Source of the DNA: Cyanobium sp. WAJ14-Wanaka
Lineage (GTDB): Bacteria > Cyanobacteriota > Cyanobacteriia > PCC-6307 > Cyanobiaceae
Assembly (NCBI RefSeq): GCF_024345375.1
Contig: NZ_JAGQAZ010000001.1
Location: 620,001 to 684,000, forward strand
DNA length: 64,000 nucleotides
Reading direction: 5' to 3'
Part shown: positions 1 to 64,000 of the stretch, one piece after another
How positions within the stretch are numbered: the stretch's first letter is position 1
Layout of the letters: each line of letters starts with the position of its first letter
The notes under the pieces: generated by a model
The model's database searches: none
What the model saw: the letters and a program-made list of their open reading frames with translations, nothing else
What the model was told of the DNA's origin: nothing
Position numbers and translations under genes: made by a program

Positions 1-3000
1 CGAAGTGATGCGGGCCTGGAAATCCGCCAAAGTGAGCGTGCTGAGGGCAGCGTTGACATCACCCACACAAAATTGAGGGCCAAGCCTGACAAAGCGGGTC
101 TGATCCTCAAAACGCACTAGGGCGACGACCGGGACCCTTGACCCCACCTCATCCTGGGGGGGCCGGTGCTGGTGCAGGCATTCGCGCAGCCGGTGCTGAA
201 TGGCGATGTCAGCGGCCTGGTCTGCTGGTAGCTCCACCATCAGCAGCTGGAGGTCATCGATGCTGCGGCAGTCATCGACAATCAACTGAACCCGCTCATC
301 GCGGCGGTCGACCGAGGCCCATACCAGCAGCCTGGAATCCACCATCAGGTGGTCGGCGAGACGGGCGTAGGACTTTGGAAACACCACGGCCTCGCAGCTG
401 CCGGTGAGATCTTCTAGCTGTAAAACAGCCATGCGATCGCCCTTGCGGGTGGTGACCTGGCGAATCTCCGGCACCATCACCACTGCGCTGACCTTCGACT
501 TATCCGCACATTCATCCAGGCTGCCCAGGGAAATCGGTGAAAGCAATTTCACCTGCTTGGCCAGCTGTTTGAGCGGGTGATCGGAGAGATAGAAGCCCAC
601 CAATTCCTTCTCGAGGCGCAACTTTTCAGTGGGGGGGTAATCACGAACCGGCGCCGCCTTGGGGGCAGTGCTCAGGTCGCCCACGACGCTGGTTGGGACG
701 CCGGAATCGGGGCCAGAGCTCAGCAAATCAAACAGATTGCCCTGACCGCTCGCCCGGTCCTTGGCCCGCGAACTAGCCCAATCAACCACCAAATCCAAAT
801 CGGCCATCAATTGGGCACGATTCGCACCAGGCTCAAGGCTGTCGAGGGCACCGGAGTGAATTAAGGCCTCCAGGGCCCGACGGTTTAATTGCTGGCCAGG
901 GATGCGATCACAAAGTTCTGCCAGGCACACAAAGGGGCCATCCGTCTGGCGGGCCTCAATCAGCTGGCGAATCGCCCCATCGCCCAAATTGCGCACGGCA
1001 GAAAGGCCAAAGAGAATTCGATCACCGACCGGGGTGAAGTCGATGCCGGAAGCATTCACATCCGGGGGCAACACCTCAATACCCATGGCATTGCAGTTTG
1101 CGATATAACGCTGAACCTTGTCACTGGCGCCCGCATTTACCGTGAGTAGGGCGGCCATGTAGGCCACTGGATAGTGGGCCTTTAGGTATGCGGTCTGATA
1201 GGTGACGGCACCGTAGGCAGTGGAGTGACTTTTGTTAAAACAATATTCTGCGAACAGAACCATTTGCTCAAAAAGTGACTCTGCCACCTGGGAATCCACA
1301 CCCCTTGCCGTAGCCCCGTCAACAAAGAGGCTCTGGTGTTTTTCCATCTCACTTTTCTTCTTCTTACCCATGGCCCGGCGCAAGAGATCCGCCTCGCCTA
1401 GGGAATAGCCAGCCAGGTCCTGGGCGATCCTCATGATCTGCTCTTGGTAGACCATGATTCCGTAGGTCTCTTGAAGAATTGGCTCCAACTTTGCGTGGGC
1501 AAATTCAATGCGCTCGCGGCCGTGCTTGCGGTTGATAAATTTGGGAATCAGACCCGCATCCAAGGGGCCAGGGCGGTAGAGAGCCAAAATCGAAGAGATA
1601 TCTTCGAGAGATGAGGGCTTGAGATCGCGCACGATCTGGCGCATGCCACTCGATTCCAACTGGAAAATACCCTCCAGATCACCCCTCGCCAAAAGCGCAT
1701 AGGTGCCTTCATCGTTTAGGGGAAGGGCATCAGGATCAACCCTTAAACCACTACTTTGCTCAACCAAATCGACTGTTTTGTCGATCATGGTGAGGTTTTT
1801 AAGGCCCAAAAAGTCCATTTTCAACAGGCCCATCGACTCCACATCTTCCATGAAGTATTGGGTGATCACCTGACCGTCGTTGTTGCGCTGGAGGGGCACC
1901 AGTTCATCTAGGGGCTCGGCTGCAATAACCACACCGGCTGCATGGACCCCGAAGGTCTTGTTGGTGCCCTCGATGCGCATGGCCATGTCAACCCAGCGGG
2001 TTACCTGGGGATCAGATTCATACTTTTCACGGAATTCAGGCGCAGGAGATTCTGCACCAATCATCTCCTTAAGTTTGGCGGGCTTACCGCGTACAACGGG
2101 AATCAACTTGGCAAGCCTGTCGGCGTCGCCATAGGGAATATCCAACACCCGCGCCACATCCTTGAGCACCGCCTTCGATGTCATCCGGTTAAAGGTGATA
2201 ATCTGGGCCACCTTTTTTTCGCCGTAGCGCTGGGTGACATAGTCGATAACCTCACCCCGCCGCTCGATACAGAAATCCGTATCAATATCAGGCATGGACT
2301 TGCGTTCCGGATTCAGGAAGCGCTCAAACAACAAACCATTCAGCACCGGATCGATGTTGGTAATGCCCAGGGCATAGGCCACCAGTGAACCGGCAGCAGA
2401 TCCCCGGCCAGGGCCCACGGGGATGCCACTTTCGCGGGCAAAGCGAATGTAATCCCAAACCACAAGGAAATAGGTGGGAAATCCCATCTGCTCCATCACC
2501 TGCAATTCAAATTGCAGGCGGCCGCCATAGGTAGTGTCAAAGGGCTGATCAGCTGCCAAACCCAGGCGATCACGAAGACCTAGCTCGGTAACCTCAGCTA
2601 GGTAACTAACCGGGGTGTGGCCGTCCGGAATTGGGAAATGGGGCATCTGGTAGCGACCAAGGATATCGTATTGCTCTACTTTTTCAGCCACCCTGACCGT
2701 ATTTGAAACCGCCTCTGCCACCACTTCTGGCTCGAGGTGATCACCAAATAGGGCCAACATTTGGGCCCCATCCTTGATGTATTCGGTGCCGGTATAACGC
2801 AACCTTTTCTCATCGCTAATCAGTTTGCCCGTGAGCACACACAACAGGGCGTCGTGGGCCTCCACATCATTGGCACTGAGGTAGTGGGCATCATTGGTGG
2901 CCACCAGGGAGATACCAAGTTCAGCCCCAATCTTGGCGATCTCCACGTTGACAATTCGATCCTCAAGCCCGCCATGGTCTTGGATTTCTAGGTAGAAATC

Positions 3001-3513
3001 ATTGCCAAACACATCCCGATACCAACTAGCCACCTCCCTAGCCACATCGGGCCTTCCCCTCAGGATTGCCTGGGGAATCTCACCACCGAGGCAGGCCGTG
3101 GACACAATTAGCCCTTCGCTGTATTGCTGAAGCAGTTGCTTGTCGATACAGGCCCGCGAAAAGATGCCCCTGCCACGCATGCCCCGCAGGTGGCTGATGC
3201 TGGTGAGCTTCACCAAATTGCGGTAGCCCTTGGCATTCTTAGCAAGAACCACCAGGTGGTAACGCCGCTCTTTTTTTTGCTGGGGATCATCGATGGAGCC
3301 ATTGATGACATACATCTCATTGCCGATGATCGGCTTGATGCCCGCCTTTGTGCAGAGCTTCAGCAGCTCAATGGCGCCGTACATCACGCCATGGTCCGTG
3401 AGGGCGAGGGCGGGCATGCCCAGGGCCACCGCGCGATCGACCATGGCCGGCAACTGGCTGGCCCCATCCAGCAGGCTGTAATCGCTGTGGTTGTGGAGGG
3501 GGACGAACGCCAA
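1..3513 (-). CDS. dnaE: DNA polymerase III subunit alpha, 3' end off window
   Basis: Replicative polymerase catalytic subunit. The N-terminus reads as the PHP domain ([18 protein letters not shown], then [14 protein letters not shown]). The palm motif PDIDTDF supplies D409 and D411, and [10 protein letters not shown] supplies D567, matching the three catalytic aspartates of the C-family. An OB-fold-like stretch ([20 protein letters not shown]) lies near the C-terminus. About 1171 codons are present, close to full length for cyanobacterial DnaE, so little is missing past base 1. The start shown is TTG at 3513, giving the family N-terminus [12 protein letters not shown] at 3540 in the same frame is an alternative and neither has a clear ribosome site. 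The split-intein site of other cyanobacteria (EY/CFN, Y757/C758) is uninterrupted. gatA lies just upstream on the same strand. Confidence 0.96.
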
Positions 3514-3628
3514 GGCGCAAGCTGCAAGTCGGTTGGGCACCAGGCTAAGGGGGCGACCCAATATCCAGTGTGCAAGCTGGCAAATCTGCTAAAAGCACGC
3601 CAGTGGTGGGGTCAGGCTCGCTTTGGGG

Positions 3629-5089
3629 CTAGGGCACCAGGGCAGCCTTGGGCCGTTGTGCCATCACCTTGGCCGCCAGCTCGTATTGGTGGGCAACCTG
3701 CAAAAGGCGCGGCTCCTCCAGCACTCCGGTGATCAGCTGCAAACCGATGGGCAGTCCCTGGGAATCAAAGCCACAGGGCAGGCTGATGGCCGGCAGCCCA
3801 GCCATGTTCGCGGGGATGGTGAGTAGGTCTGCCAGGTACATGGCGAGGGGGTCCTCGCTGTGGGCGCCAAAGCCAAAGGCGGTGGTGGGGGAGGTGGGGG
3901 TGAGCAACACATCAACAGCAGTGAAGGCTCGATCAAAATCCCGACGAATCAGGGTGCGCACCTGTTGGGCCTTCTTGTAATAGGCATCGACATAGCCGGC
4001 TGAGAGGGCGTAGGTGCCAATCAAAATGCGGCGCTGAACCTCATCTCCGAAGCCCTCGGCGCGGCTGAGGGCTGTCATTTCCGCCAAACTCTGGGCCTCG
4101 GCAGTTCGGTAGCCGTATTTGACCCCGTCATATCTGGCCAGGTTGGCGGAGGCCTCAGACGGGGCAATCACGTAGTAAGTCGCAATCCCATCGTTGAAAC
4201 GGGGGCAGCTGACATCAACCAGCTCACAGCCCAGGCTTTGCAACTGGTCGGCGGCAGCCAGCACGGAGGCCTTCACCTGGGGATCTAGCCCCTCTGCTTC
4301 GAAGCATTCCCGCACCAGCCCAACCCTCAGGCCCGAAACCGGCGTCTCCAGGCCAGCCGTGTAATCGGGGACCGGCGCCTTCAAGCAGGTGGAGTCACGG
4401 GGATCTTCCCCAGCAATCACCTGGAGTAGCTCGGCCGCATCGGCTACGGAGTGGCTGAAGGGGCCCACCTGGTCGAGGGAACTGGCGAAGGCCACCAGCC
4501 CGTAACGGCTTACCCGGCCATAGGTGGGCTTGAGGCCCACAACACCGCAGAAGGCCGCTGGTTGACGGATCGATCCCCCGGTGTCGGAGCCCAGGGCCCC
4601 CATACATTCGCCGGCGGCTACGGCTGCGGCGCTACCGCCCGAGCTCCCCCCGGGCACCTTTTCCGGATTCCAGGGGTTGCGGCTGGGGCCAAAGGCCGAG
4701 GTCTCGGTGGAGCTGCCCATGGCGAACTCATCGAGGTTGGTTTTCCCCAATAAAACCGCACCTGAGCGCCAAAGACGCTCGGTGACAGTGGACTCATAGG
4801 GGGCAACAAAATGCTCCAGCATCCGGCTGGAGCAGGTGGTGCGGATGCCCTGGGTGCAGAGGTTGTCCTTGATGGCAAGGGGGATCCCAGCCAAGGGAGG
4901 AAGGGACTCCCCCGCTGAGCGCGCGCCATCAATGCGATCGGCATCGGCTCGGGCCCGTTCCGCCGTAACCTCCAAGAAGGCATGGACAGTGGGATCCACC
5001 GACTCGATGCGGGCCAGGTATTGGTCAGTTAGCTCTCGGGCGGAGACTTCGCCCTTAGCCAATTGCTGACGCCATTCGGCGATCCCCAT
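3629..5089 (-). CDS. gatA: Asp-tRNA(Asn)/Glu-tRNA(Gln) amidotransferase subunit A
   Basis: Glutaminase subunit of the GatCAB transamidosome, which releases ammonia from glutamine to convert Glu-tRNA(Gln) to Gln-tRNA(Gln). The 486-residue length is normal. Amidase-signature residues are visible: K74 in LAIKDNL, S149 in [15 protein letters not shown] and S173 in [12 protein letters not shown], which form the Ser-cisSer-Lys triad known for this family. The start is ATG ([16 protein letters not shown]). It is followed by dnaE after about 115 bases and preceded by a DUF1816 gene after 30 bases on the same strand. gatB and gatC are not in the window. Confidence 0.97.
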
Positions 5090-5119
5090 CCAGCTTCAAA
5101 CCAGGTGAACTGGACGCTA

Positions 5120-5359
5120 TCAGCCGGGCTCGGTGAGCGGCTCGCTGCGGCGCTGACGAACCACGGTGTATTCCAGTTGGCCAGGGGCTTCAGCGCGCAG
5201 ATCGCTGAGGAAAGCAACCAGGTTGCTCTCCAGGGTGCTGCGGCTCAGAAAGGGTCCGAACCAGTAAATGACATCAGGGGACTTGGTTTCGACCCGCGCC
5301 CACCATGCCAAACCCAAACCATTGGCGCAGCTCCGTGCGGGCCAAAGTAGGGGGTTCAT
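5120..5359 (-). CDS. DUF1816 domain protein, small cyanobacterial
   Basis: A 79-residue protein. The core WWARVETKSPDVIYWFGPF followed by a short helix (LVAFLSDLRAEAPGQLEYTVV) fits the DUF1816 family as I recall it, a cyanobacterial family of about 80-100 residues sometimes linked to phycobilisome-related proteins. The function is unknown. There is no signal peptide or membrane segment. It sits between rlmB and gatA in the same direction, 73 bases after rlmB and 30 before gatA, so it may share a transcript with gatA. Confidence 0.75.
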   Translation of the reverse strand: MNPLLWPARSCANGLGLAWWARVETKSPDVIYWFGPFLSRSTLESNLVAFLSDLRAEAPGQLEYTVVRQRRSEPLTEPG

Positions 5360-5432
5360 GGACCAAGGGCGATTAACTATCCATTCTGCCCGGAGGACCC
5401 ACCCAAAATCGCCCAGGTGCTCAAAGCTGGAT

Positions 5433-7151
5433 CTAGGGCTGGGTCGCCTCGATGGAGTTCTGGCCCTCCAAAGTGTCTAGATACGCCATCTCATCGAGAT
5501 TCGCCTCGGCCAGCAAATCGCTAGGGGATGAAAAATCTTTATGTTCCTGGCCATCTGCCTCCGCCTTTGAAGGCAGCTGGGGCCTGACGATGCGGGGGGC
5601 TGGCTGGGAACCACTAAGGCCCTTCATCCAGCCGCGGCGGGCAACCTCGTACAGCAATAGGGCGGTCGCCACGGAGGCATTGAGACTGGGGGTGGCTCCT
5701 CGCAATGGAATTCGCACCAACTGGTCGCAATTGCGGCGGGTAAGCATCGAGAGCCCATCACCCTCCGAACCAGTCACGATCACAAGGGGCCCCTCCAGGT
5801 CAGCCTCCTCCAGGCTCACAGTGCCCTCTGAGGCCAATCCCACGACCCTGTACCCCTCTTGCTTTAGGGCATCAAGGGCACGGTTCAAATTGACAACCCG
5901 GGCAACGGGAAGGTGTTCGAGGGCGCCGGCAGCCACCTTGGCCACCGAACCGGTTAGGCCGGCACTGCGCCGCTGGGGCAGGACCAGGCCATGGGCGCCG
6001 AGCGCCTCGGCGCTGCGCACGATGGCGCCAAGGTTATGGGGATCCGTCAGACCATCAGCGGCCATCAGCAGGGGAGCTTCGCCCAGGTCAGCACAGCCCT
6101 CCATAAGGGTTCGCAGATCGAGGGTTTCAGCAGCTGCAGTCTGGAGGGAGATGCCCTGGTGCACCGCTCCGCCCGTGAGCTGGCCTAGGCGGGCCCAGGT
6201 GACCTCCTCGACCAGAACGCCAGAGGACTTGGCCTCGCGCAAGAGCTGTAAAAACTTCGGACTAAAGCGCATCTCCGGCGTACACCAGATGCGATGGATC
6301 GGACGGCCACTCTCTAGAGCCGCCAGGGCCGAATGCCTACCCCAGACAAGATCGGGTGCGGACTCGGGTCCGTGCCGCTCCGACTCACCGGAGCTGGGAA
6401 CGGAATCGGCCTCAATAATTAGTGGCCTAGGGCGGAAGGGCTCTCGAGCCTGAAAACGGCCCTGGCGATCTGGGCGACCCTGGCGCTCCGTGCGACCCTG
6501 GCGCTCCGGGCGGCCCTGACGATCTGGGCGATCACGGCCATCGAAGCTTGGCCTGGCAGCGCCCCTGTAACGGCCCACATCGGGGCGGCCCGCGGGGGGC
6601 CTAGGCGTAAAGGGTCGGGCCGGATTGGGCCTGTCTGAATTGCTTCGATCTGAATTGGGCCGAGCTGCATTCGTCCGACCTGAAGTTGGCCGACCTGCAT
6701 TGGGCCGGTCGCCGTAGGGCCTGTCTTCAAATCGGCGGCCCCCAGCCCGACCACGGTCGCCAGTGGAGCGGTCGTTGCTGGAGCGGTCGTAACTGGAACG
6801 GTCTGAACTAGGGCGATCGGAGCCACTGCGATCAGGACGTTTGCCGTCAAAGCGTCTCTCTCCGTAGGCCTTGCCCTCGTAGCGGGGGCGATCCCCCCTG
6901 GGGAAACGGTCGGTGAAGGAGCGCTCCTCCCTGCTGCCCCCTCGACTATCCGGACGGCTATCTGAACGAGTACCCGGACGACTGTCTGGGCGCCTATCAG
7001 GCCTGCGGTCGGGCCTGCCCTCCGGTCTGCCCTCAGATCGACTTTCGGCCCGCCGGGGGGCCCCATCTCGCGAGCCCCCATCCTTGCCGCGACTCCATTC
7101 AGGCTTGGGGCCACTGAAACGGGAGGGGCGGCTATCAAAACGTGGGCTCAT
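5433..7151 (-). CDS. rlmB: TrmH/SpoU-family 23S rRNA 2'-O-methyltransferase with long Arg-rich N-terminal extension
   Basis: The C-terminal 300 residues are an RlmB-type SPOUT methyltransferase (2'-O-methylation of G2251 in 23S rRNA in E. coli). The substrate-binding domain begins at DLVWGRHSALAALE (about residue 267). The knot motifs NLGAIVRSAEALG, VTGSEGDGLS and IPLRGATPSLNASVATALLL follow. Residues 1-265 are low complexity, almost entirely Arg, Asp, Ser, Gly and Pro, with degenerate units such as GRPDRRPDSR and ERQGRTERQGRPDRQGR; the gene therefore codes for 572 residues against about 250 for typical RlmB. The extension is probably disordered and RNA binding (inference). Mini-RNase III, another 23S rRNA factor, ends 18 bases upstream on the same strand. 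The exact target nucleotide is inferred from family only. Confidence 0.9.
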   Translation of the reverse strand: MSPRFDSRPSRFSGPKPEWSRGKDGGSRDGAPRRAESRSEGRPEGRPDRRPDRRPDSRPGTRSDSRPDSRGGSREERSFTDRFPRGDRPRYEGKAYGERRFDGKRPDRSGSDRPSSDRSSYDRSSNDRSTGDRGRAGGRRFEDRPYGDRPNAGRPTSGRTNAARPNSDRSNSDRPNPARPFTPRPPAGRPDVGRYRGAARPSFDGRDRPDRQGRPERQGRTERQGRPDRQGRFQAREPFRPRPLIIEADSVPSSGESERHGPESAPDLVWGRHSALAALESGRPIHRIWCTPEMRFSPKFLQLLREAKSSGVLVEEVTWARLGQLTGGAVHQGISLQTAAAETLDLRTLMEGCADLGEAPLLMAADGLTDPHNLGAIVRSAEALGAHGLVLPQRRSAGLTGSVAKVAAGALEHLPVARVVNLNRALDALKQEGYRVVGLASEGTVSLEEADLEGPLVIVTGSEGDGLSMLTRRNCDQLVRIPLRGATPSLNASVATALLLYEVARRGWMKGLSGSQPAPRIVRPQLPSKAEADGQEHKDFSSPSDLLAEANLDEMAYLDTLEGQNSIEATQP

Positions 7152-7169
7152 GGCAAATCGAGACAGAGG

Positions 7170-7607
7170 TTATGGATCGTTCTCCTTCAAGTGATCTAGC
7201 AGCTCGGCCAACCGGGCTGGCTGATGAAGGAATAGCCAGCCCAGCAAGGTCTCCAAACCAGTGGCAGCTCCGTAGGCCCCTGGATCGCCATTGCGGGGAC
7301 CTCGGCCGGCCCGATTTCGCCCCCTGCGCACCAGATCCTTCTCGGGGTCGGAAAGGAAGCAAGCCAACCGCTCCAGCACAAGGGCCTGGGCAGAAGCCTT
7401 GACCTCCAGCACCACCGCGGCATGGGCGTGCTGGGCCTTTGTGGGGGTTCGGCAACGCTGCAACCGCTGGTGCAATTCCCAAACCGCATCGCCAAGCCAG
7501 GCCAGCTGAAGGGGCCCTAGCTCGCCTTGGGAAGCAAGGGCTTCACGCCCCATAAGCCAATCCGTAGAAACGGATCCGGCTGGGGAATCAGGCGGCGAGC
7601 TGACCAA
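7170..7607 (-). CDS. mrnC: Mini-ribonuclease III
   Basis: An RNase III-like protein lacking the double-stranded RNA-binding domain, which in Bacillus matures the ends of 23S rRNA. The sequence shows LGPLQLAWLGDAVWELHQR with the catalytic acidic residues, then the family signature LVRRGRNRAGRGPRNGD and a C-terminal LETLLGWLFLHQPARL helix. At 145 residues from TTG 7607 it overlaps the 3' end of the STAS gene by 20 bases; ATG 7553 would give 127 residues without overlap and is equally plausible. Its adjacency to rlmB suggests a shared role in 23S rRNA maturation. Confidence 0.9.
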   Translation of the reverse strand: MVSSPPDSPAGSVSTDWLMGREALASQGELGPLQLAWLGDAVWELHQRLQRCRTPTKAQHAHAAVVLEVKASAQALVLERLACFLSDPEKDLVRRGRNRAGRGPRNGDPGAYGAATGLETLLGWLFLHQPARLAELLDHLKENDP

Positions 7608-8016
7608 GGGCCGTGTCGAGATCGGGCTGGAGATGCAGGAACTCTTCCAGGCGGACCAATTTCACCGTCTGGGCAACCCGGGTATTGCCCACAACAACAA
7701 ACTGCTGCTTTTCGCCATTGCATTGCTTGGCCAATTGCACCAGGGCCCCCAGGCCCGAGGAATCGATGAAATCGATATGGCTCAAATCAAGCAGCATCGG
7801 CATGGCCGCAATGCGGTGGGTGGCCACAAAATCTCCAAACTGCTTGTCGGAATAGGCATCAAGCTGGCCCGTAAAGCGAAACAGCTGACAGGTGGCCTGC
7901 TGCTCGAAACCTCCCCTGAGGGAAACCGTCAGTCGTTGCAGGTCGTTGATCGCTCCCTCTCCGAAATTTGCACTGGGGCGAAGTGTAGGGAGCAAATTTG
8001 AAGCTGCAGGCCCCAC
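7588..8016 (-). CDS. STAS-domain protein (anti-sigma factor antagonist type)
   Basis: A 142-residue protein. After an unconserved N-terminal 28 residues there is one STAS domain: a beta strand (ATCQLFRFTGQLDAYS), then LLDLSHIDFIDSSGLGALVQL and a C-terminal strand-helix. DSSGLGAL carries S86/S87 at the position phosphorylated in SpoIIAA-type antagonists. No partner kinase or sigma factor lies nearby, so a partner-switch role is inference. GTG 8016 begins 2 bases after the carA stop; an internal start would also keep the domain intact. It is the third gene of a trpD-carA-STAS-mrnC-rlmB run. Confidence 0.85.
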   Translation of the reverse strand: MGPAASNLLPTLRPSANFGEGAINDLQRLTVSLRGGFEQQATCQLFRFTGQLDAYSDKQFGDFVATHRIAAMPMLLDLSHIDFIDSSGLGALVQLAKQCNGEKQQFVVVGNTRVAQTVKLVRLEEFLHLQPDLDTALGQLAA

Positions 8017-8018
8017 TC

Positions 8019-9188
8019 CTACCGACGCTGGGCCATCAGGTCGACAAAACGACTGAAATGGTGGTCGGCGTCGTGGGGGCCAGGGCTGGCCTCCGGGTGG
8101 TACTGGACCCCAAATACCGGTTGCTCTCGCATCGCCAGGGCTGCCACCGTGCGGTCATTGAGGTTTAGGTGGGTGATGGTGACCCGATCAGCGTCCAGGG
8201 AGCTTGGCTCCAGGGCAAAACCATGGTTTTGGCTCGTAATCTCCACCTGCCCCGGGCTACCGCAGGGGTGGTTCAAGCCGCGATGGCCGTAGCCGAGCTT
8301 GAAGGTGGTTCCGCCCAGGGCCAATCCCAGGATTTGGTGGCCCAGGCAGATGCCAAAAACGGGGAGGTTGGGCTGAAGCAGCAAACCCTTCGCCAGGGCA
8401 ATGCCTCCATGGACGGCAGCTGGATCCCCGGGCCCATTTGAGAGGAATACCCCCTCGGGCCCGCAGGCCAGAACCTGCTCCAAGCTGCTGGCGGCAGGCA
8501 AAACAGTGACTTCACAGCCATGGGCCACGAGCCGCTCGAGGATGGCCCGCTTGATGCCGAAATCAATGGCCACCACCTTGTAGGGCGTGGCTGGCTGGCT
8601 TTGGTGGCGGGCATCAAAGGCGGCCGCACAGGGCTTTGTCCAGTGATAGGGCTGGCCAGTGCTGACCTGCTCCGCCAGGTTGAGTCCGGCCATTGAAGGC
8701 GCTGAACGCACCCTCTCCAGCAGGGTGGCAGCAGGGGTGCCATCACTACTGATGGCACCATTTATGGCCCCGCCATCACGCAGGTGCCTAACCAGGGCCC
8801 GGGTGTCAACGCCATGGATACCCACAACTCCATGGCTAGTCAGCCACTGGGGCAGGTCACCCTCAGCACGCCAGTTACTGACGCTTGGCGAAATTTGCCT
8901 GGCAATTACCCCCCGCACATGGGGCCTGTCCGCCTCCTGGTCAACGGAATTGACCCCTGTGTTGCCTAGCTCCGGATAGGTGAAGGTGACCAGCTGCCCC
9001 GAATAGCTGGGGTCAGTCATCACCTCCTGGTAACCGGTCATGCCGGTGTTGAAAACCACTTCACCGATGGCCGTACCGGTGGCACCAAACGCCTCACCGC
9101 GCAACACGGTGCCGTCGGCCAACACCAACAGGGCCGTAGCTGGGGGCTCACTCACTGGTGCTGGGATGGGACGCAGATCACCAATCAT
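8019..9188 (-). CDS. carA: Carbamoyl-phosphate synthase small subunit
   Basis: Glutaminase subunit of carbamoyl-phosphate synthase, supplying ammonia for arginine and pyrimidine synthesis. The N-terminal CPSase domain ([33 protein letters not shown]) precedes a class I glutamine amidotransferase domain with nucleophile C281 in [16 protein letters not shown] and H364/E366 in [12 protein letters not shown]. Length 389 is normal. Its ATG overlaps the trpD stop by 4 bases (ATGA), pointing to translational coupling. carB is not in the window. Confidence 0.97.
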
Positions 9189-10228
9189 CCCGCAGAGGCA
9201 GCGGGCAGGGCCTGGCGCAGGGCCAGCAGCTTTTGCCAGCCCGCACCGTTCTTGAGGGCCTGCTGGGCGATAGGAAGTGCTGCCGCCACGCTGTCTGCCA
9301 AACCAGCCGCCCAGAGAACCAGCGCGGCGTTGATGGCTACTACGTCGGTCTGGGCCTGGCTGCCATTGCCCATCAATACGGCCGTCAGGATCGCCGAATT
9401 TTCAGCCAGATCACCGCCAGCCAGGGCGCTAATGGGGGCCCTGGCCAGACCCAGGGCCTGGGGATCCAGCTGCTCTGAGCGCACCTGCCCCCCCTCCACA
9501 AGGCGCAGTTGGTTGATACCCGAGAGGGAGGCCTCATCGAGTCCGCCATCACCGAAAACCACCACGGCCCGTTCCAGACCCAGCAGGGCAAGGGCTTCTG
9601 CCATCGGATCCAGCAGGTCGGCCCGGGCCACCCCCAGCACCTGCCGTTCGGGCCGAAGCGGATTCACCAAGGGCCCCACCAGGTTGAAAACCGTACGGAT
9701 CCCCAGGGTCCTGCGCAGGGATGCCAACCCCACCAGGGCTTGATGCCACCCGGGGGCAAATAGGAAGGTGACGCCCACATCTGGCAGGGCCGCAACCACA
9801 TCTGCCTGGGGGGCCTGCAGGTTGATGCCCAGGGCCTCGAGCACGTCGGCCGAGCCAACCCTGCCGCTGGCACTGCGATTTCCCGCCTTTGCCACTGCGG
9901 CTCCGCAGGCCGCCGCCACAAAGGCCACTGCAGTCGAAATATTGAAGCTGTCGGCACCATCGCCGCCCGTGCCGCAGGTATCCACCAGGGCCATGGGGGG
10001 GCGGCCAGCGGGGATGGGGCAGGCCTGGCGCAGCACCTGGGCCATGGCGGCCAACTCCGCACCGGTCGCCCCCTTTGCGCGCAAGGCAGCCAGCAGGGCT
10101 CCGGTCAAAATCGGCTCAATCTGCTGATCAAGCCAGCCCTGCATCAGGGCTGTGGCCTCGGCGGTGTCTAGGTCATCACCTTCTAATAATTGATTGAGCA
10201 GAGGGGACCAAGCCGGGGTGGTTGCCAT
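9185..10228 (-). CDS. trpD: Anthranilate phosphoribosyltransferase
   Basis: Transfers phosphoribosyl from PRPP to anthranilate, the second step of tryptophan synthesis. The motif [17 protein letters not shown] is the PRPP-binding signature; [21 protein letters not shown] and the domain-closing motifs [11 protein letters not shown] and [15 protein letters not shown] follow. About 347 residues from ATG 10228; TTG 10234 is two codons upstream. It is the first gene of an operon with carA. No other trp gene is nearby, the usual scattered arrangement in cyanobacteria. Confidence 0.97.
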
Positions 10229-10271
10229 AGCCAATGAGGAGGTTGCCTAGGGGTTACCTAAAATTTGCCAG

Positions 10272-10301
10272 AAAAAAGCCCGGGTGCAGAGCACGCCGGG
10301 C
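10272..10301 (-). terminator. Rho-independent terminator after the DUF3288 gene
   Basis: On the minus strand a GC-rich stem (GCCCGG pairing with CCGGGC, extended by GTGC/GCAC around a TCT loop with one bulged C) is followed directly by six T. It lies between the end of the DUF3288 gene (10382) and the start of trpD (10228), so it should stop transcription from 10699 and separate it from the trpD-carA operon. Confidence 0.8.
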
Positions 10302-10381
10302 CGGGTGATGGGGACAACTCCACTATTACCCGAAGAGGGCAAATTTGGCGATGTCTGGGGACGCTTTTTTGAAAAATTTCC

Positions 10382-10699
10382 CTAGGAACCCTCCTGATCA
10401 GAGGTGTCAAAACCCGATCCCACCGCCTCCGCAGGCGCGGTGAGGCCCATCGCATGGGGCCGGAATCCAGCGGCCCAGATGGCCCTGGTTTGGCTGTGCA
10501 ACGACTCCCGATTGAGCCCCCAAAGCCGCAGGGTTTTTGCCAGGTCCTCCTGGAGGTCTCTGGCGCCTGGGAAGCCCTCGTAGCGCATTAGCAACCTGGC
10601 CGCATCCACCAGATGCTCATCGGCCGGAGACTCGACCGCCAGCAAACGATCCACCAGATCGCGGTCCTTTGCGTATAGGGGGTGGCTTTGCTCAGGCAT
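10382..10699 (-). CDS. DUF3288 family protein
   Basis: A 105-residue soluble protein. The pattern HPLYAKDRDLVDRLL, then MRYEGFPGARDLQEDLAK and WGLNRESLHSQTRAIW agrees with the cyanobacterial DUF3288 family as I remember it (about 90-110 residues). The function is unknown. The C-terminal 20 residues (PAEAVGSGFDTSDQEGS) look disordered. It starts 37 bases from the divergent ABC exporter gene, so the two promoters must overlap, and ends before a strong terminator. Confidence 0.75.
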   Translation of the reverse strand: MPEQSHPLYAKDRDLVDRLLAVESPADEHLVDAARLLMRYEGFPGARDLQEDLAKTLRLWGLNRESLHSQTRAIWAAGFRPHAMGLTAPAEAVGSGFDTSDQEGS

Positions 10700-10736
10700 C
10701 GCTGCAGGGGATTCGGATCCCTAGGTTGGCCCCAGT

Positions 10737-12518
10737 GTGACGAACTCCAGCGTGGGGGCCTATCGGGTTGATCTGATCCGGCGCTATTTGCGCCCCCACA
10801 AAAAAACGGTGCTGCTGGGGGCCCTGGCCCTAGTGATCGTCAACGTGCTCAGCGTTTCGATCCCCCTGCTGGTGAGGCAGGTAATTAATGAGCTGAACAG
10901 CGGCTTCAGCCTGCAAACCCTGCTGCACCAGGCCCTATTGATCGTGGCCCTGGCCACCTTGATGGGTGGATTTCGGCTTTGGTCACGAATGCTGGTGTTT
11001 GGGGTGGGCCGCCAGGTGGAGGCCGATCTCAAGCAGCAAATTTTCGATCACCTCCTCAAGCAGGAACCCGGCTGGGTTCAAACCACCGGCAGTGGTGAGG
11101 TGATCAGTCGAGCCACCAGCGACGTGGAAAACGTGCGACGGCTGCTGGGCTTTGCCGTTCTGAGCCTCACAAACACTGCCCTGGCCTACGCCCTGACCTT
11201 GCCAGCCATGCTGGCCATCGACCCCTGGTTAAGCCTGGCGGCCGTTGGGCTCTACCCCCTGATGTTGCTGGTGGTTCGCCTCTTCGGCGGCCGGATGATG
11301 GGCCAACAGAGGCGCCAGCAGGAAGCCCTGGCCTCCATGAGTGATCTGATCCAGGAAGACCTCTCCGGCATCAGTGCGATCAAGATCTATGGCCAGGAGG
11401 CCACCGAACAATCGGCCTTTGCCTCCCGCAATCGCAGCTATCGGGATGCGGCCCTAAACCTGGCCCGCACCCGCAGCACCCTCTTTCCCCTACTGGAGGG
11501 AATCTCTTCCGTAAGTCTGCTGTTGCTGCTGGCCCTGGGCAGTGGCCAACTCGAATCGGGCAGGTTGTCGATCGGCGACATCGTCGCCCTGATCCTGTTT
11601 GTGGAGCGGTTGGTCTTCCCCACGGCCCTGCTTGGCTTCACCTTGAACACCTTCCAAACAGGGCAGGTGAGCCTGGAGCGAATCGAAGAACTGCTGGACC
11701 GCCAACCGCAGATCGTCTCGCCGCCCCAACCAATAGAAGTTGCCGAATTGGGGCATGGAGCCATTCAGGCCCGGGGCCTGACCGTTACCTACCCAGGAAG
11801 CAGCAGGCCGGCTTTGCTGGATGTGAGCTTTGATTTGCGGCCAGGGGAGCTGGTGGCCGTGGTGGGACCGGTGGGCTGCGGCAAGACCACCCTGGCCCGG
11901 GCCCTCGGCCGCATGGTGGAGGTGGCGCCAGGTTGCCTTTGGCTCGACGGATGTGATGTCACCCACCTGGCCCTTTCGGAACTGCGCCGCCGGGTGGCCC
12001 TGGTGCCCCAGGAGGGTTTCCTGTTCACGGCAACCCTCGCCGACAACCTCCGTTACGGCGACCCAAATGCCCCCGACAGCTCGGTGGAGAGTGCGGCTCA
12101 GCAGGCCCGGTTAGAGGGGGATATCAAGAGCTTTCCCGATGGCTACCAAACCCTGGTGGGCGAGCGGGGAATCACCCTCAGCGGTGGCCAACGCCAGCGC
12201 ACCTCCCTTGGCCGGGCCCTGCTGGTGGATGCACCCCTACTGGTACTAGACGACGCCCTGGCAAGCGTTGATAACAACACAGCCGCAGCAATTCTGCGCA
12301 CCATTCGGGCTGAAAAGGGAAGGCAGTTGCAGTCACGCACGGTGTTGATGATCAGCCACCAACTCACGGCCGCCGCCGCCTGTGATCGAATCCTGGTGCT
12401 CGACGGGGGACGACTTGTGCAGCAGGGTCACCACAGCGAACTGGTGGATCAGGTCGGCACCTACCGGCGCCTCTGGGAGCGGGAACAGGCCAGCGAACAA
12501 TTGCGCGCCGCCAGCTAG
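10737..12518 (+). CDS. ABC exporter, fused permease and ATPase (half-transporter)
   Basis: A type IV ABC exporter of 593 residues, expected to work as a dimer in the cytoplasmic membrane. Six membrane helices lie in residues about 25-320. The ATPase domain has Walker A (VGPVGCGKTT, 376-385), Q-loop (VPQEGFLF), signature LSGGQ (481-485), Walker B (PLLVLDD, 500-506) and H-loop H541. The residue after the Walker B aspartate is Asp506 rather than Glu, as in MdlA/YheI-type members, which suggests it may act as one half of an asymmetric site. The substrate cannot be told. The start is GTG. Confidence 0.92.
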   Translation: MTNSSVGAYRVDLIRRYLRPHKKTVLLGALALVIVNVLSVSIPLLVRQVINELNSGFSLQTLLHQALLIVALATLMGGFRLWSRMLVFGVGRQVEADLKQQIFDHLLKQEPGWVQTTGSGEVISRATSDVENVRRLLGFAVLSLTNTALAYALTLPAMLAIDPWLSLAAVGLYPLMLLVVRLFGGRMMGQQRRQQEALASMSDLIQEDLSGISAIKIYGQEATEQSAFASRNRSYRDAALNLARTRSTLFPLLEGISSVSLLLLLALGSGQLESGRLSIGDIVALILFVERLVFPTALLGFTLNTFQTGQVSLERIEELLDRQPQIVSPPQPIEVAELGHGAIQARGLTVTYPGSSRPALLDVSFDLRPGELVAVVGPVGCGKTTLARALGRMVEVAPGCLWLDGCDVTHLALSELRRRVALVPQEGFLFTATLADNLRYGDPNAPDSSVESAAQQARLEGDIKSFPDGYQTLVGERGITLSGGQRQRTSLGRALLVDAPLLVLDDALASVDNNTAAAILRTIRAEKGRQLQSRTVLMISHQLTAAAACDRILVLDGGRLVQQGHHSELVDQVGTYRRLWEREQASEQLRAAS

Positions 12519-12575
12519 GCCTGCCTAGGCTCAGGCCCTCACTTGATTTGCCCAAATAGGGGCTTATTGGCCACC

Positions 12576-13253
12576 ATGAGCTCTCCCTTGCATGCCGTGC
12601 TGGGTACGCCAATCAATACGCCCCCGGGCCCAGGCCAAGGGGAAGCGGTTTTTGGCTGTGGCTGCTTTTGGGGAGCGGAAAAGGGTTTTTGGCGGCTGCC
12701 AGGGGTATTCAGCACCGCCGTGGGCTATGCCGGAGGCCATCTCGAGAACCCGGACTACGGGCAGGTGTGCTCGGGACAGACCGGCCACAGCGAGGTGGTG
12801 AGGGTGGTTTGGGACACCAACCAGGTCGACTTCAGTGACCTGCTCAAGCTGTTTTGGGAATGCCACGATCCCACCCAGGGGGATCGCCAGGGAAACGACC
12901 GGGGTAGCCAGTACAGATCCGTGATCTACGTAAACAGCCCGGAGCTGATGGCGCTGGTTGAGGCCAGTAGGCAGGCCTATCAATCCCTGCTCGACCAGGC
13001 AGGCCTAGGCAGCATCACCACCGAAGTGAAAGCCGATCAACACCTGTATTACGCCGAGACCTACCACCAGCAATATCTGGCCAAGCCGGGTAGTCGTCCC
13101 TACTGCTCCGCCCAACCCACGGGCCAGAGGCTCAGCCAATTCGAGGGTGCCAACTTCAAGCTTGATCCAAGGGTCTGGGAGCACTACGACTGGGCCGTTT
13201 CCCACTGCGTGCTGAGGGGAGACAACAGCCAAATCCGATTGGCCGTGGCCTAG
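12576..13253 (+). CDS. msrA: Peptide-methionine (S)-S-oxide reductase
   Basis: Repairs the S-sulfoxide of methionine in oxidised proteins. The active site reads FGCGCFWGAEKGF with the catalytic cysteine C30, followed by GYAGGHLENPDYGQVCSGQTGHSEVV and the DRQGNDRGSQYRS motif. The reading frame is open from 12543 but ATG 12576 (MSSPLHAVLG) gives the usual cyanobacterial form with about 25 residues before the active site. The C-terminal YCSAQPTGQR carries a possible resolving cysteine. It stands alone between the ABC exporter and small hypothetical genes. Confidence 0.95.
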   Translation: MSSPLHAVLGTPINTPPGPGQGEAVFGCGCFWGAEKGFWRLPGVFSTAVGYAGGHLENPDYGQVCSGQTGHSEVVRVVWDTNQVDFSDLLKLFWECHDPTQGDRQGNDRGSQYRSVIYVNSPELMALVEASRQAYQSLLDQAGLGSITTEVKADQHLYYAETYHQQYLAKPGSRPYCSAQPTGQRLSQFEGANFKLDPRVWEHYDWAVSHCVLRGDNSQIRLAVA

Positions 13254-13268
13254 GCGGCAGAGGCCTTG

Positions 13269-13562
13269 ATGTTTGCCCTAGCTGCCATTTCCACGATTGC
13301 CATGGGCTCTCCCTGGTGGGAGGACTACGGCAAGAGCGAAATCTTTTTGTGCCCAAACCAGCTGAGCCTGGTAATCGAGCGCAATGATGTTCAGGCCTCT
13401 GTCCTGAGTGGTCGCTTCCGCACCACCCTGTTCCGTGAGCAATCGGATCTCCCTGGCCTGCGCTTCGGCGATGACCAAATGCGCCTGATCCTCAGGGGTG
13501 ATGTGCTCACCATGGAGGAGCGAAACAACCGTTTCGACTGCATGCGCAGCCAGGAGGTTTGA
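13269..13562 (+). CDS. Small hypothetical protein, possibly exported, MliC-like pattern
   Basis: A 97-residue protein whose first 15 residues (MFALAAISTIAMGSP) are hydrophobic but lack a positive charge. The remainder is predicted beta-rich, with two cysteines, C28 (IFLCPN) and C91 (RFDCMR), placed as in the lysozyme-inhibitor MliC fold, where a disulfide joins the first and last strands; GLRFGDDQMRLILRGDVLTME also resembles that pattern. This is a weak resemblance, not an assignment. Its stop overlaps the start of the next gene by one base (TGATG). Confidence 0.6.
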   Translation: MFALAAISTIAMGSPWWEDYGKSEIFLCPNQLSLVIERNDVQASVLSGRFRTTLFREQSDLPGLRFGDDQMRLILRGDVLTMEERNNRFDCMRSQEV

Positions 13563-13729
13563 TGAATCCTTTACCCGACCGCGTGGCGATTGTGGGCATC
13601 CTCGCCACCCTGGGCATCTGCTTTGCCCTGGTGTTTTGGTTTGTGCGGCTAAATCCCGCTACCGATCCGCCCATGCAATGGCGTGAGCAGCCCACAAGGC
13701 AATCTGGAACCTCGGGGCAATTGTTGTGA
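13562..13729 (+). CDS. 55-residue single-pass membrane protein
   Basis: ATG 13562 overlaps the preceding stop by one base and the ORF ends in TGA at 13729, which overlaps the next gene's GTG by four bases. The product begins MNPLPDRVAIVGILATLGIC, and the stretch from residue 8 to 29 is strongly hydrophobic, followed by a charged tail rich in Arg, Gln and Pro. I do not recognise a family. The tight overlap on both sides is the main evidence that it is translated. Confidence 0.6.
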   Translation: MNPLPDRVAIVGILATLGICFALVFWFVRLNPATDPPMQWREQPTRQSGTSGQLL

Positions 13730-14055
13730 GTAGTAAGTCGAAGCGCCAACTCCACCCACTGCCGAAGGGTCTGGTGGAGCTCTACGGCCTGCTGGCCGTT
13801 TTGTTTGTGCTGGTGCCTGAGTGGATGGCCGATGGCGCCATGCTGGGCTGGCTGCGGAGTCGGGGCCAGGCAAATCTGCCTCCAGCTGCGGCTGCCTGGC
13901 GAAGATTGCCGGAGTTGAAGCTGGCCTCCATGGACTTCGCCCAGCTGCGCCAGCTGGCCAAGAGCTGCCGCCTTCCTGGCTACGCCAGTCTCAGTCGAGA
14001 TAGGTTGAGTGCCCGGCTCCTGCGGCGGCTGAAACGTCGTAAAGCGCTGTGGTAG
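13726..14055 (+). CDS. Hypothetical protein with membrane segment and Rho-N/SAP-like C-terminus
   Basis: A 109-residue protein starting at GTG 13726. Residues about 16-34 (VELYGLLAVLFVLVPEWM) form a hydrophobic segment. The C-terminal 45 residues (MDFAQLRQLAKSCRLPGYAS, then LSRDRLSARLLRRLKRRK) follow the helix-turn pattern of Rho N-terminal or SAP-like small nucleic-acid-binding domains, with a strongly basic end. This suggests a membrane-tethered nucleic-acid binder, an inference. It is the last gene of an overlapping trio and ends 12 bases before a tRNA gene. Confidence 0.65.
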   Translation: MSSKSKRQLHPLPKGLVELYGLLAVLFVLVPEWMADGAMLGWLRSRGQANLPPAAAAWRRLPELKLASMDFAQLRQLAKSCRLPGYASLSRDRLSARLLRRLKRRKALW

Positions 14056-14067
14056 CTTCCTTCTTGC

Positions 14068-14141
14068 CGGGGCGTAGCGCAGCTTGGTAGCGCACCACTT
14101 TGGGGTAGTGGGGGTCGCAGGTTCAAATCCTGTCGCTCCGA
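14068..14141 (+). tRNA. tRNA-Pro (anticodon GGG)
   Basis: A full cloverleaf can be drawn. Acceptor arm CGGGGCG pairs with CGCTCCG (one G-T pair), a D-arm GCGC...GCGC, an anticodon stem CCACT/AGTGG with loop TTGGGGT giving anticodon GGG, a variable loop, and a T-arm GCAGG-TTCAAAT-CCTGT. The CCA end is not encoded. The anticodon reads CCC and CCU proline codons, CCC being common in this GC-rich genome. Confidence 0.95.
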
Positions 14142-14166
14142 TTCAACCGGTTTTAAATCCCACCAG

Positions 14167-14191
14167 ACCGGCTTCCCATGCCGGTTTTTTT
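14167..14191 (+). terminator. Rho-independent terminator after tRNA-Pro
   Basis: ACCGGC pairs with GCCGGT around a 7-base loop and runs into a tract of seven or more T. It lies 26 bases after the tRNA end and before the convergent exonuclease gene, so it probably ends transcription of the tRNA and perhaps of the three small genes upstream. Confidence 0.85.
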
Positions 14192-14233
14192 GTGCCTAAC
14201 CCCTCCCCTGGCCAAGGAAGCGGACTGGTCCGC

Positions 14234-15145
14234 CTAGGCGGCGGCTGAATTTGCGCTGTCGACTGCATGCACAGGAAATGGCAAGGCCCCAGCCTCCCGC
14301 GCGCTGAGGCGACGGCTCCAGGCCTTCGGCACCGGATCATTCCAGCGAAAACCAGCCTCCTTGGCGCGATGGCGCTCGCCATAGCTCAGTTGGGCGCAAA
14401 ACAATTGGCGGGGCTCGAGGGCGGCAGCCAGCAACTCCTCCAGCTGGGGACAGCGCTCAAATACCTGCACCAAGTAGATGCAGTCGGTAAGGGCTCGATG
14501 GGCGGCCCAGACAGGAACCCCATAGGCCAGGGCCAAATCCCGCACCGAGGGCGTAGGACGCAGGTGACGGTCAGCTGGCCACTTGATGTCCTCCATGGAG
14601 CAGATCCAGGGCTTGTCGATATGGGGCAAGGGGGCCTGGCCGAACCACTGGCGATCAAAGGCGACGTTGTGGGCCAACACCGCATCGGCCGCGGCGAGCA
14701 TGGCCTCAAAGCAAAGCAAACCCGCCTGCCATGGCTGGCTTAGCCGGGTTACCTCAGCCGCAATGCCGTTGACATGCTCGGCGGGGTTGCTGCTGGCTGG
14801 CATCAGGAACGACACCTGACTGAGCACTGCCCTGCTGGCCACATGGAAGAGAACCGCACCCACCTCTATGCACTTGCCCCGCGAAGGATCCAGGCCAGTG
14901 GTCTCGGTATCCAGCACCAGGAGCAGTTCGGGCACGGGGGTTTGCACGGGCAAGGGAGTTTGCACGGGCAAGGGGGTTTGCTCCGGCACAGCAGGCATCG
15001 GTGCCTCAACAAGTAGCGCCTGCAGATCGTTTTGTTCCCAAAAACTGGGTTGCTCCCCCATCCCAGTAACCAGAAGCTCAATCCCATCTTCCCAGGCGGG
15101 GCAAGCCCCATCGCCAGCATCGAAAGTGCCTAGGTTTGCCCCCAT
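14234..15145 (-). CDS. DnaQ-like 3'-5' exonuclease family protein
   Basis: A 303-residue protein. The exonuclease fold spans residues about 85-250: LLLVLDTETTGLDPSRGKCIEVG (ExoI, with the D and E ligands), VLAHNVAFDRQWF (ExoII) and HRALTDCIYLVQV (ExoIII with H and D), so all metal-binding acidic residues are kept. The N-terminal 80 residues are variable and contain three copies of a PLPVQT unit. A C-terminal 60-residue region (FCAQLSYGERHRAKEAGFRW...) resembles short domains appended to other DnaQ-like proteins. TTG 15148 lies one codon upstream of the chosen ATG. It is probably a repair or RNA exonuclease rather than the replicative epsilon subunit (inference). Confidence 0.85.
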   Translation of the reverse strand: MGANLGTFDAGDGACPAWEDGIELLVTGMGEQPSFWEQNDLQALLVEAPMPAVPEQTPLPVQTPLPVQTPVPELLLVLDTETTGLDPSRGKCIEVGAVLFHVASRAVLSQVSFLMPASSNPAEHVNGIAAEVTRLSQPWQAGLLCFEAMLAAADAVLAHNVAFDRQWFGQAPLPHIDKPWICSMEDIKWPADRHLRPTPSVRDLALAYGVPVWAAHRALTDCIYLVQVFERCPQLEELLAAALEPRQLFCAQLSYGERHRAKEAGFRWNDPVPKAWSRRLSAREAGALPFPVHAVDSANSAAA

Positions 15146-15175
15146 CAAGTTCTAAGAAGCAAACAGCTGCAGCCC

Positions 15176-15634
15176 ATGGCCCTAAGCGTCGGTGATACTG
15201 CCCCCCCCATTGCCCTGCGCGATCAAAACGGCGAGGAGCACCGCAGTGACCAATTAGACGGCAAGGCCCTGGTGTTGTTTTTCTATCCGAAGGACGACAC
15301 CCCCGGCTGCACGATGGAGGCCTGCGCCTTCCGGGACAGCTACGCAGATCTACGGGCCATGGGAGCCGAGGTCTGGGGCGTAAGCGGCGATGACCAAGCC
15401 AGCCACCAGCGTTTTGCCAACCGCCACCAGCTGCCCTATCCCCTGCTGGTCGATGCAGGCCAGCGCCTGAGGAAGGCCTTTGGCGTGCCAAACGTGCTCG
15501 GGCTGCTGCCCGGTCGAGTCACCTATGTGATCGATGCCAATGGCGTGGTGCGCCATATTTTCAACAACCTGCTGGATGGTCCGGCCCACCGCAATGAGGC
15601 CAAGGCGGCCCTGCAAAAGCTGTTGTCCAACTAA
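15176..15634 (+). CDS. bcp: Peroxiredoxin, BCP/PrxQ type
   Basis: A thiol peroxidase that reduces hydrogen peroxide and alkyl peroxides using thioredoxin. The active site KDDTPGCTMEACAFRD has the peroxidatic cysteine C45 and the resolving C50 five residues later, the atypical two-cysteine PrxQ arrangement. 152 residues, normal length, no signal peptide. ATG 15176 is the only sensible start. A DUF1350 gene follows 5 bases after the stop. Confidence 0.94.
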   Translation: MALSVGDTAPPIALRDQNGEEHRSDQLDGKALVLFFYPKDDTPGCTMEACAFRDSYADLRAMGAEVWGVSGDDQASHQRFANRHQLPYPLLVDAGQRLRKAFGVPNVLGLLPGRVTYVIDANGVVRHIFNNLLDGPAHRNEAKAALQKLLSN

Positions 15635-15639
15635 AAAGC

Positions 15640-16364
15640 ATGGGCCGTTGGCGCCAACAGGGGGATATCTGGTTGCTCGAGCCCTCCCTTGGCTCGGCCA
15701 TGGGCACCATTGAATTCATTGGCGGCAGCTATCTGGCCGCCAAACCTCAACTCAGCTATCGCCGAATGCTGGAGGCCCTGGGGGAGCAGGGCTGGCGGCT
15801 GGCGGCCTGGAGCTATGTGCCGGGATTTGACCACCAAGCCCAAGCAAATCAGGCTTGGCGGCAATTTCGACAGCTAAAAGCAACGGGTTACCACCGCGAC
15901 CCCCAACAGCCGTTGATGCGGCTGGGGCACAGCCTGGGTTGCAAGTTGCACCTGCTTGCCCCAGACGGTGGCAGGGGCTGTAGCGGCCTGGCGGCCCTGA
16001 GCTTCAACAATTTCTCAGCCGAGCGCTCCGTTCCCCTGCTGGCCGAAATGGGACAGCAATTTGGCTTCCGCAGTGAATTCAGCCCATCACCAGCTGAAAC
16101 CCTGGAGCAGGTCGCCCAGCACTACGGCCAGGCCCGCAACCTGCTGGTGCGTTTTTCTAAGGATTCGATCGACCAGAGCATGGGGCTCCTGGAGGTGCTG
16201 CAATCCCGCCCCAACGATCAATCGACGCTCAAAACACTTGCTGGCGATCACCTCACGCCCGCAAGTGCGGGGCTGCGCCAAAACCTGCTTGGTAGCTGGG
16301 CGGATGATCCCAAGAGGCAAGCGGTAATAAACGAGCTCTGTCAGTTGATTAGGGGCTGGTCTTC

Positions 16365-16368
<4 letters not shown>
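15640..16368 (+). CDS. DUF1350 family protein (alpha/beta-hydrolase-like)
   Basis: 242 residues. The sequence ([49 protein letters not shown]) matches the DUF1350 family of cyanobacteria and plastids as I recall it. GHSLG is a nucleophile-elbow pattern with a serine at about residue 99, so a hydrolase fold is likely, but the substrate is unknown. It follows bcp closely and its end overlaps the end of acs by 4 bases, tail to tail. Confidence 0.8.
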
Positions 16369-18344
<1,976 letters not shown>

Positions 18345-18438
18345 GGCAGCGCTGTTGATCAATATTTAGGGATAAGTCCATCCAAGCATCAATTAAGAGC
18401 CTCCCCAAAGAGTTGCGGCCTTCTTGCAGGATGGGTCA

Positions 18439-19104
18439 ATGGCCCACCCCGCAGCCTGCCTCTTTGACCTGGACGGGCTGTTGCTCGATACCGAGCCCCT
18501 GCATGCCCAAGCCTGGCAAATGGCAGCCCAGCACTTTGGCTGCCCACTAAGTTCTGCCCAACTGATGGCCCTGCGGGGCAGGCGCAGACTGGATTGCACA
18601 AAAACAGTTCGCACTTGGATTCTGGAAAATGGTGGGGAAGATCCAGGCTCGGATCAACTGTTAGCGGTGCGTCAACCGGTGGCCGAAGCGCTGCTGATCC
18701 ATGCCCAACCAACCCGGGGAGCAAAGCAGTTAGTTGATACCTGTGGCGCTCTGGGGATACCAATCGCCCTGGCCACCAGCAGCTCAAGGCAGGCCGTTGC
18801 ACTTAAGGCCGCCCCCCATCCCTGGCTGGAGCAAATTCGCACCAGGGTGCACGGCGACGATCCCGAATTGGGGGCTGGCAAGCCAGCCCCTGACGTTTTT
18901 TTGCTCGCAGCTAGACGCCTGGGCGTCGATCCAGGGGCCTGCTGGGCCTTCGAGGATTCACCGGCTGGCGCCCATAGCGCCATGGCTGCAGGCTGCAGGG
19001 TTTTTGTGGTGCCGCCTGCCCAAATGGATTCTGCTGAACTTGCTGCCGCCTATCCACCTGGGATCCATCTGCTTAACCACCTGGGCGAAGTTGAACTGTC
19101 CTAG
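18439..19104 (+). CDS. HAD superfamily phosphatase (subfamily IA)
   Basis: 221 residues from ATG 18439. Motif I FDLDGLLLDTEP gives nucleophile D10 and acid/base D12; motif II is LATSSSRQAV with the conserved serine; K in GAGKPAPDVFLLAARRLG is motif III; and FEDSPAGAHSAMAAGC is motif IV. The cap domain is alpha-helical, as in beta-phosphoglucomutase and sugar-phosphate phosphatases. The substrate cannot be assigned. The HAD gene and the prenyl synthase end facing each other 22 bases apart. Confidence 0.85.
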   Translation: MAHPAACLFDLDGLLLDTEPLHAQAWQMAAQHFGCPLSSAQLMALRGRRRLDCTKTVRTWILENGGEDPGSDQLLAVRQPVAEALLIHAQPTRGAKQLVDTCGALGIPIALATSSSRQAVALKAAPHPWLEQIRTRVHGDDPELGAGKPAPDVFLLAARRLGVDPGACWAFEDSPAGAHSAMAAGCRVFVVPPAQMDSAELAAAYPPGIHLLNHLGEVELS

Positions 19105-19126
19105 TGGGCTCCTCAGGGGTGGGGGC

Positions 19127-20098
19127 TCAGTAGAGACGACTCAAAACAAACTCCGGCAGGCAGAGCAGGGCACTGCGGGATTCGGAAGGATCGAGCCAGT
19201 CGATGGCATTGCCGGCATCATGGGCAAAGCCCTCAGCCAAGGCGTTGGAGCGGGGTATTGCCTCGCAGCTTCGGACCATCTCAAGGGCATGCTCCAGGTC
19301 ACCCTCTTCACTGAATTCCCGCTCAATTAGGCCAGCAAGGGCTGGGCGCTCCTCAAGTGCATAAAGCACTGGGGCGGTGAGATAGCCGGAGGCCAGATCA
19401 CTGGCGGCAGGCTTGCCCAACTGCTGGTCGCTGCCGGTGAAATCGAGAATGTCATCGACCACCTGGAAGGCTAGGCCGAGCTGGCGACCAAAGCGGTAGA
19501 GATCGTCGAGCTGGTTGGAGGGCAGCCCCCCAAGCACCCCGGCTGCCTTGGCACTGTTGGCCATCAAGGAGGCGGTTTTGCAGTAGCTCTTCTCGAGGTA
19601 GGTCTCGAAGGTCTGGCCGGTGTCGTAGCGGAAAAGGCCCTGGCGCACCTCCCCATCCGCCAAATCCATGATCACCCGAGAAAGCAATTTGACCACCGCG
19701 AGGTCATCGAGATTTGCCAGGTGCCAGCTGGCCTGGGCAAACAGAAAATCACCGGCAAGTACGGCGACCCTGTGGTTGAAGCGGCTGTGAACCGTATCGA
19801 CACCACGGCGGGTGGCAGCTTCGTCGACCACGTCGTCGTGGACAAGGGAAGCGGTGTGGATCATCTCCGTGATTTCCGCCAGGCGCCGATGGCGGGAACC
19901 CAATTCCCCGTCAGAAGAGATGGCCCTGGAAATCAACAGCACAATGCCGGGCCTTAAACGCTTGCCGCCGGCGGCAAAAAGGTGCTCAGCAGCAGCCTGG
20001 AGAATTGGATGGCCAGCACCTATCAGGCTGCGCAAGTCGGCCAGCAGGGCATCCAAATCAGCCTCTACGGGCTGTAGCAGCTCAGCAACCGTTGCCAC
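19127..20098 (-). CDS. sds: Polyprenyl (solanesyl) diphosphate synthase
   Basis: A trans-prenyltransferase that builds the long side chain of plastoquinone. The first Asp-rich motif is HDDVVDEAATRRG, the second DDILDFTGSDQQLGKP, with KRLRPGIVLL upstream and SRFNHRVAVLAGDFLFAQA between. 323 residues. In cyanobacteria this family normally makes the C45 solanesyl chain; the chain length cannot be read with certainty. The C-terminus CLPEFVLSRLY is typical of this group. murI is 23 bases upstream on the same strand, a pairing commonly seen in picocyanobacteria. Confidence 0.93.
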   Translation of the reverse strand: MATVAELLQPVEADLDALLADLRSLIGAGHPILQAAAEHLFAAGGKRLRPGIVLLISRAISSDGELGSRHRRLAEITEMIHTASLVHDDVVDEAATRRGVDTVHSRFNHRVAVLAGDFLFAQASWHLANLDDLAVVKLLSRVIMDLADGEVRQGLFRYDTGQTFETYLEKSYCKTASLMANSAKAAGVLGGLPSNQLDDLYRFGRQLGLAFQVVDDILDFTGSDQQLGKPAASDLASGYLTAPVLYALEERPALAGLIEREFSEEGDLEHALEMVRSCEAIPRSNALAEGFAHDAGNAIDWLDPSESRSALLCLPEFVLSRLY

Positions 20099-20121
20099 AA
20101 CACCTCCGCTGTCCAGTGATC

Positions 20122-20946
20122 CTAGAAGGCTCGCTCGGTCGACCGCAGATCAACCTGCTGAACACTGGGACAATGCCCCAGCCAGGGCGTCGCAGCGGCG
20201 GCAAAGTCGAGGGCGCAGCCTGTCACACAGAGTCGCGAGCGCGCATCGGTAGGGATAACGGCATCCCCGCCCAAATCTGCCTCGGGGGAGTCCCCCAGGC
20301 TGGCCAAAAGGGGGCCAAGCCGCTGCACCGCCGCCTCAGCCGGGTCAACCAAGTTAACCCCCTCCGGCAAAAGCTCCTTGAGCAGGGGCCGCAGCATCGG
20401 GTAGTGGGTACAACCGAGAACCACGGTGTCCACATTTGCCTCCAGCAGGGGTGCCACCGCCTGGGTGGCCGCAGCCCTCAGGGCCGGGGCATCGAGGTCA
20501 CCCGCCTCGATGTGGGGCACAAAAGCGGGGCAGCCCACCTCCACAACCTTGGCTAGGGGGCGGCTGGCCTGGATGGTGCGTCGATAGGCGCCGCTGGCGG
20601 CGGTGGCCGGAGTTGCCAAAACACCAACGCGATCACTTTGGAGCTGGGCGGCAACGCTGTCGATCAGGCCCACCACCGGCACCCCAGCCTCAGCCACCGC
20701 CACATCAAGGGCTAGGGCATTGGAGGTGTTGCAAGCCATCACCAAAACCCCCACCCCCTGGCCCTTGAGCCAATGCACCACCTCTGCCGCAATCGTGCGG
20801 ATCTCTTCCACACTGCGCTGGCCATAGGGCACCCGGGCCGTATCGCCCAAAAAGAGGCAACGGCTATGGGGATAGGTGGCATGGATCTGGCGCAGCACGG
20901 TCAGGCCCCCCAGACCGCTGTCAAACAAACCCACCAGGATGCTCAT
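20122..20946 (-). CDS. murI: Glutamate racemase
   Basis: Makes D-glutamate for peptidoglycan. GLFDSGLGGLTVL at the start, MACNTSNALALD with C72 and VLGCTHYPMLRP with C179 supply the two catalytic cysteines that abstract and donate the alpha proton. 274 residues, normal length. ATG 20946 opens MSILVGLFDSG. It sits upstream of the prenyl synthase in a probable two-gene operon, with the amidase gene ending 66 bases further upstream. Confidence 0.96.
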   Translation of the reverse strand: MSILVGLFDSGLGGLTVLRQIHATYPHSRCLFLGDTARVPYGQRSVEEIRTIAAEVVHWLKGQGVGVLVMACNTSNALALDVAVAEAGVPVVGLIDSVAAQLQSDRVGVLATPATAASGAYRRTIQASRPLAKVVEVGCPAFVPHIEAGDLDAPALRAAATQAVAPLLEANVDTVVLGCTHYPMLRPLLKELLPEGVNLVDPAEAAVQRLGPLLASLGDSPEADLGGDAVIPTDARSRLCVTGCALDFAAAATPWLGHCPSVQQVDLRSTERAF

Positions 20947-21012
20947 CGCCGACTGGGCCCTAGGGCCGGTGCCATCGCCATTCGGCGGAAAGTGGTTTTT
21001 CCAGGCATGGCA

Positions 21013-21831
21013 TCAGAAAAGTACGGGCCTGCGGTGCTTGAGGCTTGGCATCTGGGCCCGAACCCTGGTGGCGTGGCCGGCATCCACAGGGGCTACGGCC
21101 AGACCAGGTGCCACACCTGCATCGGCCAAGACAGTGCCCCAGGGATCAATAACAAGGGCATGGCCATGGCTTTGGCGACGGCCGTAATGGTTGCCGGCCT
21201 GGGCTGGGGCCACCACATAGGCGGTGTTTTCAACGGCCCGGGCCTGGAGCAACACCTGCCAGTGGTCCTTACCGGTAAAGGCCGTGAAGGCCGCAGGCAC
21301 CATCAACACATCGGCGCCCTGGCTGGCCAGGTAGCGATAAAGCTCCGGGAAGCGCACGTCGTAGCAAATGGAGATGCCAATGCGGCCCAGCCCGGGCACC
21401 TCCACCACCGGTGGCAAGGCATCGCCAGGTTTAACAGTGGCCGATTCCCGATAGGTATTGCCATCGGGCAAGTCCACATCGAAAAGGTGGATCTTGTCGT
21501 ATTGGGCCAATAGCTGCCCTTCCGTACTGACCAGTTCCGCCCGGTTGTAGGTCTGGCCGTTGCCGGCCGGCACCGGGAAGCCCCCACCCAGCAGGGTCAC
21601 CTGGTAGCGGCGAGCCATCGTCACCAAAAAGCGACTGCACTGGTCCGCCAGGTCGGTGGCGAGCTCCAGCCGCTGGGAGTCATCGCCCATGAAGGCAAAG
21701 TTCTCCGGCAGGCCCACCAAATCCGCCCCTCGGCGGGCCGCCAGCTCGATCTGCTCCTCGGCGGCGGCGAAGTTTCGCGTGGGATCAGAGGTGCTGGTGA
21801 GCTGCACTGCTGCCGCCAAAAAACTGCTCAC
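21013..21831 (-). CDS. Carbon-nitrogen hydrolase (Nit1/Nit2-type amidase)
   Basis: A nitrilase-superfamily enzyme. The catalytic triad is visible as E43 (LVGLPENFAF), K113 (AQYDKIHLFDVDLPDG) and C156 (GISICYDVRFPELYRYL). The closest family is the Nit1/Nit2 group, which hydrolyses deaminated glutathione or alpha-ketoglutaramate, so a metabolite-repair role is the best guess. The frame is open to 21975, but GTG 21831 (MSSFLAAAVQLTST) gives the family N-terminus. 272 residues. comB ends 41 bases upstream in the same direction. Confidence 0.9.
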   Translation of the reverse strand: MSSFLAAAVQLTSTSDPTRNFAAAEEQIELAARRGADLVGLPENFAFMGDDSQRLELATDLADQCSRFLVTMARRYQVTLLGGGFPVPAGNGQTYNRAELVSTEGQLLAQYDKIHLFDVDLPDGNTYRESATVKPGDALPPVVEVPGLGRIGISICYDVRFPELYRYLASQGADVLMVPAAFTAFTGKDHWQVLLQARAVENTAYVVAPAQAGNHYGRRQSHGHALVIDPWGTVLADAGVAPGLAVAPVDAGHATRVRAQMPSLKHRRPVLF

Positions 21832-21871
21832 CAGAGGCCCTGAGTAATCGACCAACTTTAGGGGCGAGGGC

Positions 21872-22654
21872 CTAGCTGGCCTTGAGCACCCCAGGCTCCA
21901 CCTGCATCGGCACCACCTCAAGGCTGTCGATGGCCGCGCAGCAGGCGAAATCGGCATCGTGATTACCCAGCCCAATCAGGCGTTGGCCATGGCTGGCGGC
22001 CCGCAGGCAGGCCTCCGGCTGATGGCGCCATTGCTGCCAGAGGGCAAGGGCAGCCAGGGCCTCATCGTTGCCACAAACCACTCCGTTGTCATTGGCAATT
22101 TCGGGTTGGCCAGGGCCTGCCTGCTCCATCAACGCCGAGACCACAGCCCCCGCAGCCAGGCTGTCCTCCAGGGAATAGTCCCCTTCCCAGCCACTGCCGA
22201 CGATCCAAACCCGCTGGGCGGCGGCCGAAATCAAGCGGCGGGCGACGGCGCTGATGTTGGGCAAGCAGGCCGTAAGCAGCAGGGGCACCTGCCTTACGGC
22301 GGCCAAGGAGCGGGTGCCATTGGTGGTGCTCATGAAAATGCGTTTGCCCCGCACCAGCTCCGGCGTCACAGCCAGGGGGGAATTGCCCAGGTCGTAGCCA
22401 GTTACCCGCTGGCCACCCCGCTCACCTGCCCGTAAACAAAGGTCTGCTGGCCAAGCCGCAGCGGCGCTCTCCAATTCGTCCAGGTCTGCGAAGGCCTGGA
22501 TGGCTTCAGCACCGTTTTGAAGCGACCAGGCAATGGTGGTGGTGGCCCGCAGGACGTCGATGACGACAGCTGCATCGGGAGCTTCTGGCCCATTGGCTGC
22601 AGTCGCGGGCTGCGTAGGCACCGCCTCGGAGGTAGGGAAGTAAAAAATTTGCAC
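21872..22654 (-). CDS. comB: Probable 2-phosphosulfolactate phosphatase
   Basis: 260 residues from GTG 22654 ([13 protein letters not shown]). The family signature [25 protein letters not shown] and the conserved [28 protein letters not shown] and [19 protein letters not shown] segments identify the ComB family. In methanogens it dephosphorylates 2-phosphosulfolactate in coenzyme M synthesis; cyanobacteria lack that pathway, so the true substrate here is unclear. The frame extends upstream to 23218, but that part overlaps the divergent ubiD gene and is not coding. Confidence 0.85.
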
Positions 22655-22706
22655 GGGCACATGCTCCACCTGGGTGCGCCACAGTAGGAAGCACCGGTCA
22701 AGCCCG

Positions 22707-24275
22707 ATGCCAGCGACGGCAATCCCCCAACGCAGCCGCCGTGACCTGCGCGGATTCATTGAACTAGTTGAGCAACGCGGCCAGCTGCGCCGCATCACCG
22801 CGCCGGTGGATCCAGACCTGGAGTTGGCGGCCATCGCCGACCGGGTATTGGCGATGGGGGGGCCAGCCCTGCTGTTTGAAAATGTGATCGGCTCCACCAT
22901 GCCCGTGGCAGTGAATCTGCTGGGCACCGTGGAGAGGGTGCTTTGGAGCATGGGTATGGAAACCCCCCTGGAGCTCGAGGCCCTCGGAGAGCGACTGGCC
23001 CTGTTGCAGCAGCCCAAACCCCCTAAAGGGATACGCGAAGCCGCCCGCTTCGGCGGAGTACTTTGGGACCTGATCAAGGCACGACCAGATCGGGACCTGA
23101 TCCCCCCCTGCCAGCAGCAGGTGTTCAAGGGCAACGACGTAGACCTCGATGCCCTGCCCCTACTACGGCCATGGCCAGGGGATGCGGGCAAGGTGATCAC
23201 CCTGGGGCTGGTGATCACAAAGGACCCGGAAACCGGCGTGCCAAATGTGGGGGTCTACAGGCTGCAAAAGCAGTCGATCAACACGATGACCGTTCATTGG
23301 TTGAGCGTGAGGGGCGGCGCCCGCCACCTGCGCAAGGCAGCGGCCCTCGGCAAGCCCCTGGAGATCGCCATCGCCATCGGTGTGCATCCCCTGCTGGTGA
23401 TGGCCGCAGCCACCCCTATTCCGGTGCAACTGAGCGAATGGCTGTTTGCGGGCCTCTATGCCGGAGAGGGGGTTCGACTAGCGAAGTGCAAAACCGTGGA
23501 CCTGGAGGTGCCATCCCACAGCGAGCTGGTGCTCGAAGGCACGATCACCCCCGGCGAAGAGCTGGGTGATGGACCCTGCGGCGACCACATGGGTTTTTAC
23601 GGTGGAGAAGAACTGTCGCCCCTGGTCAGGTTCCAGTGCATCACCCAGCGACGCAACCCGATTTACTTCACCACCTTCAGCGGCAGGCCCCCCAAGGAGG
23701 AGGCCATGCTCGCAATTGCCCTCAACAGGATCTACACGCCAATCCTGCGCCAGCAAATTCCGGAAATCGTCGATTTCTTCCTGCCGATGGAAGGGCTCAG
23801 CTACAAGCTCGGCATCATCGCCATCGATAAGGCCTACCCGGGCCAGGCCAAGCGGGCAGCCATGGCCTTCTGGAGTGCCCTCCCCCAATTCACCTACACA
23901 AAGTTTGTGGTGGTGGTCGACAAACAGATCAACATTCGCGATCCCCGCCAGGTGATCTGGGCAATTAGCGCCCAAGTGGATCCCCAAAGAGATCTTTTTG
24001 TGCTCGAGGACACCCCCTTTGACTCCCTGGATTTCGCCAGCGAGCGGCTGGGCCTGGGCGGGCGATTGGCCATCGATGCCACCACCAAAATCGGACCAGA
24101 AAAACGCCACGATTGGGGCGAAGCGCTCGGCCGGCCGGCGGAGCTAGAGGCTCAGGTGGACAGTCGCTGGGACGAACTGGGGCTCGCCGATTTAGCAGGG
24201 CAGGAACCCGACCCCGCCCTGTTTGGTTACACCCTCGAGCATGTGCTCGAGAGGCTGGCAAAAAGCCGTGCCTAA
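22707..24275 (+). CDS. ubiD: UbiD-family decarboxylase
   Basis: A prenyl-FMN-dependent aromatic acid (de)carboxylase, about 522 residues from ATG 22707. It shows the UbiD fold motifs [53 protein letters not shown], and [16 protein letters not shown]. In cyanobacteria this gene is taken to decarboxylate the 4-hydroxybenzoate-derived plastoquinone precursor, though that role is not proved here. No ubiX is in the window. It diverges from comB with 52 bases between starts, and the Rrf2 gene follows 2 bases after its stop. Confidence 0.9.
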
Positions 24276-24277
24276 CC

Positions 24278-24718
24278 ATGCTCAGCAAAGCTGGTGCCCA
24301 GGCCGTCAAGGCCCTAATTGAACTGGCTGCCAGCCCCCAGCAATGGCGATCCACGGCTGATTTGGCCAGGGCCCAGCAACTACCGGAGCCAATGCTGGAG
24401 CAGGTGCTGCTGAAGCTCCGGCGCTCCGGCCTGCTGCAGGCCCGTCGGGGCCGGCTCGGGGGCTACCGCCTGGCGAGACCAGCCCAGCAGATCTCCATCG
24501 GCCTGGTCCTTGGGGCCGTGGCCCGCCAAGCAGAACCGCTAAATCCTGCTGATGCCTCAGAGATCTCAGCTGCCGATCAGGTGACAAGCAGCCTCGAGCG
24601 CCACCTGGTAATGGCCCAACAAAGGGCCCTGGCCGAACTGACGGTGGAAGACCTCTACTTCGACCTACGCAGTGCCCTGGCGAGCAGACAGGAAGACGGC
24701 GGCCTATTACTGGGATAG
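24278..24718 (+). CDS. Rrf2-family transcriptional regulator lacking cysteines
   Basis: 146 residues from ATG 24278, two bases after the ubiD stop. The N-terminal winged helix reads VKALIELAASPQQWRSTADLA then QVLLKLRRSGLLQARRGRLGGYRLAR, the Rrf2 signature. IscR-type members bind an Fe-S cluster through three cysteines in the middle region; here the whole protein contains no cysteine, so it cannot use that sensor. The target is unknown; the adjoining ubiD gene is a candidate. Confidence 0.85.
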   Translation: MLSKAGAQAVKALIELAASPQQWRSTADLARAQQLPEPMLEQVLLKLRRSGLLQARRGRLGGYRLARPAQQISIGLVLGAVARQAEPLNPADASEISAADQVTSSLERHLVMAQQRALAELTVEDLYFDLRSALASRQEDGGLLLG

Positions 24719-24782
24719 ATCTCCATAGGATCAGTAAATTCGCCCATCCCCATTGGCCCAAGCCCCAGACCAATCGGCCCCC

Positions 24783-26078
24783 ATGTCCCTGCCCGGGGTC
24801 GGCAGCCTGAGGGGCCAGGTGAGGGTGCCGGGTGACAAGTCGATTTCCCATCGGGCCCTGCTGTTTGGGGGCATTGCCGAAGGCACCACCCGAATCGATG
24901 GCCTGCTGCCTGCGGAGGATCCCCTGAGCACGGCCGACTGCCTGAGGGCCATGGGGGTTGGGGTCTCAGCAATTAGGGCCGGTGAAACGGTGGAGGTGCA
25001 GGGGGTTGGCCTAGATGGCTTACTCGAGCCCGGCGACGTCCTTGATTGCGGTAATTCCGGCACCACCATGAGGTTGATGCTGGGTTTGCTGGCCGGACGG
25101 GCAGGCCGCCACTTTGTGCTCACTGGCGACGACTCCCTGCGGGGTCGGCCGATGCGGCGGGTAGGAGCACCCCTGGCGGAGATGGGGGCCCTGATCCACG
25201 GACGCCTGGACGGCAACTTTGCCCCCCTGGCGGTTCAGGGCCGCCAACTGCATGGCCGCACCATCCACACCCCGGTTGCTTCCGCCCAGGTGAAAAGTGC
25301 GATTTTGCTGGCCGCCCTTACGGCCACAGGCGAAACCACGGTGATTGAACCGGCCCAATCCCGGGACCACAGCGAAAGGATGCTGCGGGCCTTTGGCGCC
25401 GACCTGGAGGTAGGTGGAACCAACAGCACCGAGATAACCATCCGTCCTGGGAGCAACCTGCGGGGCCAGGATGTAGTGGTACCGGGTGACATCAGTTCGG
25501 CCGCTTTCTGGCTGGTGGCCGGCGCCATCACGCCAGGAGCGGAGCTGAAGATCGAGAATGTGGGATTGAATCCCAGTCGCACCGGCATCCTTGAGGTTCT
25601 CGAACAGATGGGGGCGCGCATCAGCGTCTTAAACAGCAGGGATGTGGCAGGGGAACCGGTGGGGGATCTGCACGTGGCCCATGGCCCACTACAGGCCTTT
25701 GACATTGGCGGCGAACTAATTCCCCGACTGGTCGATGAGATTCCCGTGCTGGCGGTGGCCGCCTGCTACGCCACAGGGGTTAGCCGGGTTAGGGATGCCG
25801 GCGAGCTGCGGGTCAAGGAAACCGACCGCCTGGCCGTAATGGCTCGCCAACTGGGGGCCATGGGGGCCCAGATCGAGGAATTCGAAGACGGGATGGTGAT
25901 TGTGGGAGGGCAGAAGCTCAAGGGTGCGGAGCTAGATAGCGAGACCGATCACCGGGTCGCCATGAGCTTGGCTGTGGCGTCGCTGGTGGCAGTGGGCGAC
26001 AGCAAATTGCACCGGCCCGAGGCCGCTGCCGTTTCCTATCCAAGCTTCTGGAACGACCTGGCCCGCCTTCGTAACTAA
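24783..26078 (+). CDS. aroA: 3-phosphoshikimate 1-carboxyvinyltransferase (EPSP synthase)
   Basis: Joins PEP to shikimate 3-phosphate in the shikimate pathway. [16 protein letters not shown] at the start, [16 protein letters not shown] (phosphate/PEP-binding) and [20 protein letters not shown] near the end are the two family signatures. 431 residues from ATG 24783; TTG 24753 in the same frame would add ten residues. The Gly of the PEP site is GNSGTTMR with threonine, a pattern of glyphosate-tolerant class II enzymes as I recall, which would need an alignment to confirm. glmU follows 34 bases after the stop. Confidence 0.96.
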
Positions 26079-26112
26079 CCCTTAGATTCCGGCGCAGTCG
26101 CCCCACCCCCTG

Positions 26113-27462
26113 ATGCTCGCCGTTGCCGTGTTGGCCGCCGGGAAAGGCACCCGCATGAAAAGCGACCTGCCCAAGGTGTTGCAACCCCTGGCGGGGGCAA
26201 CCCTGGTGGAGCGCGTGCTCTCCAGTTGCCAGCACCTGGCCCCGGAGAGGCGAATCCTGATCGTTGGTCACCAGGCCGCCAAGGTGGAGCAGTCCTTGGC
26301 GAAGCTGGCCGGGCTGGAGTTTGTGCTGCAACAACCCCAGAACGGCACTGGCCATGCCGTACAACAACTACTTAATCCGCTCCAGGGCTTTGGGGGCGAC
26401 CTATTGGTGCTGAATGGTGATGTGCCACTGCTGCGCCCCGAGACCCTGGAGCAACTGCTTGGCCAGCATCGGAGCTCGGGGGCGGCGGTGACCCTTTTGA
26501 CGGCACGTCTGGAGGATCCCAGTGGCTATGGGAGGGTTTTTGCCAACCAAAATGGGGCAGTTAGCCAGATCATTGAGCACCGCGACTGTTCAGACGAACA
26601 GCGGCTCAACAACCTCACCAATGCGGGTATCTACTGCTTCAACTGGCAAAAACTGGCGGAGGTTTTGCCCCATCTCACCACTGATAACGACCAGGGCGAG
26701 CTCTATCTGACGGACAGCGTCGCCCTGCTCCAACCTGCCATGCACATGGAGGTGGCAGATCCAGATGAGATCAATGGCATCAACGACCGACTGCAACTAA
26801 GCCAATGCGAGGCGGTCTTCCAGGAGCGACTTAAGCGCCATTGGATGGCGGAGGGGGTGAGCTTTGTGGACCCCGCCAGCTGCACCCTCAGCGAGAACTG
26901 CCGGCTTGGCCGTGATGTGGTGATTGAGCCCCAATGCCATTTGCGCGGCTCAACCGTGGTGGGGGATGGCTGCCGAATCGGCCCAGGCACATTCCTGGAA
27001 AACGCCAGCCTGGGAGCCAATGTTTCCGTGCTCTATTCGGTGATTCGCGAGGCGGTGGTGGGGGATAACTGCGCCATTGGTCCCTACGCCCAATTAAGGC
27101 CGGGCACAAAGCTGGAAACCGGTTGCCACATCGGCAATTTTGTGGAGATCAAGAACAGCCAACTTGGCGAGGGGGTGAAGGTGAACCACCTGAGCTACAT
27201 CGGCGATGCGGACCTGGGCGAAAGGGTAAACGTGGGGGCAGGCACAATTACCGCTAACTACGACGGCGTGCAAAAACACCGCACCGTTATTGGCTCAGGC
27301 AGCAAGACCGGGGCCAATTCCGTACTCGTGGCCCCCATAACCCTCGGAAGCAACGTAACGGTGGGAGCCGGATCAACCATCACCAAGGATGTGCCCAGTG
27401 GGGCGTTGGCCCTGGGGCGTTCCAAGCAAGTAATCAAGACCGACTGGCCCGAACCTAGTTAG
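26113..27462 (+). CDS. glmU: Bifunctional N-acetylglucosamine-1-P uridyltransferase / glucosamine-1-P acetyltransferase
   Basis: Makes UDP-GlcNAc for peptidoglycan and lipopolysaccharide. The N-terminal pyrophosphorylase domain (residues about 1-225) opens with [20 protein letters not shown] and has LNGDVPLL. The C-terminal left-handed beta-helix acetyltransferase runs from about 250 with hexapeptide repeats, [21 protein letters not shown] and [11 protein letters not shown]. 449 residues, normal. It ends 8 bases inside the convergent hypothetical gene that follows. Confidence 0.97.
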
Positions 27463-27736
27463 CGGCAGCCAGCAACTCGACGATCCCCGTTAGGGGGATG
27501 CGCTCCATATCTCCGCTGTCGATGTTGAGCACCTGGGCGTATTTAGATATCGGCCCCCTAACGGGGCGGCTTATGTCGCATACCCGACCGATGAACCAGG
27601 GCCTACCCGCCATCGCCACCACAGCCAGGTGGCCGGGCCGGGCATCGTGGAAGCGCTTGGGATTGGCTTGCCGCAGGGTCTCGACTGCGGGATCGATTTG
27701 CCAGGGGGCCACGCAGGTGAAGTACATCTGTATCAT
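27455..27736 (-). CDS. Conserved hypothetical protein beside LexA-like palindrome
   Basis: 93 residues from ATG 27736 ([15 protein letters not shown]); ATG 27727 is a second choice and the frame is open to 27766. The sequence has no membrane segment and I recognise no family. [22 protein letters not shown] followed by [14 protein letters not shown] suggests a small alpha/beta fold. Its start lies 7 bases from the perfect palindrome at 27743-27756, and its 3' end overlaps glmU by 8 bases tail to tail. The last part of the gene contains a 13-base inverted repeat. Confidence 0.6.
27485..27566. repeat. 13-base perfect inverted repeat in 3' part of hypothetical gene
   Basis: CCCCGTTAGGGGG at 27485-27497 and its exact reverse complement CCCCCTAACGGGG at 27554-27566, 56 bases apart. 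Each arm is also a small hairpin by itself. The repeat lies inside the 3' part of the minus-strand hypothetical gene and just past the end of glmU, so it could fold in either transcript as a 3' structure. No T tract follows on the plus strand. Confidence 0.6.
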
Positions 27737-27742
27737 TAGGGT

Positions 27743-27756
27743 AGTACGGTCGTACT
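27743..27756. promoter_or_regulatory. LexA-box-like perfect palindrome
   Basis: AGTACGGTCGTACT: arms AGTAC and GTACT with a 4-base spacer. This has the size and arms of the cyanobacterial SOS box reported as RGTACNNNDGTWCB, differing only at the D position. It lies 7 bases upstream of the minus-strand hypothetical gene and 48 bases upstream of the plus-strand peptide gene that leads into two photolyase-family genes, so it could control both directions. The assignment is inference from the motif. Confidence 0.5.
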
Positions 27757-27803
27757 CCCGGCGCAACCCCGGCGTCTAGGTTGAACCAGTTGAGCCGTTA
27801 ACC

Positions 27804-27917
27804 ATGGAAAGCACTGACTTCAGCGGAGCAATTGCGGGCCTAATTGCCGTCGGCCTGTTGCTCACGGGCGCAGTGGTCTATGTGGTGAGCCGCCCCACCG
27901 ACCTGGGCAAGCGCTAA
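27804..27917 (+). CDS. 37-residue single-pass membrane peptide
   Basis: ATG 27804 to TAA 27917. It starts MESTDFSGAIAGLIAVGL and continues as a hydrophobic helix to about residue 28, ending SRPTDLGKR. The size, the acidic N-terminus and the charged tail resemble the small photosynthetic subunits (Psb, Pet, Psa, Ndh), but it matches none I can name. It lies 48 bases downstream of the palindrome and 8 bases before the cryptochrome gene, so it likely opens that transcript. Confidence 0.6.
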   Translation: MESTDFSGAIAGLIAVGLLLTGAVVYVVSRPTDLGKR

Positions 27918-27925
27918 ATCTGCCC

Positions 27926-29101
27926 ATGGCTGCCCAAAGACCGCTGGTAGTAGTGGATCTTCAGGGCCAGTGGCGCCTCGACGATCAACCCTCCCTGGCC
28001 AGAGCGATGGCAAGCGCCATGGCCATGGCCGAGCTGGGCGACCCTAAGTCGCTTCGCCTGGGAGTTACGGGAGGCCCCAGCCAAGCCCGGCCCCTGCAAG
28101 GGCCCCACCAAAGCAAGCTGACAAAGCAGGCGATTAAAGGCCTTAAGGCGAGGCTGCCATCCCTAGGGATTGAATGGCTTGAGGATCAATCTGAATTGGT
28201 TGCTGGGGTCAGCGAAGTTGGGCGCTGTGGGCCCAACCGGCTCTTCGCAAGCCCGCCAATCCCCCTCGAGAGCTTTCCACGGGTCTTTGCGGACTTTCGC
28301 CGCCAACTAGCGGCCAACGGCCCGGTTGAGGTTGAAGCCCCCATAGGGGGCAATTCGGGAATAGATGCGGCGATCGATGGGGCAAGCCGAAGTGATGGCG
28401 ATAGCCGCAGCTCGTTTCCCTTTGCCGGTGATGAATTAAGCGCCCTAAGGCACCTGCAGCACTTTGTGCACGGCAGTGCGGGCCTCAGGAATTACAAGCA
28501 AACCCGCAACGGCCTGTCAGGGGTGGGGTTTTCATCAAAATTTTCGGTCTGGCTCTCGATCGGCACCCTGTCGGTGCGTCGAATCTGGGCAGAAGTTTTG
28601 AGTTATCAGGCCATAAACGGCGAAGATGAAGGTTCCCAGGCGATGCAACAGGAACTGCTTTGGCGGGAGTTTTTCATCTGGCTGGAGCTCGCCAATCCCA
28701 AAAACTTTGATCAGCTTGGTGGCATCCAAGGGCGCTCCTATGAATACCTTGAGGATCGGGATCTATTTGCCAATTGGTGCCACGGCAACAGTGGCAATCC
28801 ACTAATTGATGCAGCCCTGAAGGAGCTCAATAGCACTGGCTATCTCTCCAATCGCGTGCGCCAATGGGTGGCCTCGGATTTTGTTCATCGGCTGCGACTG
28901 CCATGGCTTTGGGGAGCCCGCTGGTTTGCATGGCAACTAATCGATTCAACTCCAAGCCAAAACATTGGCAATTGGTCCTATTTGGCTGGCGTTGGAGCTG
29001 ACCCCCGCAGCTTTGGCAGCGCCGGTCCAAGGTACTTCGATCTGGAAAAGCAACTTAAAATCTATGATCCCAGAGGCAGTTATCTGAAATTATGGTCCTA
29101 A
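27926..29101 (+). CDS. DASH-type cryptochrome/photolyase with degenerate N-terminal domain
   Basis: 391 residues against about 490 for CRY-DASH. The FAD-binding half (about 165-391) is well kept: NYKQTRNGLSGVGFSSKFS, ELLWREFFIWLEL, PLIDAALKELNSTGYLSNRV, NIGNWSYLAGVGADPRSFG and RYFDLEKQLKIYDPRGSYLK, all typical of the DASH subfamily, which repairs single-stranded pyrimidine dimers or signals. The N-terminal antenna domain is shortened, and the usual opening with a DLR..DN motif is absent (LVVVDLQGQWRLDDQP remains). It overlaps the next photolyase-family gene by 10 bases. Enzymatic activity is uncertain. Confidence 0.85.
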   Translation: MAAQRPLVVVDLQGQWRLDDQPSLARAMASAMAMAELGDPKSLRLGVTGGPSQARPLQGPHQSKLTKQAIKGLKARLPSLGIEWLEDQSELVAGVSEVGRCGPNRLFASPPIPLESFPRVFADFRRQLAANGPVEVEAPIGGNSGIDAAIDGASRSDGDSRSSFPFAGDELSALRHLQHFVHGSAGLRNYKQTRNGLSGVGFSSKFSVWLSIGTLSVRRIWAEVLSYQAINGEDEGSQAMQQELLWREFFIWLELANPKNFDQLGGIQGRSYEYLEDRDLFANWCHGNSGNPLIDAALKELNSTGYLSNRVRQWVASDFVHRLRLPWLWGARWFAWQLIDSTPSQNIGNWSYLAGVGADPRSFGSAGPRYFDLEKQLKIYDPRGSYLKLWS

Positions 29102-30606
29102 CCCTAATTCTCGGCAATCAATTACACCGGGGCTGGCTTTGTGAAGGCCCCCTGTTGCTAAGCAAGGCCGACAGGGTGATCATGGTGGAAGATCTGGCCA
29201 TCGCGAGTCAATTTAGATATCACAAATTACGCCTACTGCACTGCTTTACAGCAATGCGCTGCTTTCGCGATGCCCTAGAAGATGCTGGCATTGAGGTCCA
29301 CTACTTCGAGCTTCAAGACTCAATCAAAACGCCATTCCTTGAGCGGCTCAGCCAAGCATTACTCAATGGCGAGGGTCAAGGCGAGAAAGCATGCCTAAGG
29401 GTTGCTGAAATAGCAGACCCCCCATTTCAAAAGGAGTTGGCAGAATTTTGTCTAAGCAAAGAGATTGATCTAGAGATATTGCCATCGCCAGCATTTTTGA
29501 GCTCTGCTGCAGTAAGCAAGCAGGATTTCAGCGGCAAGAAACGTCCATTTATGAAACGGTTTTATGAACAACAGCGCAAGCGTCTCAACCTGCTTCTAGA
29601 AGCCGATGGCAGCCCGATCGGGGGACGCTGGAGCTTCGACACTGAAAACCGGCTAAAGCTGCCCAAGGGCTACGAAGAACCTGCCCTACCTGCGGTTGCC
29701 CCCAGTCGCCATGAGCAGCCCCTAAGGCAGCTAATCAATGACTATTTTGCAGGCAATCCAGGGGAGCTGGGGGATTTATATGTGCCCTATGACCACAGGG
29801 GGGCTAAAGAGTGGTTAACGGCATTTTTACGGGGAAGATTTAGGGATTTTGGCCCCTATGAAGACTCCCTCAGCCTCCAGCACGACACCCTCCAGCACTC
29901 ATTGCTATCCCCCCTGCTCAATTGCGGCCTTTTAGATCCAGAAGATGTATTAGAAGCAACCCTTGAACATGCCAAAGCTGAGGCCATTCCAATTGCTTCA
30001 TTGGAGGGCTTCCTCAGGCAAATTATTGGATGGCGGGAATTTATACGGGGCATAGACCTGGAGTTTGGCGAACGCCAACGCGAGACAAACTTTTGGAATC
30101 ACCATCGCCAACTGGGCCCATGCTGGAACGATGGCACCACGGGCCTACCACCTTTGGATGCCGCCATAGAAAAGGTTAATCGCCTGGCCTACAACCACCA
30201 CATCGAGCGCCTAATGGTGATCAGCAACCTAATGCTGCTATGTGAAATCCAGCCACGGGCAGTCTACGGATGGTTCATGGAGCGCTACCTGGATTCCTAC
30301 GGCTGGGTGATGGGGCCAAACGTCTATGGAATGGGGCTAATGAGTGATGGCGGCATTTTTGCCACCAAGCCCTATATCTGCGGCTCCAACTACATACTCA
30401 AAATGGGAGGGGCAAAGCGCGGGCCCTGGTGTGAGATCTGGGATGGCCTCTACTGGCGCTTCATCGATCGGCATCGATCCTTTTTTCGATCAAATCCCAG
30501 GCTCTCAATGATGGTGTCGCTGCTCGATCGGATGGAGCCCAGCAAGCGTGATCGGCTCTTCAACCTTGGTGAATCCTTCATCACCAGGGTGACCCTGCCC
30601 CTTTAA
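29092..30606 (+). CDS. Cryptochrome/photolyase-related protein of the FeS-BCP (PhrB) type, lacking most cluster cysteines
   Basis: 504 residues, the length of bacterial (6-4) photolyases of the PhrB/CryB group. Family segments are clear: LTLILGNQLH and VEDLAIASQFRYHKLRL at the N-terminus, then WREFIRGIDL, YNHHIERLMVISNL, NVYGMGLMSDGGIFATKPY and GLYWRFIDRHRSFF in the FAD domain. From memory of PhrB (cysteines 350, 438, 441, 454), only C447 (GPWCEIW) has a counterpart: the first is replaced by proline (TGLPPLDAAI) and the CxxC pair is deleted. It therefore probably folds without the 4Fe-4S cluster. It is coupled to the upstream cryptochrome. Confidence 0.85.
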   Translation: MVLTLILGNQLHRGWLCEGPLLLSKADRVIMVEDLAIASQFRYHKLRLLHCFTAMRCFRDALEDAGIEVHYFELQDSIKTPFLERLSQALLNGEGQGEKACLRVAEIADPPFQKELAEFCLSKEIDLEILPSPAFLSSAAVSKQDFSGKKRPFMKRFYEQQRKRLNLLLEADGSPIGGRWSFDTENRLKLPKGYEEPALPAVAPSRHEQPLRQLINDYFAGNPGELGDLYVPYDHRGAKEWLTAFLRGRFRDFGPYEDSLSLQHDTLQHSLLSPLLNCGLLDPEDVLEATLEHAKAEAIPIASLEGFLRQIIGWREFIRGIDLEFGERQRETNFWNHHRQLGPCWNDGTTGLPPLDAAIEKVNRLAYNHHIERLMVISNLMLLCEIQPRAVYGWFMERYLDSYGWVMGPNVYGMGLMSDGGIFATKPYICGSNYILKMGGAKRGPWCEIWDGLYWRFIDRHRSFFRSNPRLSMMVSLLDRMEPSKRDRLFNLGESFITRVTLPL

Positions 30607-30615
30607 ACGGAAAGA

Positions 30616-30639
30616 CCCCAGGTGAACCACCACCCGGGG
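30616..30639 (+). terminator. Hairpin at the end of the photolyase operon
   Basis: CCCCAGGTG pairs with CACCCGGGG (one mismatch) around loop AACCAC, starting 10 bases after the photolyase stop. There is no T tract, so it is a 3'-end structure rather than a classic terminator. The convergent murF gene ends 55 bases further on. Confidence 0.4.
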
Positions 30640-30694
30640 CCCCTGCCCTAAGACATCAACATCGTGAAATGCCGATCCATTTCCATCATGGCGC

Positions 30695-32101
30695 CTAGGG
30701 GGTAGGCGGGGTTTCCAGCAAATCCCGCAGCAAGGGAATTAATTGCTCAAGGGCAACTCCCCTACTGGCCTTAAGCAGCAGGTGATCTCCGGGCTGCAGC
30801 CAATGGGCGATTTGTTGGGCCGCCTCGCACGGAGAGCCAACTTGGGCCAGCAATGGCAAGCCCTTCGCCGCCTCCAGCATTACCCGGCCCTCTACGCCCG
30901 CATCCACAATCACGAGGCCATCGAGGCCTAAGCAAAGCGCCCGTTCAACCACTTCTCGGTGCAACGACAGGCTCAATTCACCCAGCTCAAGCATCGTTCC
31001 CAGCACGGCGAAACGGCGACCTCCCTGGGATTGGAGCAATTCCAAGGAAGCAAAAACCGCCTCCGGCGAGGCGTTGTAGGTCTCATCGAGAACCTGCACC
31101 CCTCCGATTTCGAGTCGGTGGCTCCTGCCCCCAGGCAAATCCACCCTGATGGGCTGCCATTGGCCAGGCTCCAGGCCCAACTCCTGGGCTACGGCAAGGG
31201 CCAATAGGAGATTTCGGGCATGGTGCCTGCCCTCCAGGGGCAATGGCAAAACCACCCCTTGAATCGCCATGGTGCCGGCATCCGTATCCAGGCAACCAAG
31301 CCAATCGGCTTGCGCCTCAAAGCCCTCCCCAGCAATGGCCACCCGCAGCACCCGGCCGCTCCAGACCGCTGCCAGGGCTCGATCCAAAAGGGGATCACCG
31401 GCAGGAATAACGACAAGCCCATCGGGATCAAGGGCAGTGGTGATTTCACACTTGGCCTGGGCAATTGCCTCGCGGCTGCCCAAGCGACCAATGTGGGCCG
31501 TGCCGATGTTGGTAATTACCGCCACCGAAGGACTGGCGCAGCGGCTTAGGCGCCCGATCTCCCCGGGGCCACGCATGCCCATCTCAACCACCACTGCCCG
31601 TTGCTCGGGGCTGGTGTTTAACAGGGTTAGGGGCACGCCGATGTCGTTGTTTTCATTGCCACTGCTCGCCCCGATCGGGCCAAGGGGAGCTAGGGCAGCA
31701 CGAATCAACTCGCGGGTACTGGTTTTGCCGGCTGAACCCGTAACCGCCACCACGGGCAGAGCTAGTAGTTGCCGCCAAAGTGCCGCCAACTGCTGATAGG
31801 CGGCCAGGCTGTTGCCTACCCACCAAAGACAACAGCCCGCCTGCTGGGCCTGGGCATGCAGTGCTTCGACTTCGGCAGGTTCGAAGCGATCAAGTTGGGC
31901 CAGGCCATGGGCACCGGCGGCCAGGGCCTCGGCCAGGAAGCGATGGCCGTCGAAACGCTCCCCCACCAAGGGTACAAACAGGCCACCAGCAACCACCTGA
32001 CGGCTGTCGGTAGTGATCTCAGAGACAACAGCATCAGCTGCGATTGCGCCAGTGGCAGGCTCACCCCAGAGGTTCACCAGTTGGCTAAGGCGAAGCTCCA
32101 T
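30695..32101 (-). CDS. murF: UDP-N-acetylmuramoyl-tripeptide--D-alanyl-D-alanine ligase
   Basis: Adds D-Ala-D-Ala to the UDP-MurNAc tripeptide, the last cytoplasmic step of peptidoglycan precursor synthesis. ATP-binding VVAVTGSAGKTSTRELIRAA, then SSGNENNDIGVPLTLL, VEMGMRGPGEIGRL and ITNIGTAHIGRLGSREAIA, followed by the C-terminal domain LDETYNASPEAVFASLELL. 468 residues. Its ATG overlaps the stop of the upstream hypothetical gene by one base (TGATG), so the two are probably coupled. Confidence 0.96.
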   Translation of the reverse strand: MELRLSQLVNLWGEPATGAIAADAVVSEITTDSRQVVAGGLFVPLVGERFDGHRFLAEALAAGAHGLAQLDRFEPAEVEALHAQAQQAGCCLWWVGNSLAAYQQLAALWRQLLALPVVAVTGSAGKTSTRELIRAALAPLGPIGASSGNENNDIGVPLTLLNTSPEQRAVVVEMGMRGPGEIGRLSRCASPSVAVITNIGTAHIGRLGSREAIAQAKCEITTALDPDGLVVIPAGDPLLDRALAAVWSGRVLRVAIAGEGFEAQADWLGCLDTDAGTMAIQGVVLPLPLEGRHHARNLLLALAVAQELGLEPGQWQPIRVDLPGGRSHRLEIGGVQVLDETYNASPEAVFASLELLQSQGGRRFAVLGTMLELGELSLSLHREVVERALCLGLDGLVIVDAGVEGRVMLEAAKGLPLLAQVGSPCEAAQQIAHWLQPGDHLLLKASRGVALEQLIPLLRDLLETPPTP

Positions 32102-32796
32102 CAGGAGAGATGCTGGGGTGAAAGCAGGATCATGCCGGAACCAACAAGGGCCTGCCGACCAATGGTTCTGCCCTGTAAATCCACAATCTCAAGTCGGTCA
32201 AAGCCCAGTTGCTGGGCCCGCTCGAGCCACTGCCGGGCCAGGTCCCCCTGCTGCCTGGCAGTGGCCGTGGTGAAGGCTGCTGCCACGCCCAAGCTCAATA
32301 CCGAACCATCCCCCTCGGCCGTAGCCAAAACGATCATGCCCTTGGGATCCTGCTCTGCAAAAAGGGTGAGCAGCGGTTCAGGGGCCTCTGTTGCCAGGGC
32401 TGAAGGCTGGGGCGCTGCCGTGGGTTGGGGATCTGGCTTGGACTGAAGTTCTGGCTCGGGTTGAATTTCCTGCACAGGCTGGGCTTCCGGCACAGGCTGG
32501 GGGCCAGTAGCAGAAGAAGCGGCCCGGGGCAAACCACCGGCCAACGCCAGCACCAGAACCAGTCCTAAGGCCAAAAGGCCCAGCAATAGGCCAGGCCAAA
32601 AGAGCGGGGCCAAATCCCGGGGCCAAAAGCTTGGGGAGGGGAGGTCGCCTTCCCGGTTACGCCGCCAGAGGGCCCGCAACTGGAGGCGCAAACTGGCGAA
32701 GACCGCGACGAGATCCCCCGCCAGCCGGCCCCAGGGGTTTTCATAGGGCACCGGCAGGGGCGGGCCGCCGACCTGGGAGGAGTTAGGCGGGATCAC
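32101..32796 (-). CDS. Membrane-anchored hypothetical protein with Pro/Glu-rich linker
   Basis: 231 residues. A basic cytoplasmic part (LQLRALWRRNREGD) precedes one membrane helix at about 66-90 (LLLGLLALGLVLVLALAGG). A linker of PEP/QP/EPE repeats covers about 95-140, and a C-terminal alpha/beta domain of 85 residues follows (LATAEGDGSVLSLGVAAAFT, WLERAQQLGFDRLEIVDLQG). No family is recognised with certainty. It is coupled to murF and begins 9 bases after the glgA stop, so it belongs to a glgA-hyp-murF run. Confidence 0.7.
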   Translation of the reverse strand: MIPPNSSQVGGPPLPVPYENPWGRLAGDLVAVFASLRLQLRALWRRNREGDLPSPSFWPRDLAPLFWPGLLLGLLALGLVLVLALAGGLPRAASSATGPQPVPEAQPVQEIQPEPELQSKPDPQPTAAPQPSALATEAPEPLLTLFAEQDPKGMIVLATAEGDGSVLSLGVAAAFTTATARQQGDLARQWLERAQQLGFDRLEIVDLQGRTIGRQALVGSGMILLSPQHLS

Positions 32797-32805
32797 CTAC
32801 TGGGC

Positions 32806-34278
32806 TTAGCGGCGCTTAAGCAGGGAAGCAAGCCCCCTGCGGCTCGGATCGGCATCCTGGCCCTGGGAAAAGCGCTCCACAGCGGAGGCCTCGGGGGTGG
32901 GTTCCTTAACCCCACAGACATCGCGATACATCTCGTCGTAGGCAAGGGCGGAACGGGCCCAGCTGAAATCCACTCCCATGGCTCGCCGTTGCAGCTCCTG
33001 CCAACTGTCCTGGTTGCGATAGGCCTCCCAGGAGCGCACGATTGCTGTGTAGAAATCGATCGGCTCGTAGCGGTCGAAGCCGTAACCGGTGCCCGTTGCC
33101 TCCAGGGGATCGTTGGGCGGCACCGTATCCACCAAACCACCCACCATCCGCACCACGGGGATGGAGCCGTAGCGCATGGCCAGCATCTGGCTAATGCCAC
33201 AGGGCTCAAAACGACTCGGCATCAAAAAGGCATCACTGCCCGCATAGATCAACCGCGACAGGGCATCGTCGTAGGTGAGGAAAACGGCAAAGCGACCGGG
33301 ATAGCGGGCCGCCATCTGCCAAAGGGCGGACTCGAGGGAACGGTCGCCGGTGCCCAGCACCACAAACTGACTGTCGGTGTAGGCCAGCACTCGATCAGCC
33401 ACCTGCAGTACCAGGTCAACACCCTTCTGGTCCACCAAACGGCTGACCAGGCCCATCAGGTAGGTGCGGGGGTTGACCGTGAGGCCAAAACGCTCCTGCA
33501 GGGCCCGTTTGCTTTTGGCCCTGGGGGCGAGGTTCTTGGCGCTAAAGGCGGCTGGCAGGGCCGGATCCGTTTCCGGATTCCAATCGACCGTGTCGATGCC
33601 ATTGAGAATGCCCCGCAACTTGCCACTGACAAAATTGAGCAGGCCATCGAGGTGCTCTCCGTATTCGGGAGTGCGAATCTCCATCGAATAGGTGGGAGAC
33701 ACCGCATTAACTCGATCGGCGTAGAGCAGGGCCGTTGCCATGGTGTGATCCCCTTGCATGTACCAGGGGCACCAGGTAATTCGATCCAGCTTCCAGCGCC
33801 AAGGGCCCTGGTATTTGAGGTTGTGGATAGTGAAAACCGTGCTTATTTCTGGGTCCTGGTGCATCCAGACGGGCAACATCCCCGTGTGCCAATCGTGGCA
33901 ATGCAAAACCTGGGGTTTCCAGTGGTGCCAACAGAACTCGGCCGTTGCGCTGGCAAAGAAGGTAAAGCGCCAATCCTCATCTTCACCGCCATAGATCCTC
34001 TCTGGATCAAAGACGGGATGGCCCACCAAGTAGATCGGCAAGCCATTGGTGGGATGGCTGGTCTCGTAGACGGCAAAGTCGTTGCCCATGGTGTGGCCGC
34101 GCCAAACCGGCTCCTGGGGCACCTTCAGAAGGGCCCACAACTTGCCGTATCCCGGCAGAATGATTCGCACGTCGTGGCCAAGGGCCTTGAGGGCCGGCGG
34201 CAGGGAACCCACCACATCCCCCATGCCTCCCACCTTGATCATCGGCGCGCATTCGGCGGCCGCAAACAAGACGCGCAT
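32806..34278 (-). CDS. glgA: Glycogen synthase (ADP-glucose type, GT5)
   Basis: Extends glycogen chains from ADP-glucose. The N-terminal [22 protein letters not shown] holds the ADP-glucose site (KVGGM in place of KTGGL). [39 protein letters not shown] and the C-terminal [19 protein letters not shown] complete the GT-B fold. 490 residues, as in cyanobacterial GlgA1. menB lies 59 bases upstream in the same direction. Confidence 0.96.
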
Positions 34279-34337
34279 CAGCGTGGCTCAAGATTCGGCA
34301 CCAACTCTACGGGCGCTGCCAAAAGCGACCTGGCACC

Positions 34338-35201
34338 TCAGGGAAGCCAGTCGTTTTCAGAAAAGTCCGGGTTCCTTTTTTCTAAAAAGGCATTGCGCCC
34401 TTCCTGGCCCTCTGCGGTTCGGTAGAAGAGATGGGTGGCCTGGCCCGCAAGCTCCTGCAGACCGGCCATGCCATCGGTTTCGGCATTAAAGGCAGCCTTC
34501 AGGCAACGGATCGCCGTGGGGCTGTGCTGCAAAACCTCCCGGGCCCAGCGAACCCCCTCCATCTCTAGCTCTTCCAGGGGCACAACCGCATTAACCAGGC
34601 CCATATCCAGAGCCTGGGCAGCGCCATATTGACGGCATAGGAACCAAATCTCCCTTGCCTTGCGCTGGCCCACCACCCGGGCCAGGTAACTGGCGCCAAA
34701 GCCCCCGTCAAAGCTGCCCACCCGGGGGCCGGTTTGGCCAAAAACAGCGTTTTCAGCAGCCAGGCTCAAATCGCACAGGAGATGAAGCACCTGGCCGCCA
34801 CCGATGGCGTAGCCGGCGACCAGGGCAATAACCACCTTGGGCAGGCTGCGAATCAGGCGCTGCAGGTCCAAAACATTTAGGCGGGGCAGCCCGTCCTCAC
34901 CGATGTAACCGCCATCACCGCGGACGCTCTGGTCGCCGCCGGAGCAGAAAGCCCAACCGCCATCGGCGGCGGGTCCGGCTCCGGTCAACAGCACCACCCC
35001 CACCGCAGGGTTATCGCGCACCCGTGAAAAGGCATCGCAGAGCTCCTGCACCGTGCGGGGGCGAAAGGCGTTGCGCTTGTGGGGCCGGTTGATCGTGATG
35101 CGGGCAATGCCATCACCACTAAGGTCAAAAAGTATGTCCTCGTAATGGATCGGCCCATCGATACAGGCCGCCTGCCAGGTCACGGAGGGATGGGCGGCCA
35201 T
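34338..35201 (-). CDS. menB: 1,4-dihydroxy-2-naphthoyl-CoA synthase
   Basis: A crotonase-fold enzyme that closes the second ring in phylloquinone (vitamin K1) synthesis, needed for photosystem I. The motifs [76 protein letters not shown] and the C-terminal [16 protein letters not shown] identify MenB rather than other crotonases. 287 residues. It starts 9 bases after the menD stop. Confidence 0.96.
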
Positions 35202-35210
35202 GCCGGTCGA

Positions 35211-37013
35211 TCAGGTTGTCTGGCACATTTTGCGCAATTGCTGGCGCAGCAGGGCGTCGCTGCGGCGATCGGTGCCCAGCTCAAGTAGGGCCAGCGGTTG
35301 GCCTAGGGCCCACTCCAAATCGGCCGGCAGGTTTATGGCTTGCCGGCAGCGGCGACCCGGCACCCCATAGGCGGCAGCCAGGGCCAGGGGAACCACCTGC
35401 TGGGGCATGGCAAATAGCCGTTCAAAATCCATGGCCTGGCCCGGTTCAGGCCGAATGGGCAGCTGCTCAAAAATGCCGCCGCCGTTGTTATTGAGCAGCA
35501 CCACCGTTAGTCGGCCTGCCAATTGCTGGCGCCAGAGCCAGCCATGGCTGTCGTGCAGGAGGGCCAGGTCGCCAGTAACCAGTACGGCGCTGCCGAGGGC
35601 ATCGGCCACTCCACAGGCCAGGGAAAGGGTGCCATCAATGCCTGAGGCGCCGCGAAAAGCGAAAACTTGGCGGGCTGGGGCCGCTGGATCCGAAAAGCTC
35701 TCCCAATCCCTCACCGGGCTGCTGTTCGCCAAAACCAAGGGAACCCCCGCCGGCAACAACTGGCTCAACTGGCGGGCAAGGGCCGGTTCATTGAGGCCGC
35801 TGCCAGAGAGGGCTTGGCCTAGCTGCAGCTGAAGCCGTTGCTCCCGCTGCTGCCAAAGGGCTGCCTGGGCGGTGCAAGTTTCAGAGGCGGGCTGGCTCCA
35901 GAGGGCTTCCGGCAGCTGATCCAGCCAGGCCTCCAATCCCATCGAAGTTTGCACACAATCACCGCCAAGGGGATTGAGGTTCCGTGGATCGCCCTGGCTA
36001 ACCAAAACCTGGTGGCCCTGGATCTGCTCCAACCAGCGCTGCAGACGGCGACTGGCGGGCAAGGGGCCCAACCTGAGCACCTGGCAGGTTTCAAGGGGGG
36101 CTCCAGCGGCTTCGAGCAAAAGGTCGTAGCCATTGATCTGGCCCAGGCCCGGCAGGCCCCTAAGGCCACTGAGAAAATCAGCCAACAGGGGCCAGCCCGT
36201 GCGCTTGTGCCAACGGCGCAGGCCAACTTCAAAACCCTGCCATTGGCCGGGCATGCCGCGCCAGGGGCCAGCCACCACCACCCCGGGGCGATCGGGATCC
36301 AGGCCCGCCAGGCCAGGGGGAATGGGCGAGGAAATGCCTTGCGCAGGAAGGGGCCCGGTTGTTGCCGCAGGGCCTGCAGCACTGGCTAGGCCAGGGGCAG
36401 TCAAGACGCCAAAGGCCTCCGCCAACAACACCCCGCCACTGGCATGGAGGGGCTCGGCAAAGGCCAGGTTGAGGTGGACCGGCCCGGGGGCAGCAAGAGA
36501 TGGTGTCTGTTGACCAGCAATGCCAAGGGAATAGGCCATGGCCCGCTGGGCCAACTCCCTGATCTGATCTGGCTCAGCTGCAGCCAGGCCCTCCGGGGGC
36601 GAACAGCCCAGCCAGCGCACATTGGCGGCCAGGAACATTTCCTGATTGACCGTCTGGTTGGCACCGCATCCCTTCAGACCAACTGGACGATCAGCCGTTA
36701 GCAAAAGCAGGGGAATAGCCCCGTAGTCGGCCTCCACCACGGCCGGCAACAAATTGGCTACAGCAGTGCCGGAGGTGGTGATCACCGCCGCTGGCCTGCC
36801 CTGGGCCCGGCTCCAGCCCAGGCCAAAAAAAGCAGCTGAGCGCTCATCGAGGGCCGTGCGTAGCGCCAAGCCCTGGGGTTCCAGCAGGCCCGCCGCCACG
36901 GCCAAGGGCCCGGAGCGGCTGCCCGGACAAACCACCACCAGGGCCAGACCCTGGTCCATCAGGGTCCGAAGCAGGACCAAGCACGCCCTGAGATTGCGTT
37001 GGGCTAGCTCCAA
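35211..37013 (-). CDS. menD: 2-succinyl-5-enolpyruvyl-6-hydroxy-3-cyclohexene-1-carboxylate synthase
   Basis: A thiamine-diphosphate enzyme joining isochorismate and 2-oxoglutarate in phylloquinone synthesis. NLRACLVLLRTLMDQGLAL and VVCPGSRSGPLAVAAG open the protein; TTSGTAVANLLPAVVEADY holds the PYR domain; VTGDLALLHDSHG with VVLLNNNGGGIFEQLP is the cofactor-binding PP domain. 600 residues, slightly long, with internal Gly/Pro/Ala-rich stretches. TTG 37013 is the start because TGA lies 8 codons upstream and the family N-terminus begins there. lepB diverges 16 bases away. Confidence 0.95.
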   Translation of the reverse strand: MELAQRNLRACLVLLRTLMDQGLALVVVCPGSRSGPLAVAAGLLEPQGLALRTALDERSAAFFGLGWSRAQGRPAAVITTSGTAVANLLPAVVEADYGAIPLLLLTADRPVGLKGCGANQTVNQEMFLAANVRWLGCSPPEGLAAAEPDQIRELAQRAMAYSLGIAGQQTPSLAAPGPVHLNLAFAEPLHASGGVLLAEAFGVLTAPGLASAAGPAATTGPLPAQGISSPIPPGLAGLDPDRPGVVVAGPWRGMPGQWQGFEVGLRRWHKRTGWPLLADFLSGLRGLPGLGQINGYDLLLEAAGAPLETCQVLRLGPLPASRRLQRWLEQIQGHQVLVSQGDPRNLNPLGGDCVQTSMGLEAWLDQLPEALWSQPASETCTAQAALWQQREQRLQLQLGQALSGSGLNEPALARQLSQLLPAGVPLVLANSSPVRDWESFSDPAAPARQVFAFRGASGIDGTLSLACGVADALGSAVLVTGDLALLHDSHGWLWRQQLAGRLTVVLLNNNGGGIFEQLPIRPEPGQAMDFERLFAMPQQVVPLALAAAYGVPGRRCRQAINLPADLEWALGQPLALLELGTDRRSDALLRQQLRKMCQTT

Positions 37014-37029
37014 ACCAAGGCCCAGCAGG

Positions 37030-37653
37030 ATGGTGTATCAATCATCCCGCCAATCCTTGACCAGCGATTCCTCCCAGCGTGCTTCTTGGGCAGAAATCCT
37101 GCGCAGACAAGTCGTGCCCATTCTGGCTTGGGTTGGGGTGGCACTGTTATTGCGCTGGGCAGTTTTGGAACCCCGCTGGATCCCCTCGGGATCGATGCTG
37201 CCCAACCTGCAGATCCAGGATCGGGTGTTGGTCGAAAAGGTCCGCAGCCGCCTGGGCATGCCCCTTCCCCTGGGGACAGTGGTGGTCTTCCATGCGCCCC
37301 AGGTACTCCAGGAGGCGGGCTACGACCCCAACGCTGCCCTGATCAAAAGGGTTGTGGGCATTCCGGGCGACAGGGTGGAGGTAAAGGGGGGCCAGCTCTG
37401 GCGCAATGGCCTTCCCGTTGCCCAGGACTGGGCAACGGAGGCCCCCAATTACCAAATGGCCCCGGTGACGGTGCCGCCAGAAAGCCTGTTGGTGATGGGT
37501 GACAACCGCAACTCCAGCCTCGATTCCCACCTCTGGGGACCCCTGGCCAATTCGGATGTTATTGGCACTGCGGTTTTCCGCTATTGGCCCCTGGCCAGGT
37601 TCGGTTTGATACGGACTTCACCCCCTGCAACCGCCCCCGGCCCCTCCGATTAG
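37030..37653 (+). CDS. lepB: Signal peptidase I
   Basis: Removes signal peptides from exported proteins. One membrane helix (VVPILAWVGVALLLRWAVL, about 28-46) precedes the catalytic domain with S55 in IPSGSMLPNL and K106 in LIKRVVGIPGDRVEVKGG; VMGDNRNSSLDSHLWGPL is the third signature. 207 residues from ATG 37030, normal for cyanobacteria. The frame is open further upstream, over menD. Its start is only 16 bases from that of the divergent menD. Confidence 0.95.
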   Translation: MVYQSSRQSLTSDSSQRASWAEILRRQVVPILAWVGVALLLRWAVLEPRWIPSGSMLPNLQIQDRVLVEKVRSRLGMPLPLGTVVVFHAPQVLQEAGYDPNAALIKRVVGIPGDRVEVKGGQLWRNGLPVAQDWATEAPNYQMAPVTVPPESLLVMGDNRNSSLDSHLWGPLANSDVIGTAVFRYWPLARFGLIRTSPPATAPGPSD

Positions 37654-37660
37654 CTGGGTT

Positions 37661-38041
37661 ATGGTGCAAGTCGTGACGCAGAACACACCGGCAATGTTCA
37701 ACCCGGAGTTCCTGACGACCGACAACGAAGCCATCAGCGGCAATTCCCTGATCCAATACCTGCAGGAGCAGTCTCCTGACGTGTTGCAAAGGGTGGCCCG
37801 CTCAGCCAGTGGAGATATCCAGGACATCATTCGCCACAACGTGCAGGGCCTGCTGGGGATGCTGCCCAGTGAGCACTTTGAGGTGAAGATCCAAACCAAT
37901 CGGGAAAACCTGGCTGGCCTGCTGGCTTCCGCCATGATGACCGGTTATTTCTTGCGCCAGATGGAGCAGCGCATGGAGCTGGAAAGCTCCCTGCTGGGCA
38001 GCTGCGAACTGGACAGCGATCCCGGCGAACTGAAGCTCTGA
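37661..38041 (+). CDS. DUF760 family protein
   Basis: 126 residues, soluble. NSLIQYLQEQSPDVLQRVARSASGDIQDIIRHNVQGLLGMLPSEHF followed by ASAMMTGYFLRQMEQRMELE fits the DUF760 family of cyanobacteria and plastids as I recall it; a plant member is a chloroplast protein of unknown role. It starts 7 bases after the lepB stop, so the two are likely cotranscribed. Confidence 0.8.
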   Translation: MVQVVTQNTPAMFNPEFLTTDNEAISGNSLIQYLQEQSPDVLQRVARSASGDIQDIIRHNVQGLLGMLPSEHFEVKIQTNRENLAGLLASAMMTGYFLRQMEQRMELESSLLGSCELDSDPGELKL

Positions 38042-38085
38042 CAGCAATTGCCAAGGGCAGGGCCTGCCAGCTACTTCCAGGTTTA

Positions 38086-39264
38086 TCAGGGCTTTTCAGG
38101 CACCAACTTCAGGGCCACCAGGGCCCGATCAATCCCCGCCAGATAGCTCCAGCTACCCCCATCTGGGGCCCAGCTGCGCTGCTCTAAACGATCTGCCAGC
38201 TCTGCAAGCTGCCCAGCCGAGCAGGGCACTGGAGCCTCGTAGTGGGCCGGCACCAGGCAGCTCACCCCATCAAGGTTGCCAAGTTCCCGCAGCCAGGCCA
38301 AAAGGGCGCCGCGGCAGCGGGGAAACACCAGCCGCTCAAGAACCGGCGCCACCTGGGGTGCCGCTTCGGGCCCCGGCACCAAATCCAGGAAGTCCTGCTG
38401 CCAATCGCTGCTCCAGCGAAATGGGTAAAGGCCAAAATAGCTGCGTGGGTTGCGTAGGTCAGGGCCAAAGGCCTGTCGCAAAACCTCGCCAAAACCAGCC
38501 ACCTCCAGGCTGCCGGGCCGCAGGTACGAGGCAAACAGCACCAGCCGCCGCCAACCCCTTTCTCGGGCCCCAGAGCCATCTACCAGGGGCTCGTCGCCCC
38601 GCTCCCTGGCATGGAACAGGAGGGGCGTGGGATCTGCCTCAAATAGGGCAGGTGGACAGGGGCCAATGGTCACCAGGGCATCGGTGACGAGCAATGCCCC
38701 ACTGGCTCGGTGCAGGCAGGCAACCTCAACGAATGAACCCAAACCAAGGTCCAGGGGGCCGAGGGTTCGCCAATCAAGTTGATCGCCATGGGGGTAGCCC
38801 TGCTCCCCCAACACCTGGGTACGCCCCCGGGGGAAGCCCAGCCATCCCATGGGTAGGCGCAGGGGGAAGCTCCACTGGTTAGGAGCCACCCAAACCGTGG
38901 CCTGGGGAAAGCGCCGGGCCATGGCTGGCACGGGAATTTTGTGCTCAAGCCCGGAAGCGGTTGGCAGCACGATCGTGCTCACCGGGCCAAAGCGCTCCTC
39001 AAGGGCTGCCAGGGCCGACAAGACCTCAGCCGTGGGCGGCACCGGCGCGTAGAGCAGCAGGCCCCGGTCGAGCCGCAGCACCGTCATCCGAATTGGCACG
39101 GCCACATAAAAAACGCCCTGGAGCTGCTCAAAGCTCCAAACCTGGCCAGGCACAATCTCCCGGACCAGGGTCCGCCGCAGCCCGTAGGGATAGAGGGGAA
39201 GCAGGGGCCACCAGGGCCAGGCCTGGCCTGGGGAGGAAGACACGGGGACGGAATCCGGAAGCAT
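38086..39264 (-). CDS. DUF4336 family protein (metallo-beta-lactamase-like)
   Basis: 392 residues. WPLLPLYPYGLRRTLVREIVPGQVWSFEQLQGVFYVAVPIRMTV is the typical opening of the DUF4336 family, which has a divergent metallo-hydrolase fold. GLEHKIPVPAMARRFPQATVWVAP follows the usual pattern, with a single histidine where the beta-lactamase fold has HxHxDH, so catalysis is uncertain. No signal peptide is seen. The NRAMP gene diverges 67 bases away. Confidence 0.8.
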   Translation of the reverse strand: MLPDSVPVSSSPGQAWPWWPLLPLYPYGLRRTLVREIVPGQVWSFEQLQGVFYVAVPIRMTVLRLDRGLLLYAPVPPTAEVLSALAALEERFGPVSTIVLPTASGLEHKIPVPAMARRFPQATVWVAPNQWSFPLRLPMGWLGFPRGRTQVLGEQGYPHGDQLDWRTLGPLDLGLGSFVEVACLHRASGALLVTDALVTIGPCPPALFEADPTPLLFHARERGDEPLVDGSGARERGWRRLVLFASYLRPGSLEVAGFGEVLRQAFGPDLRNPRSYFGLYPFRWSSDWQQDFLDLVPGPEAAPQVAPVLERLVFPRCRGALLAWLRELGNLDGVSCLVPAHYEAPVPCSAGQLAELADRLEQRSWAPDGGSWSYLAGIDRALVALKLVPEKP

Positions 39265-39331
39265 CGCTGGGCCAGCATCGCCGAAGGGGGTTACCTAACC
39301 TCAGCGATCAAGACCATGCGATCCCCTGATC

Positions 39332-40657
39332 GTGCACCTGCCACCAAGCCGAGCCGATCAGACGGGGCAGCGCCGGGCACTATCAGTGTGGATTCCTGCC
39401 AATGGATCTGCCCTTTCCACCTTTTTAAGGGTTCTTGGGCCCGGGTATCTGGTGGCGGTGGGCTACATGGACCCAGGCAACTGGGCCACCGACCTGGCGG
39501 CGGGCTCCCAGTTTGGCTACTCCCTGCTCTGGGTGGTTGGCATCTCGAGCCTGATGGCCATGCTTTTGCAGTCGCTCTGCTGCCGACTTGGGATTGCCTC
39601 CGGACTCGACCTGGCCGAGGCCTGCGCCAAACACCTACCCGAGCAAATGCGCCTACCCCTTTGGGTGCTGGCGGAATTGGCGATCGTCGCCTGCGACCTG
39701 GCCGAACTTGTGGGCAGTGCCATTGCCCTGCAGTTACTGGTTGGGCTCCCCCTGCCCTGGGGCGTGGCCCTTACTGCCCTAGACACCCTGCTATTACTGC
39801 TTTTACAGCGGTGGGGAGTGCGACACCTAGAGGCGATTGTGATCGCCCTTGTGGTCCTAGTTGGGAGCTGCTTTGCCGTTGAACTGGTGTTACTGCAACC
39901 GAATTGGACAGCTGTTGCCCAGGGCTTTATTCCCCAGATAGACCAACTACGGGGAGGTCAGCAGTGGTTTTTAGCTGCAGGGATTGTGGGGGCCACGGTG
40001 ATGCCCCACAACCTCTATTTGCATTCATCGTTGGTTAAGTCTCGGGTGTGGGAAAAACAGCCGGGCGTACGACAACTAGCCCTGCGCTTCAGCACCCTCG
40101 ATGCCCTTATCGCCCTCAGCCTGGCCTTTGTGGTGAATGCGGCCATCCTGGTGCTGGCTGGGGGCAGTTTCTACGGCCGCTTTGAAAATCCTATTAGCGA
40201 CCTGGGCCAGGCCTATCACCTGCTTACACCTGTGCTGGGCACCTCCCTGGCCAGCCTGTTATTTGGTATTGCGCTCCTGGCCGCAGGGCAAAGCTCCACG
40301 ATTACTGCCACCTTGGCTGGCCAAGTGGTGATGGAGGGCTTCCTCAATTTGCGACTACCGGATTGGCAACGTCGACTGCTTACCAGGGGATTGGCCCTTA
40401 TACCGGCCATGGTGACCGTAATAGTGCTGGGGGATATGGGGATCAACAAACTGTTGGTGCTCAGCCAGGTGCTATTGAGTCTGCAGCTGCCATTCGCTGC
40501 CATTCCCCTGGTATGGATCTGCAGCAGGCCTGAAATCATGGGTGATTTGGTAGCCCCTCGCTGGTTACAAATTCTTGGCTGGCTGAGTGCAGGCCTGATC
40601 GTTGTGATCAATGCTGCCCTACTAATTTCAACTGGATCGGCGGCTATCGGGCACTAA
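39332..40657 (+). CDS. mntH: NRAMP-family divalent metal transporter (Mn/Fe)
   Basis: 441 residues with about 11 membrane helices. Substrate-site motifs are GYMDPGNWATDL in helix 1 (DPGN) and GATVMPHNLYLHSSLV in helix 6 (MPH), the pair that coordinates Mn(II) or Fe(II) in NRAMP structures. Proton-coupled uptake into the cytoplasm is the family role; for a phototroph, manganese for photosystem II is the obvious use, though preference cannot be read. The start is GTG 39332. It is followed by an AT-rich spacer with a short tandem repeat. Confidence 0.93.
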   Translation: MHLPPSRADQTGQRRALSVWIPANGSALSTFLRVLGPGYLVAVGYMDPGNWATDLAAGSQFGYSLLWVVGISSLMAMLLQSLCCRLGIASGLDLAEACAKHLPEQMRLPLWVLAELAIVACDLAELVGSAIALQLLVGLPLPWGVALTALDTLLLLLLQRWGVRHLEAIVIALVVLVGSCFAVELVLLQPNWTAVAQGFIPQIDQLRGGQQWFLAAGIVGATVMPHNLYLHSSLVKSRVWEKQPGVRQLALRFSTLDALIALSLAFVVNAAILVLAGGSFYGRFENPISDLGQAYHLLTPVLGTSLASLLFGIALLAAGQSSTITATLAGQVVMEGFLNLRLPDWQRRLLTRGLALIPAMVTVIVLGDMGINKLLVLSQVLLSLQLPFAAIPLVWICSRPEIMGDLVAPRWLQILGWLSAGLIVVINAALLISTGSAAIGH

Positions 40658-40706
40658 AAACTGGAGAAGTCGAGACTGAACAGAAAAGCTTTAAAAAACA
40701 ATTTTA

Positions 40707-40780
40707 AAATGGCAAGTTCTTAAACGGCAAGATTCAAAATGGTAAAGGGTATAAACGGAATCAACAGAATGCCAAAAACG
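40707..40780. repeat. Degenerate 15-base tandem repeat in AT-rich spacer
   Basis: Units AAAATGGCAAG, TAAACGGCAAG, AAAATGGTAAA, TAAACGGAATC and a weaker AGAATGCCAAA recur, with the GG (GC in the last) at 40711, 40726, 40741, 40757 and 40771, a 15-16 base period. The 205-base spacer between the NRAMP gene and the next gene is far more AT-rich than its surroundings. There is no open frame across it. Confidence 0.5.
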
Positions 40781-40862
40781 ACCCATCTTGCTGCCAAGTT
40801 TTAGGAACTTTGCAAAACAACTAGTATGGACATGAAAAAGCTGCTGATTTTGGTAAAGCCCG

Positions 40863-41411
40863 ATGCCCCGGCGCCACCGACCCAGCCCCAGCGCCGACCC
40901 CGGCCTGCTGCTTCCGCCCCTGAGCCAGCGCCAAAGACTCTGGATCGACCAGTGGTTGGCCCAGCTGGAAGCAACTCCCGATTGGAGCGGTCGAATGCCG
41001 GTTGCCCTGCTGGATCGCTGCTGGCTGCAGCTACGCGCCGTACCGGTGGAGCGGCTTGCCGCCGTGTTGCCCCCCGACAGCAGTGCTGACGCACCGGAGC
41101 TTGTGCGCTATCGCGAACTGATAGCCGCCGGGCTGAATCCCTGGACAGCCCAACTGCAGTGCTGGCAAGACTTTGGCCAGCCCGCCTGCCAGCAAGCCCA
41201 ACAACGCTTTTGGTCGCTCCAGGACCAGGGCAACAACCAGTGGACCCTGCAGCGCTATCTCGAGCTAATCGAAACCTATCGGGGCCTCTGGAAAGGATCT
41301 TCGCCCCGCCAACTCCCCTTGCTCGTACTGGCGCGGGCCGGTCAAAACGAGGCCCATCAACTCCTCTGGATCGGGCCCGGCGGACCGCCAATGCGGCACA
41401 CTTGCCTTTAG
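40863..41411 (+). CDS. Conserved hypothetical protein
   Basis: 182 residues, soluble, mostly helical and rich in Trp and Gln (QRQRLWIDQWLAQLEATPDW, WTAQLQCWQDFGQPACQQA, QRFWSLQDQGNNQWTLQRYL). I recognise no domain. The plus frame is preferred over the opposing minus ORF because its composition is protein-like while the minus one is Arg/Ser/Gly-rich. A shorter ORF from 40826 overlaps it in another frame and is probably not real. Confidence 0.6.
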   Translation: MPRRHRPSPSADPGLLLPPLSQRQRLWIDQWLAQLEATPDWSGRMPVALLDRCWLQLRAVPVERLAAVLPPDSSADAPELVRYRELIAAGLNPWTAQLQCWQDFGQPACQQAQQRFWSLQDQGNNQWTLQRYLELIETYRGLWKGSSPRQLPLLVLARAGQNEAHQLLWIGPGGPPMRHTCL

Positions 41412-41427
41412 TTACAAGCCTGCGGCA

Positions 41428-42015
41428 ATGGCCGAAGACAACGCTGCACCCCGTCAAGAAAATCCTGCCCGTGGCGGCAGGCCTGGAGGTAATCGGGAAC
41501 CAGGTGGTTTCCGCATTCGCCTCAGCGACAACGAGATGCGGGCTGCCCGGGCCGTGCAAGAGGCGTTCCAACTGCGCTCCACCGTGGCCGCCCTTGGCCT
41601 CTCGATTCGCACTGTTGCCCAGCTAATTGAGGAGGGCAAGCTCGACGAACTAGTCGCCCAGCAGCGCTCCCAGGCCGGCCCTAGTCGCGATGGCGATGAC
41701 CGCAGCCGCGACAACAGGGGCCCCCGTGACGAGCGCCGGGGCCGGGATGAGCGACCGAACCAGGGCGGCGACAGAACCCCCAAGGCCAATCCCTTTGCCA
41801 GGCCCACCAAGCCGGCAGCTCCCGTTGCCGCAGCAGTTGAGGAAAGCGAAGTTACCGAAACTGAAGTTACCGAAACTGAAGTTGCTGAGACTGAAGTTGC
41901 TGAGACTGAAGTTGCTGAGACTGAAGTTGCCGAGAACGCACCAGAAGTCGACACCCAGACCCCCATCTCAGAAGAAACAACAGCTTCAGAAGAAACAGCC
42001 CCTGCTGAAGCCTGA
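41428..42015 (+). CDS. Hypothetical protein: conserved helical N-domain plus disordered repeat tail
   Basis: 195 residues. Residues 28-70 (FRIRLSDNEMRAARAVQEAF, LRSTVAALGLSIRTVAQLI) look like a folded helical domain and I recall it as conserved in marine Synechococcus. After that come a charged stretch (RDGDDRSRDNRGPRDERRGR) and an acidic tail with six EVTET/EVAET pentapeptides. The tail is almost certainly disordered. trpS starts 5 bases after the stop. Function unknown. Confidence 0.7.
   Translation: MAEDNAAPRQENPARGGRPGGNREPGGFRIRLSDNEMRAARAVQEAFQLRSTVAALGLSIRTVAQLIEEGKLDELVAQQRSQAGPSRDGDDRSRDNRGPRDERRGRDERPNQGGDRTPKANPFARPTKPAAPVAAAVEESEVTETEVTETEVAETEVAETEVAETEVAENAPEVDTQTPISEETTASEETAPAEA
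41848..41937 (+). repeat. Six tandem 15-base units coding EVTET/EVAET
   Basis: Consecutive copies of GAAGTTACCGAAACT and GAAGTTGCTGAGACT, six in all, the last degenerate. They are in frame, so copy number changes would lengthen or shorten the protein by five residues without frameshift. Confidence 0.9.
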
Positions 42016-42020
42016 TATCC

Positions 42021-43058
42021 ATGGCAAGGCCCAGGGTCCTTTCCGGAGTTCAACCCACCGGCGCCCTTCACCTGGGCAACTGGCTGGGTGCCATACGCAA
42101 TTGGGTCGATCTGCAGAAAAGCCATGAAACCTTTTTCTGTGTGGTGGATCTGCACGCGATCACCGTGCCCCATGATCCGGCCCAGCTAGCTGAAGACACC
42201 CTTAAAACGGCGGCCCTCTATCTGGCCTGCGGCATCGACCCGGAACTCTCCACCGTCTTTGTACAAAGCCAAGTGGGCGCCCACAGCGAGCTTTGCTGGC
42301 TGCTCAATTGCGTCACTCCGCTCAACTGGCTCGAGCGAATGATTCAGTTCAAGGAGAAGGCCGTGAAGCAGGGCGACCAGGTGTCGGTTGGGCTGCTCGA
42401 CTACCCGGTGCTGATGGCCGCCGACATCCTTCTCTATGGGGCTGATTTAGTTCCCGTTGGCGAAGACCAGAAACAACACCTGGAATTAGCACGCGACATT
42501 GCCCAGCAAAGGATCAACAGCCGCTTTGGCAAAAAGGACGAAACCGGCGAGCCGATACCCGTGCTCACCGTGCCCGAACCCCTAATTCTTAAGGCCGGGG
42601 CCAGGGTGATGAGCCTCACCGACGGCAATAGCAAGATGAGCAAAAGCGACCCGAATGAGGGATCGAGAATCAACCTGCTCGACCCCCCGGAGCTGATCGT
42701 CAAAAAGATCAAGCGTGCCAAAACCGATCCCACCATGGGGCTGGAATTTGGCAACCAGGAACGGCCCGAAGCGGAAAACCTGCTCAGCCTCTATGCCCTT
42801 TTGAGTGGCAAAGGCATGGAAGCTGCCGGCCAGGAATGTGCATCCATGGGTTGGGGCACCTTTAAGCCCCTGCTGGCCGAAGCCGCCGTAGAAGCGCTGA
42901 GGCCGGTGCAGCAGCTCTACGGGGAGTTGCGGGCGGATCCACGCCACCTCAACGATGTTTTGCGGCAGGGACAGGCCAGGGCTTCGGCCGTGGCCCAGGC
43001 CACCCTCGAGCGGGTGCGCCATGCCCTGGGGTTTCTCCCCGCCCCAACGGCCACCTAG
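42021..43058 (+). CDS. trpS: Tryptophanyl-tRNA synthetase
   Basis: A class I synthetase charging tRNA-Trp. The HIGH-like motif is SGVQPTGALHLGNWLGA and the KMSKS loop is LTDGNSKMSKSDPNEGS. FVQSQVGAHSELCWLLNC and YPVLMAADILLYGADLVPVG are family landmarks. 345 residues. It lies 5 bases after a repeat-containing hypothetical gene; its end overlaps the end of the convergent DUF2605 gene by 4 bases. Confidence 0.97.
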   Translation: MARPRVLSGVQPTGALHLGNWLGAIRNWVDLQKSHETFFCVVDLHAITVPHDPAQLAEDTLKTAALYLACGIDPELSTVFVQSQVGAHSELCWLLNCVTPLNWLERMIQFKEKAVKQGDQVSVGLLDYPVLMAADILLYGADLVPVGEDQKQHLELARDIAQQRINSRFGKKDETGEPIPVLTVPEPLILKAGARVMSLTDGNSKMSKSDPNEGSRINLLDPPELIVKKIKRAKTDPTMGLEFGNQERPEAENLLSLYALLSGKGMEAAGQECASMGWGTFKPLLAEAAVEALRPVQQLYGELRADPRHLNDVLRQGQARASAVAQATLERVRHALGFLPAPTAT

Positions 43059-43423
43059 GCAAAACCGGGAGGCTGGGGCAGGGGCTCCATCTCAGGCAGG
43101 GCCACACCGGCCCGCCTCAGGTTGGCCGAGAGCTGCCAGACCGAAAGCACCAATTGGTGCCAGGGGGCCAGGGTCGCCATCTCCAGGGCCATTGGTGCAG
43201 GGGTCGCCTGCCGCAGGCTGGTGGCAGCGGCCAATTCCCTGATGGCTAGCTCCAGCTTTTGGCGCAGCTCCTGGCGCTCCGCCATCCCCATCACCGCATC
43301 GGGGCAGGAATCCAACAACACCAGGCCCCGGCCAAACCAATTGCTGAAATCCGCCAGCAGGGAGCCCAATACCTGGTCGAGCAAAACCCCTGCTGGCTCA
43401 GGGGTGGGGGAGGGAAGGGCCAT
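43055..43423 (-). CDS. DUF2605 family protein
   Basis: 122 residues. LLDQVLGSLLADFSNWFGRGLVLLDSC, followed by helical LRQKLELAIRELAAATSLR and MATLAPWHQLVLSVWQLSANLRR, agrees with the cyanobacterial DUF2605 family as I remember it. No signal peptide or membrane helix. The function is unknown. It diverges from thrS with 55 bases between starts and overlaps trpS tail to tail. Confidence 0.75.
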   Translation of the reverse strand: MALPSPTPEPAGVLLDQVLGSLLADFSNWFGRGLVLLDSCPDAVMGMAERQELRQKLELAIRELAAATSLRQATPAPMALEMATLAPWHQLVLSVWQLSANLRRAGVALPEMEPLPQPPGFA

Positions 43424-43478
43424 CTTCCAAACCTAGGGCGCTAGGTAGGATCAAATCCCGACATATCGCCTGAATTTC

Positions 43479-45287
43479 GTGGCCGCGCCCGCAACCATTC
43501 CCGAGCCGGCCCCGATCGCCCTACCCAAAACCAGCGAGAGCGAGCAGCTACTTAGGATCCGCCACTCGATGAGCCATGTGATGGCCATGGCGGTGCAAAC
43601 CCTCCATCCCAAGGCCCAGGCCACCATTGGCCCCTGGACCGAAAACGGCTTCTATTACGACTTCGACAATCCCGAACCCTTCACCGATGCCGATCTCAAG
43701 GCCATCAAAAAGGAGATGGGCAAAATCATTGGGCGACGCTTGCCGCTCGATCGCATTGAGGTGAGCCGCAGCGAAGCAGAGCGCCGTATCCAGTCGCAGA
43801 ACGAGCCCTACAAGCTCGAAATCTTGGCGGGAATTCAGGAGCCCATCACCCTGTACACCCTTGGGGAGCAATGGTGGGATCTCTGTGCCGGCCCCCATGT
43901 GGCCAACACCAGTGAGCTGAACCCCAAGGCATTTGAACTTGAGAGCGTGGCCGGGGCCTACTGGCGTGGCGATGAAACCAAGGCCCAGTTGCAGCGCATC
44001 TACGGCACGGCCTGGGAAACGCCAGAGCAACTGGCCGAATACAAACGCCGCAAGGAAGAAGCTCTGCGCCGGGACCACCGCCGCCTCGGGGCCGACCTGG
44101 ATCTTTTTTCGATCGAGGATGGGGCCGGCGCCGGCCTGGTGTTTTGGCACCCCCGCGGCGCCAGGATGCGGCTATTAATCGAAGACTTTTGGCGCCAGGC
44201 CCATTTCGCCGACGACTACGAGTTGCTCTATACCCCCCACGTGGCTGATATCAGTTTATGGAAGACCTCCGGCCACCTCGATTTCTATAGCGAATCGATG
44301 TTTGGGCCGATGCAGGTTGACGAAAGGGAATATCAGCTCAAACCAATGAACTGCCCTTTCCATGTGCTCACCTACGCCAGCACCCTGCGGAGTTACAGGG
44401 AGTTGCCAATTCGCTGGGCAGAACTGGGCACGGTCTATCGCTACGAAAGGCCTGGGGTGATGCATGGCCTGATGCGAGTGCGGGGCTTCACCCAAGACGA
44501 TGCCCACGTGTTCTGTCTGCCCAACCAAATCGGCGATGAAATCCTGCGGGTTCTCAATCTCACCGAAACAATCCTGAGCACGTTTGATTTCATAAATTAC
44601 GAAATCAATCTCTCCACCAGGCCAGAAAAGTCGATCGGTGAAGATGCTGTCTGGGAACTGGCGACCAATGGCCTAATCGAAGCCCTGGATCGCAAGGGCT
44701 GGGCCTACAAAATCGACGAGGGGGGTGGGGCCTTCTACGGACCCAAGATCGACCTCAAAATAGAAGATGCCATTGGTCGGATGTGGCAATGCTCCACCAT
44801 CCAGCTCGATTTCAACCTGCCTGAGCGCTTTGACCTCGAATATGTGGCAGCCGATGGATCAAGGCAGCGTCCCATCATGATTCACAGGGCCATCTTCGGC
44901 TCCCTGGAGAGATTTTTCGGGATCATGACCGAAAACTACGCCGGTGATTTTCCCTTTTGGCTTGCCCCCGAGCAAATCCGCCTATTGCCCGTCACCGATG
45001 AGGTGATGCCCTACGCCGAAACGGTTCTTACAGACCTTAAGGCAGCTGGAATTCGGGCCACCATTGATCGCAGTGGCGAAAGACTGGGCAAATTAATTCG
45101 CAACGGCGAACAGATGAAAATCCCCGTTCTCGGGGTCATTGGCGGCCAGGAAGCCGAGAACAAAACCCTCAGCCTGCGCAGCCGCAGGGATGGGGATTTG
45201 GGAGCCCTAGACCTCAGCACCGTGGCAGAGGCAGCCCGCCAGGCCAACGGCCAGCGCGCCGCCAGCCTGGGCCTTAAGCCGGCATGA
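43479..45287 (+). CDS. thrS: Threonyl-tRNA synthetase without TGS domain
   Basis: A class II synthetase, 602 residues from GTG 43479. It starts directly at the editing domain: RHSMSHVMAM (the two histidines of HxxxH) and DLCAGPHVANT (Cys and His) are kept, so mischarged Ser-tRNA(Thr) should still be cleared. Catalytic motifs MNCPFHVL, GTVYRYERPGVMHGLMRVRG and HRAIFGSLERF follow, then the anticodon-binding domain. The N-terminal TGS domain of E. coli ThrRS is absent and replaced by about 25 Pro/Ala-rich residues. glk overlaps its stop by 4 bases (ATGA). Confidence 0.97.
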   Translation: MAAPATIPEPAPIALPKTSESEQLLRIRHSMSHVMAMAVQTLHPKAQATIGPWTENGFYYDFDNPEPFTDADLKAIKKEMGKIIGRRLPLDRIEVSRSEAERRIQSQNEPYKLEILAGIQEPITLYTLGEQWWDLCAGPHVANTSELNPKAFELESVAGAYWRGDETKAQLQRIYGTAWETPEQLAEYKRRKEEALRRDHRRLGADLDLFSIEDGAGAGLVFWHPRGARMRLLIEDFWRQAHFADDYELLYTPHVADISLWKTSGHLDFYSESMFGPMQVDEREYQLKPMNCPFHVLTYASTLRSYRELPIRWAELGTVYRYERPGVMHGLMRVRGFTQDDAHVFCLPNQIGDEILRVLNLTETILSTFDFINYEINLSTRPEKSIGEDAVWELATNGLIEALDRKGWAYKIDEGGGAFYGPKIDLKIEDAIGRMWQCSTIQLDFNLPERFDLEYVAADGSRQRPIMIHRAIFGSLERFFGIMTENYAGDFPFWLAPEQIRLLPVTDEVMPYAETVLTDLKAAGIRATIDRSGERLGKLIRNGEQMKIPVLGVIGGQEAENKTLSLRSRRDGDLGALDLSTVAEAARQANGQRAASLGLKPA

Positions 45288-46300
45288 GTTTGCCGATGCC
45301 AGAACTAAAATGTGAAGGCAAGGGCATTGTCTTGGCCGGCGACATCGGTGGCACCAAAACCCTGCTGGCCCTCTATCGCAGCTCCACACTTGAGCTAATT
45401 CGCTCCCAGCACTACCACTCAGGCGAATGGGCCGACCTCGCCCCCATGGTGGAGGCCTTCCTGGGCGGCGACCAAGCGGAGGCAGCCTGTTTTGCTGTGG
45501 CAGGTCCGGTGGCTAAGGGCCAGGCCCAGCTCACCAACCTGTCGTGGAAATTGGACCAGGACCAACTTGCCAAGCAGCTGGGTATTGGCCAGCTCGAATT
45601 GGTCAATGATTTCGCCGTATTGATCTACGGCCTACCCCATCTCAGGGATGACCAGCGGGCCCAAATCCGCTCCGGCAAGCCCAATTCCCGGGCCCCATTA
45701 ATGGTGATCGGCGCAGGCACCGGCCTGGGCGTGGCCTTCGGGGTGCAAACCGCATCTGGCCTGGTGGCGATGGCCAGCGAGGCTTCCCATGGGGAGTTCG
45801 CCCCCCGAACCCAGGCTGAGTGGGAACTAAAGCAATGGCTTACCAGCGAATTTTCACTGCCACGCATCTCCACCGAGAGGGTTGTTAGCGGCACTGGTCT
45901 GGGCCTGTTGGCCCGTTGGTTGCTCGCAACCCAAGCGGAACCCGACCACCCGCTCCAGCTGGTGGCCGCCGATCCCGACAGCGACCTGCCGGCCCAGGTG
46001 GCCAAACAGGCCGCCCTAGGCAACCCCCTAGCCCGCCAAGCCCTCGACCACTGGATTGATCTCTACGGCAGTGTCTGTGGTGATCTGGCCCTGGCAACTC
46101 TCTGCCAAGGGGGCATCTGGCTGGCCGGAGGAACCGCGGGCAAGCTGCTCAGCGAATTGCAGGCGGGTGGCTTTGAACGGGGCTTCCTCTCCAAGGGCAG
46201 GCTGGCGGCCGTCCTCGAAAGCATTCCTATTACGGCCGTGATCGATCCGACCATCGGCCAGTTCAGTGCGGCCTGCAGGGCCCGGATGCTGGCGGCCTAG
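45284..46300 (+). CDS. glk: Glucokinase (Glk, hexokinase-like fold, non-ROK)
   Basis: ATP-dependent glucose phosphorylation. The phosphate-1 motif is VLAGDIGGTKTLLALY; FAVAGPVAKGQAQLTNLSWKLD and VIGAGTGLGVAF are typical of bacterial Glk, and LASSG-like segments are replaced by EASHGEFAPRTQAE. 338 residues. It overlaps the thrS stop by 4 bases, so it is translated from the same message. A second, unrelated ROK kinase is at 55.7 kb. Confidence 0.94.
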   Translation: MSLPMPELKCEGKGIVLAGDIGGTKTLLALYRSSTLELIRSQHYHSGEWADLAPMVEAFLGGDQAEAACFAVAGPVAKGQAQLTNLSWKLDQDQLAKQLGIGQLELVNDFAVLIYGLPHLRDDQRAQIRSGKPNSRAPLMVIGAGTGLGVAFGVQTASGLVAMASEASHGEFAPRTQAEWELKQWLTSEFSLPRISTERVVSGTGLGLLARWLLATQAEPDHPLQLVAADPDSDLPAQVAKQAALGNPLARQALDHWIDLYGSVCGDLALATLCQGGIWLAGGTAGKLLSELQAGGFERGFLSKGRLAAVLESIPITAVIDPTIGQFSAACRARMLAA

Positions 46301-46334
46301 GCCAGGCCGATCCTGGTGGCCTGAGACACTGGAG

Positions 46335-46351
46335 CTAGTAGTAGTTACTAG
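46335..46351 (+). promoter_or_regulatory. Inverted repeat directly before thrB start
   Basis: CTAGTA - GTAGT - TACTAG, an exact 6-base inverted repeat with 5-base spacer whose last base adjoins the thrB ATG. It could be an operator or a hairpin that hides the start; function is unproven. No Shine-Dalgarno-like sequence is seen in its place. Confidence 0.4.
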
Positions 46352-47305
46352 ATGGTTCGCCCCCGCCTAGGCCAAGGGGTTGAGGTTCATGTGCCGGCCA
46401 CCACAGCCAATGTGGGGCCAGGCTTTGATTGCCTTGGCGCGGCCCTTGAGCTCGACAATGTTTTCGAGATGCGCGCCATCGAAGGCGGTAGCGAAAGATT
46501 TGACTTAATCATTGAAGGGAGCGAGGGAGCCCACCTGCGCGGCGGTCCCGACAACCTGGTTTACAGAGCTGCCCAACGCGTTTGGAAGGAGGCAGGCGAG
46601 GAGCCGGTGGCCCTGGAGGCACGGGTGCGCCTGGCCGTACCGCCGGCCCGGGGCCTGGGCAGCAGTGCCACGGCAATTGTGGCCGGATTAATCGGAGCCA
46701 ATGCCCTGGTTGGCGAACCCCTCAGCAAGGAAAAATTGCTGGAATTGGCCATCGATATTGAAGGCCATCCCGACAACGTGGTGCCCTCGGTGGTGGGGGG
46801 CCTGTGTCTTACGGCCAAGGCGGCATCCCAGCGCTGGCGGGTTGTGCGCTGCGAATGGTCGCCCCTGGTGCAGGCCGTGGTGGCAATTCCCGCCATTCGG
46901 CTTACCACCTCCGAAGCCAGACGGGCCATGCCCAAGGCGATACCCGTGGGTGATGCGGTCATCAACATGGGTTCATTGACCCTGCTGCTCCAGGGCCTGC
47001 GCACCGGCAACGGCGACCTGATCATCGATGGCATGAACGACCGGCTCCATGAGCCCTATCGCTGGGGCCTGATCCACGGGGGCAAGGTGGTGCGCGAGGC
47101 GGCCATCGAGGCAGGCGCCTGGGGATGCGTGATCAGCGGCGCAGGTCCCAGCCTGCTGGCCCTTTGCCCGCCAGCGGTAGCCGAGGCCGTCAGCCAAGCG
47201 ATGGTGCGCGCCTGGCACAAGGCGGGCGTCGAATCGCGAGCGGCCATTTTGGGCATACAGCAGGAGGGCAGCCGCTGGAGCCCCCTTCCCGACAAAATCG
47301 ACTGA
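46352..47305 (+). CDS. thrB: Homoserine kinase
   Basis: A GHMP kinase phosphorylating homoserine for threonine synthesis. VHVPATTANVGPGFDCLGAALEL at the start, PPARGLGSSATAIVAGLIGAN (ATP-binding loop) and WGCVISGAGPSLLALCP near the end are the three GHMP motifs. 317 residues. It is 51 bases after glk and carries an inverted repeat at each end. The order thrS-glk-thrB-ndhD suggests one transcript. Confidence 0.96.
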   Translation: MVRPRLGQGVEVHVPATTANVGPGFDCLGAALELDNVFEMRAIEGGSERFDLIIEGSEGAHLRGGPDNLVYRAAQRVWKEAGEEPVALEARVRLAVPPARGLGSSATAIVAGLIGANALVGEPLSKEKLLELAIDIEGHPDNVVPSVVGGLCLTAKAASQRWRVVRCEWSPLVQAVVAIPAIRLTTSEARRAMPKAIPVGDAVINMGSLTLLLQGLRTGNGDLIIDGMNDRLHEPYRWGLIHGGKVVREAAIEAGAWGCVISGAGPSLLALCPPAVAEAVSQAMVRAWHKAGVESRAAILGIQQEGSRWSPLPDKID

Positions 47306-47322
47306 GTAGATGTACTCAGTCG
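47299..47322 (+). promoter_or_regulatory. Perfect 10-bp hairpin spanning thrB stop codon
   Basis: CGACTGAGTA pairs exactly with TACTCAGTCG around a GATG tetraloop; the thrB TGA lies in the left arm. There is no following T run, so it is not a standard terminator. It is positioned to act as a transcript stabiliser or attenuator between thrB and ndhD, or as a protein-binding palindrome. Confidence 0.6.
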
Positions 47323-47367
47323 CCCAGGGGGAACTGATAGATTTGCCATGGCTGTAACAGGGCTGTG

Positions 47368-48921
47368 ATGGACGCCAATCTGCCCATTCAGACAGCGTCA
47401 TTCCCTTGGCTCAGCCTGATTGTGCTGCTGCCAGCGGCGGCGGCCCTGGCGATGCCACTGCTTCCAGGAGACGGCACCGACCCGAAGTGGCCCAGGACCC
47501 TGGCCCTCGGTGCCCTCCTCACCGATTTGGTGCTGATGCTGGTGGCCTTTAGCCAGCACTTTGATGGCCAAGAAGCTGGGCTCCAACTGGTGGAACGGAT
47601 TAGCTGGGTGCCGGCCCTGGGCCTGGAGTGGTCCCTGGGCGCCGATGGCCTCTCGGTGCCGTTGGTGGTGCTCTCAGGGTTAGTGACCCTGCTGACGGTG
47701 GCCGCCAGCTGGAACATCAAAAGCAAAACCCGGCTCTATTTCGGCCTGATGTTGGTTCAGGCCTCCGCCCAGGGCCTGGTTTTTCTCTCCCAGGATTTCT
47801 TGCTCTTCTTCCTGGCCTGGGAATTGGAGCTGGTGCCCGTTTACCTACTGATTGCGATCTGGGGCGGCAAGCAACGCCAATACGCGGCCACCAAATTCAT
47901 TCTCTACACGGCAACGGCCTCGCTCCTGATTCTGTTGAGTGGCCTGGCCCTGGCCCTGAGCGGCCCATTCACCTTCAACCTCAGCGAACTGGCCACCCGC
48001 TCCCCCGGTGGCGTTTTTGGCCTGCTCTGTTACCTGGGTTTCCTAATCGGCTTTGGCGTCAAGCTGCCGATGTTCCCACTGCACACCTGGCTGCCCGATG
48101 CCCATGGCGAGGCCAATGCTCCGGTGTCGATGTTGCTGGCCGGGGTGCTGCTGAAGATGGGGGGCTATGCCCTGATGCGCTTCAACGTGCAGATGCTGCC
48201 CGACGCCCACCTCACCCTGGCGCCGGCCCTGATCGTTTTAGGCATCGTCAACATCGTCTATGGGGCCCTAAACGCCTTTGCCCAGGACAACGTCAAGCGG
48301 CGCATCGCCTGCAGCTCAGTGAGCCACATGGGTTTTGTGCTGCTGGGTATCGGCGCCGTAGATGCCCTGGGAATGAGCGGTGCAATGTTGCAAATGATCA
48401 GCCATGGACTTATCGCTGCGGCCATGTTCTTCGTGACTGGGGTGTTCTATGAGCGCACCGAAACCCTCTCGATTCCCAACATGGGCGGCCTGGCTAAGGC
48501 CCTGCCGATCACCTTCGCATTTTTCCTTGCCAGCTCCCTAGCCTCCCTAGCCCTGCCTGGCATGAGTGGCTTTGTCAGCGAAATCACCGTCTTTCTTGGG
48601 GTCACCGCCAACGATGGCTTCACCATCGGCTTCCGGGTAATCACAATCGTGCTCGCGGCGATAGGCCTTGTGCTTACGCCGGTCTATTTGCTCTCCCTGT
48701 GCCGCCGCGTCTTTTTTGGCCCCCGCATCCCAGCCCTGGCCGTGGTTGGCGACATGAAGCCCCGGGAATTGGTGATTGGCCTCACCCTGCTGGTGCCCAC
48801 CCTGGTAATCGGCTTCTGGCCCCGCATCGCCATCGACCTCTACCAGGCCACAACCAATAGCTTGGCGAGCACCCTGGCCAGTGCCACTGCGATCAGCCTG
48901 GGTTCCATCCCCCTGCCATGA
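47368..48921 (+). CDS. ndhD: NAD(P)H-quinone oxidoreductase subunit 4 (NDH-1 chain 4)
   Basis: A membrane subunit of the cyanobacterial NDH-1 complex in cyclic electron flow, respiration or CO2 uptake. About 14 membrane helices. Antiporter-like motifs include [21 protein letters not shown] and [22 protein letters not shown], with the conserved Glu and Lys of proton channels. 517 residues from ATG 47368 (GTG 47365 is one codon upstream). Several ndhD paralogs exist in cyanobacteria; the conserved sequence and length fit NdhD1, not proved. It overlaps the M3 peptidase gene by 4 bases. Confidence 0.95.
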
Positions 48922-51062
48922 GCCCGGTGATTAGCACCCTTGAATCGGTTGAAGATCTGCCCCTGTTGGCGGGCCAAGGCCTACCCCAATACTCAGCCAT
49001 AACCCCAGAACAAATAGATCAGGCCATCCCCCTGCTGCTGGAGGGGCTGCACAAAGAGCTGGGGGAGCTCGAGGCAGCATTAGAGCTCCGCCTAACTGCT
49101 AGCTCCCAGGCCGCAAAGCCCCTGGGCTGGGATGAGTTGATGGATCCCCTGCACCACCTCGGGGAAAGGCTGCGCTGGAGTTGGGGGGTAGTCAGCCACC
49201 TAAATGGGGTCTGCAATAGCCCGGCCCTTAGGGAAGTCCACCAAAAGCACCAGGCCTCGGTGGTCAGTTTTGGCAACAGGGCCGGCCAAAGCCGCACCAT
49301 TTACAAGGCCCTAGAAGCATTGCAGCAGCACAGCCAAAAGCTAGATGGGGCCCAACAGCGCATCCTCGAATCCGAGTTGCGCGACATGCGACTGCGGGGA
49401 GTTGGCCTGGAGGCGGAGGCCCAACTGTCTTTTAACTCCAGGTGCCAGCAGCTAGCAGAACTGGCCAACAGCTTTGGCAACCACGTGCTGGATGCCACCA
49501 ACCAGTGGAGCTTGAGCCTTACCAACCCTGATGAGCTAGCCGGTTTGCCTGACAGCCTCAAGGGCTTGCTGGCCCAGGCAGCGGAGGAGGCCGGCCAGCC
49601 TGGCAGTTGGCGCATGGGGCTGGATCTGCCCCGGGTAGGGCCATTCCTTAAGTACAGCGAACGGCGGGACCTGCGTGAGCAGGTTTATCGAGCCCAGGTC
49701 AGCAAGGCTTCCAGCGGTGAATTAAACAACTGGCCCCTGATTGAGCAAATCCTCGAGCTCAAGCGCCAACAGGCCCGAATACTCGGTTTCGCCAACTGGG
49801 CCGAGCTGAGTTTGGTTTCGAAAATGGCCGACTCCGTGGCGAGCGTAGAAAAACTGCTCGAGGAGCTAAGGGCAGCGGCCTACCCCATGGCCCAGGCAGA
49901 AATAGAAGAATTACGGGCCTGTGCCGGGCGCCATGGGGCAGGGGAAGCGAAGGATTTTCAGCCGTGGGATGTCAGCTTCTGGGCCGAAAAGGTGCGCCAG
50001 GAAAACTTTGATCTAGATAGCGAAGCCCTCAGACCTTATTTCCCCCTGGGGCAAGTTCTGGAAGGTCTATTTGGCCTCTGCCAGCGGCTGTTCGCCATTC
50101 GCATCGTTGCTGCGCCAGGTGATGCGCCAGCTGATGCGCCAGGGAATGCGCCCACCTGGCACCAGGATGTCCGCTATTTCCAGGTGCTTGATGAGCTATC
50201 CGGCGAAACCATTGCTGCTTTCTACCTAGATCCCTTCAGCCGTCCGGGAAGTAAGCGGGGCGGGGCCTGGATGGATGAGTGCCTGGGTCGCTCCGTCAAC
50301 AGGCAGGGCCAACCGGTGCTTCCGGTGGCTTACCTGATCTGCAACCAAAGCCCGCCGGTGGGCGAGGTGCCAAGCCTGATGACCTTTGAGGAAGTGGAAA
50401 CCATCTTCCATGAATTTGGCCATGGCCTCCAGCACATGCTCACCAGCGTGGATCGCCCCCAGGCCGCCGGCATCAACAACGTGGAGTGGGATGCGGTGGA
50501 ACTACCCAGCCAGTTCATGGAGAACTGGTGCTACGAGAGGGGAACATTGATGGGCATGGCGCGCCATTGGCAGAGCCAAAAACCGCTGCCGGAGGCCGAC
50601 TACCAGAAATTGCTGGCAGCACGCACCTTCATGGGAGGCAATGCCACCCTGCGCCAGGTGCACTTTGCCCTCACGGACCTGCAACTGCACGGCAACTGGA
50701 GCCCCGAATGCGGCCAAACACCGGAGCAAATGCGGCGCCACCTGGCAAAAACCACCACGGTGCTCCCCCCCATCCCCGAAGACGCCTTTCTCTGCTCCTT
50801 CAGCCATATCTTCGCCGGTGGCTACGCAGCGGGCTACTACTCCTACAAGTGGGCCGAGGTGCTCAGCTCGGATGCCTTCAGCGCCTTTGAGGAAGCTGGT
50901 TTAGGGGAGGAAGGGGAAATAGTTGAGCTGGGTCGCCGTTTCCGAGCCACGGTGCTGGCCATGGGGGGGAGCAGCTCCCCAGCCGAAATCTTTGAGGCTT
51001 TTCGCGGCCGTCCCCCATCAAGCGCAGCCCTAATCCGCCATTCCGGCCTGGTTCGGCAGTGA
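48918..51062 (+). CDS. prlC: M3 family oligopeptidase (oligopeptidase A type)
   Basis: 714 residues, a cytoplasmic zinc metallopeptidase that degrades short peptides such as cleaved signal peptides. The zinc site is [11 protein letters not shown] with H498, E499 and H502, and the third ligand lies in the following helix ([13 protein letters not shown]). A long helical N-terminal domain precedes it, and a stretch of [14 protein letters not shown] (about 400) is an unusual insertion. ATG overlaps the ndhD stop by 4 bases. Confidence 0.94.
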
Positions 51063-51119
51063 AGTTGATGGGCCTATGGAGCAAAAGCCTTGGCCAGGGG
51101 TATCCCTATTGGGAACTGA

Positions 51120-51782
51120 TCAATTAGCCAGCAGGGCCTGGCCAAGCCTCTCCAGGGCTAGGGGATGCACGATCAACTGCCGGTGGGTCCATACGGGTAG
51201 GCGGTATCTCGGGCCCATGGGTAAAACCGCCCGCCAACCGGGAAACACGGTGATGTCCGTGGCAGAGAAAAAGCTCTCGCAGCTGACCCCCCTAAGGGCA
51301 TCGGGCTGCTGGTTGAGACGCCGCAACAGGGAACTGCCGATTTTCATATCCGCAATCCCCGGCAGCAACCAGCGCGGTACCAGCTGGGCCGCCAGCGTGC
51401 CCTGCTGGGGGCTGCCCACACTCCAAAAACGTCGGGTGCGGTGATGGCCCCCCAACTCCTGGAGCCAAATACGGCCAATCACCCCCCCCATCGAAAAGCC
51501 AAGCAAATCGATTGGCTGTCCAGGGCCATAACGCGACTGAATCAGGCCATCGAGATCCCGGGCCAGGCTGCCAAGGTCGACAGCACCAAGCCGGTGGGGC
51601 AGGTGGGGCACCAACCTTTCCGGCCGGCCAGCACCCAAATGGGCCTCCAGGCGGCGAAACAAATTTGGGGTATCCCAGAGACCGTGGACCATCACCAAAG
51701 GGATTGGGCAGTGGTCACCTTGGGTGGCAACTTCTCTGGCCCCCAGCTCCAATTCGCCCTTAAGGTCCAAGCCCAAAATCAA
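51120..51782 (-). CDS. Alpha/beta hydrolase, lipase/esterase-like
   Basis: About 220 residues. The oxyanion/nucleophile region reads [20 protein letters not shown] and [18 protein letters not shown], with nucleophile serine in GFSMGG; a C-terminal His in [13 protein letters not shown] may complete the triad. This pattern is common in triacylglycerol lipase-like proteins of cyanobacteria. TTG 51782 overlaps the rlmH stop; later starts such as ATG 51692 are possible. The substrate is unknown. Confidence 0.8.
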
Positions 51783-52216
51783 ACCTTGTGGTACGGGCCA
51801 CCCTGCTGGATGGTGATCGCCCTGTAAAGCTGCTCCAGCAACAGCAGGCGCGCGATCTCGTGGGGGAAGGTCATGGGCGACAGGCTCCAACTCCGGTGGG
51901 CACGGGCCTTCAGGTCGGGGGCAATACCTTCAGCACCGCCGATCACCAGGGCCAAACGCTCGGAGGCAAGGCTTTCCAGCTCCTGGGAGAAGCTCACTGA
52001 ATTGGCGAGGGTGCCCTCCTCCGTAAGCACTACAAGCCGTTCCTCTGGCTTAAGCAGGGCAGAAATCGCCGCAGCTTCCCTGGCCGGGGAGGAATCCTTC
52101 ACCTCCACCACCTGCAAACCGGGAAGACGCTTCAGGTAGACATCGGCCCCCTCCTGCAACCAACGCTTGCGCACCTTGCCAACGGCAATCAAGCGGACCC
52201 GGGAAGGATTGAGCAC
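51779..52216 (-). CDS. rlmH: 23S rRNA (pseudouridine1915-N3)-methyltransferase
   Basis: A SPOUT methyltransferase acting on helix 69 of 23S rRNA in assembled ribosomes. [25 protein letters not shown] at the start, [34 protein letters not shown] and the C-terminal [20 protein letters not shown] are diagnostic. 145 residues, GTG start 52216. The esterase gene starts inside its stop codon. Confidence 0.95.
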
Positions 52217-52270
52217 AGCAACAGGCGAAAGGGAACGTGCAAAACTCGTAAATCAATAGCAGCCAGGTCG

Positions 52271-53410
52271 TTGGTAAGCCCTTCAGACACGCTCCTGGAG
52301 GCCCTATCCCCGATTGCCAGCCGTTTCGCCCTGCCGGCCCCGGTTGTGGAGATTTCCCCCCTGGGCAGGGGCAACGTAAACGACACCTATTTAGTTGTCA
52401 CCGCTGGCAAGGAAGCCCAGCGCTTCGTCTTGCAGAAGATCAACCAGCGGGTATTCCCCAGGTGTGACCTGGTGATGCAGAACATCCAGCAGCTGGTGGA
52501 GCACGGTGAACTGCTGGCCAAAAGCCCCAATTCCTGGCTCCATGGCGAGCGCTGGCAAGTGCCCAAGACCGTTGCCGTGCCAGAAAACGGCCAAACCTGG
52601 CTGGAGGTCGAAGGCGAAACCTGGCGCCTGCTGACCTTTGTGGAGAAGGCCCACTCCCTCGAAATCCTGAGCACCCCAGTCCAGGCCCGCGAAATTGGCC
52701 GAGGCCTAGGCCTCTTCCATCGTCTAGTAAGTGCCATGCCGGCCGCGGAGCTCCACGACACCTTGCCCGGCTTTCACATAACTCCGCTCTATCTGCAGAA
52801 CTTCAAGTCAAGCCTGACCCAGGCCCGCAGCTCCCAGGCCCTCCAGGCAAATCAGGAACTGGAAGCCTGCCTGGCCTTTGTGGCCGAGCGAGAGCAGCTG
52901 GCTCCGGTGCTGGAAGCGGCTAGGGAGCGGGGCGAATTAAGGCAACGGCCCATCCACGGCGATCCCAAGATCAACAACGTGATGCTGTGCAGCGAATCGG
53001 GTTGCGCCATTGCCCTGGTGGATCTCGACACGGTGAAACCGGGGCTGTTGCACTACGACATTGGCGATTGCTGCCGCTCTGCCTGTAATCCGCTTGGTGA
53101 GGAGACCCGAGATTTTTCGTCTGTGGTATTCGATCTAGAGCGCTGCGAAGCAATCCTGGAGGGCTATTGCGGCGCCGTTGGAGATACCCTTTCAGCGCAG
53201 GATTTCAACTACATTTACACTGCAATTCGCCTGATTAGCTTCGAACTGGGGCTGAGATTTCTAACTGACCACCTGGCCGGCAACACCTATTTCAAGGTTA
53301 GCCGCCCCGGCCACAACCTAGATCGTGCAAGGGTTCAATTCCAACTGACCAAAAGCATAGAAAGCCAGCAAATTCAAATTGAAGCCATTATCGAGAAGCT
53401 CCGTAGATGA
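52271..53410 (+). CDS. Aminoglycoside-phosphotransferase-like kinase (NahK-type)
   Basis: 379 residues with the APH/choline-kinase fold. GRGNVNDTYLVVTAGKEAQRFVLQKINQ covers the N-lobe with the ATP-loop and lysine; RPIHGDPKINNVMLC is the catalytic loop and VDLDTVKPGLLHYDIGDCCRS holds the metal-binding aspartate. The closest characterised relative by pattern is the N-acetylhexosamine 1-kinase NahK; the substrate is not certain. TTG 52271 is the best start. Its stop overlaps the start of the DOMON-like gene by 4 bases. Confidence 0.8.
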   Translation: MVSPSDTLLEALSPIASRFALPAPVVEISPLGRGNVNDTYLVVTAGKEAQRFVLQKINQRVFPRCDLVMQNIQQLVEHGELLAKSPNSWLHGERWQVPKTVAVPENGQTWLEVEGETWRLLTFVEKAHSLEILSTPVQAREIGRGLGLFHRLVSAMPAAELHDTLPGFHITPLYLQNFKSSLTQARSSQALQANQELEACLAFVAEREQLAPVLEAARERGELRQRPIHGDPKINNVMLCSESGCAIALVDLDTVKPGLLHYDIGDCCRSACNPLGEETRDFSSVVFDLERCEAILEGYCGAVGDTLSAQDFNYIYTAIRLISFELGLRFLTDHLAGNTYFKVSRPGHNLDRARVQFQLTKSIESQQIQIEAIIEKLRR

Positions 53411-54009
53411 ATGAAATAGTTGCCAAGCAATCATTTCAGCTGAAGCCTTTTATCGGTAACAACCAACCAGCAGGGTCCCCAGGTAAACCTGAGATCGCAA
53501 TTAGCGGCTGGGCAGAGCGCTCTGCAGGCCAAAATTTGCTGCGGATCCACTACAGACTTGAGGGAGATTTACAAAAGCTCTTAATCCCAGATAGAGTTCA
53601 AAAAGCGAGCCGCTGTGACAACCTCTGGCAGAACACCTGCTTCGAATGGTTTGGCGCTGTAGCGGGCCAGGCTCCCTACTGGGAATGCAACCTCTCCCCC
53701 AGTGGCGATTGGAATCTCTATCGGCTTGCGGATTACAGACAAGCATTAGAGGTGGACCAGAGTGCAGAAAATCTTGGCTTTGCGGTGGCCCGGCAGGAAA
53801 ACATTCTTAGCCTCGATCTGAGTTGCCCATTGCCACCCGCCCTTGGCCATGCCCAAACCCTGGAGCTGGGAATCTGCGCCGTGATCAAATCCCGCCGAAG
53901 CGCCAAAATTCCCCAAAATTCAATTATTGATCTCAGCTACTGGGCCCTAGCCCACCCAGGAGAAGAAGCCGATTTCCATAACCGCCAGGGCTGGACCCTA
54001 AGCCTGTAG
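53407..54009 (+). CDS. DOMON-like domain protein
   Basis: 200 residues with no signal peptide. The core (LWQNTCFEWFGAVAGQAPYW, ECNLSPSGDWNLYRLADYRQ) matches a DOMON-like beta-sandwich family seen in proteobacteria and cyanobacteria that is thought to bind sugar or heme. The partner gene is a kinase coupled by a 4-base overlap; the pair suggests a sugar-derivative function (inference). Its 3' end overlaps folB tail to tail by 12 bases. Confidence 0.75.
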   Translation: MNEIVAKQSFQLKPFIGNNQPAGSPGKPEIAISGWAERSAGQNLLRIHYRLEGDLQKLLIPDRVQKASRCDNLWQNTCFEWFGAVAGQAPYWECNLSPSGDWNLYRLADYRQALEVDQSAENLGFAVARQENILSLDLSCPLPPALGHAQTLELGICAVIKSRRSAKIPQNSIIDLSYWALAHPGEEADFHNRQGWTLSL

Positions 54010-54381
54010 GGGCCAGCGGCGGCAGCGCTGGATTGCAACTATGCCATCAAAGCCAGCAATGGGAGCCGCACACTTGCGCAATTCCAATTGTATTGCCACC
54101 GGACCATACAACTGCTCAATCGCCATCAGAATTTGTTCGCTGTAGTGCTCAATGGTGCGACAGACCATGCTGCTGGCCTGCCTTTGGAGAAGCTGAACCA
54201 CCTGGCTGTAATCGAGGCAAGAAGCCAGATCGTCGGAGCTGGCGGCGGCGGCCAAGCCAGCAGCGTCTAGGCCCAGTTGCAGATCCAGCTCAAACCACTG
54301 GCCACAGATGCGCTCACTTTCCAGCACTCCCACATGGGCCCAGAGCCTTAGGCCACGCACCACAATCGAAGCCCTATCCAT
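53998..54381 (-). CDS. folB: Dihydroneopterin aldolase
   Basis: Converts 7,8-dihydroneopterin to 6-hydroxymethyl-dihydropterin in folate synthesis. The family pattern is visible in IVVRGLRLWAHVGVLESERI, QWFELDLQLGLDAAGLAAA, SCLDYSQVVQLLQRQ, and the C-terminal LELRKCAAPIAGFDGIVAIQR. 127 residues. proA ends 9 bases upstream in the same direction. Confidence 0.93.
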   Translation of the reverse strand: MDRASIVVRGLRLWAHVGVLESERICGQWFELDLQLGLDAAGLAAAASSDDLASCLDYSQVVQLLQRQASSMVCRTIEHYSEQILMAIEQLYGPVAIQLELRKCAAPIAGFDGIVAIQRCRRWPLQA

Positions 54382-54390
54382 GCTTTCGAC

Positions 54391-55695
54391 CTACAGCGGC
54401 AGGCTGCGATGGCTGAAGCAACGGGCACCGGAGGCGTAATCGCCGGCCACATGGCCGTCGCCCCGCAGTCGGTAGCGATAGGTCACCAGACCCTCCAAGC
54501 CCACCGGGCCCCTGGGCGGCAGGGTTTGGGTGCTGATGCCCACCTCAGCACCAAAGCCGTAGCGGAAACCATCGGCAAAGCGGGTGGAGCAATTGAGATA
54601 GACCCCGGCACTATCAACCGCCGCCAAGAAGCGATCAGCCGTTGCCTGGTCGGTTGTGCAAATGGCGTCGGTGTGGCGCGAACCATGGCTGCGGATGTGC
54701 CCTAGGGCCCCTTCAAGATCAGCAACCACCTTCACCGCCAGGATCAAATCGGAATACTCCGTGCCCCAATCTGCCTCGGTGGCTGGATTTTCCACACCGA
54801 GGGCCTGGGCCGCTGCGTCGCCCCGCAGCTCCACCCCGGCCTGGCCAAAGGCCGGAATCGCCAGGGCAAGGAAATCGGCGGCGACCGCCTGGTGAACCAG
54901 CAGGGTTTCGATGGCATTACAGGCAGCTGGGTACTGGATTTTTGAATCCAACGCCACCGCTAGGGCCTGGGGCAGATCCGCCGCCTGATCCACATATAAA
55001 TGGCAAATCCCATCGGCATGGCCAAGCACCGGGATGCGGGTGTTGTCCTGGATGAAGCGCACCAGCTCATTGGAGCCGCGGGGAATGATCAGATCCACCA
55101 GCCCATCAAGCTTCAATAAACCCAAGCTTTCCTCACGGCTGGTAAGGAGTTCGAGGCAACCCGCAGAAACCACACTGGCGGCAAGGCCCCCACGCAGGGC
55201 CTCCAGGATTGCGGCGCAGCTGGCGGAGGCCTCGCGCCCCCCCTTGAGCAGGGCGCCATTGCCCGAGCGAATTGCCAGAGAGGCAATCTGCATCACCGCA
55301 TCGGGGCGTGCTTCGAAGATCACCCCCACCACCCCCAGGGGAACGGTGATTCGCTCCAGGGTCAGGCCCTGGTCGAGTTCGGTGTGGAGTTGGCGGCGAC
55401 CCAGGGGATCTGCCAGGGCGGCCACCTGGCGCACGCCGGCGATGGCAGCGTCGAGTTTGGCCGCATCCAACTTCAGGCGGGCCACCAGTGCCGGGGTCAA
55501 ACCTTCCAGGGCCGCTGCGTCGAGGTCCGCCCGGTTGGCCTCGAGGATCGATTCCCGCGCGGCCTCCAGGGCATCGGCCATAGCCACCACGGCCAACTGC
55601 CTCTGCGCATCGGTGCTTTGGCCCAGGGCCATGGCGGCGCGGCGGACCACTGCGGCCCGCTGGATCAAATCAGAACTCGGATCGGGAACGGCCAT
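54391..55695 (-). CDS. proA: Gamma-glutamyl phosphate reductase
   Basis: Reduces gamma-glutamyl phosphate to the semialdehyde in proline synthesis. 434 residues from ATG 55695 ([12 protein letters not shown]). [29 protein letters not shown] and [14 protein letters not shown] with the catalytic cysteine, then [14 protein letters not shown] and [20 protein letters not shown], are family markers. It lies 22 bases after the ROK kinase gene. proB is not in the window. Confidence 0.96.
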
Positions 55696-55717
55696 GGCCA
55701 GGAGCTTTAGCCCCCCA

Positions 55718-56611
55718 TCATCTCCAGCCAAGGGCCAACCTGGCTGCACCAAGCCGGCCGGCCCCATTGCCGAGGGCGCAGGGCTGAATCTCCAGCCCCT
55801 CCCGGCTAACCGCCTGCACCCGCTCCTGCACCTGGGCCCAGACGGCCGGCAGAAAATAGGGACTGGCCGCGCCTAAGCCACCGCCAATTAGAACGCGCTC
55901 CGGGGTGAATTGGTAAACGAGCGAACTGATGCCCACCCCCAGCAAGCGGCCGTACTCAGCCCAGACTGCCAGGGATTCCGGCTCGCCAGCTGCCGCTCGC
56001 TGGACCAACTCAGCTGGATCTAGGGGGCTCAAACGGCGCAGGCCGGCCAAACTGCAGTACTGCTCAAGGGAGCCCCGATTGCCGCTGTGGCAAACAGGAC
56101 CCTCAGCATTAATTGAGATAAGGCCGGGTTCTGGCGCCGCACCGCCGCGCCCCGTAAACAACTTGCCATCGAGATAAACAGCCCCCCCCACTCCGGTGCC
56201 GAGGGTCAACAGCAACACATCACTGCAGCCCTGGGCCGCCCCAAGCCAATGCTCACCCACCAGGGCGCAGTTGGCATCGTTGGCCAGGGTGATCTGCCGT
56301 TCCAGCATCGGCTCCAGCCAATCGGCCAGGGGCACATCTATCCACCCGGGCAAATTGATCGCCACCCGAGCCACCCGGCCGCTGCGGTCCGCCGGACCGG
56401 GATGGCCGATCCCCACCCGCGGGGCAAGGCGCTCCGGATCCAATTGTTGAATAGCCTCGGCAATCGCAACCGAAACTGCTCCAGGCATGGCCGGTTGGGG
56501 AGTGGGCAGCTCCAAACCAGCCAGCAGCTCGCCTGCACCGTTGAAGCGGCCCAATTTGATGGCGGTGCCGCCCAGGTCCACACCGATAACTTGTTCGATC
56601 GAACTGGGCAT
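55718..56611 (-). CDS. ROK-family sugar kinase, zinc motif eroded
   Basis: 297 residues from ATG 56611; the frame extends to 56671 over the tamB stop. The N-terminus [20 protein letters not shown] is the phosphate-binding motif, and [19 protein letters not shown] and [17 protein letters not shown] are ROK signatures. The usual zinc site GxxCxCGxxGCxE is here [15 protein letters not shown], with two cysteines lost. A glucokinase function is plausible. It sits in a minus-strand run tamB-ROK-proA-folB. Confidence 0.88.
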
Positions 56612-56667
56612 TACAAAGGCAGGGTGAATAGGGGCTAGGGGATCGCTAATAGGGGCCTTGATGGGAA

Positions 56668-59600
56668 TCAAAAGCGCAGAAACAATTGCAACTGGCCGCC
56701 GACAGCACCCTGGCTGTCAACAGTCCCCTGCAGATTGATCAAATCAGATGCCCTGTAGTTGAGGTTGAGCTGGGGAGGCACATCGGATCGATTCGGAGCC
56801 GCCAAAATTGATGTATTGAAGCGTTGGGTGATATCAAGACCAATTTCCGAACCCAGCACCAGTTGCGGTGGCACCTGGCCGGAGCGCTGGCTGGTGGTGC
56901 CGTTTACGTAGGTATTCACAAAAATGGGATAGAGCGCAAAGCTGACCCGCTGGCCAAGGGCATCACTCAATCCGCCCAGCACCGGTGAAAGCAGGGTCTG
57001 GCCGAGGGCCGTGGCCAGGGCCGCACCGGCCTGGCCAGCCGCCAATCCGGCAAGGGTGTTGCCGCCAATCAGCGCCAGGAGCCGGTCCTCAGGCAGGGGA
57101 GGGGAACTGCGCAGTTTCAGGTTGCGGGCAAGCTGGTCGGCCGGGCCGCTGACACTTAAATAGACCTTGACCAAATTCAACTGGTTCAACGAACTCAAGC
57201 TGCCCTGGTTGGAATAGTTGTCGAGGGAGGGGCCCAGGGGGGTCCCGAGGCTGTTGCCGGGCAGATTGAGGCTGTCGGATATGCGCGTTTGCAGGGCGAT
57301 GTCGATGTAGGGGATCAACCCCATGGAGGGGGTAAAGACAGCGACGTTTGGATTGGCTTGATCCAGGCTAAAGCTGGTGGTAAAGAGGCTTAAGCGGCCC
57401 TTCTGCAGCCGCACCACCCCGGAAAGCGAAAGGCTGGGGTCCAGGCGCCCATTCAGTCGGAGCGAGCCGGCCGTACCAAAACTCGCCACATTCGGCACAC
57501 CAACCATCAGATCGGGGCCAAGCTTGAGCCGCAGGTTGTTGAAACCCAAAGCCGAAAAGCGCGGCATCGCCTCCCGCACGGAGGCACTGGATGCACTTTC
57601 AAGTTCTGGCCCCAGTAGCACCAGAGGTTTCTGGAAATTCCAGCGCTGTTCCAGCAACTCTTTCACTGAGCTGCTGGGGCGGCCACCGCCAGCGGGCACC
57701 ATTTCGCCAGGCGCCACGTTGATGCTGCCCTTGGAAATCGCCAGGTCGCCGGCCATCTGCATCGAAGTCAGGCCACCGTCGATCTGGAGTTCGCCATTGG
57801 CCAGGGCCTTGATCCGGGGGAGGGAAAAGGGCACGGCCTTGATACCTATGACCAAGCTCCGATTGCCAGAATTGGGATTGCCCGGATTTGAGTTGGCAGG
57901 GTTTGAATCGGACAGTGCTTTCAACAGCCCCAGGATTCCCTTGCCCTCAATGCGGCCGGCGGCGCCGACCTTGGCAGAAAGTTCCTGCACCACCACCTGC
58001 TGAAAATCAAACAAGGCCAGGAGCTGGACCGATGCCAATTTCTGGCCAATAAATCCCAATTCGGCATCCCTCACCCTCAAGAAGCCATTTGCAATCGGAT
58101 CTGCAACGCTGCCGCGCACCAACAGCTGTAGATCCGCTCGGCCCCGTTGCCAATCCACGGCCGGTTCCGCTAGCCGGGTCAAGAAGCGCAGGCCATCATC
58201 CCGACTGGCTAGGCGCAACTCCAGGCCCTGGGCCTGGGCATCGAGTGGCACTTTCCCGGCCAGCTCGAGGGAATTCTGGGCCCCCGCACCCTGCAGGGCC
58301 AGGTCAAGCACCAGGTTGTCTGCCTCGAGGGCAATGCGACCGCGCTTGAGCTCGAGGGCGGTGTCCTGCAGGGCCGCACCACTGAGCCCCAGGTCCAGGC
58401 TGAATTGGGGACGCTTGCCCCCGAGGCGAAACCGTCCCTGGGCCAGCAGGGAGCCCCGTAGCTGCTGGGGCACTGGGGTCAGCAGCGCCAAAAGCGAGAG
58501 GGGCAAATTGGCCACACTGAAACTGCCGTCGCCGCTAAAAAGTGGTCCCTGGAGGGTGATTTGCACAGGCTCCAGGCCGAGGGCCCTGTCCTGGTCGTTG
58601 TCCGCCTGCCAGAGGTGGGCCTTGACCGTCAAGCCCAGCTTGGCGGCGGCAATGCTGGATCCCCCAAGGCTGAGATCGGCGTCGACTAGAGCCCGTAAGC
58701 GCTCGATTTTTTCAAGGGAGGTGCTGTTGGCCTGGCGATCGGCTCGAGCTGCCGCAAGATGTTCCTGGGCAGCTAGCAAGGCGGCCAGTTGCTGCTGCAG
58801 CGATTGGCCCAGGCTGTCGATGGCAAGCAGGCCCAGGTCCTGGGCTTTGCCCTGGCGGGCCAGGCCAGCGCCCCGCCACTGGGGGGCTGCGGCCACCAGC
58901 TGCCTTAAAAATTTGTCGGAAAGCTGGCGAGCCTGGAAATTGGCCCAAAATGGGCCCTGCCAGCGGCCGCCCCAATCGAAGCCCAGCTGGCCTCCCCCGA
59001 GGGGCAACAGGGAACCCTTGGCAGAAAATTGGCGGTTGCGATAGGAACCCTCGACCGTGGCTGAACGGGCCCAGACCCCCAAAAAGACCGGCCGATCAAG
59101 CGCTGCCCTGACCCCAAAACCCAAGGGCTGAAGGGTTAGGTCACCCTGGCCGCTGAGGCCCCCCGACAGGGGTTGAAGGCGCCGACTTGGCCCCAGGGCC
59201 AACTGGACCCCATCTAGGGGGAGGTTTTGGGCCTGCCAGCGGTATAGGCGGGGCGTGCCCTGCAGCACCAGGCTGCCGCCTTGCCGCTGCAACCGCAGCT
59301 GAATTGGCACCCAGCTGCGGTTGAAATCGGCCGTCAAAAGGCCTGGGCTGCCTGGGGTTTGGGGGCGTAACTCCAGGCGCCCGCCACCAGCGGCATTACC
59401 CAGCCAACTGCCGGCCCAGGCCTCCCTTGAGCCGAGGGGGCCCGCGCCGGGTTGGTCAAGTTGTATTTGCAGGTTGGGGGTGATGGCCCCCAGTCGACCA
59501 ACCAGCTGGCCCTGGCCAGACACCACCCCCTGCAGTGGTGCCCCCACCAGGCCGCCTAGGCGGGCCAGGGGCATGGGGGCAAGGGCGAGATCCAGCTGGA

Positions 59601-60981
59601 GTTCGCCGCTGCCCAGGCCGCCCCTAGGGCCAAGGGCAACGGGCAGGCGGCCGGAGGCCTGCAGATAGCTACTGCGGAAGTGTTGAAGCCTTAGGAGCGA
59701 GTTTTGCCAAGCCAAAGCTGCCTGCCAGGGGCCCACCAGGGGATTTGTCGCCTGACGCGCCTGGACCTCTAGCTGGCTCTGATTACGGGCCAGGCCCAAT
59801 TGGAGGTTGCCCTGGATCGGCTGGCGCCCCAGCCAGCTCTGCTGGGCTGTTCCCTGCCGGAGATCATGGGGCCTGAGCTGCCAGCTGGCCTGGGCCTTCA
59901 GCGGGGGCAGGCCCTTGGCGAAGGGCCCCAGGGTTGCCTTGCCCTTTAGCCAGGAACCCTGTCGCTGAAGCAGCAGCCTGTCGAAAACCACAGAACCCCT
60001 TGGGCCCCTGCCACTCCAATGGCCGCGCCCTTGGAAATTGCCCTGGAGCTTGCCCCACTGCCAGAGCAGGGGCTTGAGCGCAAAACTGTTGCCCTGGCAG
60101 CGCAGCTCAAGGCGGGAAATCCGCAATGGCCCTGCCGGAGCCGCCTGATGCCAGGCCAAATCCCTTGCCTGCAGTTGTCCCCCACAGCTGGGCTGCTGGT
60201 GCTGCCAGTTCCACTTCAACAAACCGGCCACGGAACCCTTGAGCTGGATGGGAAGTCCTAGGGCCGGTGCCAGAGCACCAAGGTCCAGAAACTTAGATCC
60301 CAGTTGGCCGTGCCAGCGGCGGTCGCCCCAATTGCCCCCGAGCCCAATCTGCAGGGATCCGGCCGGGTTAATCGGTCCCCGCCCAGCCGGGGGGCTGGGA
60401 CGCACCGTTGCATTCAGGGCCAATTGATGCAGGTGCGGCTGAATCGCAAATCTCCCGGTCAGCAAAAGGGGCTGCTTGCCCTTGCCAATCCGCACTTCGG
60501 CGGCATCGCGCAGCCGGAAGCGAAGATCCAGGCGTGGAGCTTTCTGGCCAACGGCAGGGGGGCCCAAGACCCAATACTGGCCCTGGCGATTGGGCTTTAG
60601 CTCCGCCCTCACCCCCTCAAGGCCGATCTGAACAACCGGTGTTGAGCTGATCAAGCTGGCCCCCAGGTCCAGGCTGACGGAGCCGCCCGTTGAGGACAGC
60701 TGGGATTGATCCGCAGGGCCTGGCCCCAGGCGAGTGGGACCCACCCGCACCCCGCCCCAACCGAGGCCCTGGTAGGCGCCGAGGCTGAATGGATGGCCCA
60801 TCACCCGGGCCACCTGGCTCTCCAGCACAGGATTCCAGCGGGCAAAAAATTGCCTGAGGGCCTGGTCCACCAGCCAATGGGAGGTCCAAAGGGATCCCCC
60901 TGCAACAACAGCCACCAGGGCCGTGACCCGAAGGGCCAGGGCGGAGGGCCTGCGGCTGGGTTGGAAGCCTTGCTCAGGCAC
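56668..60981 (-). CDS. tamB: TamB-family translocation/assembly module protein
   Basis: 1437 residues. A single N-terminal membrane anchor (RVTALVAVVAGGSLWTSHWL, about 18-37) is followed by a very long beta-rich repeat region, then the C-terminal DUF490 domain: NNLRLKLGPDLMVGVPNVASF, GVVRLQKGRLSLFTTSFSLD, NLVKVYLSVSGPADQLARNL and the end TVDSQGAVGGQLQLFLRF. TamB and its relatives form a lipid- and protein-transporting bridge from inner to outer membrane. The gene is GC-rich and Gln/Gly/Leu-rich. It is the first gene of a minus-strand run. Confidence 0.92.
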   Translation of the reverse strand: MPEQGFQPSRRPSALALRVTALVAVVAGGSLWTSHWLVDQALRQFFARWNPVLESQVARVMGHPFSLGAYQGLGWGGVRVGPTRLGPGPADQSQLSSTGGSVSLDLGASLISSTPVVQIGLEGVRAELKPNRQGQYWVLGPPAVGQKAPRLDLRFRLRDAAEVRIGKGKQPLLLTGRFAIQPHLHQLALNATVRPSPPAGRGPINPAGSLQIGLGGNWGDRRWHGQLGSKFLDLGALAPALGLPIQLKGSVAGLLKWNWQHQQPSCGGQLQARDLAWHQAAPAGPLRISRLELRCQGNSFALKPLLWQWGKLQGNFQGRGHWSGRGPRGSVVFDRLLLQRQGSWLKGKATLGPFAKGLPPLKAQASWQLRPHDLRQGTAQQSWLGRQPIQGNLQLGLARNQSQLEVQARQATNPLVGPWQAALAWQNSLLRLQHFRSSYLQASGRLPVALGPRGGLGSGELQLDLALAPMPLARLGGLVGAPLQGVVSGQGQLVGRLGAITPNLQIQLDQPGAGPLGSREAWAGSWLGNAAGGGRLELRPQTPGSPGLLTADFNRSWVPIQLRLQRQGGSLVLQGTPRLYRWQAQNLPLDGVQLALGPSRRLQPLSGGLSGQGDLTLQPLGFGVRAALDRPVFLGVWARSATVEGSYRNRQFSAKGSLLPLGGGQLGFDWGGRWQGPFWANFQARQLSDKFLRQLVAAAPQWRGAGLARQGKAQDLGLLAIDSLGQSLQQQLAALLAAQEHLAAARADRQANSTSLEKIERLRALVDADLSLGGSSIAAAKLGLTVKAHLWQADNDQDRALGLEPVQITLQGPLFSGDGSFSVANLPLSLLALLTPVPQQLRGSLLAQGRFRLGGKRPQFSLDLGLSGAALQDTALELKRGRIALEADNLVLDLALQGAGAQNSLELAGKVPLDAQAQGLELRLASRDDGLRFLTRLAEPAVDWQRGRADLQLLVRGSVADPIANGFLRVRDAELGFIGQKLASVQLLALFDFQQVVVQELSAKVGAAGRIEGKGILGLLKALSDSNPANSNPGNPNSGNRSLVIGIKAVPFSLPRIKALANGELQIDGGLTSMQMAGDLAISKGSINVAPGEMVPAGGGRPSSSVKELLEQRWNFQKPLVLLGPELESASSASVREAMPRFSALGFNNLRLKLGPDLMVGVPNVASFGTAGSLRLNGRLDPSLSLSGVVRLQKGRLSLFTTSFSLDQANPNVAVFTPSMGLIPYIDIALQTRISDSLNLPGNSLGTPLGPSLDNYSNQGSLSSLNQLNLVKVYLSVSGPADQLARNLKLRSSPPLPEDRLLALIGGNTLAGLAAGQAGAALATALGQTLLSPVLGGLSDALGQRVSFALYPIFVNTYVNGTTSQRSGQVPPQLVLGSEIGLDITQRFNTSILAAPNRSDVPPQLNLNYRASDLINLQGTVDSQGAVGGQLQLFLRF

Positions 60982-61060
60982 CTAAGCCATCCCCCGGGGC
61001 CTTGCTTGCCTTGTTTCAGCGCAATATAGGGGCGTTGTCGAGAGCAAATCTCCCGTGGGC

Positions 61061-61528
61061 ATGGCCGCCGATCCGATCCTGTTCGTGGCAGGCCAGTGGC
61101 TGGGAGCAGCGAGCGGGGCCCTGGCGGTTGTCACCATCACGGCCTACCTGGCCCGCTGGGGCATTCGCTTCCGGTTGGTGGGGGTAACCAGCTTCACGGC
61201 CCTACTTTCCCTTTCCTGCCTGGCATTTGCGATCAGCTACACCCCCCGGGTCAGCCTGGAGGGGGCAGTAAGTGTGCCGTTGGTTTTCGATAACGGCAGC
61301 GACCTGGTAATCGCTGCGGCTCCAGCTGATTTGCCCCCCGCCAGCTACGAGCCCACCGTGCAGCAGGTGGCCCAAAATCTGCGCAGCAGCGGCCGCAGTT
61401 CCCCTGATGGCCTGGTCCATGTCCGCCTGCGCCGGGTGGAAACCGTCGGCCCTGGCGTTAGCAAACCAGTGGTGCTGGCCGAGGTGACCCGTGATCTGGC
61501 CAGCGGCAGCGTCACCCCGGGCCGGTGA
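61061..61528 (+). CDS. Ycf51/DUF2518 family protein
   Basis: 155 residues from ATG 61061 (GTG 61055 two codons upstream). Two hydrophobic segments (ILFVAGQWLGAASGALAVVT and LVGVTSFTALLSLSCLAFAI) anchor it, then a soluble part with FDNGSDLVIAAAPADLPPAS and VHVRLRRVETVGPGVSKPVV. The pattern is that of the plastid-encoded Ycf51 family. The function is unknown. It diverges from tamB by 79 bases. Confidence 0.85.
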   Translation: MAADPILFVAGQWLGAASGALAVVTITAYLARWGIRFRLVGVTSFTALLSLSCLAFAISYTPRVSLEGAVSVPLVFDNGSDLVIAAAPADLPPASYEPTVQQVAQNLRSSGRSSPDGLVHVRLRRVETVGPGVSKPVVLAEVTRDLASGSVTPGR

Positions 61529-61537
61529 TCTAGGCAG

Positions 61538-61942
61538 ATGGCCCTAAAGCTTCCGGCCCATTTCTCAAGAGAGCTGAAACAGCTTGACCAGGCAAATTTG
61601 GCCAGCTGGCCCCAACTCGCCGCAATCAACGACGCCGACCTACGGCGCCTAGGCCGGCAGGGGGGAGCCAGTGAGGCAAGGCTGATCAAGCTGCGCGGCC
61701 AGGCCCGCCTGATCGTGGAGGTGGGCCTGGAGCCTGAGGAGGCCGCCCTACTGCTCTACGCAGGTGTGGCCACAAGCCAGGGGCTGGCCGAAGCCGATGC
61801 CCACCAGTTGCTTGTCCAAATGGGGCGGCTGCAACGCAGCCTCACGGGGATGGCTGCACCGTTGCTGGATCTGACAACCCTGCGGAGCTGGATCCTTAGG
61901 GCCAAGAAGAGAAAACCCAGGAGGCAAACTGACCACAGCTGA
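61538..61942 (+). CDS. DUF4332 family protein (helix-hairpin-helix-like)
   Basis: 134 residues. The repeats LASWPQLAAINDADLRRLG and ATSQGLAEADAHQLLVQMG each resemble a small helix-hairpin-helix unit, as in DUF4332 proteins, and the C-terminus is basic (AKKRKPRRQTDHS). DNA or RNA binding is a guess. It starts 9 bases after the Ycf51-like gene. Confidence 0.7.
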   Translation: MALKLPAHFSRELKQLDQANLASWPQLAAINDADLRRLGRQGGASEARLIKLRGQARLIVEVGLEPEEAALLLYAGVATSQGLAEADAHQLLVQMGRLQRSLTGMAAPLLDLTTLRSWILRAKKRKPRRQTDHS

Positions 61943-61977
61943 TCGCCGGGGGATCATGGCGCTCCTTAGGTATATGG

Positions 61978-62277
61978 ATGCGGGTTAAAGCCATGCAACT
62001 CAAATCGCCTGCCATGGGATGGGCCTTCCTGGCCGCCCTAAGCCTGGGAGCTACCAACCCGGCCTTGGCCCAATCCCAGCTACTTGAAAAAGTCAAGCAA
62101 AATCCAGCTGAAGCAAGGCAAATCTGCGCAGAACTGCGCCAGCTCAACAGCTCGGGGATCAGCTCAACCTCCCCCCAGGCCATCAAGGTAATCGCCAAGC
62201 AAAACAACCTTTCACCCATGGATGCTGAGGTTCTCAGCACCTACGTGATCGGGCTCCACTGCCCTGATGTGCGCTGA
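61978..62277 (+). CDS. Small secreted hypothetical protein
   Basis: 99 residues with a clear signal peptide: residues 1-31 (MRVKAMQLKSPAMGWAFLAA then LSLGATNPALA) end in an ALA-QS cleavage site. The mature 68 residues are helical with two cysteines (RQICAEL and GLHCPDV), likely a disulfide. I do not recognise a family with certainty. Its TGA is followed directly by the GTG of the next gene. Confidence 0.75.
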   Translation: MRVKAMQLKSPAMGWAFLAALSLGATNPALAQSQLLEKVKQNPAEARQICAELRQLNSSGISSTSPQAIKVIAKQNNLSPMDAEVLSTYVIGLHCPDVR

Positions 62278-63894
62278 GTGGGTGGAGATGGCGTCACCGG
62301 CCAAGACGTCAGAGGCCAAGGCGTCATAGGGCCTTGCGTCACCTGGCAAGACGTCTCGATGGCCTGCACCGATGGCATCCAGCTAGTCAGCCGGCTCTGG
62401 AGCCCCCCTGGCAAAGGCCCCTGGCCCGCCCTGTTAATGCGCCAGCCCTACGCCAGGGCCATCGCCTCCAGCGTCACCTATGCCCATCCGGCCTGGTACG
62501 CCCAGCACGGTTTTCTGGTAGTGGTCCAGGACGTGCGGGGCCGGGGAGATTCCGGAGGAGATTTTCAAGGATTCACCCAGGAGGCCCGAGATGGCGCCGA
62601 CACCATCAGCTGGCTTCGCCAACTGCCCCAATGCAATGGACGAGTTGGCAGCTACGGCTTCTCTTACCAGGGCCTAACCCAGCTACTCAACGACAGCAGC
62701 AGCTCAGAGGCAGCTTCCCTGCCCGACTGCCTGGCCCCGGCCATGGCGGGCCTTGATGAGCGGCTGCATTGGGCCAGTGAGGGCGGAGCCCACTGGTGGG
62801 CCCTGGGGCTGGGCTGGGGGCTACAGCTGGCGGCCCAACGCTGCCAAAGAGATTCAGACCTGGAAGGTTGGCAAAAAATTCGGACAAGCCTCGAAGACGG
62901 CAGCTTCCTAAACGAAGGCCTCCAGCTCCTGGAGAGCTACGACCCCTCGGGCATGGCCCTGGCCTGGTTGCGGCAAGACCCCCGAAAGGCCCAGGGCTGG
63001 GTGCGCCACCAACCGCCAGAAGCCCTGCTGAGGAAGCCGATGCTGCTCATTGGCGGCTGGCATGACCCCCATCTGCGCGGGGTGTTGGATCTATGGGAAC
63101 GGAGCCGAAGGGCGGGGGGAGATCCCCAGCTGCGCATAGGGGCCTGGGGCCACCTGCATTGGCCTGGTGGGGCCGATGCCATGCAACTGGCCTTTTTTCA
63201 GCACCATCTCCAGGACAAAGCCCTACCCCAAAACCACCAGGAGCAATTGGCCTATCAAGCCAGTGCCCATGGCCCCTGGGGCCCAGGGCCCCAGCAGGAG
63301 GCGCCGATCTACTGGGAACTCCATCCTGAAAATGCATCTGCCCAGGATCCTGACCAGGATTGGAGCCAGTATTTGGTGCATGACCCCTGGCGGCCGGTGC
63401 CGGGGCGCGGCGGCCACCTCGGCCTTGAGAGCGGCCCCTGTGATCGGGCCGATCTCGATGCCCGCAACGACGTGATCTGCTTCAGCAGTGCGCCGCTGGA
63501 GCAGCCGTTCACCCTGCTGGGCAGGCCCAGGCTGGAGCTGGCAATTTCCGCCGATCAACCGGGCTTTGATCTTTGCGCCTGCCTCTCGGTGCTGCACACC
63601 AATGGCTCGGTGCGCCAGCTCTGCACTGGCGTGGCCCGCTTCCTAGGTGAGCACTGCTTGGAAAAAAGAATTCGCCAGCTGGAGTTCCAACCCCTAATGG
63701 TCCAGCTCGAGCCAGGAGAGCGCCTGCGCCTATCACTAGCCGCCAGTGCCTGGCCCCAGATCGCCCTAAATCCTGGCGATGGCACCATGCCGATGGGAGG
63801 AACCAGCGCCAACCATCGCGTGATCAGCCTGGAACTGGGCAAACCAAGCCTTGGCGTTTATTCCCTGCTTGGCGAGCAACCCGGCGTCAATTAG
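62278..63894 (+). CDS. CocE/NonD-family hydrolase (X-Pro dipeptidyl-peptidase type)
   Basis: 538 residues if GTG 62278 is the start; ATG 62359 (MACTDGIQLVSRLW) is an alternative. Catalytic features are VVVQDVRGRGDSGGDF (with the strand/loop), GRVGSYGFSYQGLTQLL holding nucleophile S129, the later GGWHDPHLRGVLDLWE and GAWGHLHWPGG with Asp and His, and a C-terminal jelly-roll (FTLLGRPRLELAISADQPG). The N-terminal 30 residues derive from a repeated GGCCAAGACGTC-like DNA sequence and may not be translated. It is an esterase or peptidase of unknown substrate. Confidence 0.9.
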   Translation: MGGDGVTGQDVRGQGVIGPCVTWQDVSMACTDGIQLVSRLWSPPGKGPWPALLMRQPYARAIASSVTYAHPAWYAQHGFLVVVQDVRGRGDSGGDFQGFTQEARDGADTISWLRQLPQCNGRVGSYGFSYQGLTQLLNDSSSSEAASLPDCLAPAMAGLDERLHWASEGGAHWWALGLGWGLQLAAQRCQRDSDLEGWQKIRTSLEDGSFLNEGLQLLESYDPSGMALAWLRQDPRKAQGWVRHQPPEALLRKPMLLIGGWHDPHLRGVLDLWERSRRAGGDPQLRIGAWGHLHWPGGADAMQLAFFQHHLQDKALPQNHQEQLAYQASAHGPWGPGPQQEAPIYWELHPENASAQDPDQDWSQYLVHDPWRPVPGRGGHLGLESGPCDRADLDARNDVICFSSAPLEQPFTLLGRPRLELAISADQPGFDLCACLSVLHTNGSVRQLCTGVARFLGEHCLEKRIRQLEFQPLMVQLEPGERLRLSLAASAWPQIALNPGDGTMPMGGTSANHRVISLELGKPSLGVYSLLGEQPGVN

Positions 63895-63912
63895 GGCAAA
63901 CTGTTGCCGCGA

Positions 63913-64000
63913 ATGATTTTTAGGGCCCCGATGCAGCGCTTTTTTGATTCTCTCAGCAAAACGCTGCTAGCCAGCGCCCTAGTGGGAGGGGGCTTAATCG
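63913..64000 (+). CDS. Start of an unidentified gene, cut by the window end
   Basis: ATG 63913 or ATG 63931 opens a frame that runs off the window. It reads MIFRAPMQRFFDSLSKTLLA and continues with small and hydrophobic residues (SALVGGGLI), as in a signal peptide or an N-terminal membrane helix. Too short to identify. Confidence 0.4.
   Translation, partial: MIFRAPMQRFFDSLSKTLLASALVGGGLI

Follow-up and report, generated by a model that had tools for sequence, protein, structure and literature searches.

A photolyase of Cyanobium sp. WAJ14-Wanaka is best explained as a cluster-free prokaryotic (6-4) photolyase, which would perform PhrB-like repair without a [4Fe-4S] cluster, and whose gene, of foreign origin, replaced the native one (probability about 0.82). 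The gene resides in a stretch of 64,000 nucleotides of the Cyanobium genome, called here the window. From sequence, fold model, residue conservation, tree and synteny we infer activity, absence of iron and history of the gene. The photolyase is well conserved, and of a kind known from earlier work. What is new is of local scope, namely the swap of a Fe-S for a cluster-free gene within one genus, and evidence for separate origins of the two cyanobacterial cluster-free types. Features are collected in Table 1; the gene names uvrC, hemJ, glmU, murF and aroA were assigned from the sequences.

Table 1. Position of the relevant features in the window (a dot marks a feature with no strand).
Feature	Position	Strand	Basis
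glmU, to the left of the probably acquired segment	26113..27462	+	
Segment missing between glmU and murF in 9/9 congeners	27463..30609 (approximate extent)	.	synteny, GC dip
DASH-like FAD-domain protein, 391 aa, ends ...YLKLWS	27926..29101	+	Pfam, PDB match
Cluster-free prokaryotic (6-4) photolyase (Phr2 / subgroup M type)	29092..30606	+	intact ORF, 504 aa
P354 codon, column of cluster Cys1 (PhrB C350)	30151..30153	+	alignment with PhrB
H370 codon, equivalent of catalytic PhrB H366	30199..30201	+	PhrB alignment; role from the available part of PMC4619345
Codons 442-449 (KRGPWCEI), shortened segment in place of the CxxC...C of Fe-S forms	30415..30438	+	
murF, to the right of the probably acquired segment	30695..32101	-	

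Membership in the PhrB/CryB family, claimed by a previous sequence-only reading, is supported by domains, PDB matches and fold. A DPRP domain (residues 5-227, 168.6 bits) and a FAD_binding_7 domain (residues 314-402, 33.6 bits) are recognized by Pfam, both above cut-off. In sequence searches most of the protein is matched by the PDB entries 8ijy, 4dja, 9hnk, 3zxs and 7ykn (E 2e-76 to 5e-63), among which PhrB (4dja) scores E 4e-73. The AlphaFold model (mean pLDDT 93.4) was obtained from 43 sequences, the window protein and 42 relatives, after L146, which has an in-range stop codon, and L132 had been dropped from a set of 45. According to VIA-align, the model superimposes on ten listed prokaryotic (6-4) photolyase PDB entries with Z 42.8-44.3 and 2.0-2.4 Å over 483-496 residues, and on 4dja with Z 43.7 and 2.2 Å over 493 residues, and thus has a PhrB-like fold. 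Other photolyases reach Z 27.5 at best, and Foldseek is concordant with this ranking. The fold is shared almost full-length with PhrB of A. fabrum, CryB of R. sphaeroides (3zxs), SePhrB (8ijy) and Cc(6-4)PL (9hnk); 7ykn, also found among the sequence matches, is from V. cholerae. As far as printed alignments and titles show, the PDB matches of the family are Fe-S forms, and a solved structure of a cluster-free form seems to be lacking among them. Only one DPRP gene is found in the window genome. A scan for promoters and terminators gave signals near shuffle level.

Fe-S forms have four cysteines and a [4Fe-4S] cluster; the window protein has in their place a proline, a shortened loop and an invariant tryptophan. 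In the alignment with PhrB, P354 corresponds to C350, and C438 and C441 fall inside a deleted loop. Both the replacement of the first cluster cysteine by proline and the deletion of the CxxC pair together with its loop had been correctly read from the sequence alone. The four [4Fe-4S]-coordinating cysteines which define FeS-BCPs are therefore not found. The site is present or absent as a whole. Within a set of 207 proteins (the window protein, PhrB and the products of 205 loci), 54 have all four cysteines, 153 lack the site, and no intermediates occur; the 153:54 ratio is no frequency, because cluster-free rows had been sought with a cluster-free profile. CxxC is absent from all the 153 cluster-free proteins, and the Cys1 column is occupied by proline in 152 and by isoleucine in one, a combination which, by its recurrence in the sequences, is not due to chance. 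Three further loci fit the two classes, L260 being cluster-free, L261 and L262 endowed with four cysteines. The 153 rows include many near copies from SAR11 and Prochlorococcus; thinning of the 207 proteins by identity left 97 rows, 69 cluster-free and 28 Fe-S. In the thinned set, the P354 column holds proline in 68/69 cluster-free rows versus cysteine in 28/28 Fe-S rows. W446 is found in 69/69 cluster-free rows, D451 in 67/69, Fe-S rows having at the latter position either asparagine (22/28) or threonine (6/28). P354, W446 and D451 may pack in the shortened loop, and take the structural place of the cluster.

Cluster-free genes reside in named Hymenobacter, Dyadobacter and Mucilaginibacter strains, in pond MAGs, and in a plasmid of Persicobacter sp. 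JZB09, for which soil is listed as source. Hymenobacter, Dyadobacter and Mucilaginibacter live on land or in fresh water. In work on PromaPL, the homologue from Prochlorococcus marinus, cluster loss has reportedly been ascribed to marine iron scarcity. Given the occurrences on land, in fresh water and in soil, marine iron scarcity alone is a poor general explanation. Carriage by phages as the main route of spread has been rejected, since no match to the photolyase was found in 50,697 phage records, and only two of 11 candidate stretches of viral contigs contained confirmed relatives, both cluster-free.

Fe-S and cluster-free proteins are sharply separated in phylogenetic trees. In a tree of the 97 rows the label changes once, with support 100. 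A tree of 71 rows, from which L187 and L195, both on long branches, were omitted along with additional near copies, was built after removing the cluster columns, and one branch again parts the two groups (100/100), the window protein lying on the same side as that of P. marinus MIT 9201 (L155). The tree is unrooted, and hence does not distinguish gain from loss of the cluster. A split made of one unrooted branch would also suit an ancestral cluster-free state, with the cluster gained by the Fe-S clade, and loss would then be the wrong word. This is rather unlikely, as a cluster is found at the same place in the shared fold of the primase PriL, according to the available parts of PMC3204975 and PMC4619345, and four cysteines are found in Phr4 and Phr6, according to that of PMC9426592, both of which favour an ancestral cluster. 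Six rows of the 71-row tree, all from one family, form the clade of the window protein, whose named close relative is encoded by Synechococcus sp. BSA11S from the Black Sea (L076). The sister of this clade is a proteobacterial MAG protein (L077, 60% identity; 99/97), followed by L078 and L080. L077, the nearest non-cyanobacterial relative, comes from a MAG and could be mis-binned. Prochlorococcus and marine-type proteins are located elsewhere in the tree, beside a verrucomicrobial MAG (100/98). Forcing the window type and the marine-type/Prochlorococcus proteins into one clade was rejected by the AU test (p 4.16e-72, lnL lower by 225), and the window protein is hence no direct orthologue of PromaPL within picocyanobacteria. 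Following this rejection, picocyanobacteria appear to have gained the cluster-free form at least twice; genomes are called picocyanobacterial or marine-type here after their place in the tree, their gene order and those of their relatives which have names.

The residues compared with those of PhrB are the ones discussed in the available parts of PMC4619345, PMC3204975, PMC9178010 and PMC12082625. PhrB H366, Q306, M410, Y424, D179 and D254 are kept as H370, Q310, M414, Y428, D183 and D258; the same catalytic His, Gln, Met, Tyr and two Asp are shared with the Fe-S forms. The conservation of the (6-4) repair residues does not support a changed function, which had been suggested on reading the sequence. 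The aromatic electron chain of PhrB is kept in part, W342 and Y391 being replaced by N346 and F395. PhrB W390 is kept as W394, and E403 is replaced by M407. Among Fe-S proteins of the same order (n=35), W342 is missing in 34/35, and phenylalanine and methionine are found at the Y391 and E403 positions in 35/35. Such changes consequently do not go with cluster loss. The partial conservation of the chain may be taken to mean that the cluster-free form is a CPD repair enzyme or a cryptochrome-like sensor, not a (6-4) photolyase, and the available part of PMC9426592 argues that the picocyanobacterial Phr2 without cluster is a likely CPD photolyase. This interpretation is unlikely. H370, Q310 and M414 are kept, whereas CPD class I enzymes have asparagine at the (6-4)-specific histidine position, as stated in the part of PMC3204975 at hand. 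The gene substitutes one for one for a Fe-S photolyase, in a genome where two further genes of the photolyase family, L002 and L003, are kept at full length. Moreover, PromaPL, which belongs to the same cluster-free clade, is listed among prokaryotic 6-4 photolyases in the available part of PMC9178010.

Much less credible is that a cluster is still bound via other cysteines, namely C344, C384, C430 and C447. Some of these are conserved among relatives: C344 is a cysteine in 14/14 near relatives, C447 in 20/20 and C384 in 17/20 near and marine-type relatives (11/14 of the near ones). C344 is, however, found in 1/6 marine-type proteins, C430 in 7/14 near relatives and in 0/6 marine-type ones, and the C447 column holds cysteine in 49/69 thinned cluster-free rows, the rest being Gln, Val, Glu and others. 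No set of four cysteines is conserved, and an alternative site was rejected on these grounds. The occupation of ligand positions by C384 and C430 had been named at the outset as a finding that would overturn the loss of the site. The corresponding columns in 35 Fe-S relatives contain 34 Ala and one Ser (C384), and 35 Ala (C430), thus cysteine in none, and the observation stands. Of the earlier statement that only C447 is left of the four cysteines, the absence of the four-cysteine site is sound. In turn, C447 falls in the Cys4 column in some alignments only: PhrB C454 is matched by E448, one column after C447, in the PhrB alignment, and by C447 itself in a larger MAFFT alignment, and one of four left is therefore an alignment-dependent count. 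Judged from these columns, C447 is no conserved or retained cluster ligand.

Gene order points to a replacement which involved two loci. The glmU-murF interval contains no photolyase gene in 9/9 congeners and in 2/2 genomes of other genera. Homology to 9/9 congeners resumes at positions 30606-30610 of the window, 0-4 nt past the photolyase stop codon, and GC is 0.49-0.54 across 28500-30500, versus 0.57-0.66 in the rest of 22000-36000. A Fe-S gene is found in turn between uvrC and hemJ in 15/19 of the order's wide loci, which include 7/7 congeners examined there. Only 333 nt separate the matches to uvrC and hemJ in the window genome; the congener-like stretch after uvrC is kept, as is the beginning of hemJ, but the photolyase is missing. 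With the Fe-S proteins of congeners the window protein shares 31-33% identity, with cluster-free proteins from other genera 63-68%, and with the proteobacterial MAG protein 60%. That the native Fe-S gene degenerated and then moved to the glmU-murF interval, a notion with which the finding of exactly one DPRP gene in each of the nine congeners searched (among the matches listed) would agree, has practically no chance of being correct, being refuted by these identities and by the position of the window protein inside the cluster-free clade. Loss of the native gene and gain of a foreign gene pair seems the simplest reading, hence replacement and not loss in place. The view that the protein had lost its Fe-S cluster is right in that the site is absent; yet the cluster was not lost from the gene of the genus, as the window gene belongs to a multi-phylum cluster-free clade, and was seemingly acquired.

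The distribution of the two forms was surveyed in 200 genomes of the order. A DPRP match was found in at least 173, of which 37 are Fe-S and 136 have been assigned to the cluster-free type, among the matches listed. For 102 of the 173 matching genomes the type was confirmed on the cysteines themselves (35 Fe-S, 67 cluster-free), so that about half of the 136 are typed by score alone. A gap in bit scores (>= 206.9 versus <= 187.5) agrees with the cysteines in 102/102 checked genomes, but typing by score only is fallible, since G155, a low split match, is Fe-S by similarity (58% to L056). G135 is also Fe-S by similarity, and the split matches G067 and G157 are Prochlorococcus-like cluster-free. 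There is one match each in 169/173 genomes, and matches split in one gene in G155, G067 and G157 (matches listed); G058 has a partial second copy of the window type (61%). Complete copies of both forms in one genome were not found among the matches listed for the 200 genomes. Mixed genera, again among the matches listed, are g1, that of the window (9 Fe-S/1 cluster-free), g8 (4/18), g14 (6/1) and g17 (1/7).

The photolyase gene is preceded by an ORF which overlaps its start by 10 nt. The product resembles cryDASH of Synechocystis (1np7) in the FAD domain (residues 158-390 aligned), and differs from it in the diverged N-terminal part and in the absence of the usual C-terminal tail. Near relatives are at most about 20 residues longer at the C-terminus, and neither the window protein nor any of 21/21 complete near relatives has kept the second Asp of LIDYD. 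The structure model has pLDDT 40.2, from 3 sequences only. The gene is located directly upstream, on the same strand, with a gap of -10 to 35 nt, of 21/33 photolyase genes whose products are at least 60% identical to that of the window; a broken remnant is found in L226. At E <= 1e-50, 24/200 genomes of the order, the window genome included, have the DASH-like gene, and all have a window-type photolyase; two of the 24 (G169, G125) carry the gene elsewhere. None was found, at the same threshold, in the 37 Fe-S genomes. A distant DASH-like gene also neighbours the cluster-free gene in two MAGs, L083 and L115, the two genes being convergent. As an example from another group, a FeS-BCP gene of lake Nitrospira is adjoined by one for a FAD-domain protein related to photolyases, probably by horizontal transfer, according to the available part of PMC9239080. 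The photolyase and the truncated DASH-like protein might conceivably work as one unit, the partner supplying electrons, antenna or substrate hand-off unneeded by the Fe-S enzyme, though we regard this as doubtful; co-inheritance alone could explain the gene pair. If the two do form a unit, the swap trades an iron-dependent single enzyme for an iron-free pair.

That the protein is a cluster-free variant is correct as to the missing site, but not as to novelty, since this kind has already been described as PromaPL (P. marinus), Phr2 (marine Synechococcus) or subgroup M in PMC9178010 and PMC9426592, and was noted in PMC4619345. These proteins share with that of the window the DPRP and FAD domains, the absence of the four-cysteine site, a proline at Cys1, a deleted loop, and the residue signature near the site. 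In contrast, they are only about 39-47% identical to it and form a separate clade, and the marine-type gene is found at uvrC-hemJ in 8/12 loci (L049 and three Prochlorococcus-type loci, L053, L144 and L155, are the exceptions), the window gene at glmU-murF. Subgroup M, PromaPL included, is reported to lack the four cysteines (PMC9178010); Phr2 is made of two subclades, only one with four cysteines, CPD repair being suggested for the other (PMC9426592); and 7% of 464 family members were counted without the cysteines in 2015 (PMC4619345). The available parts of PMC9649867 and PMC9498864 hold nothing contrary to a cluster-free reading. Neither the gene swap nor the two acquisitions are described in the literature titles or abstract openings retrieved.

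By homology to PhrB, blue light would be absorbed by FAD directly, or via an antenna pigment in the DPRP domain. Reduced FAD would pass an electron to the (6-4) photoproduct, held by Y428 and a Mg2+ site formed by D183/D258, and H370 would donate a proton, leading to reversal of the (6-4) bond. The [4Fe-4S] cluster would be dispensable for repair, the shortened loop with the near-invariant P354, W446 and D451 filling its structural place. In an ancestor of the window genome, the native Fe-S photolyase gene would have disappeared from the uvrC-hemJ interval, and the foreign cluster-free gene, along with the DASH-like partner, would have entered between glmU and murF. The function of the cluster in prokaryotic (6-4) photolyases was still called unclear or elusive in 2025, in the available part of PMC12082625. 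PhrB cysteine mutants are insoluble or not expressed, as reported in PMC4619345, so that simple removal of the cluster is no option. A genus with one species that has swapped to a cluster-free gene offers a natural matched pair for testing the role of the cluster.

With a cut-off of E <= 1e-50, 24 of the 200 genomes of the order have a match to the DASH-like FAD-domain protein, and the window-type photolyase, which lacks the four-Cys cluster site, is present in all of these 24 genomes. The two small ORFs that precede the pair on the glmU side were not detected in the glmU-murF interval of the congeners, and therefore possibly belong to the acquired segment.

Features located between glmU and the photolyase gene
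Feature	Position	Strand	Remarks
103-aa ORF	27455-27766	-	between glmU and DASH-like/photolyase pair
37-aa ORF (MESTDFSGAI...)	27804-27917	+	between glmU and DASH-like/photolyase pair
DASH-like FAD-domain protein	27926-29101	+	conserved; N-terminus diverged; C-terminal tail absent

Cluster-free photolyases are also carried by two viral contigs, one of 83 kb (locus L187; a divergent protein, 36% identity, on a long branch) and one of 6 kb (L186; placed in the tree near SAR11-type sequences), and by a large plasmid (1.58 Mb) of a Persicobacter strain, a member of Bacteroidota (L188). Among genes of the Fe-S type, L265 (G155:C109) has an open frame of 664 aa, which exceeds the usual length, and its match to the N-terminal photolyase domain (DPRP) falls into two pieces.

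The uvrC-hemJ slot hosts an Fe-S gene in other genera of the order, and a PromaPL-type gene in marine-type genomes (loci L050-L052, L054, L207, L208, L212 and L213). The presence of the latter gene at this site points to an exchange in place with the Fe-S gene.
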